Assembly (NCBI GenBank): GCA_900208305.1
Contig: OAPG01000015.1
Span: forward strand, 310,001-374,000
Reading direction: 5' to 3'
DNA length: 64,000 nt
DNA from: Melanopsichium pennsylvanicum
Lineage: Eukaryota > Basidiomycota > Ustilaginomycetes > Ustilaginales
The notes below the pieces were generated by a model, which searched no databases, was not told the DNA's origin, and saw only the letters and a list, made by a program, of their open reading frames with translations. Shown in pieces: positions 1 through 64,000 of this stretch. A program made the position numbers and the translations under genes. The stretch's first letter is position 1. The number at the start of each line of letters is the position of its first letter.

Positions 1-3000
1 TTCGACTTTGATCCTTCTCCTTTCACTGTGGGCATGTGAAAATGCGGGTGTCGAGGATAGCATATGCAATTGTGTGCTATTCTTGACTCTCCAATTCATT
101 TCGCTCACTCTGACACCAGAGTCGCAGCAAAGCCGAGCTCGGCTGTGCCAAACGCAGTTTTGGACCAGCTTGATGCTGCTTGCTTTTGGTACGCCATGTT
201 GTGCCAACCTCGGACCGGTTGCAATCATGGTTGAGCACTACCTTGAAAAACAGGCACTGCCAGGTTTTGACTGAAACATGCACCTATCTTTCACCAACAA
301 ATAAACCAACACGGACAACCGTCAACCGAAAAAAACTCGGCCAACGGACCGGAGGAAGGAGGAATACAAATTTTTATTATTTAAATACTGTATCAACTAG
401 AAAAAATTTAAAGTCAAGCTGGAAACACGGTCTCGGCCCTCTGTCAATGTGTCTCTTTTTCATTTGAGCGCTTAGACCATTATAACCGAAGGTTTTAAAT
501 TTTTACTGTTCAAAAGCACGGCTCAACATGCCGGCAAGCGAGCAAGCGAACGTTGCTCATCTGACATGTGGCAGCAGGTAAGTTAAGTATTACTTACTGT
601 TTTATCAATTATCGAAAGCTTGAAATTGTACGTGCGAGCGAGACAGACAAGCCAAGCTTGATTTGATTCCCTTGCCCGACAACACCGACCTTACCTGTGT
701 GTTTGCCTGCCAACTCGGTAGCAGTCTAAGCACGCTTTCCCTGCTGTCAGCAGAATCGGACTTCATGGCGGGAATTCCGCTGTGCTAATCACAAATCCCA
801 GCAATGATAATTTGGTCGTGATGCTCATTGCGTGCACTGGCGAGTGAAATCATTTGAGCAGGCCCAGCCGATCATCGCTGTTGCAGCGCGACAGTTTATT
901 AGTTTGTGGCCTTGCACTCGTCAAGCGACTAAGTCTGTCTGGTTGCGACACATAACCCTCGAATGCGTGATTACCATCACCACCATCACTCCCATTTGTG
1001 ACCATGTCAACATACCAATACACGCAAATTTTCAACCCATCACTAAAGAGCAGTGATCAAGACGGACCTGGGCAATGTCTTCGGATAGGGGGCCGAAACC
1101 GACCATTCGAACAAGGAACGCACATTGTTCTCGACTGCAGCGGGTCCAGAAAGACACCAAATCGGAGCATCAAATTTCTCTGCAGGCAGAGTACTTTAGC
1201 TTCACAAAGCACAACGTGCAAGCTCATGCTGCACCGCAACACATCGTTCCGATCAGCCGCTACAGTCGTCCACGTTGTCTCCATCATTCACCCTCTTGCG
1301 TGATTTCGATTGCCGACTGATTTTGGTCCAGCTTATCAGCAGATCTCTTCATTCCTGTGCTATGATGCGCTGGGCTTTAGCATCAGCCTCATTGTGTCAG
1401 AGTTCAAATTACACTTGAAGTATCTCCAGGTAGGTCAACATGATCGATCTTGTGCTTAACCCCTCCTGTAAGTGCGATACAGAGCTTGACCCAACTGCAC
1501 CGAGGAGCCGAGCGTTCAGCGCCTCAACCAGACCTAGTCTTTTCACAAGCAGACTGCCACTAGTGCGGCTGCGTCTGCCCAAGCTGCTTGACGTAACCCG
1601 ATATTCGGTCTTGGCACAGGCGCTCAAGACATTCGCCTTATGTTGTGCAATCTTCTCCTGACGTTCGTCCAGCACATGCTTTACGCATTCTCAAATGATG
1701 CCATACTCTCCTTCTTCAATGGGTGGAGCCTGAATAATCATTTCGAACTGTGCCTCTATGAAACTGAATCTAGCTGCTGAGCACCATCGCTTCTACCGTA
1801 CTCTTGGCAGATTGGTCCGGCAGGCTGAACGATTCTTTGCAGATATCCGTCGATCAACCCACGTTCTATGAATTTGTTCTGGCGCCGTGTCACAAATCAA
1901 ACTTCATTTTCTTACTTTGACGTCTGTGGAGTGGGCTTATGATACGCCTTTCAACCCCTTCTTCCACCTTGCAGCGATGCGGATCCTTAACGATGACCGG
2001 CAGCTCGCTTACGGGTCATGCTGCGCAACGTTGATCCCGGTACCTCTCTGCCGTTACCTGTTCCAATTCTAGACCTAGAGCAAGCTGCCGAGTCTCATAT
2101 GACCTCAGCTGATCCAGTTGCCAGTGTCCCAAAAGTATTGACCATGTGCTTTTGAGTTTGGATCTGAGACAGCGCTCTTACCATTCAATTTTGTATGTCA
2201 TAATCAGTCTGAGCAGCGGTAGCAACTTGGAGCTTGAGCGGAGTTTGGGCCAGACAATGGCTGAATTTGCATACGTGAAAATCGCTGAAACAAAAATGGG
2301 CGGCGTTGGCAATCACTGTGTGACATTAGGCACGTTGTGGAACACATAGCGTGGATCAATCGCCAACCATGACGATAAGAATGGAGACATGGCCCAATGA
2401 TTGGGTGCTTTTCGAGATGTTTCGATTCAAAATACCTTCCTTCTTGTGTACTGTGCAAAACTGTTTCTCGGCCTATCCGCCCCTCTTTGTGCAAAGTAGC
2501 CCTGAATAGATGCGCCCACGTTTTCTCATGGAAAATCGCTTGCGTTTATATGGAGCATTCTACACGAACGGTGATGCTGCGCATCTTGTCGTGGTGAGCT
2601 GACAACTTTCATGCGTTTCCAAGTACGCACCTCGTGGCCGTCATGCAAAATCATTTCGACGGTCTTCTCAGCGAGAATCAGGGCAGTTTGGTCAAGTCGG
2701 ATATGCAGAAATTCACGTTACAAACAGCACAAGCACCAAGCCGGTTAGCTCGGAATCGTCAAATGGTGATGTGTGCTTAGCTCATCATGAATCGTGCACT
2801 CGTTCCTCCACGAATAACCAAACGGAATAAATCGGCTGACTTCGCTTCGGGATGAGCTCGGTCAAAACCCAGGACGGCGTCCGAAATTCTGCTTATTCCA
2901 TGTTGTGCACGCTAACTTAACCCTGCCCCGTCCGGTACCCAGGAAGACATCGGCGACAGACTCTTGCACAAATGGCTGTTGGAGTGCAAGAGATACATAC

Positions 3001-4341
3001 GTACGCAAACCGAAAATCCTCTTTTGGCGCGCAAAAATAGAACGTTTCAGGGCAATTCGGACAGCAGACGGCCACCCAAAAAGCGAGCAACCAGCATGTC
3101 TACAGCGGGCATGAGGAGCGTGCCTGACCTTGCTACTGTATTGGACAGCGCCGGAGACAAGAGAAATTCAAAGTTGAAAGTGTACTTACTATACAGCAGT
3201 ACAGCCCTCTTCTGAGTTCTGAATAAATAGTAGAAGACGGCTTTCGGAAATCGAAGCGGTGGCGGCTCGCTTGATTGTCTTGAAGCAAAGGCCGAAGGAA
3301 GGGTTTTTGTTGGGCATGGTTAAGCGTCGGTTGATGGTTTGCATCTTTGGAATTGCCTCAATGCGCGCAACGCACGACGAAAGGCACCGCGCTTGAAAAT
3401 ACTTGATGCTTTGAGGTGATTTTGGCAGGATCAATCTATGTGGACTTTTGAAGCTAGCAAGATCGTAAACATGGGTAGGCTTGAAAAGCATATTCAGAAC
3501 CTAACTGTGAGGCGGCTTGAGCTGCCAAGCTAAGGCGTCTGAGCTTAAAACTATGCTGCAAATCCTGAAATTGGGTCAGGGTCCAGGCTTGCTAGACCCT
3601 CTCTGTACCACCAAACCGCCTGGTTCTGATAACTTTGTTTCACCCGCACGAGTGTGAGCGACCAAGCTAGACTGCGAGATCGGGATTGGAGAATCACGAA
3701 AATATGGCATGTGCAGATCTGATTCGCGTCGCGTCTCCGCATACTAAAAATCGAAAAGAGCGAACCAACGAGTAAAGCTGCAGGCCACTTTTTCGAGCGA
3801 ACGAGCGAACGAGCGAACGCTTGGATGAATGGATGGTTTGATGGATGGCGTGTAATGTTACCCACAACTCCGGCCGAGGCATCGGCCGACATTGATCAAT
3901 ATCGACCATACCCGCGCAACCAGCACGCAGCACGCACTTGGAGATCCACACCAAAAGGCGACGATACCCCCCAAGGCACACCAAGAGAGTTTCGCGCAGC
4001 GCTACATCTTTCGGGACGGCAAAACATCTGCTCATCCAGCAGAAAGCGAGCCGGCATCTTCCCCCTCAAGACGAGGAGCAGAAGCGACGCCCTTGAGGCT
4101 AGCCGGTCAGCATCTTACAGTACGGAGTACCAACATAATCTAGAACGATTACCCCGAACAAGCTGAAAGGATTTGGTCGCGATCAAGACTATTGGGTTGG
4201 AGGTGGTGCCTGAGGCTGTACTGTGCAAGCGCTCACTGTGAGACGTGCTTCGAATCTGAGACGAAGACGCCAACGACAATCCGCTAAGAAAGGGGCGTTG
4301 GAATCTGATTGACATTGGATCACGCACAACTTTGCGCCAAG
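1..4341. other. Gene-poor left region, no supported gene
   Basis: No reading frame here has the length, composition or motifs of a real gene. Frames on both strands are under about 115 codons and are broken by stops. A few short stretches look protein-like, for instance about 45 codons ending at 1920 and about 80 codons ending near 3213, but I recognise no family. They could be relics of a decayed gene or chance. The last few hundred bases should contain the promoter of the zinc-cluster gene that starts at 4342. Confidence 0.5.
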
Positions 4342-6729
4342 ATGTCGTCCTTTTACCACCCGCATCCCAGCGCCGGCGAAGATGACCTCCCAGCAAACAA
4401 ACGCCGTAAAGTCAACACCTGTCTCCAGTGCAAAGCGCGTAAGGTCAAGTGTGACAAAGTACGTCCCTTGTGCGGCCCTTGCCAGCGACGCCGTGTACCT
4501 GCTGACCGTTGTGTGTTTGCAGATGAAGCAGACCCAGAAACTCTGCAGCACTACCTTGGGCCAGACTATCTCGCTCAGGAGGGGTACGACGTGAGTGAGG
4601 TGAACGCTCAGGCAAATGGAGCAGTTGATGCAGGTTTGCTCGCCCTGCAAGATCCGCAGGCGAGAGCTGTATTGGATAGGATCACGCGAGAGATGCGTCA
4701 GGGCGAAGAGGGGCTTCTAGGTACGACAGATGGAGTACCAGGCAACGATACTGTGGGAGCTGCTGCTGCTGCTGCTGCCGCTGCTGCTGCTGCTGTTGCT
4801 GCGGGCGGAGGGAACCTTGATCCGGCTCTGACAGAAACACTGCTTGCTACTAACTCTGCAGCCACCAACGGAACTGCATCTGCCAAACCAGGCAACGAGA
4901 TTGGCTCGTTGCAAGGTGGCAACATATTTCCTCAACCCATCGAAGCCACCCACGATAGGACCAAGTTTATCCTCGGCCTTCTGCCAAACGACCACGTAGT
5001 GAACGTCCTTCTCGACTCTCTGCGCACCTTCGAATCCAAGTCTCCCCTCGGCATCTCTTGGCGACTCATCCGTATTCAACTAATCAACCTGCGTGGCGAC
5101 ATTTCCGACTGGCGCACAGCTCAAGTTGAAGAACCCGACGTCGATCTCAGCTTCCTTGCCCTCCTCTTCGAGCTCATGGTGAGCGCGATCGATTGCAAGC
5201 CTGTCGAAGAGGTCATCTCAGAGGGGATAGCGTTGACGCCAGAACAAGTGCCAGAAATGACCGATCGCTGGCATGCGACATGTCAGGCGCTGTTGAGCAT
5301 GTGCAACTTCGCCAACGAGCCAAATCTCAACACGGTCACCACAGAATTTTTGTTCTACTTCTATGAGACCAGACGAGGGCGGAACAGGGTGGCTGTGCAT
5401 CATCTCGAAAGCGCTTTCGGTAGTGCCAAGAGCATGTGTATGCATCAACTGGGCTCAGCAGAGAAAGATGCTGCAAAATGGGCAAGCACGGCCGAAAGTG
5501 ACGACGTGACTATCCGCACGGGAGCGGTCACCGCTATGAGGAAAGCCGTGTTTGAAGGGGGTGAAGTATACGCTATCAGCGAAGAACAGAGCATCCTTGA
5601 TTCTATCCGCTCTTATCCCTCCACCGGCAAGATCATCGGAAGGGAGTTGATCCAAACTAACATTCCTGACAGGACCCACCTGGTTCGGGAAGCGGCTAGG
5701 ATGATGTTCATCTCGGTCACCTGGCATTTCGAACTACTGACACCACCTTCACCTATCGGTGACCCTATCGATAATTCGAGCTGGACTACCGAGCTAGGAT
5801 GCATTGACGAAGCGCACCTACCCGATGGAGAGTCTCCTAACCTTCCCTCGACCGGTGCACATCGAGGCAACTTGAGCTCGATCAGCACGTGCTTCTTCCA
5901 ATTCCTTTCTGCCTCAACCAGCTTTGTCTTGCAGCACAAGCAAGCCCCATCATCAACCGTCGTTGGAGCGGAATTGTTGGGCATGATCAGTGAATGGAAC
6001 ACGACGGCGGAAGCACACCTCACCCAAATGCGTTCTCAAGTCGGCGCCGGTAGAGCTATGCTTAACCATTTCTCACTTCTCATCCACCATTGGACTCGAA
6101 TCCGCCTACTTCGATCGTATCTCGGTCAGCTCGAAGAATCCTATTCCCTCTCAGCATCCCGGGAGACGCTCGTCACTTCGTGCAAAGAGGCGTTGATCCA
6201 AGTGCAGAGGATCACCGCGCTATCCGATGTAGACTTGTCTATCTTTGCACCAATCGTCACGACCGTGAAAGTGGATGCAACCCTCATTCTAGCCATTCAT
6301 CTGGCTGTTCGTGCAAATCACAACGACTCCAACACCACCTCTGAGTGGGTTGAGGTGCGGAACTTGGTAAAGACGAGTCTTTTGCTCATATGGACGCATG
6401 CAGAGGAGACTAGGCAAAATCGGGCTTTGGGCGGATTTAAGCCTTGGAGAAGACAAATGAGACAGCTCGTGGAGGGGATCTTGCAAACAGCTTTCGAGAG
6501 GAAAAAGATTGCGTTGAAGGAGATGCCGAGGATCAAGGATGAGGATACAGGAGAGTTGCCCGACCCAAAAGAATTCGATGAGGAGGATGTCTTGGAGGCT
6601 GCCTTGGGAGGGTTGGATGAGGGGTCGGCACTGAGGGTTTACAGGGATGCTTTGTTGGTGTCGGAAGAACCGATCCATAAGGTGGGCGTCTTCTTTGATG
6701 TTTTTGATGGCTATCTGCGCTCACTCTGA
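4342..6729 (+). CDS. Zn2Cys6 fungal transcription factor
   Basis: Single-exon gene for a 795-residue nuclear DNA-binding regulator. The N-terminus has a basic patch (KRRK, residues 20-23) followed by a Gal4-type binuclear zinc cluster: Cys at 27, 30, 37, 44, 47 and 57, with the basic KARKVK segment between the second and third cysteines. Residues about 140-155 are a poly-alanine tract encoded by GCT repeats (4759-4803). The rest, about residues 210-700, is mostly helical and resembles the middle homology region of fungal zinc-cluster regulators. I chose the ATG at 4342 because the open frame upstream of it has no ATG and the zinc cluster sits at the usual distance from this start. The target genes cannot be read from the sequence. 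The neighbour downstream is convergent, so context gives no pathway. Confidence 0.9.
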   Translation: MSSFYHPHPSAGEDDLPANKRRKVNTCLQCKARKVKCDKVRPLCGPCQRRRVPADRCVFADEADPETLQHYLGPDYLAQEGYDVSEVNAQANGAVDAGLLALQDPQARAVLDRITREMRQGEEGLLGTTDGVPGNDTVGAAAAAAAAAAAAVAAGGGNLDPALTETLLATNSAATNGTASAKPGNEIGSLQGGNIFPQPIEATHDRTKFILGLLPNDHVVNVLLDSLRTFESKSPLGISWRLIRIQLINLRGDISDWRTAQVEEPDVDLSFLALLFELMVSAIDCKPVEEVISEGIALTPEQVPEMTDRWHATCQALLSMCNFANEPNLNTVTTEFLFYFYETRRGRNRVAVHHLESAFGSAKSMCMHQLGSAEKDAAKWASTAESDDVTIRTGAVTAMRKAVFEGGEVYAISEEQSILDSIRSYPSTGKIIGRELIQTNIPDRTHLVREAARMMFISVTWHFELLTPPSPIGDPIDNSSWTTELGCIDEAHLPDGESPNLPSTGAHRGNLSSISTCFFQFLSASTSFVLQHKQAPSSTVVGAELLGMISEWNTTAEAHLTQMRSQVGAGRAMLNHFSLLIHHWTRIRLLRSYLGQLEESYSLSASRETLVTSCKEALIQVQRITALSDVDLSIFAPIVTTVKVDATLILAIHLAVRANHNDSNTTSEWVEVRNLVKTSLLLIWTHAEETRQNRALGGFKPWRRQMRQLVEGILQTAFERKKIALKEMPRIKDEDTGELPDPKEFDEEDVLEAALGGLDEGSALRVYRDALLVSEEPIHKVGVFFDVFDGYLRSL
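4759..4803 (+). repeat. GCT/GCC trinucleotide repeat (poly-Ala)
   Basis: About 15 alanine-type codons in a row, interrupted by one GCC and one GTT (valine). The tract lies inside the zinc-cluster regulator, between the DNA-binding domain and the middle domain. In-frame length changes here would be tolerated. Confidence 0.9.
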
Positions 6730-6916
6730 TCGTAATATCAAAAGAATTTGCATTGCTATGTTTCATGTTCAAACATGGCAAACAAGCACGAACGATTTAT
6801 CATATATGGACAATGATATTGGGCAGATCGGTTTATGAAAACAAACATGACAATCAGTGGATCCTGTATACCAATAAACAATCAACAAAGCGCCTCTACG
6901 CGCCGCGAAAGTATCA

Positions 6917-8473
6917 TTACCAGTTGCTATCGTTTCGCCACTTGACCGGTCGAAATAAATACGCATCACTGCTACTTGCTGCTTCCATGTTCGACACGTC
7001 GAGCCTGCTTCCACTTCTACTGTGTGACATCGCATATTCATCCTCGGTTCGATTGTATCCAGACCATTTGACGTTCCTGCCTCCTCCTCCTCCTCCTTCA
7101 CCTCCTCCTCCATCCCTTGATCTGCCACTCCTAGCACCGAAAGATTTGGCGTCCATATCTCTGTCTCCATTGACGTCCAAAATATCTGCCTGGGATCCAA
7201 TCATCGATAGCGCATGGATCTGAATATCATCCACCACGATTCCGCTGCTCCTATTTCCCGTGAGTGCATTCTGAGGGAACCTACCTCGAAGATGAATCAC
7301 ATCGTACCCAGGCTTGCGTCTCTTTCCTCCACCACCGAGAGGTCCTGGTCCTCGCAAGGTTGGGATACATGCGTCATCCGGTACCCCAATCGGCTTACCA
7401 CTACCCCATTCACCACTCTTCTGTACTTTGGCAACTACCGCTTCCCTTATCAACATCAATAGTTGGGTAAGTAAGAAACTAACTACTGCAAACACGCCAA
7501 TCAAAATGCAAAAAAGCACGACCAGTGGCACTCCAAATTGTTGCACATTGAAAAATCCATATACCAAAACATGGTACCGCTTGTACGTAATATCCACAAT
7601 ACCGATATACAGTCCAAGAATGGCAACTATGGGAATTAGATGCCACCAAGGTCGTAGAGATGTTCGTGAGAGAACAACCAGGTCGAGCATGGTTAAGAAA
7701 TAGTTGAGAGTGTGTTTACCGATATTTGCGAACGCTGAGTAGGGGTCACTTAGGGGAGCGGGACCTCTGAGTACTGTCCAAAAGATGACCATCACCACCA
7801 ATGGGAAGGACGACACCGTACTGACGAGTAGGGTGTGACAGAACTGCAAGGGTCGGGAAAAGGAACGGGAGAGAAAAGATCGAGGGTAGGTCGAGCCGAT
7901 TTCTAATTCCGATTCAAGACTGTAGGAAAGCTGGTTTTCGATGGATTCATGAGTGTGTGTACCAAATGAACTAATGGCAGCTTTCGATCGAGCGATATCG
8001 ATTCTACCAACACCGTTCAAAGGGTATGCCTTTTCGAGCATCTCGATTCGAGGTGCATCCCCCTCCATACTGTCTTTTCTAGCCTGCTTCCATCGACGCA
8101 GATTGTAACAGAAACTAACAGTGTGGATCGCTGACATAAGAAAGTAAATGGAATCTCCCCAAAAAGAAAGCGAGGTGAAATAAGTAATGGTTCCAATTCC
8201 CTCCGAGACCGCTGTGCCAAGGGCAGTGACAAGAAAGTAGATGGTCACAGAAATGCGAAACATAGCAAGCGCCCATGGAGGCAGAATGTAGCTCGTGACA
8301 TATCGATGTTGCGGGTCGAAAGGTGTATCGACTCCGAGATGATGGTAGATTTTGGTCGAGATTCCTGAAATCTCGGCAAGTCGCTCAGAGGGGAAAGGTT
8401 CTTGATGATGATTGGAGACGAACAGAGGAGCATGGTTCTGTAAAGGTGTTGTGTGGCTGGCGAGATTGGCCAT
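6917..8473 (-). CDS. Six-helix integral membrane protein, unassigned
   Basis: Single-exon gene for a 518-residue membrane protein. Hydrophobic segments lie at about residues 66-89, 99-123, 211-235, 255-272, 277-297 and 312-343, with a polar loop of about 85 residues between the second and third. The C-terminal 170 residues are hydrophilic and Gly/Ser-rich, including a GGGGEGGGGGG stretch, and are probably cytosolic. The helix count and the IGKHTLNYFLTMLD segment, with a His-Thr pair before a helix, are reminiscent of FAR-17a/AIG1-like or rolling-stone-like proteins. That is a weak inference. The start is the ATG at 8473; the frame upstream of it has only a TTG. The gene converges on the zinc-cluster regulator with 187 bp between stops. 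Confidence 0.75.
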   Translation of the reverse strand: MANLASHTTPLQNHAPLFVSNHHQEPFPSERLAEISGISTKIYHHLGVDTPFDPQHRYVTSYILPPWALAMFRISVTIYFLVTALGTAVSEGIGTITYFTSLSFWGDSIYFLMSAIHTVSFCYNLRRWKQARKDSMEGDAPRIEMLEKAYPLNGVGRIDIARSKAAISSFGTHTHESIENQLSYSLESELEIGSTYPRSFLSRSFSRPLQFCHTLLVSTVSSFPLVVMVIFWTVLRGPAPLSDPYSAFANIGKHTLNYFLTMLDLVVLSRTSLRPWWHLIPIVAILGLYIGIVDITYKRYHVLVYGFFNVQQFGVPLVVLFCILIGVFAVVSFLLTQLLMLIREAVVAKVQKSGEWGSGKPIGVPDDACIPTLRGPGPLGGGGKRRKPGYDVIHLRGRFPQNALTGNRSSGIVVDDIQIHALSMIGSQADILDVNGDRDMDAKSFGARSGRSRDGGGGEGGGGGGRNVKWSGYNRTEDEYAMSHSRSGSRLDVSNMEAASSSDAYLFRPVKWRNDSNW

Positions 8474-10761
8474 CTTGGACACCTGATGCTTGACAAGCCC
8501 CAAAGAAAGGAGTTGGTGGTTTCGTAGTTAAGAGATCGAACTCTGTGAGAGTAGGGCCAGTGTAAGAACCGACAGAAGCCCGAATGTGAACAAGCACGAG
8601 AGTTCTATGAGCCAGAGCGAAATCGGTTCGCGTAACAGACACAATAAGGGGGGATCGAAATAGGTGGTGGGGTGGGTGGATGCGACAGACGGAGAAGGAA
8701 AATAAACTGACTGTCAGTGCCGATGGAGGTATTGTGCTCTTATAGTTTTGGACAAGGAGCATTGCTTTCGGTTCTATCCCACAGATGCAGAAATTGGGAT
8801 TCTTTCTCAGCCCGTTTTGTAAATCAAGCTTTCGATTGCCGGCAAGGTTACATTCGTCAAAAGCAATGTTGTATGTATCTCCCAAAATGCACGGTGACAA
8901 GGAAGGCGTGCAAGATGGCTGAGACATGCGTCTAGCCTTGCTATAGGAGCAGAGTGATGCTCCAATGCTTGTTGGCGGCAAAGCAGATTGAGCGTTGCAG
9001 GCTGAGATTCCAGAAAAGGTATGAGGCGGCTAGCGGGGAACGAGGGACAAAAAGGCGAAAGGCGGCGCCTCTTGTCTCGCCAAGCGATACTTGACTTGGC
9101 TCGTCGGGATCTGGACTGACAGACGGTCGTGTATGGCATAGCTACACCCTTTGGAAGAGCATGCAGCGAAATTGACATGGATCAGCACTTATCCGAACAC
9201 CAAAGTAGGACATTATAAGTTGTGTCATTGTATCTCGGCTCGATCTGTAGCATCTAACATCAGCAGATCATATCCGGTTCGCAAGTAGAGGCGGAGCGAG
9301 ATAGTTTACTGTAAAATTATTATACGCACGTCAAAGAAGGCACACGAGCTAAATTAGGGCAGATTAATGGCCTCCTTCCGCATCCGCATAGGTAGGATTC
9401 TATGCGACTGGGAGGCGTGGAGCGGCGTGTGATGTGGATTTTAAGTCCAGCCTCCGCTCTATCTACTTGTCTCATCCGCCAGCCTCTTTCTTTTTCCACT
9501 TTGAAAACGCGCGATTTTGCTTTGAATTATTATTGACAGCTGCTTGCGAGTGGAATGGCGTTGAGCGGACACTAAACTGATGAGACGGTGAAACAGTGAG
9601 ACGGCGAAACGGTGAAACAGTGAAACAGTGAAACAGTGAAACATGGCGCTCTCCAGCCTCACTGATTATCTCTCAAGCCTGGTCTCGATATTGTAAAAGA
9701 GGTTCATGTCCACGTTTGTTGACTAGGATTTTTCTCTTCCTCAGTGTCCTAGGTCAAGGAACGGAAGAGATAGATGGCTTGTGCCATGAAAATGATCAAA
9801 ATTCGACTGCTTCCTGCCTCGTCTGTTTGCCTTCTAGGGGAAAGGCGGGGCACCTCGAACCACTAATTGAATCGCAGCCGTCAAGGAACTTGGTTCGTGG
9901 AATCTTGCTGTTGACATGGACACCAGCATCAAAGTGATTTGTAGCTGCTTACGATATTGAGCAAGACAGCTTCTTTTTACAACGCATTGCTGGCGTGTCG
10001 TGCCTCTGCAATCGCTTTGAGCAAGCGCTTACACCGCGCATGGTTACCTGACAGTGTCTCTAACCTGCAGGAACGAACGTGAGGCAGCTAACTGACGGGA
10101 CGCTTCCATGTTTCTCGACTCCGGTCAACTTACCCGTTCCCTTGTTTTGCTGAGGTTCCAAAACATTCTTGCTCTTCAATTTCCTACATACAAGCTGCTC
10201 TGTCACACTTCAAGACCCGTCTGTAGGCGCATCGGGTAAGACACCATGGTGAGCAGCGCGCCCTTGGCCTAGTCATTCTGGTCCGTATGGCTTCTTGAGA
10301 CGCCCTGATTTTTCAACCCTCGCAGTAGATCTGTATAACAGAGAACGAACTGGAGCCGGAAAAATAACTTCCACAAACGTAGTTTTGCGATAGGGCGAGG
10401 TGCGTTGTCGAGCGTAGCAGGCCTGATTCTGCGGGTGCATTTGTCGCGATTCCTATGCTGAATGACCTCCGACAGCAATACTGAAGATTTAAGGCTTAAC
10501 ATGACACAAATCGGAGATATTTTGATAGTTAGATTAGCATTTTCCAACATGCTGTTCATTTTTTGTTTTTGTTTTTGTTTTTTTCGAAAAGTGGAGATTT
10601 GGCTCGCCAAAAAGGTGTCAGGTATCACGTATGCTTGTTTTCCGACTTCCGCAAACAACTTTCCTTGAGCAACACAAACACTTCCTACCCCCAACTATAG
10701 TTTCCATATCCCATCCCCAAACCGTGCGCTACATGAGATTCACTCCAGCGCTCGTCTGAAT
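8474..10761. other. Intergenic spacer, 2.3 kb
   Basis: This is a shared upstream region for the divergent membrane-protein gene and MFAP1-like gene. It contains a 9-bp minisatellite (9581-9645), a TTACTGTA octamer near 9308 and a GTTTTT repeat near 10558-10580. I see no gene, tRNA or repeat family beyond that. Short frames on both strands have no recognisable motifs. Confidence 0.6.
9581..9645. repeat. 9-bp minisatellite
   Basis: About seven copies of a 9-bp unit related to GTGAAACAG. The four right-hand copies are nearly identical and the left-hand copies vary (GTGAGACGG, GCGAAACGG). It lies in a spacer with no gene. Confidence 0.85.
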
Positions 10762-12612
10762 ATGGCGCCGTCGCAACCACCCAAATCAGCATCGAGGCTA
10801 GCTCGGCCAGCAGCACGATACCGTCCCGGCAAAGCGCCGCTGGGAGCCTCCCTCGACGACTACTCTGATTCTGATGAATCTGACAGCGGCCATAATCACA
10901 ATGCGAAGCCGGACGAAGGGGTATCCGGCGTGAAAGACCTTTCTTCGGGCACGAAAGCGCTGCTTCATTCTGGCGCTGCGAGAAAAGGTGCTGCGATAGT
11001 GATCAGTGACGCTAGCGCTGGAGGTAAAAGGCTGGATCTGCGGTTGAACGCCCCAATACAAGCAGTAAAGGGGAAAGAGGAGGATTCGTCCGAATACGAG
11101 ACGGACACAGGCTCTGAGGAAGAGGATATAGCGAAACCGGTCTTTCGAAAGCCCGGGACAGCAGGACCGCCACCACCACCAGCAGCAGCTAAACCACAGC
11201 ACCATGTAACAGCAGACAGTGGGAGCTCAGAATATGAAACCGACTCGTCATCTGAAGAGTCGTCCGAAGAAGATGCTCCTCAACCCCTCCTCAAGCCTGT
11301 ATTCAAACCGAAAGCAGCGCGAACAACCATCTCTGCCGCCATCACTGATACCCAAATAATCGAACCCGATCCTGAAACTAAAGCCGAGCTCGAAGCAGCT
11401 GCAAGAAGAAAAGAAGCGCACGATCTTGCCGAGGCAACGATTCAACGCTCGCTTGCTGAAAGAAAGCACTCCGAACTCTCATCTGTGGAGGTAGATGACA
11501 CTGATGGTCTTGATGCTGAAGCCGAATTTGCCGCTTGGCGTGAACGCGAACTTGCGCGCCTTAAACGTGATCACGATGCCATCCAACAAAAACTCCAAGA
11601 GCAACGTGAACTGGAATGTTTCAAATCGCTTCCCGAAAGCGAGAAAGAAAGATTGGGAAGGGAGCGAGCAGCGCAACAAAGAGCGGAAAAGAAAGAACAA
11701 AGAGGACAGCCAGGGTTCATGCAGAAGTACTATCACAAGGGATCGTTCTTTCAAGATATGGATATTTGGAATAGGGATTTTACCGAAAAGACGGAAAAGG
11801 ATGTGGATGTAAGAGCACTGCCGAAAATAATGCAGGTCAGGGGAGGTCAGATAGGTGTAAAGGGAAGGAGCAAATGGACGCACTTGGCGAATGAGGATAC
11901 GTCAAAAGCGCAATTCAAGCTTGATGTGCCTACGACGGGACAAAAGGAGAGAGGATGTTTCACTTGTGGTGGTCCTCATTTAAAAAAGGACTGTCCAGTG
12001 ATGAGTGGTGGGGATCCAAGTGGGAGTGGAAGCGGAGCGAACAGAGCACAAGTTGAGGAGGGGAATCGAAGATGGGGAAAGAGGGCAGAAGATGAAAAGA
12101 AGCCTCGGTCAAAAAGAGATTCAAAACAAGATAGGAGCCCAAGTCCAAGACGAGATTCGAGCAGATATGGCAGGTATGATGATATTGAAGGCTCAAGGGC
12201 TTCAAGGGATCGATACGGAGATCATGACTCTTCTCGTGGGGATAAAAATTTGCGATCGAGGTATGATAGAGAGCATCGCAAACATCATCAATCATCATCC
12301 AATTCCCATCAGGACGGTCGCGAGCATGCTCGCCGTCATCGTTCTCATCGTGAAGATGAACATAGGAGAAACCGTCATCGAAGTCACCGCGATGATTCCG
12401 AACATGACCGTGATCAGCATGGCTCCAGATCAGATCGGCACGACTCGGACGATCACAAGCGACGCCATCGGGATGATGACACAAGGCATCGACACAGACA
12501 TGGAGATGATGCGCGGGACCAAGACAAGCGGCGTGATAGGGAACATCGACATCAAAGCAGCGCAAGCCGAGGCGAAGAATCGGATCGCAAACATTTGAGC
12601 ATTAGAGCATGA
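10762..12612 (+). CDS. MFAP1-like spliceosomal protein with CCHC knuckle and RS/RD-like tail
   Basis: Single-exon gene for a 616-residue nuclear protein. The N-terminal third is acidic and carries two SSEYETD motifs, typical of the MFAP1 family. Residues about 190-385 match the MFAP1 C-terminal domain, with the characteristic GQPGFMQKYYHKGSFFQD and a KWTHLANEDTS ending. MFAP1 is known as a component of the activated spliceosome (B complex) needed for pre-mRNA splicing. After this domain comes a small zinc knuckle, C399-X2-C402-X3-H406-X4-C411, and then about 200 residues rich in Arg, His, Asp and Ser like an SR-type tail. The animal proteins I know end soon after the MFAP1 domain, so the knuckle and tail look like an added RNA-binding extension. 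The ATG at 10762 is the natural start. Confidence 0.85.
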   Translation: MAPSQPPKSASRLARPAARYRPGKAPLGASLDDYSDSDESDSGHNHNAKPDEGVSGVKDLSSGTKALLHSGAARKGAAIVISDASAGGKRLDLRLNAPIQAVKGKEEDSSEYETDTGSEEEDIAKPVFRKPGTAGPPPPPAAAKPQHHVTADSGSSEYETDSSSEESSEEDAPQPLLKPVFKPKAARTTISAAITDTQIIEPDPETKAELEAAARRKEAHDLAEATIQRSLAERKHSELSSVEVDDTDGLDAEAEFAAWRERELARLKRDHDAIQQKLQEQRELECFKSLPESEKERLGRERAAQQRAEKKEQRGQPGFMQKYYHKGSFFQDMDIWNRDFTEKTEKDVDVRALPKIMQVRGGQIGVKGRSKWTHLANEDTSKAQFKLDVPTTGQKERGCFTCGGPHLKKDCPVMSGGDPSGSGSGANRAQVEEGNRRWGKRAEDEKKPRSKRDSKQDRSPSPRRDSSRYGRYDDIEGSRASRDRYGDHDSSRGDKNLRSRYDREHRKHHQSSSNSHQDGREHARRHRSHREDEHRRNRHRSHRDDSEHDRDQHGSRSDRHDSDDHKRRHRDDDTRHRHRHGDDARDQDKRRDREHRHQSSASRGEESDRKHLSIRA

Positions 12613-12690
12613 TCTCACCCTTCTCGACCTTCTAGACCTGCGTACGAACATAGGAACATATCTCTACGCTATGCGAACCCTGTTTTGCGG

Positions 12691-12730
<40 letters not shown>

Positions 12731-13057
12731 CACAAAATTGATGCAATTGCATGCCTCTTCGACCGCAAACATGACGGCAGCGTAAGTGAGAAATGTCCTC
12801 TTGTGACTACGTGTTTTCACAAAGACAGGGATGATGAAAGCCGAGCAATTTAATCCGAGTTATGATAAGCTTGAGAGAGGAAAAAAAAAACGGAAAGAAT
12901 GAAACATGAAAGTGAAGCCATCTGCATCGTTGGAAAAGGTATCAATTAGGGAACAGGGCTTTGAATCCCTACACTATGTGCCTCGTTGTTATGACAGAAG
13001 GTGCAGGAATATGGGTACAGCCACTTCGGGGTGAGTGGTAGTCTTGTGAAAGAGCTG
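12613..13057. other. Convergent 3' spacer with A38 run
   Basis: This spacer lies between the 3' ends of the MFAP1-like gene and YPT7. It holds a homopolymer of 38 A (12691-12728) and a shorter A run near 12882. Polyadenylation of both mRNAs is expected here. I see no gene. Confidence 0.7.
12691..12728 (+). repeat. Homopolymer of 38 adenines
   Basis: An uninterrupted A tract starts 78 bases after the MFAP1-like stop codon. It could be a genomic microsatellite, a retroposed poly(A) tail, or an assembly-length artefact. No truncated cDNA-like sequence is visible before it. Confidence 0.9.
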
Positions 13058-14412
<1,355 letters not shown>

Positions 14413-15241
14413 ATGGCTGTGCACGCTTCAACGGCATCATCGTGGCATCAAGCTATCTACCTTCGTTTACAAGAGCGCGATGCTCTCGAAAAACAGCACG
14501 ACGATCTAATTGGACACTGTAAGTCAGCTCTTCCTCCTACTGACTTTGTCAAGCGTAGACATTGATCGGCCCCGCATCCTTTCGTCCATCTGATCAGACC
14601 GCAAGCTAGCGCATCAAACACGAGTCTTGAAGCAGCGCAACATGGCGTTTCTCAGTGCGGCAACATCCTCCCACGCCTCAGCGTCTGGGGATACGACTGG
14701 CTCCCCCGACCGCTCTTCCTCATCCTCCGCTGGTGGCGCACCCAACGCCGTCCAAGCAGCATATATCCGCTCGCTTGAGCAACAACTCAACTCGCTGCGC
14801 CAAGAAGTAACCACGCTGTACAAGACTCAAGGCCAAAACGCCCAGCGGCTCCTCCTCATGTCCGAATCTCATCGAGAAAAGGAGCAAGAGGCACACCACC
14901 AATCCGAAGCACTGGCAAAGCTCCAACTTGAATACGAAAAGCTCAAGCGCCAAGCAGATGACTTGGGTCATGCGCTTGGAGAAAAGGACAAAGGCATCCA
15001 GATCCTTCAGGATGAATTGACAACATTGAGTCTGGAGTTGAGCCAGATTGAAGCAAGGAATGAGAATTTGAAGAAGGACAATGCCAATTTATTGCAAAGG
15101 TGGCTGGACAGGATGAACGAGGAGGCAGACAAGATGAACGATGGCACAATGTGGCTGGAGGAGGTTAGAAAGCGGAGACAGAGTTCCGCCAATCCTGAGG
15201 CGTTCAATCCGGATGAGAAACAAGACACGAGCTCAGCATAG
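14413..15241 (+). CDS. ATG16: Autophagy protein Atg16
   Basis: Two exons, 14413-14518 and 14598-15241, with a 79-nt GTAAGT...CAG intron. They encode 249 residues. The N-terminus (W11, then RLQERDALE at about 18-26) matches the Atg5-binding helix of Atg16, and the splice restores a continuous YRKLAHQTRVLKQRN. A Ser-rich linker (about residues 55-75) is followed by a long coiled coil to about residue 220. The end of the coil, LLQRWLDRMNEEADKMN, is typical of fungal Atg16. The protein has no WD40 repeats, as in yeast. Atg16 dimers hold the Atg12-Atg5 conjugate at the phagophore to drive Atg8 lipidation. The start ATG lies 645 bp from the divergent YPT7 start. Confidence 0.93.
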
Positions 15242-15765
15242 AATCCACTTTTTTTTGCAAAGCGTCCGTTTGGACTAGCAATGATACCCAACACCAAATT
15301 GTATTGCGAGACTGTCTCTAGAATTGTGCGCTATGTTCGGCTGAGCAAGCGTCACATGTGCCAAGCCACAGCCAGCCTGATCAGGTTGCTAGAGTAGGTG
15401 CCATTGTACACGCTCGAGGCTGTGTCGCGTGTGATGCAGCGTTGAGCTTCGGATGACAAAGTACGGAATCCGAAATTCACATTAGTACCCACACAACCAA
15501 GTCGAGGCTTTCTTTTTATTGTCGTGTTCTGCTGCGTTTTCTTGTTATGGTCTTAGCGACTCAGTTCAACCTTGACTTTCGGTCACTCTACCATCGTAGC
15601 CCTTCGATACGGCTCACAAGTGGACAAAAGCGGTAGACGCAGCCAAGGTAGATTGCAACATTCACGTCTGGCCTGCACACCCATTTCGCCCAGCCCCTAC
15701 ATTCAGCCTCATTCGGATCAACATTTCGCGCTTCAACCACACCCAGCACCGCTCGGAAACCAAAG
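15242..15765. other. Spacer between ATG16 and ARP5
   Basis: This tandem spacer must hold the ATG16 terminator and the ARP5 promoter. I see nothing else in it apart from a C-rich leader just before the ARP5 start. Confidence 0.6.
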
Positions 15766-18180
15766 ATGGCACCCGTCGCCGTTAATGACGAAAGGATGCC
15801 TTCATCCTCACAAGCTTCCTCCTCTGAACCGTACCAACCTCTCGATCACGTTCCCATCCACCTCGCGGCAGATTTCCCTAAACCTAAGCCAATTACAAAA
15901 CTCACAAATTACCGCTCTTCCCCTTATTGGCATTCATCCTGCCCCATCATTATCGACAATGGTTCCTCTGAACTCCGAGCCGGCTTCGCCCTCTCTGATC
16001 CTACCATCCCGACATCCTTTCCCTCGAACCCGTTCTTCTATTACGATAGTCTCATCTCCAAGGTCCGAGACAGGAAGAAAAACCTTACGATGGTTCTCGT
16101 AGGTAACGACGTCTACGCCGATGGTCTTTCCCGCTCCTCCATCCGATCTCCCTTCGATAACGATGTCGTTACCGGCTGGGATGCCATGGAAATCATCCTT
16201 GACTACACCTTTTCGAATCTCGGCATCCATACAGATCGAGTCGAGCACCCAATATGTATGACCGAGACGTTATGCAATCCAGCCTACAGCAGGGGGGTGA
16301 TGAATGAGCTCATGTTCGAAGCATACCAGGTGCCATATGTCAACTACGGTGTAGATGCTCTGTTCTCGGCATATCAAAATCACGTCGGCCAAGACTCGCT
16401 CATCGTTTCTTCGGGTCGAAGCAGCACGGTTGTCATCCCCAAGGTCGGTGGAAGGGGGATACTCAACAACTCAAAGCGTCTTGCATGGGGAGGTGCACAG
16501 GCGTCAGACCTCCTTCTCCGATTGACTCAGCTCAAATACCCCGGGTTCCCGGCAAGAGTCACGTCATGGCAAGCACAGCATATGTTAGAAGAACTATGCT
16601 ACGTCTCTTCCGACTATGCTGATGATATACGAGGCTTCTCCATGATGCCTACAAGCCACAAGAGTTACTCACCTTCCAGCTGGACTCTCATGGAGAAAGC
16701 AGACGTCATTATCCAATTCCCCTTCGCTGATGCTCTACCGGAACAAAAGTCGGACGAGGAACTCCAAGCTCAAGCCGAACGACGCAAGGCAGCTGGAGAT
16801 CGGTTGCGCGAACAGACCCGCAAGATGCGATTGGAAAAGATGATGCAAAAGGAAAACGATCTCAAGTACTACCAACAATTAAAGGAATTCAAGGGGAAAG
16901 AGCGTAAAGCCGAGTATCTCAAACGGCTCGAAAACGATGGATTCGACAATGAAGCAGCGCTTGAAAAGATGATCAACAAGATCGAAGGCGCACTCAAAAG
17001 GTTCCGAGCAAAGGAGTTGGGAGAAGAGTATGTGGAAGATGAGAAAACTGAAGAACCCACTTTCCCACTTGTCGATGTGCCTGATGCGGACCTGGACGAA
17101 GAAGGTATCAAGGAGAAACGCAAGCAGCGCCTCATGAAGGCAGGTTACGATGCTCGACTTCGCGCCAAAGCCGAGAAAGCGGAAGAGAAGCGGTTGGAGG
17201 ACGAAGCACTCAAGCGCGATGAGGATGAGCGGATCAACAATCCTCGAGTGTGGTCCGCCAAGATGCGCAAGGAGTACGACGACGCCATCAACCGGATCAA
17301 GGAACGCAAAAGGATGAAAGAGATGCTGTCCGACCGCAAGTCATTGGCGGCTCAACAAAGGATGAAGAACATCACAGCCCTAGCCAGCGACGCTCCTGCA
17401 AGTGGCAGTGCTACACCCACGGGGGTCCGGAAGAGGAAGAAAGCGGGTGGGGATAACGAAGATACATTTGGTGCCAATGATGACGATTGGGCCATCTATA
17501 GAGAGATTCAAAACGCGGATGATTCCGAAGAGGAAGAAGATGCCTACAACAATCTTTCGGCCATCGAGAACCGACTTCTTTCTCTGGATCCTACATTTGG
17601 GCCTGACGATACGTATGCGGCTCGATTGGCAAGGAAGAACCGACTGACGCTGACATTTTTCAACGGTCCAGGTGGTGGTGAGGAGAACTCCATCGCTCAT
17701 TTAGAAACAATCAAAGACGAGGATCCCTCGAAACCCGATACGGACCCTGAAAGCATCAAACGTCAACATCAGCTTCACCTCAACGTGGAGAGGATCCGAG
17801 TACCCGAAGTGCTTTGGCAACCTTCGATTGCAGGATTGGATCAAGCTGGGTTGGACGAGATCTGTTCACACGTTGTTCATTCGTTCGATGCAGATGTGCG
17901 TGCGAGGATGTTGCAAAACATTTTCTGTACTGGCAGACATACGGGTTACAAAGGGTTTGAGCAAAGATTGTACTCGAGTATCAGGGCGGTTCAACCGAGT
18001 AATGTCGTAGTTAAGGTCAAGGGGGCAAACGATAGGAGGTTTGATGCTTGGAAAGGTGCAGCTAGGTGGAGTGTACAGGATAGTCAGACATTTCAAACTA
18101 CTGCTATCTCGAAGCAGGATTATGAAGAAAAGGGAAAGGAGTGGTTCAGAGAGCATCCCTTCAGCGCCAATTGGAAGTGA
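15766..18180 (+). CDS. ARP5: Actin-related protein 5 (INO80 complex)
   Basis: Single-exon gene for an 804-residue nuclear protein. The N-terminal half has the actin fold, with the nucleotide-loop segment DNGSSELRAG from residue 64 and the Arp5-typical PFDNDVVTGWDAMEIILDY segment. A highly charged, probably helical insertion spans about residues 325-590, as known for Arp5. Actin-like sequence resumes around R678 (RVPEVLWQP), followed by GRHTGYKGFEQRL and the C-terminal tryptophan-rich KGAARW segment. Arp5 with Ies6 couples the INO80 motor to nucleosome sliding. The ATG at 15766 begins a leader of normal length. The gene converges on RRP1 with 240 bp between stops. Confidence 0.95.
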   Translation: MAPVAVNDERMPSSSQASSSEPYQPLDHVPIHLAADFPKPKPITKLTNYRSSPYWHSSCPIIIDNGSSELRAGFALSDPTIPTSFPSNPFFYYDSLISKVRDRKKNLTMVLVGNDVYADGLSRSSIRSPFDNDVVTGWDAMEIILDYTFSNLGIHTDRVEHPICMTETLCNPAYSRGVMNELMFEAYQVPYVNYGVDALFSAYQNHVGQDSLIVSSGRSSTVVIPKVGGRGILNNSKRLAWGGAQASDLLLRLTQLKYPGFPARVTSWQAQHMLEELCYVSSDYADDIRGFSMMPTSHKSYSPSSWTLMEKADVIIQFPFADALPEQKSDEELQAQAERRKAAGDRLREQTRKMRLEKMMQKENDLKYYQQLKEFKGKERKAEYLKRLENDGFDNEAALEKMINKIEGALKRFRAKELGEEYVEDEKTEEPTFPLVDVPDADLDEEGIKEKRKQRLMKAGYDARLRAKAEKAEEKRLEDEALKRDEDERINNPRVWSAKMRKEYDDAINRIKERKRMKEMLSDRKSLAAQQRMKNITALASDAPASGSATPTGVRKRKKAGGDNEDTFGANDDDWAIYREIQNADDSEEEEDAYNNLSAIENRLLSLDPTFGPDDTYAARLARKNRLTLTFFNGPGGGEENSIAHLETIKDEDPSKPDTDPESIKRQHQLHLNVERIRVPEVLWQPSIAGLDQAGLDEICSHVVHSFDADVRARMLQNIFCTGRHTGYKGFEQRLYSSIRAVQPSNVVVKVKGANDRRFDAWKGAARWSVQDSQTFQTTAISKQDYEEKGKEWFREHPFSANWK

Positions 18181-18420
18181 TGGATGGAAAGTAAAGCACA
18201 CTTACTCTCAAAAGCAAAGTTTGCAATTCAGCTTCATTCGACACCAGTCAGCGGAAAGGATCGGGTTTTGCGGGAACACGTACCACACTCACACCCGATA
18301 AGGATGACCATAAAGGTGATATGTCGGTTTGAAAAGTGTCTCGGCTGAAAGAAATTGTGCATCTTGCGTGATGCTATGAAATGATCCTAAAAGCTACCTG
18401 AATATGAAAATGCCGTGGAT

Positions 18421-20034
<1,614 letters not shown>

Positions 20035-20458
20035 ACTGAGTCCAGAATGAATGTGAAACAGTCAAGAAGGTCGAATATTTGGTTTCCGGCGGAAGTCTAC
20101 CTAGTGGTATTGAAGGGTACAGAGAAAGGAAGCGTAGTGTAATGGCCGTTCAGAAGAAATCTCAACAAAGTCCAGATTGGAAGAGAGCTGCTCGCAAACA
20201 AATTTCCGCATCTTCTAAAAATTTAGGCATCTGGGACCCTGTCTGATTTAACATGCTTACATAACCAACAAATACACTCAGCAAAACTGTTCCTTGGATT
20301 CTTCGTTCACATTTTGTGCGCACAATGTCACAAATTATACTGTACAGCACATATAGGCAGTCGTCATTGGATTGGAGCATGTAGTCGAGTGATTGCGACA
20401 AAAAGACAACTCTTTTGCCCATTTGCGACTTCGGCCACATTTCAAATAAGGGCAAGCC
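20035..20458. other. Spacer between RRP1 and the GTPBP1-like gene
   Basis: Both flanking genes are on the minus strand, so this holds the RRP1 promoter and the 3' end of the GTPase gene. A 97-codon frame on the minus strand here has no recognisable domain and I do not call it. Confidence 0.6.
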
Positions 20459-22408
20459 TTACTTGACTCCAAGAGCAGGCGCCGTATGCGTGGCAGCTGG
20501 CACGTTGGCCGGTGGTGCGCTCTGCATCTGGCCACCGCCTAATGGTCCAATCTGACCCACAGCTCGAACCACACCGATCAACTTGGTCTTTCCCTCTCGC
20601 GTGATCAACTTCATCCCTGGCTTAACATACTCTGGATATCGGATGAACTGCAATCTCAGTTTGGCCCTATCACCTGTCCTGACCACTGGCTTGCCACCTG
20701 CCGCGTCACCAGGTCCAGGGTTGATCGTCGGCTTGCCATCGAGCTTCGCAATACCTACGATGCGTACAGTCTGTCGAATCGAAGCTGCGTGCAGAACCAT
20801 ACAACTACCCACCGACAGTGTGGTCGAGTGATAGAGGCAGAGGATCTCTGCGTCAAACTCCATGTACGATTTGGGGGCGACCTCGGTGCGCGCAACCATG
20901 ACCATTCCCTTTCGTACCTGGTTTCGGCGGATTTTCTTAAGTGCAAAACTAACACTCTGGCCTGCGGTCGCACCATCGACATTCACACGCTTGCGCTGAA
21001 TACTGCGGATGGATGTGGTGACAAATTGACCAAGGCTATCGGGACCCAGCAAGGCGCTATCGCCGACTCTACAGCTTCCTGCCAACACAACGCCGGAAAC
21101 CACAGTGCCGACGAATGGCACAGAGAAGATGTCGGAGATCTGAAACTCGAACGGCTGACCCACTTGAAACTTGGCTGCGCCAGCCTGCGGAAGGATGTTG
21201 AGGAAGTTCCTCAATAGGTCCAAATTCAGGCCGGTGACGTTGGAAATCTGGAAGATGGGACAGATACGTTCGGTCTCGAGTCTGAGTGCAGATTCAACCA
21301 CTTGTCCCATGTCGTTGACAAAGACGGGAGCCTTACGGCAGCCGGGGGATTTGAGGATCTTGGCGAGCTGCTTCAACGTCGATTCGAGAACGTGAGCCGG
21401 GGTCATGTCGATTTTTGTTATGCACACGATCACCGGAACGGAAAGGGCCAGTGCGATACCCAGGTGCTCCTTTGACATGCCGATCAACCCTGCATTGGCT
21501 CCAACCATCAGCATGACGAAATCCGGGAGACATCCAGTCATACCGAATACGGTCGTCTTAAGGTATCGTTCGTGTCCAGCGAGATCGATGAATGAGATCA
21601 CTTTGCTGGACTTGGCGCAGACATCCTCCCAACTCATTTTCCTACCCGGCTCCTGCCCCGGTCCAGCAGCGTTGTGGACTGGTTTGCCCTTCGAATCGAA
21701 TCCCATGATCTCCATACCAACAGACGAAGTTCGGCCAGACTCGACCTCGTGCTTGTGCCTAAACAGGTTCACACGAGCTTTGCCTCTACCGTCATCGAGC
21801 CCACCTTTGGTGAGGACACCGAGCATGGTTGACTTGCCCGCGTCGACATTGCCAATGACTGCAATGCGCAGCTCAACGAGCTCTTCGGCCCCGGCGGGAA
21901 TCCTGCGGATGAGAATATGGGCTGACTTGCTGCCATCCTCAGTGGACTGCTCGTGCAGGACGGTCGCGTCTGCGTCGGAGAGGTTCGACGCTTTGATGAC
22001 GTTGGAGGTCGCTATTGAGAGCTCTTCATCGGTATAGGCGATTCGCTGGGATTCATCGGGTCCCGGAGCCCCTATCTGCAGAACAAACTCTCCTCCTTCG
22101 TATGCGACTCTATCGGCAACATATTTGACCAACCCCTTGGCTCGAGGAACAGGTGCGGCTGGTGCAGCATTTTCAGCGTGAGCAGGGTTGTCTGCATCCT
22201 TTGCGTCTTCGTTCGCTGGGGGTGACATTACTGCTGCGGCGATAGCAGCACTTTCATCAATAGGTTCCAGAAGAAGCTTCTTGAGATCAGCTGCGGATGA
22301 TGCTCGAGGGTTGGATGCCGATGTTTTAAGAGAGATGGACTGAAGATTGGCAGTGAGGGCATCTATTGTCGGACCCTTCTTCTGTGGCGCAGGAGCAGTT
22401 GCGGACAT
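20459..22408 (-). CDS. GTPBP1/GTPBP2-type translational GTPase
   Basis: Single-exon gene for a 649-residue cytosolic GTPase of the GP-1 branch of the EF-Tu/eEF1A superfamily. G motifs are intact: P-loop GNVDAGKST from G186, DLAGHER from D275, and TKID at 331-334. The switch region RTSSVGMEIMGFD and the KTTVFGMTG segment after G3 are characteristic of GTPBP1 rather than eEF1A. Two beta-barrel domains follow (about residues 415-620), as in elongation factors. The N-terminal 90 residues are Ala/Ser-rich and low-complexity. Animal GTPBP1/2 are linked to rescue of stalled ribosomes and to exosome-mediated mRNA decay; a similar role here is inferred. The start ATG is at 22408. Confidence 0.92.
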   Translation of the reverse strand: MSATAPAPQKKGPTIDALTANLQSISLKTSASNPRASSAADLKKLLLEPIDESAAIAAAVMSPPANEDAKDADNPAHAENAAPAAPVPRAKGLVKYVADRVAYEGGEFVLQIGAPGPDESQRIAYTDEELSIATSNVIKASNLSDADATVLHEQSTEDGSKSAHILIRRIPAGAEELVELRIAVIGNVDAGKSTMLGVLTKGGLDDGRGKARVNLFRHKHEVESGRTSSVGMEIMGFDSKGKPVHNAAGPGQEPGRKMSWEDVCAKSSKVISFIDLAGHERYLKTTVFGMTGCLPDFVMLMVGANAGLIGMSKEHLGIALALSVPVIVCITKIDMTPAHVLESTLKQLAKILKSPGCRKAPVFVNDMGQVVESALRLETERICPIFQISNVTGLNLDLLRNFLNILPQAGAAKFQVGQPFEFQISDIFSVPFVGTVVSGVVLAGSCRVGDSALLGPDSLGQFVTTSIRSIQRKRVNVDGATAGQSVSFALKKIRRNQVRKGMVMVARTEVAPKSYMEFDAEILCLYHSTTLSVGSCMVLHAASIRQTVRIVGIAKLDGKPTINPGPGDAAGGKPVVRTGDRAKLRLQFIRYPEYVKPGMKLITREGKTKLIGVVRAVGQIGPLGGGQMQSAPPANVPAATHTAPALGVK

Positions 22409-23420
22409 GTTGGCGACGTTGAGAGATTAACACTTGGTGACGTTGCGCGATTGGACACGCGCGTGGTGAGCGATGACTTGTCGTGAGACGCGCAAAAAAC
22501 ACCTTCAAGACTGTAACGAGGCTTGAGTATGTGTATGCGGCGTTGGTAGGGACACCGACCCCTAGAGAGTTCAAGATGGTTTCGCTGCCAATGACTTGCT
22601 TTTGGATATCGGAACGAATTTGCTTGAGGCCTAGCTGAGTCGGAAGTAAATTTACTTGCAGAGTAGAATCCTCTTACTAAATAAAGAGGAAGAGTGAAAG
22701 AGAGAGACGAGAGATGACTCGAAAGCTAGAGCGGTGAGTGCAAAGAGGAGTTGGATGGTCTGAAGAGAACCCGCCTTTCCCGCCTTTCGGATTGCGATGC
22801 TGAAGGGAAATGAGCTGGGATGAAGCGATCAATACGATTGAGGCAAGCCTGCCTGGATATTTGGATGAGCTCGACAAGGGAGTGGCGAGAAGTAAAAGGT
22901 TTCGATGCGGACATGTCGATACGTTTTAACCGGAGCCGGCGAAATTGGCTTTGGCAGCTCGACTCGCCACCAAGTATGCGCTCAGCCTTGACCCTTTTGA
23001 TTGACACTTGATGCTGTAAGACGGCGAGTGTGGAGCTGCTGCTGCGACTCAACGCGACTGCAGCGAAATTACACCTTAAGTTTCCCTGCATCAATTTCCA
23101 CAGAGAGCCGGGCGTTGCTGCAGGCTCACGTTGGGGTGCATTGCAGCGTAGAGGCTCGCTCACCTTTGTTTTTCGCCGGTGGTCAAGGCGGAGCGGGGTT
23201 GCTCCCGGCAATGTCTGTCGGGAGTCACGAGTCATGACCCGTTCAAATACAGTAAATTACAGTACAGTTTACGGTACCTCCGACAGCGTGTGATCTTGAA
23301 CCTTATCCACTCGGGCCTGCCCTTCTCACGCAGCTTGAGATTTTCTGGTCGCTGAGCGTAGAGTTAGTGTGATAGCTTCGATGCGTGGTTGAACTGTGGG
23401 GACGACTCGACTGGCTCTTT

Positions 23421-23464
23421 AAGTTAGCTTGGACTGACTTAGAAGTTAGCTTGGGTCAACTTAG
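23421..23464. repeat. 22-bp imperfect tandem repeat, two copies
   Basis: Two adjacent 22-bp units beginning AAGTTAGCTTGG and ending ACTTAG. They differ only in the four central bases. No function is suggested. Confidence 0.75.
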
Positions 23465-24188
23465 ACTGAGCTCGCTGGACGGTAAGCTTCACATCTTTTT
23501 CACCGTCCCGCTGTCGAATTGGACCGAGAGAGCCGAAGTGTAGCCCAGGTCAGCGGTGTCGTAGGAAGACCTCCAACTGCTGAAGAGCAAGCGATGAAAG
23601 AGAGTCTTTGGTTCGAGCCGGTCAACAGAAAGTTAGCAAGGGCCAGCTCAGCCTTCCATAGCTATCGTGAGCGTGGACCATGCGACTCTGTGCTCTAACC
23701 CTGGTAAGACACGCTAATCGTCGTTCTGACAATCGACACCTCTCGATCTAACCTATACAGTACAGAATCGAATCGAGCAGCGGTGGAGTATTTCAGCTCA
23801 TCGTGCGCGAGGTGGATTTGTGCTGCTATCCAGATGACCTCGGATGCAAGCCTTGGGAGGCTTCGGACGATCAGCCATGATTTCCATGTAAAAAAATGCA
23901 TCAACCGCACATCGTACACGCTCGAGCATGACGAGCAGTTTATTCTGCCTTGAGCCGTAATGCTTGTCTCGAGACAGCAACTTGGATCAAGGGAGACACA
24001 CGAAGCTGTAGTTCTGCCAAGATTCGAGATCAGACAAAAAAAGATTGAAATGTCTCAGCTGGAAAATGGGAGTAATTATTGGAGGCTTGGAAATTTCAAG
24101 ACTCTGTCTCTTTCGCAAACGCAGTATATCGTTCGCGAAATGACGCTTCCATGAATCAGCACTGCACCAAGTGTCACTCCAAATTGAC

Positions 24189-24351
24189 TGGTTATTAAAG
24201 TTGAAGGTTGTTATTCTTGGTTCTTATTTGCTTGATTTTTCTGACTATTTACATGCTGAATCTTCGGGTTTATATACCTTCGTCGCGGCCCCCAAAATTC
24301 GGCAAAGACAGGGTAATCTTGTCAAGTATCGTTCGCTATACACGTATTACA
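24189..24351 (-). mobile_element. Candidate solo LTR, minus strand
   Basis: Read on the minus strand, the segment begins TGTAATACG, has a good TATA box (TATATAAACCC, plus-strand 24267-24277) and ends in AATAACCA. TG...CA ends, a promoter and a length of about 160 bp fit a small retrotransposon LTR. It is more AT-rich than its surroundings. I found no clear target-site duplication, no second copy and no internal coding region, so the call and both ends are tentative. Confidence 0.3.
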
Positions 24352-24367
24352 ATATTTCCCTCTTATT

Positions 24368-24439
24368 AATGTCAGGGGTTCGAGCCCCCTATTGGGAGCC
24401 ATGAATGTCAGGGGTTCGAGCCCCCTATTGGGAGCCATC
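24368..24439 (+). repeat. 36-bp tandem duplication of a tRNA 3' half ending in CCA
   Basis: Two 36-bp copies (24368-24403 and 24404-24439) differ at one base. Each holds a variable-loop-like ATGTC, a perfect T-arm (AGGGG-TTCGAGC-CCCCT), a seven-base 3' acceptor strand ATTGGGA, the discriminator G and CCA. No matching 5' acceptor strand, D-arm or anticodon arm is visible nearby, so this is not an intact tRNA gene. Nuclear tRNA genes of fungi do not encode CCA, which suggests a copy made from mature tRNA, or coincidence. The body resembles elongator tRNAs such as tRNA-Lys, but this is uncertain. Confidence 0.6.
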
Positions 24440-24898
24440 GCCTTCAGTTTCTTCGCTTTGTCCGCATTCAGCTTTATTCGCCTCATGCCTTAATTCATCT
24501 GCCCATCTAATTCGGTCGGCGCAATATCTTCAACTATTAAACCAACTACAAGCGAAGAACCCTTCAGAAGATGATGGCCATGTGGAGTCCATGCCTTCTG
24601 CTTCACTTCTGCTGGCTTTTGCCTTACTCACTTGTCCCCATTTGTGATGGAGTGATTGTCATGCGCTCGGTCATGCACTGCTTTGCGAATGCCCAATTCC
24701 TCACTCAGCAGAACATTGGCTCGTCAACCTCGCGCTGGGTAGACCCTAAGAGTACCACGTCAAGATGACATTGCTTGCTCAAACTTGTACGTCGCCTGCT
24801 GGAACCCGCTCTCCTCAGCCAACGTGAGCTCTGTTGCTGAACAAGAGGCTGGTCATGCGTCTACGTCTTCAGTCTGATGTAGCAGATGCGAAACTCAA

Positions 24899-24907
24899 TA
24901 TATATAG
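24899..24907 (+). promoter_or_regulatory. TATA box of the SDR gene
   Basis: TATATATAG, 212 bp before the first ATG of the SDR gene. A transcription start near 24930 would give a leader of about 190 nt without any upstream ATG. Confidence 0.65.
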
Positions 24908-25118
24908 CTACTGAGAGCCTTGGTTGACTCGATTCGCAAGAGCCCGTTTGATCTGAAGCTCATCCTCGCTCCTTCACCTCTGTCTCACCCTTCTCCATAC
25001 ACCTTTGAGACACTTTACACACCATCTGACGACCCTCTCTCGTGCCCGAGCACCCCTCTATCGCAACATCGTCCGAATTCAATCTCTCATTGCGACCTCG
25101 CACAAGTTCTCCACCACC

Positions 25119-26063
25119 ATGTCCTCTCAGCAAAACGAACAAGTGATTACCGCCTACCCCAACTACTATCCCAAGGGACAGAAGCAGAACCTTCCTGGTG
25201 AGGACCAGTCGATGGACCCGCTTGCCGAACACCTCAAGGTCGAAAAGTGGGACAAGGACGGCAAACCTTACCTCGAAGAGTACAAGGGAACGGGCAAGCT
25301 TCAAGGCAAGTCGGCCATCATCACTGGCGGCGATAGCGGTATCGGTCGCTCTGTGGCTCTGTTCTTCGCTCGCGAGGGCGCCAACGTTACCATCGCCTAC
25401 CTTGCGGAAGAGCAGAAGGATGCAGATACCGTCGAGAAGCTCGTCTGCGAGGCTCCCATGGGTGCCAAAGAAATTCTCAAGGTTCCCAGCAACCTCGAGA
25501 CGGAATCCGATTGCAAAATGATTGTGGATAAGCACCTCGAAAAGTGGGGAACGATCGACATTGTCGTCAACAATGCATCCAAGCAGGTTGCGTGCAAGAA
25601 TTTTGAGGAGATCGACCTCAATGTCACAGAGAGTACGTTCAGGAGCAACGTTCTTGGTGCCTTTGCCCTGACCAAGTTCGCACTGCCTCACATGAAGCGT
25701 GGCTCTACCATAATTCAGTCCACCTCGGTGACCGCCTACAAGGGTAGCGCAGCTATGATCGACTACAGTTCCACCAAGGGCGCACTTGTCAGCTTTACCA
25801 GGAGTATGGCATTCCACCTCGCACCTAGAGGCATCAGGGTCAATGCAGTCGCTCCAGGGCCTGTCTACACGCCTTTGCAGCCGGCCAGCAGAAGCGAGGA
25901 AAACATGGAAGGCTGGGGAATCGGTGGCGTGCCTCTGCACGGCAGACCCGGTCAGCCTGCTGAGATGGGAGCGACTTATGTCTACTTGGCTGACGCAGGC
26001 GCCAGCAACATCATGACTGGACAGGTGCTTCACCTTTCTCACGGCAGCTGGTTCGGTTCTTAG
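25119..26063 (+). CDS. Short-chain dehydrogenase/reductase, YghA/glucose-ribitol dehydrogenase-like
   Basis: Single-exon gene for a 314-residue SDR oxidoreductase. The cofactor motif TGGDSGIG, the NNAS structural motif, the catalytic serine in STSVTAYKG and the YSSTK catalytic pair are all present. The PGPVYTPLQPA loop and the N-terminal extension before the Rossmann fold resemble bacterial YghA/YhdF and stress-induced fungal and plant homologues. NADP(H) and small carbonyl or sugar substrates are likely but cannot be fixed from sequence. The first ATG of the expected mRNA is 25119, with ACCACC directly before it. The frame stays open upstream to 24957, and its last 37 codons are Arg-rich with no acidic residue, resembling a mitochondrial presequence without an ATG. 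A strong TATA box suggests regulated expression. Confidence 0.93.
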   Translation: MSSQQNEQVITAYPNYYPKGQKQNLPGEDQSMDPLAEHLKVEKWDKDGKPYLEEYKGTGKLQGKSAIITGGDSGIGRSVALFFAREGANVTIAYLAEEQKDADTVEKLVCEAPMGAKEILKVPSNLETESDCKMIVDKHLEKWGTIDIVVNNASKQVACKNFEEIDLNVTESTFRSNVLGAFALTKFALPHMKRGSTIIQSTSVTAYKGSAAMIDYSSTKGALVSFTRSMAFHLAPRGIRVNAVAPGPVYTPLQPASRSEENMEGWGIGGVPLHGRPGQPAEMGATYVYLADAGASNIMTGQVLHLSHGSWFGS

Positions 26064-26813
26064 CGTTCTCGCAGCGGCCTACCATTCGGTTCGGATCGAA
26101 GCAAGCAAGCAAGCATTGATGAAATGCTTTGTATCTCGTTTGAAGTCGCATCCTGAAAATTTGCAATTGTTGTGGCAAGCATCTTTTTGTTTGATCCAAT
26201 GGTCGTGCTTGGTTCTGATGTCCTGAGAGGCTTCAACTGAAAGAGAGACTGTATACCCATGCTCTCCGTTTGCCACACTGCCAGAGCAAATCAAGGTTCT
26301 GTACAGTACGGTGGTGAGATATTTCTGAGCGTGTGTTGATTCGGTTGGTTGAGGCGGTGCGTGGGTCGTCGAATTTGAGTTTAGAGACCCTTCTTGATGG
26401 CGGCGAATTAGAGAATTGGAGCAAAGTGACACGCCACGGAAGCCTAACACGGCGAATCAGCTTAACTTGGCTGCGATTGCAGGTGCACGCTCCATCAACA
26501 AGTCTGTTGGTTCCGTATTTTTGGCATACTGGAAGCTTGATTCACTCTACCAACCACCGCCAACTTGGTCTGATAGCGTATCTCGCGCTTTGGCACTGCA
26601 CTGCGTCACTCGCAAAGTCAGCTACGATATCTTCATGGCGTCAAGATGCTTTCTTAGAGATTGAATTCGCCCAACTCTTTGAAACGGTACGGAGGACGAC
26701 AACGCGTGACTGTATAAGCGCATCGTCTTGGCACGCGTCAAACCATCGCACCTCGAACTCACGAGAGCCGTCATAAGCTTGGACAACAGGGCACACCTTT
26801 TGCGACAATCACA
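26064..26813. other. Spacer between SDR and SLC35C2-like genes
   Basis: Tandem spacer with the SDR 3' end and the promoter of the transporter. A short GCAAGCAAGCAAGC repeat lies near 26100. I see no gene. Confidence 0.6.
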
Positions 26814-28664
26814 ATGAACCTTCAACCGGCAGATACGAGGTCAATCGGCACCGACCGCTCCGTAGAATCTTCGGAATCGGACATCATCTTCTTTCCTACT
26901 GCTTCTTCAGCGCGCAATTCCAGCGATGCTGCTCTTAGCAAGCTCTCATCCGACACAATACGTGCCACCAAACCAAGTTCTAGCGCGCTGTCTCACCTGC
27001 GCGAACAAGTCGGCCAAGTTGGTGCCTATGACGCTGAAACTCAACCGCTAACGAGCAACAGCAATCGCAGCGGTCGTGCCAGCCCATATCACGACCTTCC
27101 ATCAGGTCTCTCCTCTGGCCAACGAACACCAGCTTCCCACTTTGACCCTGCAACCTACTGGCGACTGGCTGAACAAGCCTCACACATCCCCTCGACTCGC
27201 TATCTCGAGCGCCTTACAGGTGGAAACCTCTCTGAACGCCGAGATGCTTACTGGAAAGCTGCTGTCGTCAACGTCTTACTCATCCTCGCTTGGTACACCT
27301 TCTCCACCCTCATCTCGGTGTACAACAAGTGGATGTTCAGCACCGACAAGAAAAACTTTTCCTTTCCCCTTTTCGTCACGAGCTTCCACATGCTCATGCA
27401 GTTCATCCTATCCAGTTTTGCCATGAAGATCTTCCCGAACCTAGTTCCACGAAAACCAAATGGATCCACAAGTAGACCAAGCGGAATCGATTGGGCAAGC
27501 AAAGTCGTTCCATGCGCTCTGGCTACCGCACTCGACATCGGTCTGTCGAATACGAGTCTCAAAACCATCACGTTGACGTTTTACACCATGTGCAAGAGCA
27601 GCAATCTCGCCTTTGTCCTCTTCTTCGCCTTTCTGTTTGGTCTTGAAGTCATTCGTTGGAGTCTGATTGGGATCATTGCTCTCATCACTGTGGGTGTGGT
27701 GATGATGGTTGCGGCAGAAACCAAGTTTGTTCTGGTAGGAGCGGTACAGGTGCTCTCCGCAAGTGCATTGGGAGGTTTGAGGTGGGCATTGACCCAGATG
27801 TTACTGGACAGGGACGAGATGGGAATGAGCAATCCGATCGCCACCATCTTTTGGCTTGCCCCCGTAATGGGTGTAGCACTCATATCGCTTTCCGCCATCT
27901 TTGAATCTTGGCATACCATCTTTGGAAGCAAGAGTGGATACTTTGACACCTTGCCGCACTCGATGAAGACCATCGGACTGATTGGTGCACCAGGGATGCT
28001 AGCATTCGGGATGAATATGGCAGAATTCGCACTCATCAAAAGGACCAGTGTGGTTACGCTCAGTGTAGCAGGCATCTTTAAGGAAGTCTTGACCATAGCA
28101 TTGGCGAGCAGTGTATTCGGGGATGAATTAACGCCGATTAACATCACCGGATTGTGCGTGACCCTTGTTGGAATTGGACTGTACAACTTTTTAAAGTACA
28201 GGTTGATCACTAGAGGTGCAGATTCGGTTGGGCAAGAGATTGCAGGGTTGAACGAGTTGGGTGAGAGCATTCGTTCGAGGGCAAGCTCGATCTTTGCTAT
28301 TGGTCTTGGTTCGAATACGAGATCAGCACGAGCAGATGGCGCAGGGTACGAGCATGTAGCGGGCGGAGACGGGGACGACAACAGCTTACTCTTCGATGAA
28401 GAGCAGGAAAGGGGAAAAGGGCCGAAAAGGAAGAATACGGGAGAGAGTGACGCATTAGAACTAGACACTCAAAGAGTGAGTCAGGAAATTGTCTCCCGAC
28501 AGCTTTATGGCAAGACACCAATGACAGAAGAGGAGAGGGAAAGGGAGCGGGAAAGGTTACGAAAGATCGAAGAAGAAGCCGATTTGGATGGGTGGGGGAC
28601 AAGTGGTGAGACCATCACTGGACAAGGCTTGGTTGAAGAGCATCACCATTCGAGGTTGAGATAA
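26814..28664 (+). CDS. SLC35C2-like nucleotide-sugar/triose-phosphate-type transporter
   Basis: Single-exon gene for a 616-residue multi-pass membrane protein of the drug/metabolite transporter superfamily. The N-terminal 145 residues are Ser-rich and polar. The transport domain spans about residues 146-465, with about ten hydrophobic helices. It includes the family features NKWMFS after helix 1, the SNTSLKTITLTFYTMCKSS segment and ASALGGLRWALTQMLL. The order matches SLC35C2 and yeast Ymd8, Golgi/ERGIC proteins linked to GDP-fucose handling in animals. The substrate here is unknown. The C-terminal 150 residues are charged and end in an acidic and basic coiled-coil-like stretch. The start ATG is at 26814. 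Confidence 0.88.
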   Translation: MNLQPADTRSIGTDRSVESSESDIIFFPTASSARNSSDAALSKLSSDTIRATKPSSSALSHLREQVGQVGAYDAETQPLTSNSNRSGRASPYHDLPSGLSSGQRTPASHFDPATYWRLAEQASHIPSTRYLERLTGGNLSERRDAYWKAAVVNVLLILAWYTFSTLISVYNKWMFSTDKKNFSFPLFVTSFHMLMQFILSSFAMKIFPNLVPRKPNGSTSRPSGIDWASKVVPCALATALDIGLSNTSLKTITLTFYTMCKSSNLAFVLFFAFLFGLEVIRWSLIGIIALITVGVVMMVAAETKFVLVGAVQVLSASALGGLRWALTQMLLDRDEMGMSNPIATIFWLAPVMGVALISLSAIFESWHTIFGSKSGYFDTLPHSMKTIGLIGAPGMLAFGMNMAEFALIKRTSVVTLSVAGIFKEVLTIALASSVFGDELTPINITGLCVTLVGIGLYNFLKYRLITRGADSVGQEIAGLNELGESIRSRASSIFAIGLGSNTRSARADGAGYEHVAGGDGDDNSLLFDEEQERGKGPKRKNTGESDALELDTQRVSQEIVSRQLYGKTPMTEEERERERERLRKIEEEADLDGWGTSGETITGQGLVEEHHHSRLR

Positions 28665-29002
28665 GGTTGGGAATAATTCATCACACGCTTTCATGAAATC
28701 GCTTTCAGGGCTATCTCAACGGTCCTGCCGCACTCAAGGTTTTTTCACGCATGCGCTTATTTCGGAGTGCGATGCGATGTTGACATGACATCGGAGTCAG
28801 TGCAGTACTTTTGAGGTGAATTTCATAAGCCCTCTGTCAGTGCTTTGAGCCAGTGACATGCTTGAAAGCGTCGACGCCTCGGCCGGATGAGTTCTTCTGT
28901 GATTCAACCTAATCTACAAAGTTGAATGGGGGGGTATATTGAGCCTTGATAGCCTGAATGGTGATACATTGTCATACAATGGTGTCAAAAGTCTTTCCTC
29001 TA
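28665..29002. other. Convergent 3' spacer
   Basis: This holds the 3' ends of the transporter and MED31. A short G run lies near 28928. Nothing else is visible. Confidence 0.6.
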
Positions 29003-29443
29003 CTATGCCGCATTTCCCACTCCGTTGACAATCTCTCCCTCGCCTTCACCTGCATCTTCATCCGCATTCGTCAGAGCTTCGGGGTCCCTCCAAGTCGCCC
29101 AATGAGCCACTTGTCTACTCATCACTTCACCAACAAACCCAGCATCTCTGAGTGCCAACCTGAATTCCTCCTCATTCTGCAAAAGGTCCAAAAAGTGTAG
29201 CGCTTGTGGATACTGCAGGTACTTGACGTATTGAGGATGTCGAAAGTAGTCTAGATACTTGAGATAGCGCAGGAAGGCTGGAGAGGAGAGGACGCCAGAG
29301 AGAGCAAGGTGGTTGAGATAGTAGGGGTTCGCTAGGGATGATAAAAACTCGAGATCTCGTGAGAATTTGGTTTGGTTTTCTTGCCTCGTTTTCGATTCGT
29401 CCGGAGAGAACTCGTTTACTGGTGCTGGTTCGGTTGTTGTCAT
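29003..29443 (-). CDS. MED31: Mediator subunit Med31 (Soh1)
   Basis: Single-exon gene for a 146-residue protein. Residues about 25-110 are the conserved Med31 fold: LEFLSSLANPYYLNHLA, FLRYLKYLDYFRHPQYVKYL and ALHFLDLLQNEEFR-like segments. Med31 sits in the Mediator middle module, on a Med7 peptide, and contacts RNA polymerase II transcription initiation. The C-terminal tail is acidic and Glu/Gly-rich. The start is the ATG at 29443. The gene is divergent from GSH2, sharing 484 bp. Confidence 0.96.
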   Translation of the reverse strand: MTTTEPAPVNEFSPDESKTRQENQTKFSRDLEFLSSLANPYYLNHLALSGVLSSPAFLRYLKYLDYFRHPQYVKYLQYPQALHFLDLLQNEEEFRLALRDAGFVGEVMSRQVAHWATWRDPEALTNADEDAGEGEGEIVNGVGNAA

Positions 29444-29927
29444 GGTAGCAAGCGGTGGACAGCAAAAGTTGAGCTTGAGTCTGTGCGACGTAATAGGATG
29501 GTGCTCTTTTCTTGTGTCCGATTGGTTCGTAGAGAGAGTCGGGGTTCAGAGCACTTCTCACACTACTGAACAGCGGACGAGGGCGAAAAAGAGAGCTGAT
29601 GCTATACTGTATAAGAGCTTCAAATGTCTTTGATGCGCAAGAGAGTGATGATGATGGAGAGTGAGAAACGCAAAATCTCATGTATGCCTAAGTTACTTTG
29701 TGTCACTGAATTTGGTGCATGATCCGTGCATGAGTGATTTCTTTAAGTGTGTGATTTTCAGGGTCCTCGGAATTAAACCCAAAAGCATTTTGAGAAGATG
29801 CAAAACTCTCTGTGATGGCGCCATCCCATATAAATTGATTGTAAATTTACTACCATACTACACCTTTGCATCTTCCTCGTCATCCTTCATCTCTCACCAC
29901 AATCACTCGCATAAGCGGCACTCTATC
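29444..29927. promoter_or_regulatory. MED31/GSH2 divergent promoter region
   Basis: Both genes start at the edges of this 484-bp spacer. A TATAAA box at 29829-29834 serves GSH2; the likely start of transcription is about 30 bp downstream. This supports the GSH2 start at 29928 over upstream in-frame codons. Confidence 0.6.
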
Positions 29928-31610
29928 ATGTCATCCAACCCTGTGCTACCCAACCCTGTGCTACCCAACCCTGTGCTCCCGGCTTGGCCGCCAATCCTGT
30001 CTGATGATGCCAAGAACTATCTCTCTCATCAAGCAACAGACTTCGCCTTGGCTCAGGGCATCATCTACAGGCCCATTCCCATCAGCTCCTCCTCAGCTCC
30101 TCCAACAGACTCGGCCATTCATGCACCCTTCTCTCTTACACCCAGCCCCTTCCCTCGCAATCTGTTCAATCGCGCCCAAGCCATTCAATCTTCGTACGAC
30201 CTCTTGTACGCTCAAATTTCTTCCGATCACCAATTCCTCCAACGGGTCATCGGCGAAAGTGTTGTTCAGGTGGACGAGTTTCAGAAACAACTCTGGGACA
30301 TTTACACAGCTGTCAAGGATGATCTAGTTCAGCCGCTGAGCTTGGGTTTATTTAGGAGCGACTACTTGTTGCATGATGCGCACAGCGAAGGATTCAAAGA
30401 AGCCGAATTGGGAAGCAGGGGAGGTAAGCTCGAGCTCAAGCAGGTCGAATTCAACACCATTTCGGCCTCCTTCGGTGCACTCTGTACCAAGGTCAGTGGC
30501 TTGCACCGACACCTCGCCTCCACAACAGACTACCTCAACATCTACAACGGTCTCGAGAACCTAGACAACTTGCCTGTGAACCGCGCTCAAGAGGTACTCA
30601 TTGGGGGTCTCGCTGCGGCCCATGCTGCCTACCTCTCACAAAAATCCCTCTCCAAAGAAGCAGCAAAGAACGTGTACATCCTTTTCGTAGTCCAGGAGGG
30701 GGAAAGGAACGCTTTTGACCAACGTCCCCTCGAACACTCGCTTCAAACTCGAGGAATTCGAGTGCTTCGTCAGACGTTTGCCGAAATTGCCTCTCGCATT
30801 GTCCCTTTCTCTGCCGGGCCTGACCGTCAAAGAATGCTCTGCCTCTCACACCCGGTCTTAGGTAAATTCGAGATCAGTACTGTCTACTATCGTGCTGGAT
30901 ACGGACCATCCGACTATACCAGCACCCGCGATTGGCAAACCCGAAAGACGTTGGAACTGAGCGAGGCTATCAAGTGTCCTAGCATCGCGGTTCAACTTGC
31001 AGGTGCGAAGAAAGTGCAGCAGGTCTTGGCCGAACCTGATGAACTCGAACGTCTGCTCGACGTGCTTGGACAGAGTGGTAGTAGTGCTGAAACAGAATTG
31101 CGCGAGACATTTACCGATCTTTATCCACTCGACGATTCAGCGTTGGGTCAAAAAGGGTATCAACTCGCACTGACTCAACCACACAACTATGTGCTGAAAC
31201 CTCAGAGGGAAGGTGGTGGAAACAACGTTTATCGAAATGACATTCCTGGATTCCTCAAAGCGTTGGAAACCTCGTCAACCACACAGGCGGGTGCAGTGGC
31301 AAAGAGACAGGCATACATTCTCATGAGTCTCATCAAGCCTCCAAGTGGATTGGGCAACTACCTCGTCAAAGCGAACGTAGCCAAAGTAGCACAAGACCAA
31401 GGCAAAATGGGAGGAGCGGTATTGGCCAAAGATACAGTGAGCGAATTGGGCGTTTATGGTGCAGTCTTGTTCGAAAACAACGACAATCGATTGGTCAAAG
31501 TCAAACATCACGAATCAGGAGGATACTTGTTGAGAACAAAGGGTAGGGAGAGTGACGAAGGTGGTGTCGCTGTTGGATTTTCCGTCATTGACTCGCCTTT
31601 TCTGATCTAA
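29928..31610 (+). CDS. GSH2: Glutathione synthetase
   Basis: Single-exon gene for a 560-residue ATP-grasp enzyme that joins gamma-glutamylcysteine and glycine to form glutathione in the cytosol. Eukaryotic GSH2 hallmarks are present: EFNTISASFGAL, the YYRAGYGPSDY segment, the glycine-rich loop KPQREGGGNNVY from K424, and the C-terminal RTKGRESDEGGVA. The N-terminus carries three tandem copies of the pentapeptide NPVLP, from a 15-bp repeat (29937-29981). I chose the ATG at 29928 because a TATA box lies about 95 bp before it, so upstream in-frame codons are outside the mRNA. At 560 residues it is about 70 longer than the yeast enzyme. Confidence 0.96.
   Translation: MSSNPVLPNPVLPNPVLPAWPPILSDDAKNYLSHQATDFALAQGIIYRPIPISSSSAPPTDSAIHAPFSLTPSPFPRNLFNRAQAIQSSYDLLYAQISSDHQFLQRVIGESVVQVDEFQKQLWDIYTAVKDDLVQPLSLGLFRSDYLLHDAHSEGFKEAELGSRGGKLELKQVEFNTISASFGALCTKVSGLHRHLASTTDYLNIYNGLENLDNLPVNRAQEVLIGGLAAAHAAYLSQKSLSKEAAKNVYILFVVQEGERNAFDQRPLEHSLQTRGIRVLRQTFAEIASRIVPFSAGPDRQRMLCLSHPVLGKFEISTVYYRAGYGPSDYTSTRDWQTRKTLELSEAIKCPSIAVQLAGAKKVQQVLAEPDELERLLDVLGQSGSSAETELRETFTDLYPLDDSALGQKGYQLALTQPHNYVLKPQREGGGNNVYRNDIPGFLKALETSSTTQAGAVAKRQAYILMSLIKPPSGLGNYLVKANVAKVAQDQGKMGGAVLAKDTVSELGVYGAVLFENNDNRLVKVKHHESGGYLLRTKGRESDEGGVAVGFSVIDSPFLI
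29937..29981 (+). repeat. 15-bp tandem repeat, three copies, in GSH2
   Basis: Three copies of AACCCTGTGCTACCC; the third differs at the end. They encode three NPVLP units right after the start of glutathione synthetase. Confidence 0.95.
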
Positions 31611-31862
31611 CTTAGGTCGAAAAACAACCTCCATCAATCCCTCTTCAACACGATCGTAACACAGAACATGCCACCCAACTTGAACATGATCTAGCAAATG
31701 GGATTTGACAAAATTCCATCCGGCGACAAGCGAAAATGAAGATGTGAATAAATAAACAACCGAGAAAGAAAAAAGAGAAAAAAAAAAGAAAAGCGTGAGA
31801 TATATAGGTGACCATCAAGCTGTGCGATCAACAGGTGCGGTATTTCTGGGTCAAAGCTCCGT

Positions 31863-33707
31863 CTATCGCCAACTAGCACTGACCAACTTAGCAACGGTGT
31901 GCAACGCATGGTACTTGACATTAGCATCGGGATGACTCATGAGATCCATAATCCTTGCCTTACCACCTAGATCGCCTACCCTCTTTTTACCCTGTTCGAA
32001 AAAGTGGACAAACTTGCCCATATCGGAACATGCCACTGCCAACGTCGTGGGATCCTCACTCTCCTTCAACACTCGAACCAACTGCTTGAGCACTTTGCCA
32101 TCCTCGTCCACAAACTTGCATGCATTCTCCTTCCAAAACTCATCCAACTCGTGAACCGGACTCTCAAAAGTGAGCTGACCCGATTGCAGCTCGGAAAGAT
32201 ACTCATCCCACGTCGTCATGGTCTTGAGTCGTTCTGCGAGTTCGGTTTTGATGTACGAAAGATCATCGTCGATCTCCTCATCTGACCATTTGCGAGAGAG
32301 GAGGTTTTCGGACAAGATGAGTACTTTGCTTCCCAGCATGACCGGCGCGTTGGTGTCAGGTGCTTGGGCGAGAAGATTTCGGAAGGTGGCCACAGTGACA
32401 CGGGTGACTTTTTCCTTGACTGCATTGCGTGCCACGTCAGCGAGAAGTGGGATCAAGCCGAGCTTGACGTTAAGTTCAGAAGCGATATCCTTGTTGAAAG
32501 AGAGAAGCCAGAAGCAGAGGACGACTTGGTAGATAAGTTGAGTTCCAGCGCGGCTCGAGTTGATGGCCGTGTTTGCGCCGGCGACGAGAATGTTCGCGGA
32601 GCCGGAAGCAGTTTGACGGGAGGGGGAGGCGGAACCGGAGTTGGAGGGAGAGCTCGCTGAAGAGTTGAGAGAAGCGCCACCAGCGGGGACGTTGCTGAGC
32701 CGCAAGATGTGGGCTAGCTCGGAAAGGAAGCCTCGGTCAACGTCTTCCTGCTGTTGTTGCTGTTCACCGTCACCGTCACCGTCATCGTCGTGAGTGGCTT
32801 TGGCCTTGCCCAATGCTGATGGAGGAGCTTCGCCCATCCTGGCAACGTCGTATTCCCAAGCCTCCTCGCGGTACTTTTGAGTTCGAAGCAGAGCCTCGAG
32901 CAGTACGAGGGCGATCTCGGGTCCGTTGCCTTCCGCAAAATCAGGGGACATTCTACGGGAAGCGGGCGACGAGTTGTTAGCTCCGGACTGCTGCTGCTTT
33001 CCATTCCCGTTGGCTTCCGCCTTGGTGCTCGCAACTTTCAACAACGAAGACAAGAATGTCAGCAGTCTTGGCACCACCGATGGTGGTGGATTTGGCTGTT
33101 CCGAGTGTTGCGCCGAGAATACGAGCAACAATGTCAAGAACTGCGCCGACTTCATCTGTACAAAGTCATCGGGTACATCCAGCAGTTTGACAAAAGGCTT
33201 CCAAGGGAAACCGATTCCGTCCTGCTCCTCCTTTCCGTCGAGCGAGAGGAAGAGCTCCAACCTATCATCGCGATCAGAGAGCATATCGTCGATGAGCACG
33301 AGAATCTGTTGGAGGGTATCGGTGCGGCTGAGTTTTGACAGCAGGCGAAGGTATAGGGAGACGTAGTCCGGTCCATGCTGATCCAGCAAAGGGTCGAGCT
33401 TGGAACGATTCTGTCCAATGACGATGGCATCGACGGATTTGATCATCTTGAGCTCCTCGGCTGAAAGGAGGTCGGCGCGGTGATAGCCTTCCCACGGGAT
33501 GGGGCGCGCTCGAATGCGCTGTGTGATGTCTTGGATCCATTTGTTGGTGAGGTAGACGAGAGGCGGGGCTTCAACCGACGAGTTTTTGTTGTTGGAATTG
33601 TTGTTGGAATTGTTGTTGGAATTGTTGTTGGAATTGTTGTTGGAATTGTTGTTGGACTTGGGTTGACCATCGGAGCGTTGCTGCTGCGAGCTCGAAGAAG
33701 TCGACAT
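31863..33707 (-). CDS. VMA13: V-type proton ATPase subunit H
   Basis: Single-exon gene for a 614-residue cytosolic subunit of the V1 sector, which activates the assembled pump and blocks ATP hydrolysis by free V1. The N-terminal part (about residues 45-210) has the subunit-H helical repeats, for example WEGYHRADLLSAEELKMI. The C-terminal domain (about 480-614) has the family signature with WDEYLSELQSGQLTFESPVH, FWKENACKF and the final DPTTLAVACSDMGKFV region. It is longer than yeast Vma13 because of an Asn-Ser repeat at residues 18-40 and a Ser/Gly/Gln-rich insertion at about residues 235-375. The start is the ATG at 33707. The gene converges on GSH2 (252 bp). Confidence 0.95.
   Translation of the reverse strand: MSTSSSSQQQRSDGQPKSNNNSNNNSNNNSNNNSNNNSNNKNSSVEAPPLVYLTNKWIQDITQRIRARPIPWEGYHRADLLSAEELKMIKSVDAIVIGQNRSKLDPLLDQHGPDYVSLYLRLLSKLSRTDTLQQILVLIDDMLSDRDDRLELFLSLDGKEEQDGIGFPWKPFVKLLDVPDDFVQMKSAQFLTLLLVFSAQHSEQPNPPPSVVPRLLTFLSSLLKVASTKAEANGNGKQQQSGANNSSPASRRMSPDFAEGNGPEIALVLLEALLRTQKYREEAWEYDVARMGEAPPSALGKAKATHDDDGDGDGEQQQQQEDVDRGFLSELAHILRLSNVPAGGASLNSSASSPSNSGSASPSRQTASGSANILVAGANTAINSSRAGTQLIYQVVLCFWLLSFNKDIASELNVKLGLIPLLADVARNAVKEKVTRVTVATFRNLLAQAPDTNAPVMLGSKVLILSENLLSRKWSDEEIDDDLSYIKTELAERLKTMTTWDEYLSELQSGQLTFESPVHELDEFWKENACKFVDEDGKVLKQLVRVLKESEDPTTLAVACSDMGKFVHFFEQGKKRVGDLGGKARIMDLMSHPDANVKYHALHTVAKLVSASWR
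33586..33657 (-). repeat. 12-bp tandem repeat coding for NNNS units
   Basis: About six copies of a TTGTTGTTGGAA-type unit (plus strand), encoding repeated Asn-Asn-Asn-Ser near the N-terminus of the V-ATPase H subunit. Confidence 0.92.
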
Positions 33708-34461
33708 GGTTGCAACTAGATGATGGTTGTGACAACAGCTCGAGCTGCTTTGCTGCAGTGGCTATGAAGAAACGCAGCTGACTCAAGAGCGCCGATATGC
33801 TGAGCGACGGGAATGCAGTTCCAGGAAGTGAGCAACAAGAGAGACAAAAATGGTGCTAACCTGAATGGAACCTCTGTTTCTCCCTGAGCTTTGCGTTGGG
33901 CTTTGACAGTGCGGTGAGCCCCTGTCAGTTCAGTCTGCACGGAAATCACATTTTTGGCGGTAAGGTGGGTGGCCCGTACGCAAGTGCAGCGAGACGTGTA
34001 CAGAACAAACAGTTCACGCTCCTCACCTAACACTCGCCCTGCCTCACCCTCCATCAGCCCTAAGCAGTGGGAAGCGAATACAATGTCGAGGTAACTTAAA
34101 AAAGCTCTCGTGATCGAATACAGAAAAGCGAGCAATTTATTTACTATGAGCGTGTTACATTCTTTAATAAATTTTTCCAGACTTTGATAAATGTTAGACC
34201 CTGGAAGGATGCTTCCGTACGGTACTCGCCCGGTGGTCACGGCCGCTTGGTCAAGAAGAAAGTCCAACCCAGTTTTTTTGACGCAACCCAAAGGCTGAAG
34301 AGTCTGTCTGACCATCTTCGATCTTCTCTTTCGATACCTTGCGGTCAATAGCTTCGTCTCTACTTTCATACAACACCACCTAAAACTATCGGCACAGATA
34401 GATCGAAGCGTCTCTTTACAAAACATTCGATCCTAGCCACCTCATCCACGTCTATCTTCAA
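33708..34461. other. VMA13/mL46 divergent spacer
   Basis: These 754 bp hold both promoters. An AT-rich stretch lies at about 34090-34190. I see no gene or repeat. Confidence 0.6.
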
Positions 34462-35510
34462 ATGTCGGCGACAAGAGCAGCTGCACCTCGTTTGCGGCTT
34501 TTGCAATCGCGACGTTGCGCTCAGCGTCTTTTGCACTCTACGCCAACCTTTGCCACACCGTCCAGTGCTTCCACCTCCACCGCTACATTGAACGAGCCAT
34601 TAAATTCAACCAAGATCATCAGCTCCCTCATCCTATCTCGTCCTCCTGTTGTCCTCCGCGAGCCCACTTTGTTCGAAAAAGCCTATCACGAATACAACCG
34701 ACAGCTCTCAGAAGCGCTTCAGCAACCCTTTCCCAAGGACTTCTACTTCAAAAAAGGTTCTGCAGCAGAGAAGCGTTTCGAGGAGGATCAAGCGAGTTCG
34801 TCTCAGGGATTCTCTGCTATCGCCGCTGCTGCATCCAGCTCTGCTCCCAAGGGGAAAGGAGCTAAGGGCAAGGACACCGCCGCTGCTGGTGCTCCACCGA
34901 GTGCTCCAGCTGCGACAACCAGCGGAGTGGATGGAGCCGAAGACGCCCGGCCTTTGTCAAGAACGACGGAGGCCGACGTCAAGAACGATGTGAAGAGTTT
35001 GGAGAGGAAGCTAGACAGGACTCTGTACCTCGTGGTCAAGCAAAAGCAGAGTGGTAAGGGTTCTGCAAGCTGGATGTTCCCCGCCAAGGCTCTGGAGAAT
35101 CTCAAACATCAGAACCTTCATGATGTGAGTATTCAAATCACCTTTGCTTCTTTACTCAACTTACTAGGAGGGGAGCCAACAAACTGACGCCTACATTTTC
35201 TTCTCACTTTCGTATCAACGATGACGGTGCATCATTGAACTTGCTGCAGATTGCACCTACAGCTGTGACCGACACCCTGGGCAACAATATGGACATTTGG
35301 CTCGTGTCCAATCTCCCCGTCGGACTTTACAAGTCGGCAAACTCCACTGCTGAAAAGACCTACTTCCTCCGTGCACATGTGCTGGCTGGTAATGCCGAGC
35401 TTGCCAAGAAGGACCAAGTAGAGGAATTCCAATGGTTGACGAAGGAGGAGATTGAAAAGCTGATGGATTCGAACTACTGGAAGAATGTTCAGGACCTCCT
35501 CGATCCCTAA
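34462..35510 (+). CDS. Mitochondrial large-subunit ribosomal protein mL46
   Basis: Two exons, 34462-35124 and 35250-35510, separated by a 125-nt phase-0 intron (GTGAGT...CTGCAG). They encode 307 residues. The N-terminus (residues 1-35) is Arg-rich without acidic residues, a mitochondrial presequence. Family segments are PFPKDFYFKKGS, ERKLDRTLYLVVK, WMFPAK and the exon-2 part with WLVSNLPVGLYK and YFLRAHVLAGNAEL, which form the Nudix-like fold of mL46 (MRPL17 in yeast). A linker of about 55 residues rich in Ala, Ser and Lys (about 112-165) is not typical of the family. Without splicing the frame would stop inside the intron. Confidence 0.94.
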
Positions 35511-38500
35511 GGTTGGCGCTAGCAACTGCAGACAATCAAAAATTGCGAACGGATCCCGAGACCCTGTCAAGGCTCATACCACACCTCTTGGTCGCTATAC
35601 ATGTATTTCTAGGGTGAAAATCCATACTTTCCCGTCTCTACGTTCTCCAGCTCCGACTGCATTTGTTCCTGGAACCGCAAACCATCTGAGTTGCGCATTG
35701 GGTGAAGCGATCTTCAAAGCCAGACATTTGGCGCACGTTTTTAGATGATAAAAACACCCAGACGAAACAAGATTGTACGGAAGAGCGTAAGGCGCGACCT
35801 TTCAAAGCTTTCTGATTTGACTCGTACCAAGCTAGAAAGACTCTGGTTGAAGATCAGGGCTGTGTAATGTGCGAGACGCCCGATGTCCCGATCACAGGCG
35901 ACGAGATGAGGCATAAATACATTTTGCAAGGCGGCATTTATGACGGTGTTGGCACTCAACCATAGCGGCCAATTTCCGATTCCGTCTCTGAGGGCCCCGA
36001 TGCTTTGGTTCTTTACGGCTCGAGTTTCCTTCTCTTCCTCCGCATAGGCGGGCTATTTGTGACGAAAACATATTCCAAGACAAGACCCTTTACCGTTCTC
36101 TGTCTTCTCGAACAAGAAGTGTTGCAATACATGCTCTTGCGTTTCTGCTTCCGGCATCCAGCTCATCATCATTGGCTGAAAGCGCTAAGCTACGACCGTT
36201 GGAAGGCTACAGGTGAAGCAAAGCGAATTGCTCCGGCAGGTCAAGGCAAAGGCTTGCCGGTGTTCACTCAATTTTCGTGTTACGGTTAGAACGAGTAGCC
36301 TGGCCTCGCCAGGAGTTCGGTGGAGAGAATCTCAAGTATCTTTTTACAGAGCAATTTTTTTAATCTTGTAATCCATTTTGGCTCCCTGCGGCTATGTTGA
36401 GGGATGGTGAGGCTTTGACACTCCGGGCACTGTCACTGCGTGCATCGTGAGGTTGATGTACCACGGCAGCAATAGGAAAAACCAGCATTGTGCGCGGATG
36501 TTGAAGGGATCGCATGATTGTCGAGGCAGTGTGCATATATTGGCGAGTCAGGACCTGAGGTGCTGCTGCTCGTGGAAATTCTTGCTGCAAACAGTAGCAG
36601 AAGATTGCCAGCAGAATCTTGTTTGCTGGGCATTTCTTCGTATGAATGCACGCGACCTGAGTCCAGTTTTAAAGAACAAAATTAAGAGAAGACGGTGCTC
36701 GAGTGGGAGAAAGAGGGATGCAAGAGGGTGGCCAAAGCAGAGAAGGTTGTGTGACCAAGAAGAGTGAAAGTGGGTTGGAATGAGTGCATTGCGAGACATG
36801 GTCGACGTCGGTGCATGAACTATGTGCAATTTGGCCTGCCTAACTTGGTCTTTGCGGTTGGCGTGAAGTGAAGCTAAGGCTTGCTTGGGGCCGCTCGTGC
36901 TCCGCTTCAAAATTACACATATCGAAGTCCAACAACGCAGAGCCACGCCGTTCTGAACGGTCAAATTCCGAAGGCTGTCGGAAGACCAAAAAGGAGATTT
37001 AAAATATGACTATGAAAGTTAAAGAAAAGGTCGAGCCTGCATCTAAGTATGTTCTGTGTCTGGACCTGGATCAAGAGCTCACCTTTGTGCACCACACAGC
37101 AAGTACCGACATTCCAATTGGCTGGCACTTACAGAATATAGAGTCTCTCTTTTCCTTCACACGGCTCGATATGCAGTGCAGTTCTGAACCAGGCGAGAAA
37201 CAAAGGACGGGGGAGTTGAGTGCTGTTCTGTACTGAGCAGTACACGAGCATCTGGCTTCCTTCTGTGTTCCTTTTGTTGCGTTTTTTGTGTCTCATCTCG
37301 TCTACGGTGAGCAACGATAAAAAATAAAATAAATCTAAATCCATAAAAATTAGTAAATGAATAAATGAGCACGGAGCATCGGCAGCTCTCAATTCGCTCG
37401 TCACACGCTTGAGGCCCTCTAACGGAGCAAGCGCAGCAGAGATCTTCGTCCTTCTACGTTCCAATTTATTTTTCTTAAATTAAATTAAATTGAAATTTTA
37501 ATCATCTGTTTCCTCTCGTGTACAGTACACCTGATCACAGCAGCACTAGCCAGTGTCACCTTAAGCGACCCTGTGGAAACAGCGGGTCGGTGGCCACTAC
37601 ATGCACCGCACTTTTTGGTCCCGTCACGACTCAGCAAGCAATAGCAGCCTAGCAGCAGCAGCTACACATGCTCCTACATCTGTCGCTTGAGACCTCAGTT
37701 TAACTCTGTCTGTCTCTGTCTGTCTCTGTCTGTCTGTCCAAGTGCGTTCGCAGAAACCATGACGAGTCTTCCGTCCCTCGCCTGTCCAATTTCTAGCTTT
37801 TTTTTTTCCGCCCTTGATGCGGCTGCTGCTGGATGCTCTGCCTTGACTCGTTTTTTTCTCTCCGCGTGTCCTGCTGCGTCTTTTCATGTGGGTCCTTCTT
37901 CGCGGTTGCCTTCGGTCGCTTGATCACCTCAAAAAGTACGTTTAGCCGTTTTTCGGAAACGCGCTCAGGCGTTTGCAGCGTCTTTGTTGCGGCCAGCCCA
38001 TTCCATCCACCCTCATCTCCAAGTTGTGCAAATCCCTCCATCACCATCCACATTTCAATCATATTCGTTACCATTCCGCCTTTTTGGTGCGCTTCGTACG
38101 TTTGTCTTCACCCTTCTCAACTTCGTCGTCTATTCTGATTGTCGAAAAAGGGGTGCATCCGTCGAGCGGCACATTCGATCTTCTTTTCGGCTCTACTTCT
38201 GTGCAAGCACTCTCTCTTTCAAGCTTCCGGTCCTCTCCATCGCATCGAGCCGATACCTCTATAATTTGACTGCTTGACGAACTTCTGGTGACAATCTAGT
38301 CGTTCTATTGGTTCTTTCTCACGCTCACGCTCGTGGCCCTGATCCACACGCCCTGACTTCGGTTGCGTTCAATCTCGAGCTAGATATCGGCGAATTTGTC
38401 TCTCTTCGGCTCATCCAATCCCTTGGCAAGGCAACATAGAAGCTGATCGGGTCATTTGGCATTCCGGTCTCGCCTCTGACGATCAGCTCTCAGTCGCAAT

Positions 38501-38649
38501 TTGCTGCTCTTCCCTCGGCTGATTCGACTAAATTCGGCGCATCCGCTTCTTTTTAATCACCCCAAGTGAAGCGCTCAGTTACTGTCACACGGCCAATATC
38601 GTCGACCTCGCCATCTTCTGCAGCTTACCTTGGTCGGATACGCCGAAAG
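35511..38649. other. Intergenic spacer and long CYC8 leader, 3.1 kb
   Basis: No gene of its own is supported. The left part is unremarkable. From about 37.6 kb the DNA becomes pyrimidine-rich on the plus strand and looks like a long promoter and leader of the CYC8 gene. It holds a TCTG repeat (37703-37740) and a possible upstream frame of 54 codons (37759-37923). Confidence 0.5.
37703..37740 (+). repeat. TCTG microsatellite
   Basis: Alternating TCTG and TCTC tetranucleotides, about nine units, in the pyrimidine-rich region upstream of CYC8. Confidence 0.85.
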
Positions 38650-41600
38650 ATGCCGCTTTCGTCGCGACACAGTGCTCACCCTTCTCACCATCCTCATGCC
38701 GGTGGAAGGGATCTCCACCACGGTGCTGGAGGCCCTCCTCCTCAAGGTGGCCCCGGCATGCCTCCGGGTCCAGGCAATGGACCCATGCACCACCCTCACT
38801 CGTCCTACGCCCAGTCTATGCCACCTCCTCCCGGTCTGCCTCCACACACTGTGAACGGCGCAAACGGCCCTCCTTCTGGCCATGGAGGTCCACCTCCTCG
38901 CATGGTCATGGCAGACGGTCCCGGTGGTCCCGGTGGTGCTGGCGGTCCACCTCCCCCTCCTCCACCGCACATTCCTCGATCTTCGTCTGCCCAGAGCCGT
39001 ATCATTGAAGCAGGCGGCCCAGCTGGTCCTCCTGCATCTTCGTCTCCTGCCGTCCAAAAGCTTGCGCTCGCCAATGAGTCCGCTTGGGTCTCTGTAGGGT
39101 CTGCTGCCGAAACGATGGAGGATTACGATCGTGCGCTCTCGGCGTACGAGGCTGCTCTCCGGCACAACCCCTATTCTGTCCCCGCCCTTAGCGCCATTGC
39201 TGGCGTTCATCGCACCCTGGACAATTTCGAAAAGGCGGTCGACTACTTCCAACGCGTGCTCAACATTGTTCCCGAGAATGGCGACACTTGGGGGTCCATG
39301 GGCCACTGCTACTTGATGATGGATGACCTGCAACGGGCTTACACTGCTTATCAGCAAGCGCTCTATCACCTTCCCAACCCCAAGGAGCCCAAGCTTTGGT
39401 ACGGCATTGGTATTCTGTATGATCGATACGGCAGCCTGGAGCATGCAGAAGAGGCGTTTGCCAGCGTCGTCCGCATGGATCCCAACTATGAAAAGGCAAA
39501 CGAGATCTACTTCCGTCTCGGTATCATCTACAAGCAGCAGAACAAGTTCCCAGCCAGTCTCGAGTGCTTCCGCTACATCCTCGACAACCCGCCTCGTCCA
39601 CTCACCGAGATCGACATCTGGTTCCAGATCGGCCATGTTTACGAGCAGCAGAAGGAGTTCAACGCAGCCAAGGAAGCTTATGAGCGCGTTCTCGCCGAGA
39701 ACCCCAATCATGCCAAGGTTCTTCAGCAACTAGGTTGGCTCTACCATCTCTCCAATGCAGGCTTTAACAATCAGGAGCGAGCCATCCAGTTCCTCACAAA
39801 AAGTCTCGAATCGGATCCGAACGACGCTCAGAGTTGGTATTTGCTTGGTCGAGCCTACATGGCCGGTCAGAACTACAACAAGGCCTACGAGGCATACCAG
39901 CAAGCCGTATACCGCGATGGGAAAAACCCCACCTTCTGGTGTTCGATCGGCGTACTCTACTACCAGATCAATCAGTACCGCGATGCCCTCGACGCCTACT
40001 CGCGCGCCATCCGACTCAACCCCTACATATCCGAAGTCTGGTTCGACCTCGGCAGCTTGTATGAGGCATGCAATAACCAGATCAGCGACGCCATCCACGC
40101 CTACGAACGTGCCGCCGACCTGGATCCCGACAACCCGCAGATTCAGCAACGCCTGCACCTTCTTCGCAATGCAGAGGCCAAGGGTGGTGAGCTGCCCGAA
40201 GCACCAGTTCCTCAGGACGTCCACCCCACTGCTTATGCCAACAACAACGGCATGGCACCCGGTCCTCCCACCCAAATTGGCGGCGGCCCCGGTCCATCGT
40301 ATCCACCACCTCTTGGTGGTCCTCAGCTTGCCAGCGCTGGAGGCGCTCGCGGAGAGCTCTTCGAACGCGATCTTCCTGGCCCTGGTCACCTCGCTCAGTC
40401 GAACTCGCCTCCTCCCTTCCGTGGCGCTGGCCCGGCCGGTCCAGATGAGCGAGGCTCACGTGCCCCTCCTTCCGGTGCTCTTGCTCCCATGGTCGGGGGT
40501 CCTGGCGGTCCTGAGCAGCTTGGTCGTGGTGGCTTCCCACACTCGCGTGGCCCTTCCCCCGGCCCGGCGCGTATGGATCTTTACGGAAGGAGGATGGGAT
40601 CGCCGCCGCGTCGATCGTCCCCACCGCTGTTGCGCTCGGAGATGCATGACGGACGCGGTCCTCACCCTCACGGCGCTCATGGCCACGGCGAGCTCCGCGG
40701 TCCTCCTCTTGCAGCGGGCGGTCCTGGTGGACCTCCGCCTCCTATGGACCACTATGCGCGCCCGATGGGTGCACCCATGAGCGAACGTGAGCGTGAGTTG
40801 GAGTGGGAGCGTGAAAGAGAACGCGAGAGGGAGCAAATGGCACGAGGCTATGCTGCTAGCGGCCGTATGACTCCCAAGAATGAGCCAGGATTTGCTCGCT
40901 CGGCGCACGGAAGCAATGCGCCTTCGCCTGCCTTTGGACGACCTCCAGTGTATGGGCGCGAAGACGCCAGAGACTATTACAATGGTGGTCACCCCAGCTC
41001 TGGCCCAGGGGGCCCACGAGCTGGCTACGAGCGAGGACCTCCGCCTGGCATGCGCCTTGACGAACGAGGACCTCCTCCTCCCCACTTTGAGCACGAGCGA
41101 GGTCACCTTCCTCCTCCTCCTCCTCCTCCCGCCGCAGGTGATAGCCACTACGACGGCTACGGAGATAGTCATGAAGCACCCATGGGCAGTGCTGCACGAC
41201 CCCCGCCGCCGGGTAACCTCCGTGGCCCGACTCCTGACTGGGAGCGTGCACGTAATGGAGAGCACGCCCCACCATCCGCTCATGACGGTTCTGAAGGTCG
41301 TAACGCCGGAGCACCTGCAGGCAAGCCTCGTCGAGGACCCAGGCCCAAAGATGAGGTCGAGCCTGCGCCCGCTCCTCCTTCTCCCGCGCCATCGGCCGCT
41401 GGCAAGAAAGGCAAGGCGACTGGCTCGCGAGCCGGCTCGCCATGGTCCGCCAAGGGCTCTGCTAAGAATGGCAAAGCCGGTGCGATGGCTGCGGCAGGTA
41501 GGAAGGGTGCGTCGACGCCACTACGTTCGCGCGACGACCAGGTCGACTCGAGACCTGGCTCGCCAGCTGGAGGCGCTCGTGTACAACGCGACGCATCGCC

Positions 41601-42369
41601 CGCCAGCTCGGATGGCAGCAATGAACCTTTGGCTGCACGGGGCCCATCGTCTCGCATGGTGGACGAAGATTACGATGAAGGTGCTGCGGACGCTCTGATG
41701 GGTCTGGCGGGTGCCGCATCTGCGTCGGTGTCAGCAATTCCTGCGCCTGCGCCCCAGTCGAATAGGGGTCACAGCCCAGACAAGCGTGCTGAGAGCTCTC
41801 TTGGCAAGCGACCTTTTGCCGAAGATGAAAAGAACGTCTATGATCCAGAAGACTCACACAAGCGCGCCAAGAGTGCCGCTGGAGGCGATGCTGATGCTAC
41901 TACCAAGCTTGGATCCAACAGCATTTCTGCGCCGATCAAGCCAGGATCTGGCGCTGAGCACGAAGGATCTGATGGTCACACTCGAAAGGAGTCGGCACCG
42001 CAAGCTGGTATTGGTGACATTGCACCGCCCCAGGCACCCTCACCCAAGGCGATGGAGAGCATATCAGAACCGATGGACGTTGACCCAAAGGAGCCAATGA
42101 ACGGGTCTTCTAACTCTGCAGCAGCTGCAAAAGACGCACCGCCCGCAGCAGAAGCAGGTGCATCTGCGTCTGCCGCCAGTTCAACACCTGCCCCACCCGC
42201 ACCAGCCTCACCAACAAGAACATCAGCAGCGAGTCAGTCTCAGGTTGTCAACAACAGCAACAATCAGAACAGCAACGAGGAGGATGACAGTCGCGAAGAC
42301 GAAGAGGGTCAGATTCACGAAGATAATGACACCAAGGAGGGATCGAAAAGCGGTGATGCGAATAAGTGA
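38650..42369 (+). CDS. CYC8: TPR corepressor Cyc8/Ssn6
   Basis: Single-exon gene for a 1239-residue nuclear protein. Residues 1-130 are Gly/Pro/His-rich. Residues about 135-508 contain about ten tetratricopeptide repeats in the arrangement of Cyc8/Ssn6, with WGSMGHCYLMMDDLQRAYTA-, LWYGIGILYDRYGS- and FQIGHVYEQQKEF-type repeats. Beyond residue 510 the protein is disordered, rich in Pro, Gly, Arg and Ala, with a short RE/ER coiled segment near residue 720 and an acidic end. Cyc8 pairs with Tup1 as a general corepressor recruited by DNA-bound factors. The frame is open before the ATG at 38650 but has no ATG there, so 38650 is the start. Confidence 0.93.
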   Translation: MPLSSRHSAHPSHHPHAGGRDLHHGAGGPPPQGGPGMPPGPGNGPMHHPHSSYAQSMPPPPGLPPHTVNGANGPPSGHGGPPPRMVMADGPGGPGGAGGPPPPPPPHIPRSSSAQSRIIEAGGPAGPPASSSPAVQKLALANESAWVSVGSAAETMEDYDRALSAYEAALRHNPYSVPALSAIAGVHRTLDNFEKAVDYFQRVLNIVPENGDTWGSMGHCYLMMDDLQRAYTAYQQALYHLPNPKEPKLWYGIGILYDRYGSLEHAEEAFASVVRMDPNYEKANEIYFRLGIIYKQQNKFPASLECFRYILDNPPRPLTEIDIWFQIGHVYEQQKEFNAAKEAYERVLAENPNHAKVLQQLGWLYHLSNAGFNNQERAIQFLTKSLESDPNDAQSWYLLGRAYMAGQNYNKAYEAYQQAVYRDGKNPTFWCSIGVLYYQINQYRDALDAYSRAIRLNPYISEVWFDLGSLYEACNNQISDAIHAYERAADLDPDNPQIQQRLHLLRNAEAKGGELPEAPVPQDVHPTAYANNNGMAPGPPTQIGGGPGPSYPPPLGGPQLASAGGARGELFERDLPGPGHLAQSNSPPPFRGAGPAGPDERGSRAPPSGALAPMVGGPGGPEQLGRGGFPHSRGPSPGPARMDLYGRRMGSPPRRSSPPLLRSEMHDGRGPHPHGAHGHGELRGPPLAAGGPGGPPPPMDHYARPMGAPMSERERELEWEREREREREQMARGYAASGRMTPKNEPGFARSAHGSNAPSPAFGRPPVYGREDARDYYNGGHPSSGPGGPRAGYERGPPPGMRLDERGPPPPHFEHERGHLPPPPPPPAAGDSHYDGYGDSHEAPMGSAARPPPPGNLRGPTPDWERARNGEHAPPSAHDGSEGRNAGAPAGKPRRGPRPKDEVEPAPAPPSPAPSAAGKKGKATGSRAGSPWSAKGSAKNGKAGAMAAAGRKGASTPLRSRDDQVDSRPGSPAGGARVQRDASPASSDGSNEPLAARGPSSRMVDEDYDEGAADALMGLAGAASASVSAIPAPAPQSNRGHSPDKRAESSLGKRPFAEDEKNVYDPEDSHKRAKSAAGGDADATTKLGSNSISAPIKPGSGAEHEGSDGHTRKESAPQAGIGDIAPPQAPSPKAMESISEPMDVDPKEPMNGSSNSAAAAKDAPPAAEAGASASAASSTPAPPAPASPTRTSAASQSQVVNNSNNQNSNEEDDSREDEEGQIHEDNDTKEGSKSGDANK

Positions 42370-45300
42370 GGCGAGCTCTCTTGGAAGCTGTTGTTGGAAT
42401 AGGTCAACTCTTCCTTGTCATTGTCTCTGTTGTTGTAGCGGTTTTTTTTTATCTTAAAACGCAAACTGTATCTGAATGCCTCTTGAAAGATCACTTGAGT
42501 AGGTCATGGTCTGTGTGAGGCTATGCCAAGCATTATTAAGGGTTCGCCATACATGTCAGAAAGATTCAAGAGCATGTCACGGCTGGTGGACGCGGTTAGT
42601 TTTTCAAAATGATGGTTATTAGGGCTGGCTGAATTTTTGGTGAGAAAAGGGAAAAATTTGTCTATAATCCGCACAGAAGATAGGTAGAGAAAAAAGGGTT
42701 TTTTTTTATTTATTTCCTGGGTTGTTCTCTCTTGGTGCCCAGATCTTGGTATGATATGCTGTACGGCATGTCTATCTTGACGGGTGGTTTTTGGACGATT
42801 GTTTGCTACAGTATATGGGAGTTGATGATGTGGTTTTGCCTCAGTTGAGCAGGGGCTATAATTCATGAAATACACACAGGTAGATGCGGCATAGAACGGT
42901 TAGGGTGATTTGTTTGTTGCGTGATCACGCTCCATCTGCCACTTCTTCTTAGGAGAAATACTGCGGAGGTAAATTTATTGTACATTAGGAACGCTATTTT
43001 CAGCAATTTACCGATTCAACACTGCTCAACACGGATCTTCGGACCCGATGCCACCCAAAACGTCGTCATCGTCGTGCAGTCTGGTTCTTCAAGCGTAAAT
43101 TTTTTTTTTATTGCTATCGCCGCGGTGTATTAACCAAAAAAAAAACAAAAGCATCAACCTCTCATCTCAATACACAGAAATAAGAATCAGGTAAATGAAT
43201 AGGGTGTACAATGGATAGATAGATTCCGGCAGTCTTGTCACAGCAAAGTATTACATCAACATTATTTTTAGCACATCAATATAAACACTGAAAGTCTTAC
43301 TGGCACAGATCTAAAGGCAACGGCAGAATCCCTGGAACAGAGAAATTGAAAGGGGTTTGGTTAGCACAGGGACAAACTGTAAATGTTGTGATCAATGTCA
43401 AGAACAACCGACTGTAACTTGTGTTGAGCCAACAACAATACTGCACTACACTGTAGGTTTAGGACAGCTTTGCAAACAAGGAAGTAGTGGGTCAGGAAAG
43501 CATTTAACGCATAGACCTGCCTACTGTATCATATAGATTGATGCTGAGTCTGGAGAGAGATACACAGTATAGGTATGTGCACCATCACAGCTTGCAGTAA
43601 ATGCGTGTTAGTCTGAATCAATTCTTTTTCTTCTTCTGGACACCAAAAGGGTGCATTGCGGGCAATGTCTCCCTACACCAACAACATCTGTATTATATAA
43701 TGTAGTGTAAGGTAGAGTGCATGTACTGAAAGGAAAACAGCTCTCGTATACAGTAGTATACACTGTAGTAGCACTACACGTAATACACCGTTGGAGGGTG
43801 GAGAGGGTGTTCCGGCCTGCGATCTTTGCGTTTGATCCAAGATCGATCATCGCTTGTTTCATTTTGACAGCTCAACGCTCTAGAAAAGGTGTCAGCGTGT
43901 AATTCCGAGACACACAGTCAGACACCAAATTAGGGCGTCTAAACAGAAAAGGGGTCCGATGCTATACAGAGATCCAAACCCTTTCGAATTTTTGCGCCTA
44001 TATTTCGTACTTTGTCTTAGAGTGGCACATACAGTAAATTTATACTACTCAAACACTTTGAAAACAGGCTGCATCTTCATCGACGAGAATAAAAAAACTT
44101 AGCTCGGCTGCCTTGAAATCGGTTGAAGGATTTCATGTGCAGTTCCCGAGAAATGACGATGAAAAGATTTGTATTGTCGCAAGATGTACTGTAAGAATAT
44201 GGTTTCTTTAAGCACAGTATCTCTGGTCTGTTTGTCAAATTTTATTCAAGCTGATGTGATGATGCTCTCACCTACCTTTCAACCCCTCTCAGCGCCTCTT
44301 GGTGTGAGGTACAAACATACCCCTTTTTTTAATGGACAGATTTGGACGTGATAGGCAACCAAAATCGATCGCTACCATATCATATACACTCTACAGTAAA
44401 GTAAATGTTACTGTAATTTGTATTCAATTCAGATCCTTTCCTCGGCATTTCCGCTGGCTGACCTCACTTCGCTTTCACTCTGTCCAATAAATTATGGACT
44501 TTGCCGAGCCGCCCGCAGGTCAGTCTTGCGATCGTCAGCTTGGTATTCCGACGGTGACAGCGATCTGCAGTGACTAACAACGCTTTCCCACTGCCACAGA
44601 TAAAACCCACTACTCAGTCGGAAGACTCCGACAATCTCAGCATTCCGAGATCACTCTCTTCCATTATGCTTCTTTGGCTTTGACACTTTTTTTTTTGCCT
44701 GTCAAGATCGAACTGGTTGAACATCACTTGAATGTAGACTCTTGAACTTGGTCTCGTGATCTGGAAGGTCAGGTTGCCAAGGAGGATTTCGATTTCGCAT
44801 ACGATTTATTTTTGGGAGTGCATGTGCCCTGTGCGCGACAATTCCAAATGTCCAAAGAGAAAAAAAAACCCCTTGTGCAGAAATCACTGGCTGTCACAAA
44901 TTTCGTCTTCCCTTTCAACTGCAGGTGGGTGTTGGTCTTTCTTTTGCATGCAGATGCAGATACGCGCCGGCAGCGCGAAAACGAAGCACCAGATCGCTCT
45001 CACGCTTGCCTCTTTTGCCGCTGGCCTCTTGGCCTTGGCTTGGCTTTCTAAATTCGTTCAGAGCACGTAACGTACTACCACTGTGGAAGTATTATCCGTC
45101 CCCTGTCCGCAGGCCCTCCCAGCTAGTTTGGCTTCGAAAGCTAAGTGAGTTTCTCCACTTGTTTCCAGCCCATCTGAATCTATGCATTGGCAATATCACA
45201 CTTGGACAAGCCGTGAGAAGAACCTGTGCAAGCCAGAACAGAGTAGTGTATGTGGAAGCATTTTCACTCACAGTCAAAGCAGAGTAGTGAGTGAGTGAGT

Positions 45301-46975
45301 GAGTGAGTGAGTGAGTGAGTGAGTGAGTGAGTGAGTGAGTGAGTGAGTGAGTGAGTGTGTGTGTGTGTGTGCCAGGCGCCCCGCCTTTGGAAATTTTGGA
45401 ATCTTCGCATGAAACGTTGAGAACAGAACAGCAGAGGAGCTTACTGTAACCACACGCTCCGCTATTCAACTCGAGCCCTTCGTGTTTCACCACAAACATC
45501 AATCAGCAGCCACACAGTCCAACAAACCCATCAGTCCCAACACAGTCGGCCCTCCCTCACTTTTTTCACCCTTTCTCTGTGGGTAAGTTGGTGTGACTTT
45601 CTCTCAGCGTTGTGAACTGTGTGCACCCACTCCCTCACGGCCGTCAGAATTGAAACGAACACCTTCTGCTTGGTCTTTCCCTGACCTTCTGGCCAAATCC
45701 AAAATCCCAACCCACAGCCTCAGGCCTCGGACTTGACTTCCCGCGTGCTCCGTGGCCCTAATTCTGTTCTCTCTCCCTCTGCCCCTCTTGCCATTTCTGT
45801 CAATCGCCCACTCAATTCACATTCGGTACGGCCCCTCGCACAAGCACACGTAAAACACAGCACTCTGCATACAGCACACGCAGCAAAGCGCACCCACACA
45901 GTGAAGTTACAGCACAGCTCTGCACAGGCTCGCACACACACTCAGACACACACACTCACGCTCACACACACCCTGATTCCTGTCCTCCCTTCTCTCGCTC
46001 TTCCTCGACTACTCCTGTATCAGCCTTTCGCTCGCTCCTCGCCTTTGTGTCTTGTTCACCTGTCCGTTCATACCAAGACAACGTAGTACAGTAGCACAAT
46101 CTCTTTTGTCACGATCCTCATTCCGTCCCCATCATCCTCTCATTCCTTCCGTGCCATTGTACCTTGTGACCCGCATCATCTCCACCTGTTATTCTCACCC
46201 AATCTCACCCCATTTGCATTTCGTTGCGCGCCGGCAGGTCCATTGCTTCGTTGTCATACATCTCCGCATCGCTAACTACGCTACGCTTTTCGCATAACAA
46301 TCTCAACGCCGACGGCTTTCCGACCTAGTCACACCCTTTGCATCCCCACTCAGCACATACATACGACCGTACGCAACGAGCTGTTGACCTATCGGGTTGT
46401 CCAGCGAACCCACTTGCATACAACTGCTTGCTTTTATACACTTTGAGCAGTATCACCACGCTTCAACTCAGCATCCCCTCGTCACGAGAACCGTCCAAAG
46501 TGTCACTCTGATCCTTGTTTCCCGCGCCCTCAAGATCGTCGAACGCATCGCAATAGAATTCTACTTGCCACAACTAGAGGCACCCGCTCTGTCCTACGTA
46601 GCCCATACATCTTTCTGGAGACATTGTCAGAGTCGCTTGAACGGTCTGGCAGTAAAATCAAGCTCATCTAAACACCTTGGCGCATCTCTCAGAAAAAGTT
46701 TTCCGTCGTAGTCGAACGCGTGCGATTCTCAAGCCGCGCCCTACCTCATTTCGATCTCGGCCGCGACGTTTTTGCATCTGACCATCCGTCCCCGTTCAGA
46801 TCGAGCTTCAACCCCTGCCGTCCCATCGATCACAGAACCTGTCTCATCTCTCGAGCGCGCTGAAGCCATCCTTTTGGTCACCGCCAATCTCTTTCGCTTG
46901 GTCTCACTCATTCCACAACCACTCCCGCACTTTTGCGCGCCACACTGCCCAAGAGCAAATCGAGTTGCACCACCC
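42370..46975. other. Intergenic spacer, 4.6 kb
   Basis: The longest gene-free stretch. The first half is AT-richer, with several TTACTGTA/TACAGTAA octamers (about 44034, 44393, 44408, 45443). It also holds a GTGA microsatellite (45287-45371) and a CA-rich tract (about 45900-45975). From about 45.5 kb the plus strand is strongly C/T-rich and probably forms the promoter and long leader of the Bni4-like gene. No frame is supported as a gene and I see no tRNA. Confidence 0.5.
45287..45371 (+). repeat. (GTGA)17 microsatellite followed by (GT)n
   Basis: Seventeen uninterrupted GTGA units (45287-45354) run directly into a GT repeat of about eight units. The array is noncoding. Confidence 0.95.
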
Positions 46976-49855
46976 ATGTTTGGCAGTCAGTTCCAGACTC
47001 AACCGTTTGGCCAATCGACGCCCGGTTACTATCCCCACATGACCCCCCAACAGCAGCAGCAAGCTCAACAGCAGCAGAACCAATTTGCTTGGATGCAATA
47101 CCAGCAAATGCTGCAAGCACAGCACTTTTACGGCCAGCAGCAGCACCATCACCAAGCACAGTCGTCAGCGTCGCCTGCCAGCGAGATTGGGACAGGGTCA
47201 GACAGCCGTCGGCGCACCTCGTCCACGCCTCAGCGACCCCAGCACCTTGCCTACAATGACACGTTTCGCCGCGAACAGCAGCAAGGCGCTCAAGTGCTTG
47301 CGCCTTTCCCTGGTGTGTCGTATGGTGGCGGTGTGCCGCAGCTCACCCAGACGCGCAGCTTCAGTGGGCAGCCCCCGGCTACGAACCAGTTTGGACAAGT
47401 AGCACCTTCTGGTCACTTTTCGTCGTCCTCTGTTTCATCTGCAGGCGGCTTCCATCCGTATCGCAGGACGCAACGCGGCAACTCGGATATTGCTACCGCT
47501 ACCAACACTCAAAACTTCCCTTCCAGTGGTGCAGGCGCTGCCCCTGCAATCGGATCGGCACCGATCGGACCAGCCGCATCTGCCGTCTCACGAGCACGCA
47601 CGGTGAGCGCTGCCTCGCAGTCATCCTCGCGAGAGACCTCACCCATGCTGGCTGCTCAGCGCAAGACTGGAGGTGTTACCCCTTCTGGTTCCGCACCCGG
47701 TCTCGTCGGCGCGAACGGCTCCAAGAGCGTTGCAGCAGGTCCATCCCACGGCGGCCTCTCATATTTGCGAGGCGCTCCGCCACGGACCAACAGCCAGTCC
47801 TCGCTCGCTTCCGATGCTTCGTCGAGGACTGCAACCGCACCGACTCCACCAGCCCACCAGCGTTCCGATTCTTCTGCCTCCATCCAGTCTGTCAATGGTT
47901 CCCAACGTGCCCAGCCTCCAAGCCTCGCCAATTCCAAGAAGCCTTCGCCCTTATCGCGACAAACTGCCAAGGATGAAGACGACGACGCGATCTACGCTGG
48001 CAGCGACGATGATCGTGTTGACGGTGGCCGTTCCACGCCCATGCCCGGCTACGCTTCCAAGGCATCCAAGAAAACGGGTCTGTCCAGCAAGCTTCGCAAG
48101 GCGCTGTCCTTCTCCAATATGAACGATATTCAGGATTCAAATGCGAACGGAAGCTCGTCTGCGGCAGCTGCTCGGCGTCCGCAGAACAACGTCTTTGGCC
48201 GAGAGCTTGGTGGTCTGCCCAACTCGTCCGGCGATACACATGCTTCCACCGGATCGACCCGATCTACGTCACCTCCCAGAACGCCCGACAACGGAGCCGC
48301 GATTCCCGGCTCGTCCGGTGCATCCATCACATCGCGTCGTGGAACCCGACCGCCTCTGTCGAACCAAAATGAGGGCAAGCGTAGCATCTTCAATCGCAAA
48401 TTCAACTCATCTACCGACAACATCTCGATCTCCTCCACCGTCTCTAGTGCGTCGGTCATGTTGCGCAAGGTGGGCAACCTCGGCAAGCTCGCCCGACGTC
48501 ACTCTCTCATGGGTCTTACCAATATGTTTAACAAGGAAAAAGACCGTGAAGGGCTAGATGGCTTTCACGGAAATTCTTTCGGCGCTATGCCGCAGGCGTC
48601 GGATGACTCGGCTATCAATACCAAGTCCAAGAAGGTAACCAAGAGCAAAAAAGGCGTTCCCGCTACCGCTTCGATCACGCATGCTACCGTCGAGCTGGAA
48701 AGTGCCCGTGTTACCGAGGCCGGCATGACCCCTGCCGCTTCGTACGTGCGACAGCACCAGCTCCAAATGCAGGCTCAAGCTGAGGTCGAGGCACGCGCAA
48801 CTCGTGAGCGTCAAGACTCGGAAGCAAAGGCTCGAGAAGCGGGCGAGCAGCGTCAAAAGATGATTGAGAAGGAAAAGGAACGTCTCAAGTCGAAGCGAGG
48901 CTGGCGCAAGAAGTTTGGCAGCAGCAACGGAGGCAGCATCAGCTCCATCACTTCAGATGCTCCCACTGGACTCGAGACCACCTATGCCGAGCCAGACTCG
49001 TACGCAGATGGTGCGACTGCCGATCCTGTCGTGTCTGCCGTGCCACCACAAATATCGATTCCCTACGGCGAAGAGGGCGGGTTTGACGCTTCCTTTGACA
49101 GCGAGCTGCTCGAACCACCGCACATGCCGGCTGCTGGCGGTCTGGGCGGCGAGGACTCGGGCGATGAATTCGAGACAGACAGCCTGCGTCACTGGGGCGA
49201 AGGTATTGAGAGGTCGCGCGCGAGCGCTGCGCAGTTCAAAAATCCCAAGGGGATCCTCAAGAAGACAGCTTCCACACCGGATCTCTCGCTGAGCGGCGGG
49301 TTTGAGAAGCCTTTCGCAGGACGCATCCGTGCCAACTCGTACGACGCTCCTCAGTCTGCCTCAGCATCATCGACTCTTCACAGCCCGAGCACCATGACCC
49401 ACATTCAGACGGGCACCGCAGGCGTTGAGCGTCTCGATGGCGTCGGTGCCAAGACCGAGTCTCCCGCGTCTTCACGACCAGGTTCGCGCTCTGACGATAT
49501 ACCACCTCACTCTGCTTCGTCAGGCTCCATCCAGCATACAGGCGGAGTGCTGGGCCACCATTCCAACTCTTCCATGCCCACGTTGTCGTTGATGATGGAC
49601 CCCTCTGCCGATTTTCTGCCGCAGCGATCAGTCACGGCACCTAGCCAACCCAAGAAGAAGCTCTCTTTTGCAGACGACCTCATCTTCCACTCGACATGGC
49701 CTGCGACAGTTTATGATCGTCGCGGTGAACAGGCGACTTGCAACCGCCTCACACCCATGTTGGCTCAGCGCATCAAAGAAGAGCTCAACACGTACAAGAT
49801 GGAAGAGATGGCGGTTGCGCCTTCGAGTCGCATCTACACCCATTTTTTCGTCTGA
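46976..49855 (+). CDS. Bni4/Afr1-like bud-neck scaffold, PP1-binding candidate
   Basis: Single-exon gene for a 959-residue, mostly disordered protein rich in Ser, Gln, Ala and Pro, with a Gln/His-rich start. A charged coiled-coil-like stretch lies at about residues 600-645. The only clear conserved part is the last 65 residues. It starts with KKKLSF (893-898) and continues through DDLIFHSTWPATVYDRRGE, TCNRLTPMLAQRIKEEL and a YTHFF end. This resembles the C-terminal domain of fungal Bni4-type proteins, where a K/R-x-F-like motif binds protein phosphatase 1 (Glc7) to place chitin synthase at the bud neck. The family call is from memory of that C-terminus. The ATG at 46976 is the first in frame. 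Confidence 0.7.
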   Translation: MFGSQFQTQPFGQSTPGYYPHMTPQQQQQAQQQQNQFAWMQYQQMLQAQHFYGQQQHHHQAQSSASPASEIGTGSDSRRRTSSTPQRPQHLAYNDTFRREQQQGAQVLAPFPGVSYGGGVPQLTQTRSFSGQPPATNQFGQVAPSGHFSSSSVSSAGGFHPYRRTQRGNSDIATATNTQNFPSSGAGAAPAIGSAPIGPAASAVSRARTVSAASQSSSRETSPMLAAQRKTGGVTPSGSAPGLVGANGSKSVAAGPSHGGLSYLRGAPPRTNSQSSLASDASSRTATAPTPPAHQRSDSSASIQSVNGSQRAQPPSLANSKKPSPLSRQTAKDEDDDAIYAGSDDDRVDGGRSTPMPGYASKASKKTGLSSKLRKALSFSNMNDIQDSNANGSSSAAAARRPQNNVFGRELGGLPNSSGDTHASTGSTRSTSPPRTPDNGAAIPGSSGASITSRRGTRPPLSNQNEGKRSIFNRKFNSSTDNISISSTVSSASVMLRKVGNLGKLARRHSLMGLTNMFNKEKDREGLDGFHGNSFGAMPQASDDSAINTKSKKVTKSKKGVPATASITHATVELESARVTEAGMTPAASYVRQHQLQMQAQAEVEARATRERQDSEAKAREAGEQRQKMIEKEKERLKSKRGWRKKFGSSNGGSISSITSDAPTGLETTYAEPDSYADGATADPVVSAVPPQISIPYGEEGGFDASFDSELLEPPHMPAAGGLGGEDSGDEFETDSLRHWGEGIERSRASAAQFKNPKGILKKTASTPDLSLSGGFEKPFAGRIRANSYDAPQSASASSTLHSPSTMTHIQTGTAGVERLDGVGAKTESPASSRPGSRSDDIPPHSASSGSIQHTGGVLGHHSNSSMPTLSLMMDPSADFLPQRSVTAPSQPKKKLSFADDLIFHSTWPATVYDRRGEQATCNRLTPMLAQRIKEELNTYKMEEMAVAPSSRIYTHFFV

Positions 49856-51984
49856 ACCAGCATCGCTTTATTATGTCTTGCTTCGTCCTTTCTTGGCATT
49901 TCCATCAACAGCACGCAAACGTTTTTGAGATTCTGCTTGCTTGCTTGCTTTATCAAAGCCTCATCTTGTCTCCTTCTGCCCACACAATTGATCTCTGCTC
50001 TCTTGACTCGGTTTGTGGTGTCAAAAATCGCACACACGCATTCGCGATCCCTCCTTTAGCGGAGATAGTGATCGGCGACAGCACCATTGCCTCGGTGTCT
50101 CGCACGTTTTTCTCCGTATCCAATCTCATGCACCTTTCTCTCACACACATGGTCTGAATCGCTTTTCTCAAACACTGTACACTCACACGGCTCTCTCTTT
50201 CTCCCCCTCTCTCTCCCTCTCTCTAGCACAAACACACACAAACATTTTTATCACAGTATCATTGTAGGGTTTCGAGCTCATTCTCATCTTCCTCTTCTTT
50301 TTGCATGCCTCTTCTTACTCTCTCTCTCCCCTCTTCTCACTCTCACTCTCACGTCTTAGGTTTTGTTTTTTTTCAAGTTTTCAAAAAATGGCTTTGGGTG
50401 CTCGCTTTCCCTCGTCATCTGTAAATTTCAAAACCACAACCATCTTGCACATGATGATGGACAATTCTCCTGCTGAAAACTCATCTGTTTAAACAACAGC
50501 GTTGAGCAAAGTGAGGAGTGTGATGAGAGAGAGAGAGAGAGAGCTAAATTTACATAGGGATGAGCTTTGGTCGGAATTTTAACCGATGCCAAGTTGATTG
50601 CGTGTGGAGAATGATGATCCGTGCACGCACATGTGGAAGAGCACAGTTTGAGTGGAAGGGATTTTTGCCTTACGCCTTTTCGATCATACATATTTAAATA
50701 ATTGGACCAACTTCGGGGGGCTAAGAGAGTTTACGAAGCAAATAAAAAGGGGACACCACGAGATTGTCTTGAGGTGCTGTTTTGGCATCTGCTTTGGACT
50801 TGGACTAACTTACTGTAAGTGTGCTGGTGCGTGGAGCTGAAACGGCGGAACTGGAATCCCGCCTGACTGGCGCTTGTGTGAGTTGGTTCAGTTTCGTCAT
50901 CGTGAAATGTATCACACAGCAAAGTAAATCACTAAATACATTACAGTTCACAGAGAGCACAGACCCGTCAGCTTGAATTCCAGTATTTTCTTTTTTTCTT
51001 TTTCTTTTTCTTTATTTTTTTCCTCCAAAAGGATTGGAACTGAGGCTGATACAGTAATTTAGTTGTGAGAAAGTGGGTGGGAGTTACAGTAGACAAAAAG
51101 GTGCATCACTTGGTCAGTCAACCCTGCCTGCTGGGTTGATTTTCACATCACAAGCACACACAGACGAATTCAACCGTGCACAACTTGTGCACAATTTTGC
51201 ACGATCCAGCTGAAAACCAGAGAGAGAGGAGCAGTAAAGGCACTCACTTCCCTTAACGCATTCCAGCCAGCCAGCCTCTCTCCCTCTCTCTCTCTCTCTT
51301 TTCCCCCTCTCTCAATTGAACCTCACGATTTGATCGTAACTCGGTTGGTGCGCCCGTCACACTCAATTGCTAACTCTCAAATTCAGTTTCACCCTCTAGT
51401 CCCCTGTGCTCCCCCCAGTCCGCCTTACTTGCCCTTTGACTGACGAACGCTGCTGCTGCTACGCCTCACCGTTCGCCTCCACCACCTATCACTTGCCATC
51501 CTCTTGATCGTGATCGTCATCAATTGCACCCTTTCCCAACAATTTTACGGTCATCCTCCGCTGATATCGCCTCTTCCTCTTGGTTAAGGTGTCTCCTCCC
51601 ACATCATCTGCATCTGCATCCGCTTCCACCCCACCTAAACTATAACGCCTAAACCACCGAAAATCCTCGCTGGCTTCGACCTTGAATTCAAAATTCAAGC
51701 GCTAACGTCGATCGCAATCTCCATTCGATCACATCGAAACGTTCCATTCTCTCGTAGTCAGTCTCTGACCAACTTCTCAAGCCAACACAGAGAAAATTTG
51801 TTGGAATATATCCCTTTCGCCCGCGCACATATCCCTACCGCGGTGAAATACAACCACCCGCCCCAACTGCTCGCTCTTGCTGATCGCAATAGCAACTGCT
51901 TCTGGTACACTTCAATAACTCGTAGCTCATTGCCTTTTTGCTCACCATCATCATCCTCGCGAACCGTTTATATACAACCTCGCC
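49856..51984. other. Intergenic spacer, 2.1 kb
   Basis: No supported gene. It contains C/T microsatellite stretches (about 50190-50225 and 51280-51310), GA repeats near 50530, TTACTGTA octamers (about 50811 and 51050) and, on the right, a pyrimidine-rich region likely to be the leader of the OSH gene. Confidence 0.5.
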
Positions 51985-53184
51985 ATGGGTCTGCTCGATC
52001 ACGTAAGCGGCGCCGTCTCAGGCGCCAAGTCGCACATCAAGCCTTCCAAGGAGGATCGTCCTCCTGAGGGCGCCTCCGCTGATGACACCGAAGAGCTTGA
52101 CGAGGAATCGGGAAACATTCTCATGTCGCTCATCGGTCAGTTGCGCATAGGAATGGACTTGTCCAAGGTCACCCTCCCCACCTTTGTCCTCGAGCCACGC
52201 TCGATGCTCGAGAGGATTACCGACTTCATGTCACATCCCGATCTCATCTTTGGTGCTGGCAAGATCGACTCGGCTGAAGATCGATTCCTCCACATTACAC
52301 GTTACTATCTTTCCGGCTGGCACATCAAGCCTAAAGGTGTCAAGAAGCCATACAACCCCATCCTTGGCGAGTTTTTCCGCTGCACCTACAACTTTGCGGA
52401 TGGCACCAAGAGTTACTACATTGCCGAACAAGTGTCGCATCACCCACCCATCAGTGCCTACTATTACGTCTCACCCGAGAACAACCTGCTGATCTATGGC
52501 GAGCTCAAGCCAAAGTCCAAGTTCCTCGGCAACTCAGCAGCCACTCTGATGGGCGGTGAAAATCGTGTGGTTTTGCTGGACCGACAAGAAGACGGCGAGT
52601 ACCAGATTTCGATGCCCAACATGTACGCTCGAGGTATTCTGTTTGGTCGTATGGTTCTGGAATTGGGCGATACGTCCAAGATTCGCAACGAGGCCAACGA
52701 TCTCAGCTGCGATGTCGAGTTCAAGACCAAAGGTTACTTTACAGGCACGTACAACGCCATTGGTGGCAAGGTCACCAAGCGATCCAAGACAGTCGGAGAG
52801 ATTACGGGAAAGTGGAGCGATTCGATGGACTACAAGGAGTCGGCCACCAGTAAGCACCAAGAGCTGTTTGATGCACGCAAAGCCGCCATTGCTCAGAAGG
52901 AGGTGATTCCCGAGGACCAACAGGAGGAGAACGAGAGCAGGAGACTGTGGAGTAAGGTGACAGAAGGGATCAAGGAGAAGAACTTGGACAAGGCGACAGA
53001 GAACAAGTCGGCGATCGAGGAGAAGCAGAGAGCACTGGCTAAAGAGAGGGAAGAGAGCGGTGCCACTTGGCAACCTCGGTTCTTTGTTCAGAAGGGCGAA
53101 AAGTACTATCCCAAGATGGATGCTATGCCCGGGGAAGAGTTTAGGCCACAGGTTGTGATTGACTACTTTGCAAAGGCTTTGTAA
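51985..53184 (+). CDS. Oxysterol-binding-protein-related lipid exchanger, Osh6/Osh7 type
   Basis: Single-exon gene for a 399-residue protein that is almost only the ORD lipid-transfer domain, without PH or ankyrin parts. The family signature EQVSHHPP is present, with H152 and H153 that bind the PI4P phosphate in this family. The LPTFVLEPRSMLERITDFM, VKKPYNPILGEFFRC and NMYARGILFGRM segments match Osh6/Osh7 better than Osh4. Osh6/7 exchange phosphatidylserine and PI4P between ER and plasma membrane. The C-terminal helix region (about 300-360) is charged, as in the family. The ATG at 51985 has the purine-poor but usual CGCC context before it. Confidence 0.93.
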   Translation: MGLLDHVSGAVSGAKSHIKPSKEDRPPEGASADDTEELDEESGNILMSLIGQLRIGMDLSKVTLPTFVLEPRSMLERITDFMSHPDLIFGAGKIDSAEDRFLHITRYYLSGWHIKPKGVKKPYNPILGEFFRCTYNFADGTKSYYIAEQVSHHPPISAYYYVSPENNLLIYGELKPKSKFLGNSAATLMGGENRVVLLDRQEDGEYQISMPNMYARGILFGRMVLELGDTSKIRNEANDLSCDVEFKTKGYFTGTYNAIGGKVTKRSKTVGEITGKWSDSMDYKESATSKHQELFDARKAAIAQKEVIPEDQQEENESRRLWSKVTEGIKEKNLDKATENKSAIEEKQRALAKEREESGATWQPRFFVQKGEKYYPKMDAMPGEEFRPQVVIDYFAKAL

Positions 53185-53241
53185 GATGATGATGCGCGTG
53201 GTCAGCATGGGATTTCCCTTTCCCTTTCCCTTTCCTTTCCC

Positions 53242-53289
<48 letters not shown>

Positions 53290-54431
53290 CGCTACTGCTA
53301 CTGCTAGATCGTCTGGATAGAGCCAAATATTGATATTGATTGGGGTTGCTGGTTGTCGCTGCTTGACTGTAACAGCAGGCATCGAAAGCGGGAAAGTGCA
53401 GTCCAATCGATCGTCTTACGATTGAAGATGCGCTCGCTCGCTCGCCTACATCTCTCCCTATGTCATATCACATCGTACTCTCCCCAATTTCTTATATATA
53501 CACACACACACACGCCGCTCGAATGCAACTTTATTGGAAATTGGTTCTTGATACTGTATCACACAGACTTTCGCTGTGGACTGACTTTCGTTGTCCAGTT
53601 GATCTGAGATGGACGAAATTAGTATTTTGTCATGTGGCACTATTGTGTGAATAAGGCATGATGAGAAGCAGGACGGGGGGGTTTGATTGCGACCAAGTTA
53701 TACACTGTAAATTAGTATACTTTAGGGGCGAAGTGGTGAGGGTTAAGGTGTTAGAGCGGGCGGGGCGATGCGTGTGATGAACAGATTCGTGATTAGGGTG
53801 AAGGTGTAGAAGGGGACGCGTAAATGAAACGCGTTGACGCGTAAAGTGAAATAAAGACGGCGCCTTTGTGCAGTGAGCTGTGATAGAGGTTGCTCATCAA
53901 TTTTACTTTTCATACATCACACCTATCCCATCCTCATCAACCTCGAGCTGAAGCGCATTCACCATTCATCATTGCACACTGCTCACCATCACTCATCCAA
54001 TGATAATTACTTTTTAAAACCATCATCACCATCACTCCCTCACTTCACGTCACTCTTTGACCACCCAAAGTAGCATATTCGAGACTCCCTTCAAGTCTTC
54101 TTGCAGCCAGCGCTAGCCAGATACTTGTCCGCCTTTACACCTCAACACAGACTAGTTTGCTTTTCTAGCATCCGAGATATCGCTGTAGCTCTTTGCTGGA
54201 CTGCCTTCGCTTCTACATATCCTTGAAAGCAGGCGTCAGCTTGGCTAGTGGCAACCTCCAACTTTCTTGCAGCTGGCCGGACTCTAGAGCACCCTCGCGC
54301 AGCACGTCTGCCTCATCGATATTAGTCAGGATCTCGCCTTTTTTTAGCTCCCTACTTCTGTCCAAATCTCAATCAACGCGTCCTTGCAATCCCGCATCAC
54401 CCCTAACGCAGCCTCTCTACCCACCCCCACA
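53185..54431. other. Spacer after the OSH gene, 1.2 kb
   Basis: It begins with CCCTTT and CTCACT repeats right after the OSH stop, then a TA/CA stretch near 53494-53514. The right part is the promoter and leader of the next gene. I see no gene. Confidence 0.55.
53211..53288 (+). repeat. CCCTTT and CTCACT hexanucleotide repeats
   Basis: About four CCCTTT-type units are followed by about eight CTCACT units (53243-53288). They start 27 bases after the OSH stop codon, so they are probably transcribed in its 3' UTR. Confidence 0.9.
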
Positions 54432-55622
54432 ATGTCATCCTTGATCCCCATCACAGCTGGAAACGCAGCAGCGGACTACACGCACAAGTTCAAGAAGCAT
54501 TTCGGAGATCGTCCAACTGCATTTGCTCTTTCGGAACAAACCTCCCGTGCTTCTTCTTCGAGCTCGCTCGTCTCCTCTCCTTCTTCTTCTTCGCCCACCA
54601 ACACACCGCACTCAATATCGTTCGCCGCCCAGGACACACACACCCTGGATCCATTTGGCGGCTCATTTTCGAACACGACACAATGTTCTGCCGCGCAAAA
54701 TTGCTTCACAACAATACAATCGCTCACGGCGGAAGAAGCAGCCAACCCAGGCAGCGTAGACTCGGAAACACACAACACGTTAGCGAATCTAGGATGGCGC
54801 ATCCGATCTCGCATCAATAAAGGATATTCTCGCTCAACAACCTCGCACGATCCGTTCGGGGGTTCGAATCACCAGAATGGGAATAACGCGTTCAGAAGTG
54901 AAAGGGACATACTCGCCAATGTGACAAACACTAGACGTGGATGGAGTCGTATTCAAACAGCGCCCACGCTCAGCGCTGATTTTGACGGATTGAGAAAGCT
55001 TCCTCAGTCTCTTGCTCATTCTAGTTTGTGCGAATCCAAGACAACAGAGATGGAGGTGGAAATGGAAGTCGGGAGCAACATCAATCTGAATGATGGTGCA
55101 ATTGCAAAGAGGTCTCGTAGCGATGACTCTAGTTCAGACTCTGACTCTGACTCGGAAGTAGCCGACGAAATAAACAGACATTCATCGACTAACACCAAGA
55201 AGCACCACCACCACCACCACCATCGCCAACAGCAGCAGCAGCAACAGGCGACGCAAGAATGGAGAGAGAAACGAATCATTAAAGGAATGCCCAAATTAAG
55301 TTTCAGCACTTCCTCCAGCTCTAGTTCTACTATTTCTGGTTCTTTCTTCACTACCTCACCCTCCTCATCATCATCATTATTTGAATCGCAAGGTCAAAGA
55401 ACAAGAAGTTTTGATCGAACTCAAAGTTCAGCATCACAATCACGTTCGCATTTCACTACTGCAGATGGTTCTCCAATCGACTCTTCAACCACGATGATGG
55501 TGGTAGATGAAGAGATATTGTGTTTTGACAAGACGGAAAACAATTTAAGAGGAAAAGGCCAAGAAGTAGCGGGAATGGTGTCGTATGATTTTTCTGCCCA
55601 TTTCAACTGTACAGATTTCTAA
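54432..55622 (+). CDS. Disordered protein with a Hug-like motif, possible ribonucleotide reductase regulator
   Basis: Single-exon gene for a 396-residue protein rich in Ser, Thr, Asn and Gln, with His and Gln runs (about residues 257-274). I recognise no folded domain. One segment, NLGWRIRSRINKGY (119-132), fits the pattern of the Hug motif in the Spd1/Dif1/Sml1 group of small ribonucleotide reductase inhibitors (Gly, x, Arg, Ile, Arg, then Gly-Tyr). DPFGGS occurs twice, before and after it. A second short conserved-looking piece is KGMPKLSFS (about 283-291). A role in nucleotide-pool control is a guess from the motif alone. The start is the ATG at 54432, the only ATG near the open end of the frame. 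Confidence 0.6.
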   Translation: MSSLIPITAGNAAADYTHKFKKHFGDRPTAFALSEQTSRASSSSSLVSSPSSSSPTNTPHSISFAAQDTHTLDPFGGSFSNTTQCSAAQNCFTTIQSLTAEEAANPGSVDSETHNTLANLGWRIRSRINKGYSRSTTSHDPFGGSNHQNGNNAFRSERDILANVTNTRRGWSRIQTAPTLSADFDGLRKLPQSLAHSSLCESKTTEMEVEMEVGSNINLNDGAIAKRSRSDDSSSDSDSDSEVADEINRHSSTNTKKHHHHHHHRQQQQQQQATQEWREKRIIKGMPKLSFSTSSSSSSTISGSFFTTSPSSSSSLFESQGQRTRSFDRTQSSASQSRSHFTTADGSPIDSSTTMMVVDEEILCFDKTENNLRGKGQEVAGMVSYDFSAHFNCTDF

Positions 55623-56169
55623 AAAGCTGGTTCCCTTCTTTTCGAAAACTTTACGTAAATCAATGATACTAAACCTGAAGAGAGAATTAATTAGCATGGG
55701 TTTTTTTTTGTTTCTTATTAAACGCTTTAGCTTTCTCTTTCTCTTTCTCTCTCTGTCTTGTTGTTTTACTTTGTGTCTTTCTATGGTTTTCTCTCTCTGT
55801 CGTATATTGAAATGCACATTTTACAATGTTACTGTTACTGAAAAAAAAAAATCACAGAGACTTTCGATGAGTATTTGTCGAAAGGATCAAGGCACAAGTA
55901 AGTAGTCATAGGTTATTTTGATGCTGAGACATCATACACTCTAAAACACGCACACACACACACACACAATTTCGCGCTAACTTTTTGATTGTTCTATGAA
56001 ATTTTCAACCCATATCTCTTGTTCGTGTCATTGATGAATACATTACCACCATTCGTTGTTGTTATTATTGTTTGGTGATAATACATGGTATAGATGCCAA
56101 AATGCTCGCGATGGTTTTGTTCTTCTACACAATCTTAACAATTTTTCTTCTTGGTCACACAGACTTGAA
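55623..56169. other. Convergent 3' spacer
   Basis: It lies between the disordered protein gene and NXT1. It contains a CTTT/CT-rich stretch (about 55735-55800) and a CA repeat (55946-55969). No gene is visible. Confidence 0.6.
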
Positions 56170-57348
56170 TTAACCTACAAACCTAAAACTATCCGCCTGA
56201 ACAAAATATTTAGCAGTCAAAATTACACTCCCATCTTTACCCGTCACACTACTACAAGCCACACCTCCATTCTCAATCCCTTGACCCTGTACTCCTCCCG
56301 ATGCATCTATCAGAACAAAATTCTGACAAAAAGCTCGAGGATGACTCGAAATCGGCGCATCCGGATCAAAATTGCTCCGATTCTTGTTGACTCCATGAGT
56401 ACTCGATGTTGCAGATTTAGGTGCACTGGATATGGAAGGATTGAGTGCAGACGATGATTCAGGCGTATGATGCGACACAGTCCCCGATACAATCAAACTG
56501 ATCGAGGGTGCGGTGAAGTTGGCTAAACATCAACAAGGAAATAAAAATTGCAGATGAGAGAAAAGGGAGGATTGTCAGTATCCGATTGCGATCGAGTTGG
56601 ACGGGCGGTGGTCGAAATAAGTAGAAATTGAGAACCAAGCAAGAAGGAAAGGGGGAAAAATGGAATAGAGAAAAAGATGTATGCTTCATATACTACTCGA
56701 TACTTTGCTGAACCTCGAAATAAAACAGGTATCGAACCCTTATGAAAAGCGTTCACCCTCCCAAGACGAAAGACTTGCTTGGATGACTGCTAATGCAGCT
56801 CCCAGCGTACGTCTAAGAGGGGGATAATGCATTGTTCTCGCCTCCATCTTGACCACCTGCCTACCTGCCATAAGTCGCAAGTTGCTATGTCCACACATTG
56901 CAAGTCGACAGAAGGGTGGTGAATTTGGGTTTTCATCGACTGCAGGAAGTGTATGTATATAGGCTCTATTGAGCGTAAAGCTTCGTTGCTACATCGACAA
57001 TCTATCGAGGCTGTGGATTTGTGAGGCTTGCAAAGGGATGAGAAAATTGAACTTACCTCCATGCACAGCACCACCTAACGCATGAGAATCGAAAGCTTGC
57101 ACTTCATGCTTGCTGCCTGGCATACTATTCAACATTGCAGTCAATTCTTGCTGACCACTAACGGGGGTACCATTCCAAACGATGGATGAATTAGGTAGGT
57201 AGAGGGTAGGTACGAGGTTTGTACGTTGTGGCGAATCGGAAGCGGCATAGTAGGCAGAGACAAAGGTTTCGGAAGCTTTGGCAGCAAAATCGGCCAAACG
57301 GCGAGAGTCGGGTCTTGTATCGATAGTGGATATCGGTGGTGCCGCCAT
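56170..57348 (-). CDS. NXT1: NTF2-related mRNA export factor Nxt1 (p15)
   Basis: Two exons, 57348-57057 and 56522-56170, give 214 residues. The splice uses GTAAGT as donor and TTTAG as acceptor and keeps frame as HG-A-NFTAPSISLIVSGTV. The first exon matches p15/NXT1: ASETFVSAYYAASD, LYLPNSSIVWNGTPVSG and the Glu-Leu-containing helix. The second exon gives the central strand ISLIVSGTV, FCQNFVLIDA and the last strand YFVQADSFRF. Nxt1 forms the heterodimer with the Mex67/NXF1 mRNA export receptor at nuclear pores. An insertion of about 50 polar residues between SGTV and FCQNF makes it longer than the usual 140. The intron of 534 nt is long for this window. The exon-2 join is my own reconstruction. 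Confidence 0.85.
56523..57056 (-). other. Long intron of NXT1, 534 nt
   Basis: The other introns here are 79-125 nt. The sequence inside has stops in all minus-strand frames that matter and no recognisable gene or noncoding RNA. An undetected small extra exon is possible but is not needed to complete the protein. Confidence 0.65.
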
Positions 57349-58087
57349 CTTTTCAAGTGCAAACAAGATATGTGCGAATGAATGAGGGATGGGTTAGGGA
57401 GAAAAAAACAGTGTGCTTAACATAGTCTCCAAGTTGACATGAAGCGGGCGGAGGGCTTTCCGAGGTGTCGGTCCAAGATCCGAAACAAAAATTCATACGC
57501 AATTGTACTGTGGAGTGTCAGATCGGGTTGCCGATTTAGAGTGAGAGAGTGGCGTGCTTAAAGCCTTGCTTCGCTTGGGTTGTCTTATAGTCGGTTTGAA
57601 AAAGTGACTCGTTCGAGGCCTCTTTGTCTGTGAGTCGCTGCCCTCTCTGAGCCCAATTTGTAACAAAAAAAAAAAAAGGATTTTGAAAGTCTCACGAGGA
57701 AACAGGCGCCACACAAATTGGCCAACCTAACGCGTAGCTCCGCTTGCTAACTACTCTAACTCTCTCTCTCTCTCTCTCCGGATAGGCCGTTCAACATCAA
57801 TTCACACAACTCTAACTGTCGCAATGCACTTTCATATTCCTTGATCAAACTCCTACTTGTGTCACACAGTACATTCATCTTCATCACACCAATTACTCAT
57901 CATCATCTCAGCTCTTCAATACTTATCTACTTATTCACTTTCTCAAGAGCTTAATAGAAACATTCAACTTGACTTTGACCGGCATCTTTTCACCACTGCT
58001 GCGCTACTATCCCATCGCACGCTGCTGCACCTTCGAGTATTATTGACTCTCGTACACCATTTACCCTACTCTTTGAGCACACTCATC
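57349..58087. promoter_or_regulatory. NXT1 / lyase-kinase divergent promoter region
   Basis: These 739 bp separate two divergent starts. A CT repeat lies at 57757-57778 and an A run near 57665. The right third is C/T-rich and is probably the leader of the fusion gene. The frame of the fusion gene stays open here to about 57857 but contains no ATG, so it is not coding by the usual rule. Confidence 0.5.
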
Positions 58088-60946
58088 ATGTCGGCTCCTC
58101 TCGACACCTACAGCGTCTCCTCCTCCCAGGCTTCCACGGTCACCCCCTTCAGCACCGACGTCGCCTCTTCCGTCGTTTCGCTAGACTCTTCTATCGCTAC
58201 CTCGCCTGAGCCTTCCGATCTTGGCGATGATGCCGACCTCAAGCTTCCCTTTGTTTCACACAAGGATCGTCGTGGCCCCAACGGTTACCGCTTTGCCACT
58301 CAGTGTGCTACTGTAGATGACCCTAACCACAAGGACCAGTACGGCTCCTCCTCCGCTCCCATTTACATGTCCGCCACCTTCAAAGGTCTTCCTGGCGCCG
58401 AATTCGACTATTCTCGTTCAGGCAACCCTACCCGATCCATGCTCCAGCACCACCTTTGCCAGCTCCAGAATTCCAAGTATAGCTTCGCCGTATCTTCTGG
58501 CATGGCTTGCCTCGATGTCATCACTCGCATCGTCAAGGCTGGTCAACGCATCATTGCCGGCGACGACTTGTACGGTGGCACAAACCGTCTACTCGGCTAC
58601 CTCGCCTCCCATCAGAACATCCACACCGATCACGTGGATACCACCGATGCTGCCAAGGTGGAGCACATGCTTCAGCAGCGCAGCCGTGATGCTGCGGCCG
58701 GCAAGTGCGGCAAGGTCAGCATGCTTCTGCTCGAGACTCCCACCAACCCTTGCCTCAAGATCTGTGATCTTCAGCGCTGTGCTGCCGCCGCCAAAAAATG
58801 GGCTCCCGATGCTGTGGTTGTGGTCGACAACACCATGATGTCGCCCTACCTCATGCGCCCGCTCGAGCTCGGTGTCGATGTTGTCTACGATTCTGGCACC
58901 AAGTACCTTTCCGGTCACCACGACCTCATGGCGGGTGTCATCGCCTGCGACCGAGACGACCTTGGCAAGCAGATTGCTTTCACCATCAACTCGATCGGCA
59001 ACGCTCTCACTCCCATGGACTCTTTTCTCTTGCTCCGCGGTATCAAAACCCTCGCCGTGCGCATGGACCGTCAGCAGGCATCCGCCATCACCGTCGCCCA
59101 CTACCTTGACTCGTTGGGCTTCAAGGTCAACTACCCTGGTTTGGCCTCACACCCTTCCAAAGCGGTGCATGACAAGCAAGCCGCTGGCCCAGGCTCCGTG
59201 CTCAGCTTTGTTACGGGAGACAAGGCCCTATCGGAACGCATCGTCGGAGCCACCCGTCTGTGGGGTATCTCTGTCTCCTTTGGCTGCGTCAACAGTCTCA
59301 TCTCGATGCCTTGTCTCATGTCGCACGCCTCCATCGACCCCAAGGTACGCGCCGCCCGTGGCATGCCCGAAGACCTCATCCGACTCTGTGTCGGTATCGA
59401 AGACGAACGCGATCTTCTCGAGGATCTCGAAAATGCCCTTCTTCAAGCCGGCGCCATTCGCCGCAAACCCTCCGCTCGATCCAATCATCTGCCATCAACC
59501 AATCAGAGCTCCCGCGCTGCATCCCCAGATCTCGTCGCTTACGAACGCACCCCTTTGCATCCCAACCAAGAGCTAGAGGGTGACAAGGTGGAAGCACTGG
59601 TCGGCGACATGAACAGGGCAAAACTCGAGACTCGCGGTGGTGAGGGGGAACCGGGCTCGGCTCAGCAACACCCCCCGCCGACGAGCGTGGTGGTGAGCGC
59701 ACCTGGCAAAGTCATCCTGTTCGGTGAGCATGCCGTGGTTCACGGTGTGACGGCCATTGCCGGAAGCGTTAATCTCAGGTGTTACACGAGCGTGAGTCCG
59801 AGGGAGGATGGCAAGATTTCGCTCGACTTGCCAGATTTGGGTGTCATTCACACCTGGAACATTTCTGAGCTCCCCTGGGCTGCTGTGCCCAAGTCTATCC
59901 AAGGGGGCAGCAGTGTTCCCGGCTTGCTCGACAAGGACTTTGTGAGCGCCATCGAAAAGGTTGTTGGGAACACAGTCAACGAGAGCGAGCGAAGTCATGC
60001 CGCATCAATCGCTTTCCTCATTCTCTTCATGTGCATCGCTGGCCAGACTGATGCTAAAGCGCAAGCATTTGTTGTGCGCTCTGCTCTTCCCATCGGTGCT
60101 GGTCTCGGATCTTCCGCCGCATTTAGCTCATGTCTTAGCGCTGCGCTCAACATCCTCTACGCCCGCATCCCCGCTCTTGACGGCGAGGTCAACGAAGAAG
60201 GCGCCGCGTACGTCAACCAATGGGCTTTTCTCAGCGAAAAGGTCATCCACGGCACACCCAGCGGAGTGGACAACTCAGTCGCGGTCCACGGCGGAGCGAT
60301 CTCTTTCACACGTGCTCATCCCATCAACGGTCTGACGGCTAACAAGATGGAAAAGCTCAAGGGCTTTTCTTCTTTTCGCTTCCTTTTGGTTGACAGCTGT
60401 GTGGGTAGGGAGGGCAAAAAGCTCATCGCTCACGTTGCCGCACAGAAGGAGTCTGATCCAACCCGAGTCAACGCTGCGCTTACTCGTATTCAGGTCGTTG
60501 CAGACACTGCCAAGACTCTTCTCTCTGGCGCTTCTGGCCTCTCGCGTGCCGATCAGATTTCTCAACTTGGCACTCTCATCAAGCAGAACCACGCCGAGCT
60601 GGTGGACCTCGAGGTGAGCCACCCGAGCCTGGAATTGATCAAGAACAAAACCGAGACGTTTTCGGACAAGCTGGCTACCAAGTTGACAGGTGCCGGTGGC
60701 GGTGGCTGCGCGGTGACGCTGCTTCCCGATGACTTTGAAGAGGAGAACGTGAAGGACTTGACGAGGTTGCTGGAGGAAGCTGGATTCAAGTGCTACGAGA
60801 CTAGAGTGGGTGGCGATGGGTTTGGCGTAAAGATCCCGCGAAGCGAGGAGGAGGGGGTCAAAGTCAAGACCGAGATCCAAGAGGCTACGGTCAGTAAGGA
60901 TTTTGGCGCTTGGGTGGATGGTCAACAGGGCTGGGTGTACGTCTAA
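58088..60946 (+). CDS. Fusion: cystathionine beta-lyase (N-term) and mevalonate kinase (C-term)
   Basis: One uninterrupted frame of 952 codons. Residues 1-50 are Ser/Thr-rich. Residues about 55-465 are a PLP-dependent Cys/Met-metabolism enzyme of the fungal cystathionine beta-lyase (STR3) type. The PLP lysine K272 lies in SGTKYLSGHHDLMAG, and SRSGNPTR and the ETPTNP segment are present. A polar linker of about 75 residues follows. Residues about 534-930 are a complete GHMP-family mevalonate kinase (ERG12): APGKVILFGEHAVVHG from A538, PIGAGLGSSAA from P668, catalytic D728 in SGVDNS, and KLTGAGGGGCA from K865. The first half would split cystathionine to homocysteine, the second phosphorylates mevalonate for sterol and isoprenoid synthesis. 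M508 lies just before the kinase and could act as an internal start. No stop or intron signal separates the halves. Confidence 0.93.
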   Translation: MSAPLDTYSVSSSQASTVTPFSTDVASSVVSLDSSIATSPEPSDLGDDADLKLPFVSHKDRRGPNGYRFATQCATVDDPNHKDQYGSSSAPIYMSATFKGLPGAEFDYSRSGNPTRSMLQHHLCQLQNSKYSFAVSSGMACLDVITRIVKAGQRIIAGDDLYGGTNRLLGYLASHQNIHTDHVDTTDAAKVEHMLQQRSRDAAAGKCGKVSMLLLETPTNPCLKICDLQRCAAAAKKWAPDAVVVVDNTMMSPYLMRPLELGVDVVYDSGTKYLSGHHDLMAGVIACDRDDLGKQIAFTINSIGNALTPMDSFLLLRGIKTLAVRMDRQQASAITVAHYLDSLGFKVNYPGLASHPSKAVHDKQAAGPGSVLSFVTGDKALSERIVGATRLWGISVSFGCVNSLISMPCLMSHASIDPKVRAARGMPEDLIRLCVGIEDERDLLEDLENALLQAGAIRRKPSARSNHLPSTNQSSRAASPDLVAYERTPLHPNQELEGDKVEALVGDMNRAKLETRGGEGEPGSAQQHPPPTSVVVSAPGKVILFGEHAVVHGVTAIAGSVNLRCYTSVSPREDGKISLDLPDLGVIHTWNISELPWAAVPKSIQGGSSVPGLLDKDFVSAIEKVVGNTVNESERSHAASIAFLILFMCIAGQTDAKAQAFVVRSALPIGAGLGSSAAFSSCLSAALNILYARIPALDGEVNEEGAAYVNQWAFLSEKVIHGTPSGVDNSVAVHGGAISFTRAHPINGLTANKMEKLKGFSSFRFLLVDSCVGREGKKLIAHVAAQKESDPTRVNAALTRIQVVADTAKTLLSGASGLSRADQISQLGTLIKQNHAELVDLEVSHPSLELIKNKTETFSDKLATKLTGAGGGGCAVTLLPDDFEEENVKDLTRLLEEAGFKCYETRVGGDGFGVKIPRSEEEGVKVKTEIQEATVSKDFGAWVDGQQGWVYV

Positions 60947-63016
60947 GAGATACCAGTGCAAAGAAAGTCGACTTCCCAGGTCACAAGATCTGAAATGTCA
61001 CATAGAGCGAGATCAAGTTAAAGAGATTGTCCTGATAAACTGTCGGGATGGTCTGTGGACGCTGCGAAAATAAATCATATGAGATGCTGAAGGAGCACCA
61101 ATGGCTGGCACTTGATGTGATGTCCAGCGAGGCTCAGCAGGTTGCGCCTGTGGTGTTGAATGTCTCATGTTTGTCGAGGCACAGCAGGCTGTGTCGGTGG
61201 TGTCCTTTGACGCCACTACATACCGCGTATTGACGCGAGTGCACTCAACATGACGCCGACTCATGTAAAGGTTCTTAGAGGCAACGAAGAGGAGCTAACA
61301 CATGTTGGAAAGCGCCGATATAATAATACCAGTTCAGGTCAATGCTGTAGCTCAGTGCTGTACTACATGTGAGCCTTACTCACAACTGCGATGTCAATAC
61401 AGCCAAGAGAGATTTTCTATCGCAGTATCCGCAAAGCTTCGCTCTCTGTCGACGTGACTTTAACGAAGAATGCAGTTACCCACCATCTTTTCCCACGGCC
61501 ACGACAACCACACTGAACAAACAATCATCGTGAACGACGACAACAAGAACTTACTTCAACCCACCGAGGCTCTGGAATTTGATCTCGATTTCGGATTGTG
61601 ACAGTACAGACTTTCGAGATTCATTTTTAAGGCTCGTAATCCGGACCGGTAGGTGGTAAATGAGGTTCTTGGGCTGCGCAGTCGAGCTGGTCTGCTGGAG
61701 AAGCAAGAGGAAAGGAAAATTTTATTCTTTGGCATGAGGACGATATGCGACGCTTGACGATGACCAAACAGAATTAGTCTTTCCTTGATTTGATTGCAGT
61801 TCCAATCCCCTTTGTGTATTCTGTAATCCACTCAGAAGGTGACACTGCAAAAAGCATTGTCGAATCACTCGACTGAGCTTTACTCCCACCATCGCGTCTG
61901 GGAATCACTCATTTCACCACCAGATTGATCAAGCGAGTGATACGGCAAACTTGAAGATTGAGAAGGATCAAAAATTTGTGTCCAGCCAGCGGGTAGCAGT
62001 AGCAAAGGCAAGATGCGCAAGCTAAAGTTGAGGGTGTAGACCCTTGAAGTTTGAATTGATCAAGCTCATACTCAACCTTCTCTCTTCCCCTGCTGTTCGT
62101 TTGTGCGGTTTTCCTTATTAGTTGCACCATCTCACTCTCTTCTCCCCTCTACGTTGCGTCTCATCATTCCTCCCTCTTACCCTTTTCCTTTCCGCAGTCT
62201 GCTTCTCGGTTTTGTACACGTTAGACTCTTCTTTCCCTTCAACATCCTCTCCACGTTCTCAGACACACTGTCCGTTCTGCACCATAGCTATCTCACGTTT
62301 CGATCCGTCCACTTTCTTGGTGAGTCGCAGAAGCAGTGGGTGGAGCTACAATATCTCCCGACATCTGCTTGCTGATAAGACAGATCACCGAGCGTGACCG
62401 AACCATAACACCACATACTGACATGCACCATCTACATACATCCTGAATTTTTCGGGGTCCTCACTAATCTCGCGCAATCGCATACCACTCTACCCTGCAG
62501 TTTTCCATTGATATCTCCATTTGTTTGGATTTCCGTAAAGTGGCACGTCTGCGCTAGATAAAGGTGAGTGATATGCCGTGACAATTAGCCTGAGTTTGAC
62601 AGAGCGGCATAGATGGCATAGAGAAAGTGGTGGCGAGATGGCACTCTCCAGCATGCATCTCAAACTCTACGGCGCGTCCGCACACATACGTCAAGCAACT
62701 CTTTCCGCACATTCGCAAGTGTCGCTATTACTTGTTCGCTGCATCAGCTGAAACCGCATTCGGATCAATATATATAGACCGCACTTGTCGACACATCCTA
62801 GCCCTTTCTTTCTCACACGATCTCAAGATCACGCATCTAACTCATCTTGACCAACTCCTTGCTCCATCTCTCTTTGACCTCTAGACATCCTTCTAGACCC
62901 AATTCCCTCACAATCTTCCAATCGCTCCGCTCTACCTTCAACGTTGGCTGCACCTCTGCCTAGAAACGCATCTCGACTCCACCTCATCATCCCCATTAGA
63001 TATCGGGACTCTTGCA
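60947..63016. other. Intergenic spacer, 2.1 kb
   Basis: No supported gene. It holds the 3' end of the fusion gene and, at the right, the promoter of the secreted-protein gene with a TATA box at 62769-62777. Short frames have no recognisable motif. Confidence 0.6.
62769..62777 (+). promoter_or_regulatory. TATA box of the secreted DPBB gene
   Basis: TATATATAG preceded by ATCAA, 240 bp before the ATG. The same extended word (TCAATATATATAG) precedes the SDR gene at 24895-24907. Confidence 0.6.
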
Positions 63017-64000
63017 ATGCATTCTCGCATAATCAAAAATTTCTTATGGGCCCTAGAGCTTTCCCTCGTCATCACCCCTTCCTTTTCTTTCGCACTCCCC
63101 ATCTCTGGCCTCGTTGCAATCCGCGGACATCATTTGTTCCGCCGCAGCCACAACTGTGCTGGACATCATGACGAGTTCTTCCACCAGCGCCGCGAAAGCA
63201 ACGATCATGGCGACGTAGCCGCTCACGATGCAGCCGAAGCTTGGCAGAAGACCTTGATGACAGCGCTCGAGCACTTCGAGGAGTACGGAGATACGCAGAG
63301 CTTGAACACTTTTTTGCGAGGGTATGATGGTATGCCACATGATGGCAAGTCGAGCTCAAGCTCTGATAGCGTTGCTTCGCCTGCCGAGTCAGGTAATAAC
63401 GATCAGAGCAAAGGCCGCGGTAACAGTGGCAGCGACAAAAGCGGGAGCAAAGGTAATGCTGGTCAGGGTGGCAGTACTCAGCAGCCCTCGGATGAATCGA
63501 CTAGTCCACAGACGCAGCCTGCACCTCAATCTAATCAGCCAGAACAGTATAACCCTCCACCCAAGCAGCAGCAGCAGCAGCAACAGCCCAAGTTTCAATT
63601 AAAGAAAGCTAAGACTACTCCCCCCCCTTCTGAGAGCTACGATCCAAACGCTTCCAAGGATCAGGGTGGCAATGGTGCCGACTCTAGCAGTTCTGATAAC
63701 TCTAGAAATTCTGGCAATTCCGGTGATTCTATCAACGGCTACATCCCACCATCTTTCTCCACCGACCAAGCCCCATCCACCGCCTCCCTCTACTCCATGT
63801 CATCTCCTTTCACTGGTCGCGCTACATACTACGGCGCTGGCTTAGGCGCCTGTGGAATCATCAACGATAACAATGATCCCATCGTCGCCATCTCAAAAGA
63901 CGTATTCGAACAGTACAATCCATCCTCGAATAACCCGAACCACAATTCGCTCTGTGGTAAAAAAGTCGAGATCGAATGGAAGGGTAGGACAGTACAAGCT
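63017..64000 (+). CDS. Secreted protein with RlpA-like double-psi beta-barrel domain, cut at right edge
   Basis: 328 codons are visible and the frame runs off the window without a stop. Residues 1-26 look like a signal peptide (positive start, hydrophobic core around residues 9-25, probable cleavage after Ala26). Residues about 110-250 are a disordered Ser/Gly/Gln/Asn-rich linker with a short Gln run. From G267 a double-psi beta-barrel begins: GRATYYGAGLGACG, a conserved Asn-Asp-rich strand with VAIS, and LCGKKVEIEW. This pattern is typical of RlpA-like/barwin-like and expansin-related fungal secreted proteins, some of which act on cell walls or on plant defence. The actual function cannot be told. 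The start is the ATG at 63017, with a TATA box 240 bp upstream. Confidence 0.8.
   Translation, partial: MHSRIIKNFLWALELSLVITPSFSFALPISGLVAIRGHHLFRRSHNCAGHHDEFFHQRRESNDHGDVAAHDAAEAWQKTLMTALEHFEEYGDTQSLNTFLRGYDGMPHDGKSSSSSDSVASPAESGNNDQSKGRGNSGSDKSGSKGNAGQGGSTQQPSDESTSPQTQPAPQSNQPEQYNPPPKQQQQQQQPKFQLKKAKTTPPPSESYDPNASKDQGGNGADSSSSDNSRNSGNSGDSINGYIPPSFSTDQAPSTASLYSMSSPFTGRATYYGAGLGACGIINDNNDPIVAISKDVFEQYNPSSNNPNHNSLCGKKVEIEWKGRTVQA

Follow-up and report, generated by a model that had tools for sequence, protein, structure and literature searches.

The window analysed here, a stretch of 64,000 nucleotides from the Melanopsichium pennsylvanicum contig OAPG01000015.1, carries at positions 58088-60946 of the forward strand one unbroken frame that opens with ATG, runs for 952 codons and has a single stop at its end. 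With random bases of the composition of the window, the chance of 952 stop-free codons is ∼3.5e-20. The frame joins a cystathionine beta-lyase to a mevalonate kinase, and is divided as follows (mean identities are for aligned positions in 66 other fusions):

58088..60946, + strand: entire fused gene of 952 codons and a stop, with no sign of an intron
58088..58285, + strand: Ser/Thr-rich N-terminal extension, residues 1-66, mean identity 29%
58286..59458, + strand: cystathionine beta-lyase half, residues 67-457, with PLP lysine K272; TIGR01329; aligned with 1ibj
59459..59677, + strand: polar linker, residues 458-530 (73 residues, about 75), mean identity 23%, with one Met (508), unconserved
59678..60943, + strand: mevalonate kinase half, residues 531-952, with motifs from 539, 672 and 868, E717 and D728; TIGR00549
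60944..60946, + strand: stop codon

Other genes recognized in the window include:

18421-20034, - strand: Nop52 family gene with a very long aspartate run
29730-31610, + strand: gene for a eukaryotic glutathione synthase (PF03917, PF03199), an enzyme of thiol metabolism
51985-53184, + strand: gene of the oxysterol-binding protein family (PF01237), situated ∼5 kb ahead of the fusion
56989-57366, - strand: open frame with matches to NTF2 and Mtr2, possibly a first exon, which starts ∼0.7 kb from the fusion start codon

Both halves of the product are recognized by family models. The Pfam domain Cys_Met_Meta_PP (PF01053) was detected at residues 77-451 of the lyase half, and GHMP_kinases_N and GHMP_kinases_C at residues 661-736 and 824-889 of the kinase half, all above cut-off, with GalKase_gal_bdg at residues 531-571 slightly below it (23 vs. 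23.1). With the equivalog models, the lyase half scores 507.6 bits with the cystathionine beta-lyase model TIGR01329 (cut-off 487.5) and the kinase half alone 196.8 bits with the mevalonate kinase model TIGR00549 (cut-off 163.05). The PLP lysine K272 is found within the motif SGTKY and is accompanied by the other lyase cofactor-site residues Y108, R110, and D247, and the kinase half contains PGKVILFGEH from residue 539 (including K541), GLGSS from 672 (including S675), E717, SGVDN with D728, and GAGGGGC from 868; the catalytic and cofactor roles of these residues are presumed from knowledge of the two families. The lyase half can be aligned with the solved cystathionine beta-lyase 1ibj, and the kinase half, motifs included, with human and rat mevalonate kinase (2r3v, 1kvk). 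The first-pass annotation of this DNA had described a 952-codon stop-free frame at these positions with intact motifs of two unrelated enzymes, K272, the GHMP motifs and D728 among them, and a polar linker some 75 residues long, all of which is borne out, and its coordinates need no change. A peroxisomal C-terminal signal, [SAC][KRH][LM], was detected in none of the 120 matches from the search with the fusion, the 119 from the kinase half or the 120 from the lyase half.

A search with the whole protein detected 483 proteins at E <= 0.001 among 8000 candidates scored, and the best 120 of these 483, the protein of the window included, were listed. The kinase motifs SG(V/I/L)DN and GLGSS are present in all of the best 120, and strict motifs 1 and 3 in 115 and 117 of them, respectively, with variants such as LLGEH and GGGGGGC in the remainder. 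The PLP-lysine motif was found in 119, the exception (P0032) being a fragment of 627 residues. Named smuts possess full-length relatives with 82–88% identity, and the fusions listed also come from Exobasidium, Tilletia, Malassezia, Sporobolomyces, Rhodotorula, Microbotryum, Calocera, Tulasnella, Auricularia, many mushrooms, Cryptococcus, and Bartheletia, genera that we take to span all three subphyla of Basidiomycota. The first-pass annotation had suggested looking for the same domain order in other basidiomycete genomes, and motifs of both halves occur in 119 of the best 120 of 483. An error of assembly or of the gene model, for which no supporting point was found, is set against these 119 proteins and the full-length smut relatives; assembly error is refuted by the independent genomes that bear the same fusion, and the probability left to this explanation is negligible.

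Of the 120 listed fusions, 67 were aligned together with stand-alone enzymes, 10 kinases and 13 lyases. All 67 aligned fusions share four lyase residues (Y108, R110, D247, and K272) and four kinase residues (K541, S675, E717, and D728), and these positions agree in the stand-alone lyases and kinases as well. Mean identity to the protein of the window at aligned positions in the 66 other fusions is 75% for the lyase half and 53% for the kinase half, falling to 29% for the N-terminal extension and 23% for the linker. The linker also varies in length, the distance from GIED to PGK (as a difference of residue numbers) ranging from 58 to 151 with a median of 69 in the 113 of 120 proteins for which it was obtained. 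Within the kinase, GLGSS and SGVDN are separated by 53 residues in the window and by 72 to 78 in 17 of the 67 aligned fusions. Residues that are fixed in the fusions yet absent from the 13 or 10 aligned stand-alone relatives number one in each half (N305 and C565); so small a number does not make a case for an interface between the halves, and these residues are also confounded with ancestry.

The most likely product of the gene, judged from its sequence and that of its relatives, is one bifunctional polypeptide. Alternatively, one frame could give rise to two proteins by means of an internal start, cleavage of the linker or an intron. This would accord with the presence of Met508 in the linker of the window, with the polar and variable character of the linker, and with an environmental contig of 27,861 bases on which the halves are called as two predicted proteins, P0251 (lyase) and P0129 (kinase). 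However, Met508 is not conserved, being Leu in Testicularia, and in 54 of the 117 relatives scored the stretch from the lyase end to kinase motif 1 contains no Met (the comparison matched 117 of the 120 listed proteins; P0034, P0095, and P0102 were missed). A single unigene of the mushroom Pleurocybella porrigens, from a de novo assembly of short mRNA reads, is described as holding both domains (PMC3720577). Furthermore, an environmental contig of 2,883 bases, which would fit derivation from a spliced mRNA, carries an uninterrupted frame of 900 residues that is 99.8% identical to a Rhizopogon vinicolor protein. Because of the 54 of 117 relatives without a linker Met and the mushroom unigene, separately made proteins find little support, and this alternative is considered very improbable. 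From the earlier interpretation, which had allowed for either outcome, the true two-enzyme fusion with intact motifs stands, and the fused pair of neighbours made as separate proteins has little in its favour.

The lyase P0251 of the 27,861-base contig is 73% identical to the Jaminaea fusion P0095, and the pair P0251/P0129 may reflect an intron in the linker, an error in the sequence or a gene that has truly been split. Apparent stand-alone kinases of basidiomycetes were inspected at their starts, in 17 of the 119 new kinase-half matches. Seven of the 17 begin in the lyase tail (P0121, P0122, P0123, P0124, P0127, P0131, and P0136), two in the linker (P0126 and P0134) and P0129 in odd sequence ahead of the linker; seven start inside the kinase. 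Conversely, 14 of the 120 lyase-half matches extend into kinase motif 1, and eight of these 14 (e.g., P0240, P0250, P0252, and P0253) end 3 to 55 residues past HAVVHG, with VV replacing VT. Termination after HAVVHGVV suggests read-through into an intron conserved in the kinase half of other basidiomycetes; such an intron is absent from the gene in the window. In Austropuccinia, a kinase piece follows the lyase of P0349.

The genome of M. pennsylvanicum itself was searched for further copies, a search that covered open frames, not spliced genes, and scored the best candidates, such that a very diverged copy could escape it. Matches to GHMP_kinases_N were found in five places, all five of which could be assigned, and no other mevalonate kinase is among them. 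The other four are a homoserine kinase, a galactokinase and a diphosphomevalonate decarboxylase, each above cut-off, and an ERG8-like phosphomevalonate kinase, whose best match, TIGR01219, scores 318.5 bits, below its cut-off of 376.95. Other enzymes of the mevalonate pathway are thus present in the genome, and the sole mevalonate kinase on offer is the fused gene. The remaining matches of the whole protein are three genes, all on the lyase half, and comprise an O-acetylhomoserine sulfhydrylase that exceeds the TIGR01326 cut-off, a protein closest to cystathionine gamma-synthase/gamma-lyase whose scores do not reach the cut-offs of those families, and a weak member of the family. Two of the three reach 318.8 and 145.1 bits with TIGR01329 (cut-off 487.5); in the third this model does not appear among the 25 best families listed, the 25th of which scores 234 bits. 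No second protein passing the TIGR01329 cut-off was found among the best candidates from open frames, and the separate ERG12 and STR3 copies whose presence the first-pass annotation had proposed to check were likewise not found there.

The descent of each half was examined separately in quick, unrooted trees, constructed from relatives drawn from the best matches, with some long rows, without bootstrap or AU test and with P0095 (Jaminaea) left out. The kinase tree also holds 20 stand-alone kinases (ascomycetes, Mortierellaceae and Umbelopsis), and a branch with an SH-aLRT of 98 separates the 37 fusions from them. In the lyase tree, where 22 stand-alone lyases represent ascomycetes, Mortierellaceae, mucoromycetes, chytrids and Thamnocephalis, the 37 fusions are again set apart by a single branch (SH-aLRT 100) and one change suffices. 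That each half separately groups all 37 fusions fits a single old fusion at or before the base of Basidiomycota, the origin proposed by Liu et al. (2012; PMC3342255).

Unfused kinase and lyase genes appear to share a contig in three assemblies of Mortierellaceae (pairs P0198/P0280, P0199/P0285, and P0173/P0260), a linkage that is deduced from identical contig sizes, each protein being listed on a single contig. In Mortierella alpina, KVV02_006121 (kinase) and KVV02_006124 (lyase) are three locus tags apart on a contig of 234,308 bases; both unfused genes are also found on a contig of 155,921 bases in a second M. alpina assembly and on one of 140,356 bases in Mortierella sp. GBA30. Speaking against a general pattern, the unfused genes are on different contigs, each of >1.8 million bases, in Linnemannia hyalina and Entomortierella parvispora, and in others, such as Mortierella sp. 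14UC and AM989, the contigs differ in size for the two genes, which decides little in draft assemblies. The linkage may be confined to the M. alpina group. For ascomycetes, the relevant passages of a paper on STR3 of Magnaporthe oryzae report no apparent clustering of the two genes (PMC3468542).

A fusion of enzymes without a common substrate, apparently kept almost phylum-wide, marks the basidiomycetes and raises the question of why it has not been undone. The explanation that we favour, with high confidence, is that the gene is an orthologue of the basidiomycete fusion, with a single bifunctional product, independent halves and one old origin, and that it has been kept as the sole mevalonate kinase. 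One mRNA would be translated into one polypeptide, whose N-terminal half is predicted to convert cystathionine to homocysteine, feeding methionine synthesis, and whose C-terminal half is predicted to phosphorylate mevalonate as the only mevalonate kinase of the cell. The two halves, joined by a flexible linker, probably fold as separate units and work independently of each other, and the fusion would have arisen a single time, no later than the base of the phylum. It would have persisted because the gene is the only source of mevalonate kinase and re-splitting it requires a new promoter and start. Counted against this reading are the variable length of the linker, the environmental contig on which P0251 and P0129 are separate predicted proteins, and reports, each seen in part of the paper concerned, that no fusion was found in Laccaria bicolor (Liu et al.; PMC3342255) or in Postia placenta (the Magnaporthe STR3 paper; PMC3468542).

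Methionine gives rise to S-adenosylmethionine, which is used in ergosterol methylation. The fusion might instead have been kept because it couples the two pathways: equal dosage of the enzymes, transcription of both under the sterol regulator SREBP, or a contact that the kinase makes with the lyase oligomer would let homocysteine, and with it methionine and S-adenosylmethionine, track sterol flux. Compatible with such coupling is the retention of the checked residues of both active sites in fusions from what we take to be all three subphyla. In addition, the mevalonate kinase gene g3941 of Ganoderma lingzhi is named in the available passages of the SREBP paper as an SREBP target by DAP-seq and as upregulated on SREBP overexpression. 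As the fusion is the only mevalonate kinase that Liu et al. report, in the relevant passages, from the basidiomycetes they analysed (PMC3342255), g3941 is probably the fusion and its lyase would then be under sterol control, an argument by analogy that joins two papers and two Ganoderma species. However, the SREBP paper contains no occurrence of cystathionine, and although all 10 target promoter fragments in its mobility-shift assay were shifted, the passages describing the assay do not place g3941 among them. The poor conservation of the linker (23%) and the single fusion-specific fixed residue per half, a number that gives no sign of a special interface, also count against coupling, and we regard it as a rather unlikely reason for retention. 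A more elaborate form, in which a long-lived regulatory link places homocysteine under sterol control (e.g., by SREBP), or the reverse, in the whole phylum, and has grown from an older neighbourhood of the two genes that M. alpina still shows, is viewed as distinctly unlikely. No test of the tie between sterol flux and sulfur amino acid status that the first-pass annotation had suggested was found in the open-access literature, most subscription papers being outside the scope of the search, and the main texts of PMC2557144 and PMC9492541 mention neither mevalonate nor cystathionine. If the halves of the favoured bifunctional protein do influence each other, a link between sterols and methionine would exist in mushrooms, yeasts and smuts, and annotation with a single pathway would mislead.

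Whether the fusion had been described before was left open by the first-pass annotation; it is already published, twice in 2012 (PMC3342255, PMC3468542), and the window adds one more member. According to the passages available from the first of these papers, Liu et al. (2012) named it metC-MVK in Ganoderma lucidum and other basidiomycetes, with a mean size of ∼886 residues, and described a 16-residue insertion in the kinase of seven of the fungi analysed (PMC3342255). The corresponding passages of the Magnaporthe oryzae STR3 paper describe basidiomycete STR3 orthologues with a C-terminal mevalonate kinase, the same fusion, as a by-finding of unknown function together with an STR3 orthologue tree (PMC3468542), to which the present analysis adds a kinase-half tree and an examination of the two active sites. 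Both papers state, as far as these passages extend, that no mevalonate kinase outside the fusion was found in their basidiomycetes. The same fusion is represented in mushrooms by the P. porrigens unigene from a transcriptome assembly (2013; PMC3720577) and by GME67_g of Lignosus rhinocerotis, of 918 residues (2014; PMC4129116), as given in the relevant parts of those papers. No functional test of the fusion is reported in the available passages of these four papers, although later work may exist. In Ustilago maydis, Mvk1 (UMAG_05496) is listed as a mevalonate-5-kinase with 37% identity to Erg12, in a paper whose main text does not use the word cystathionine and whose localisation passages name enzymes other than Mvk1 (2020; PMC7396576); Mvk1 is probably the orthologous fusion. 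Similarly, ERG12 is listed and cystathionine has no occurrence in the part available of a paper on Xanthophyllomyces (PMC4393869).

The gene of the window resembles metC-MVK, as presented in the relevant passages of Liu et al. (PMC3342255), in its domain order within one frame, lyase N-terminal and kinase C-terminal, in its similar size, and in being both the only mevalonate kinase homologue of its genome and the sole gene best matching cystathionine beta-lyase. It differs in its length of 952 residues and in its longer linker, with 100 residues from GIED to PGK compared with the median of 69. The stand-alone fungal STR3 and ERG12 proteins are the same two enzymes with the same checked residues, but are encoded by separate genes.
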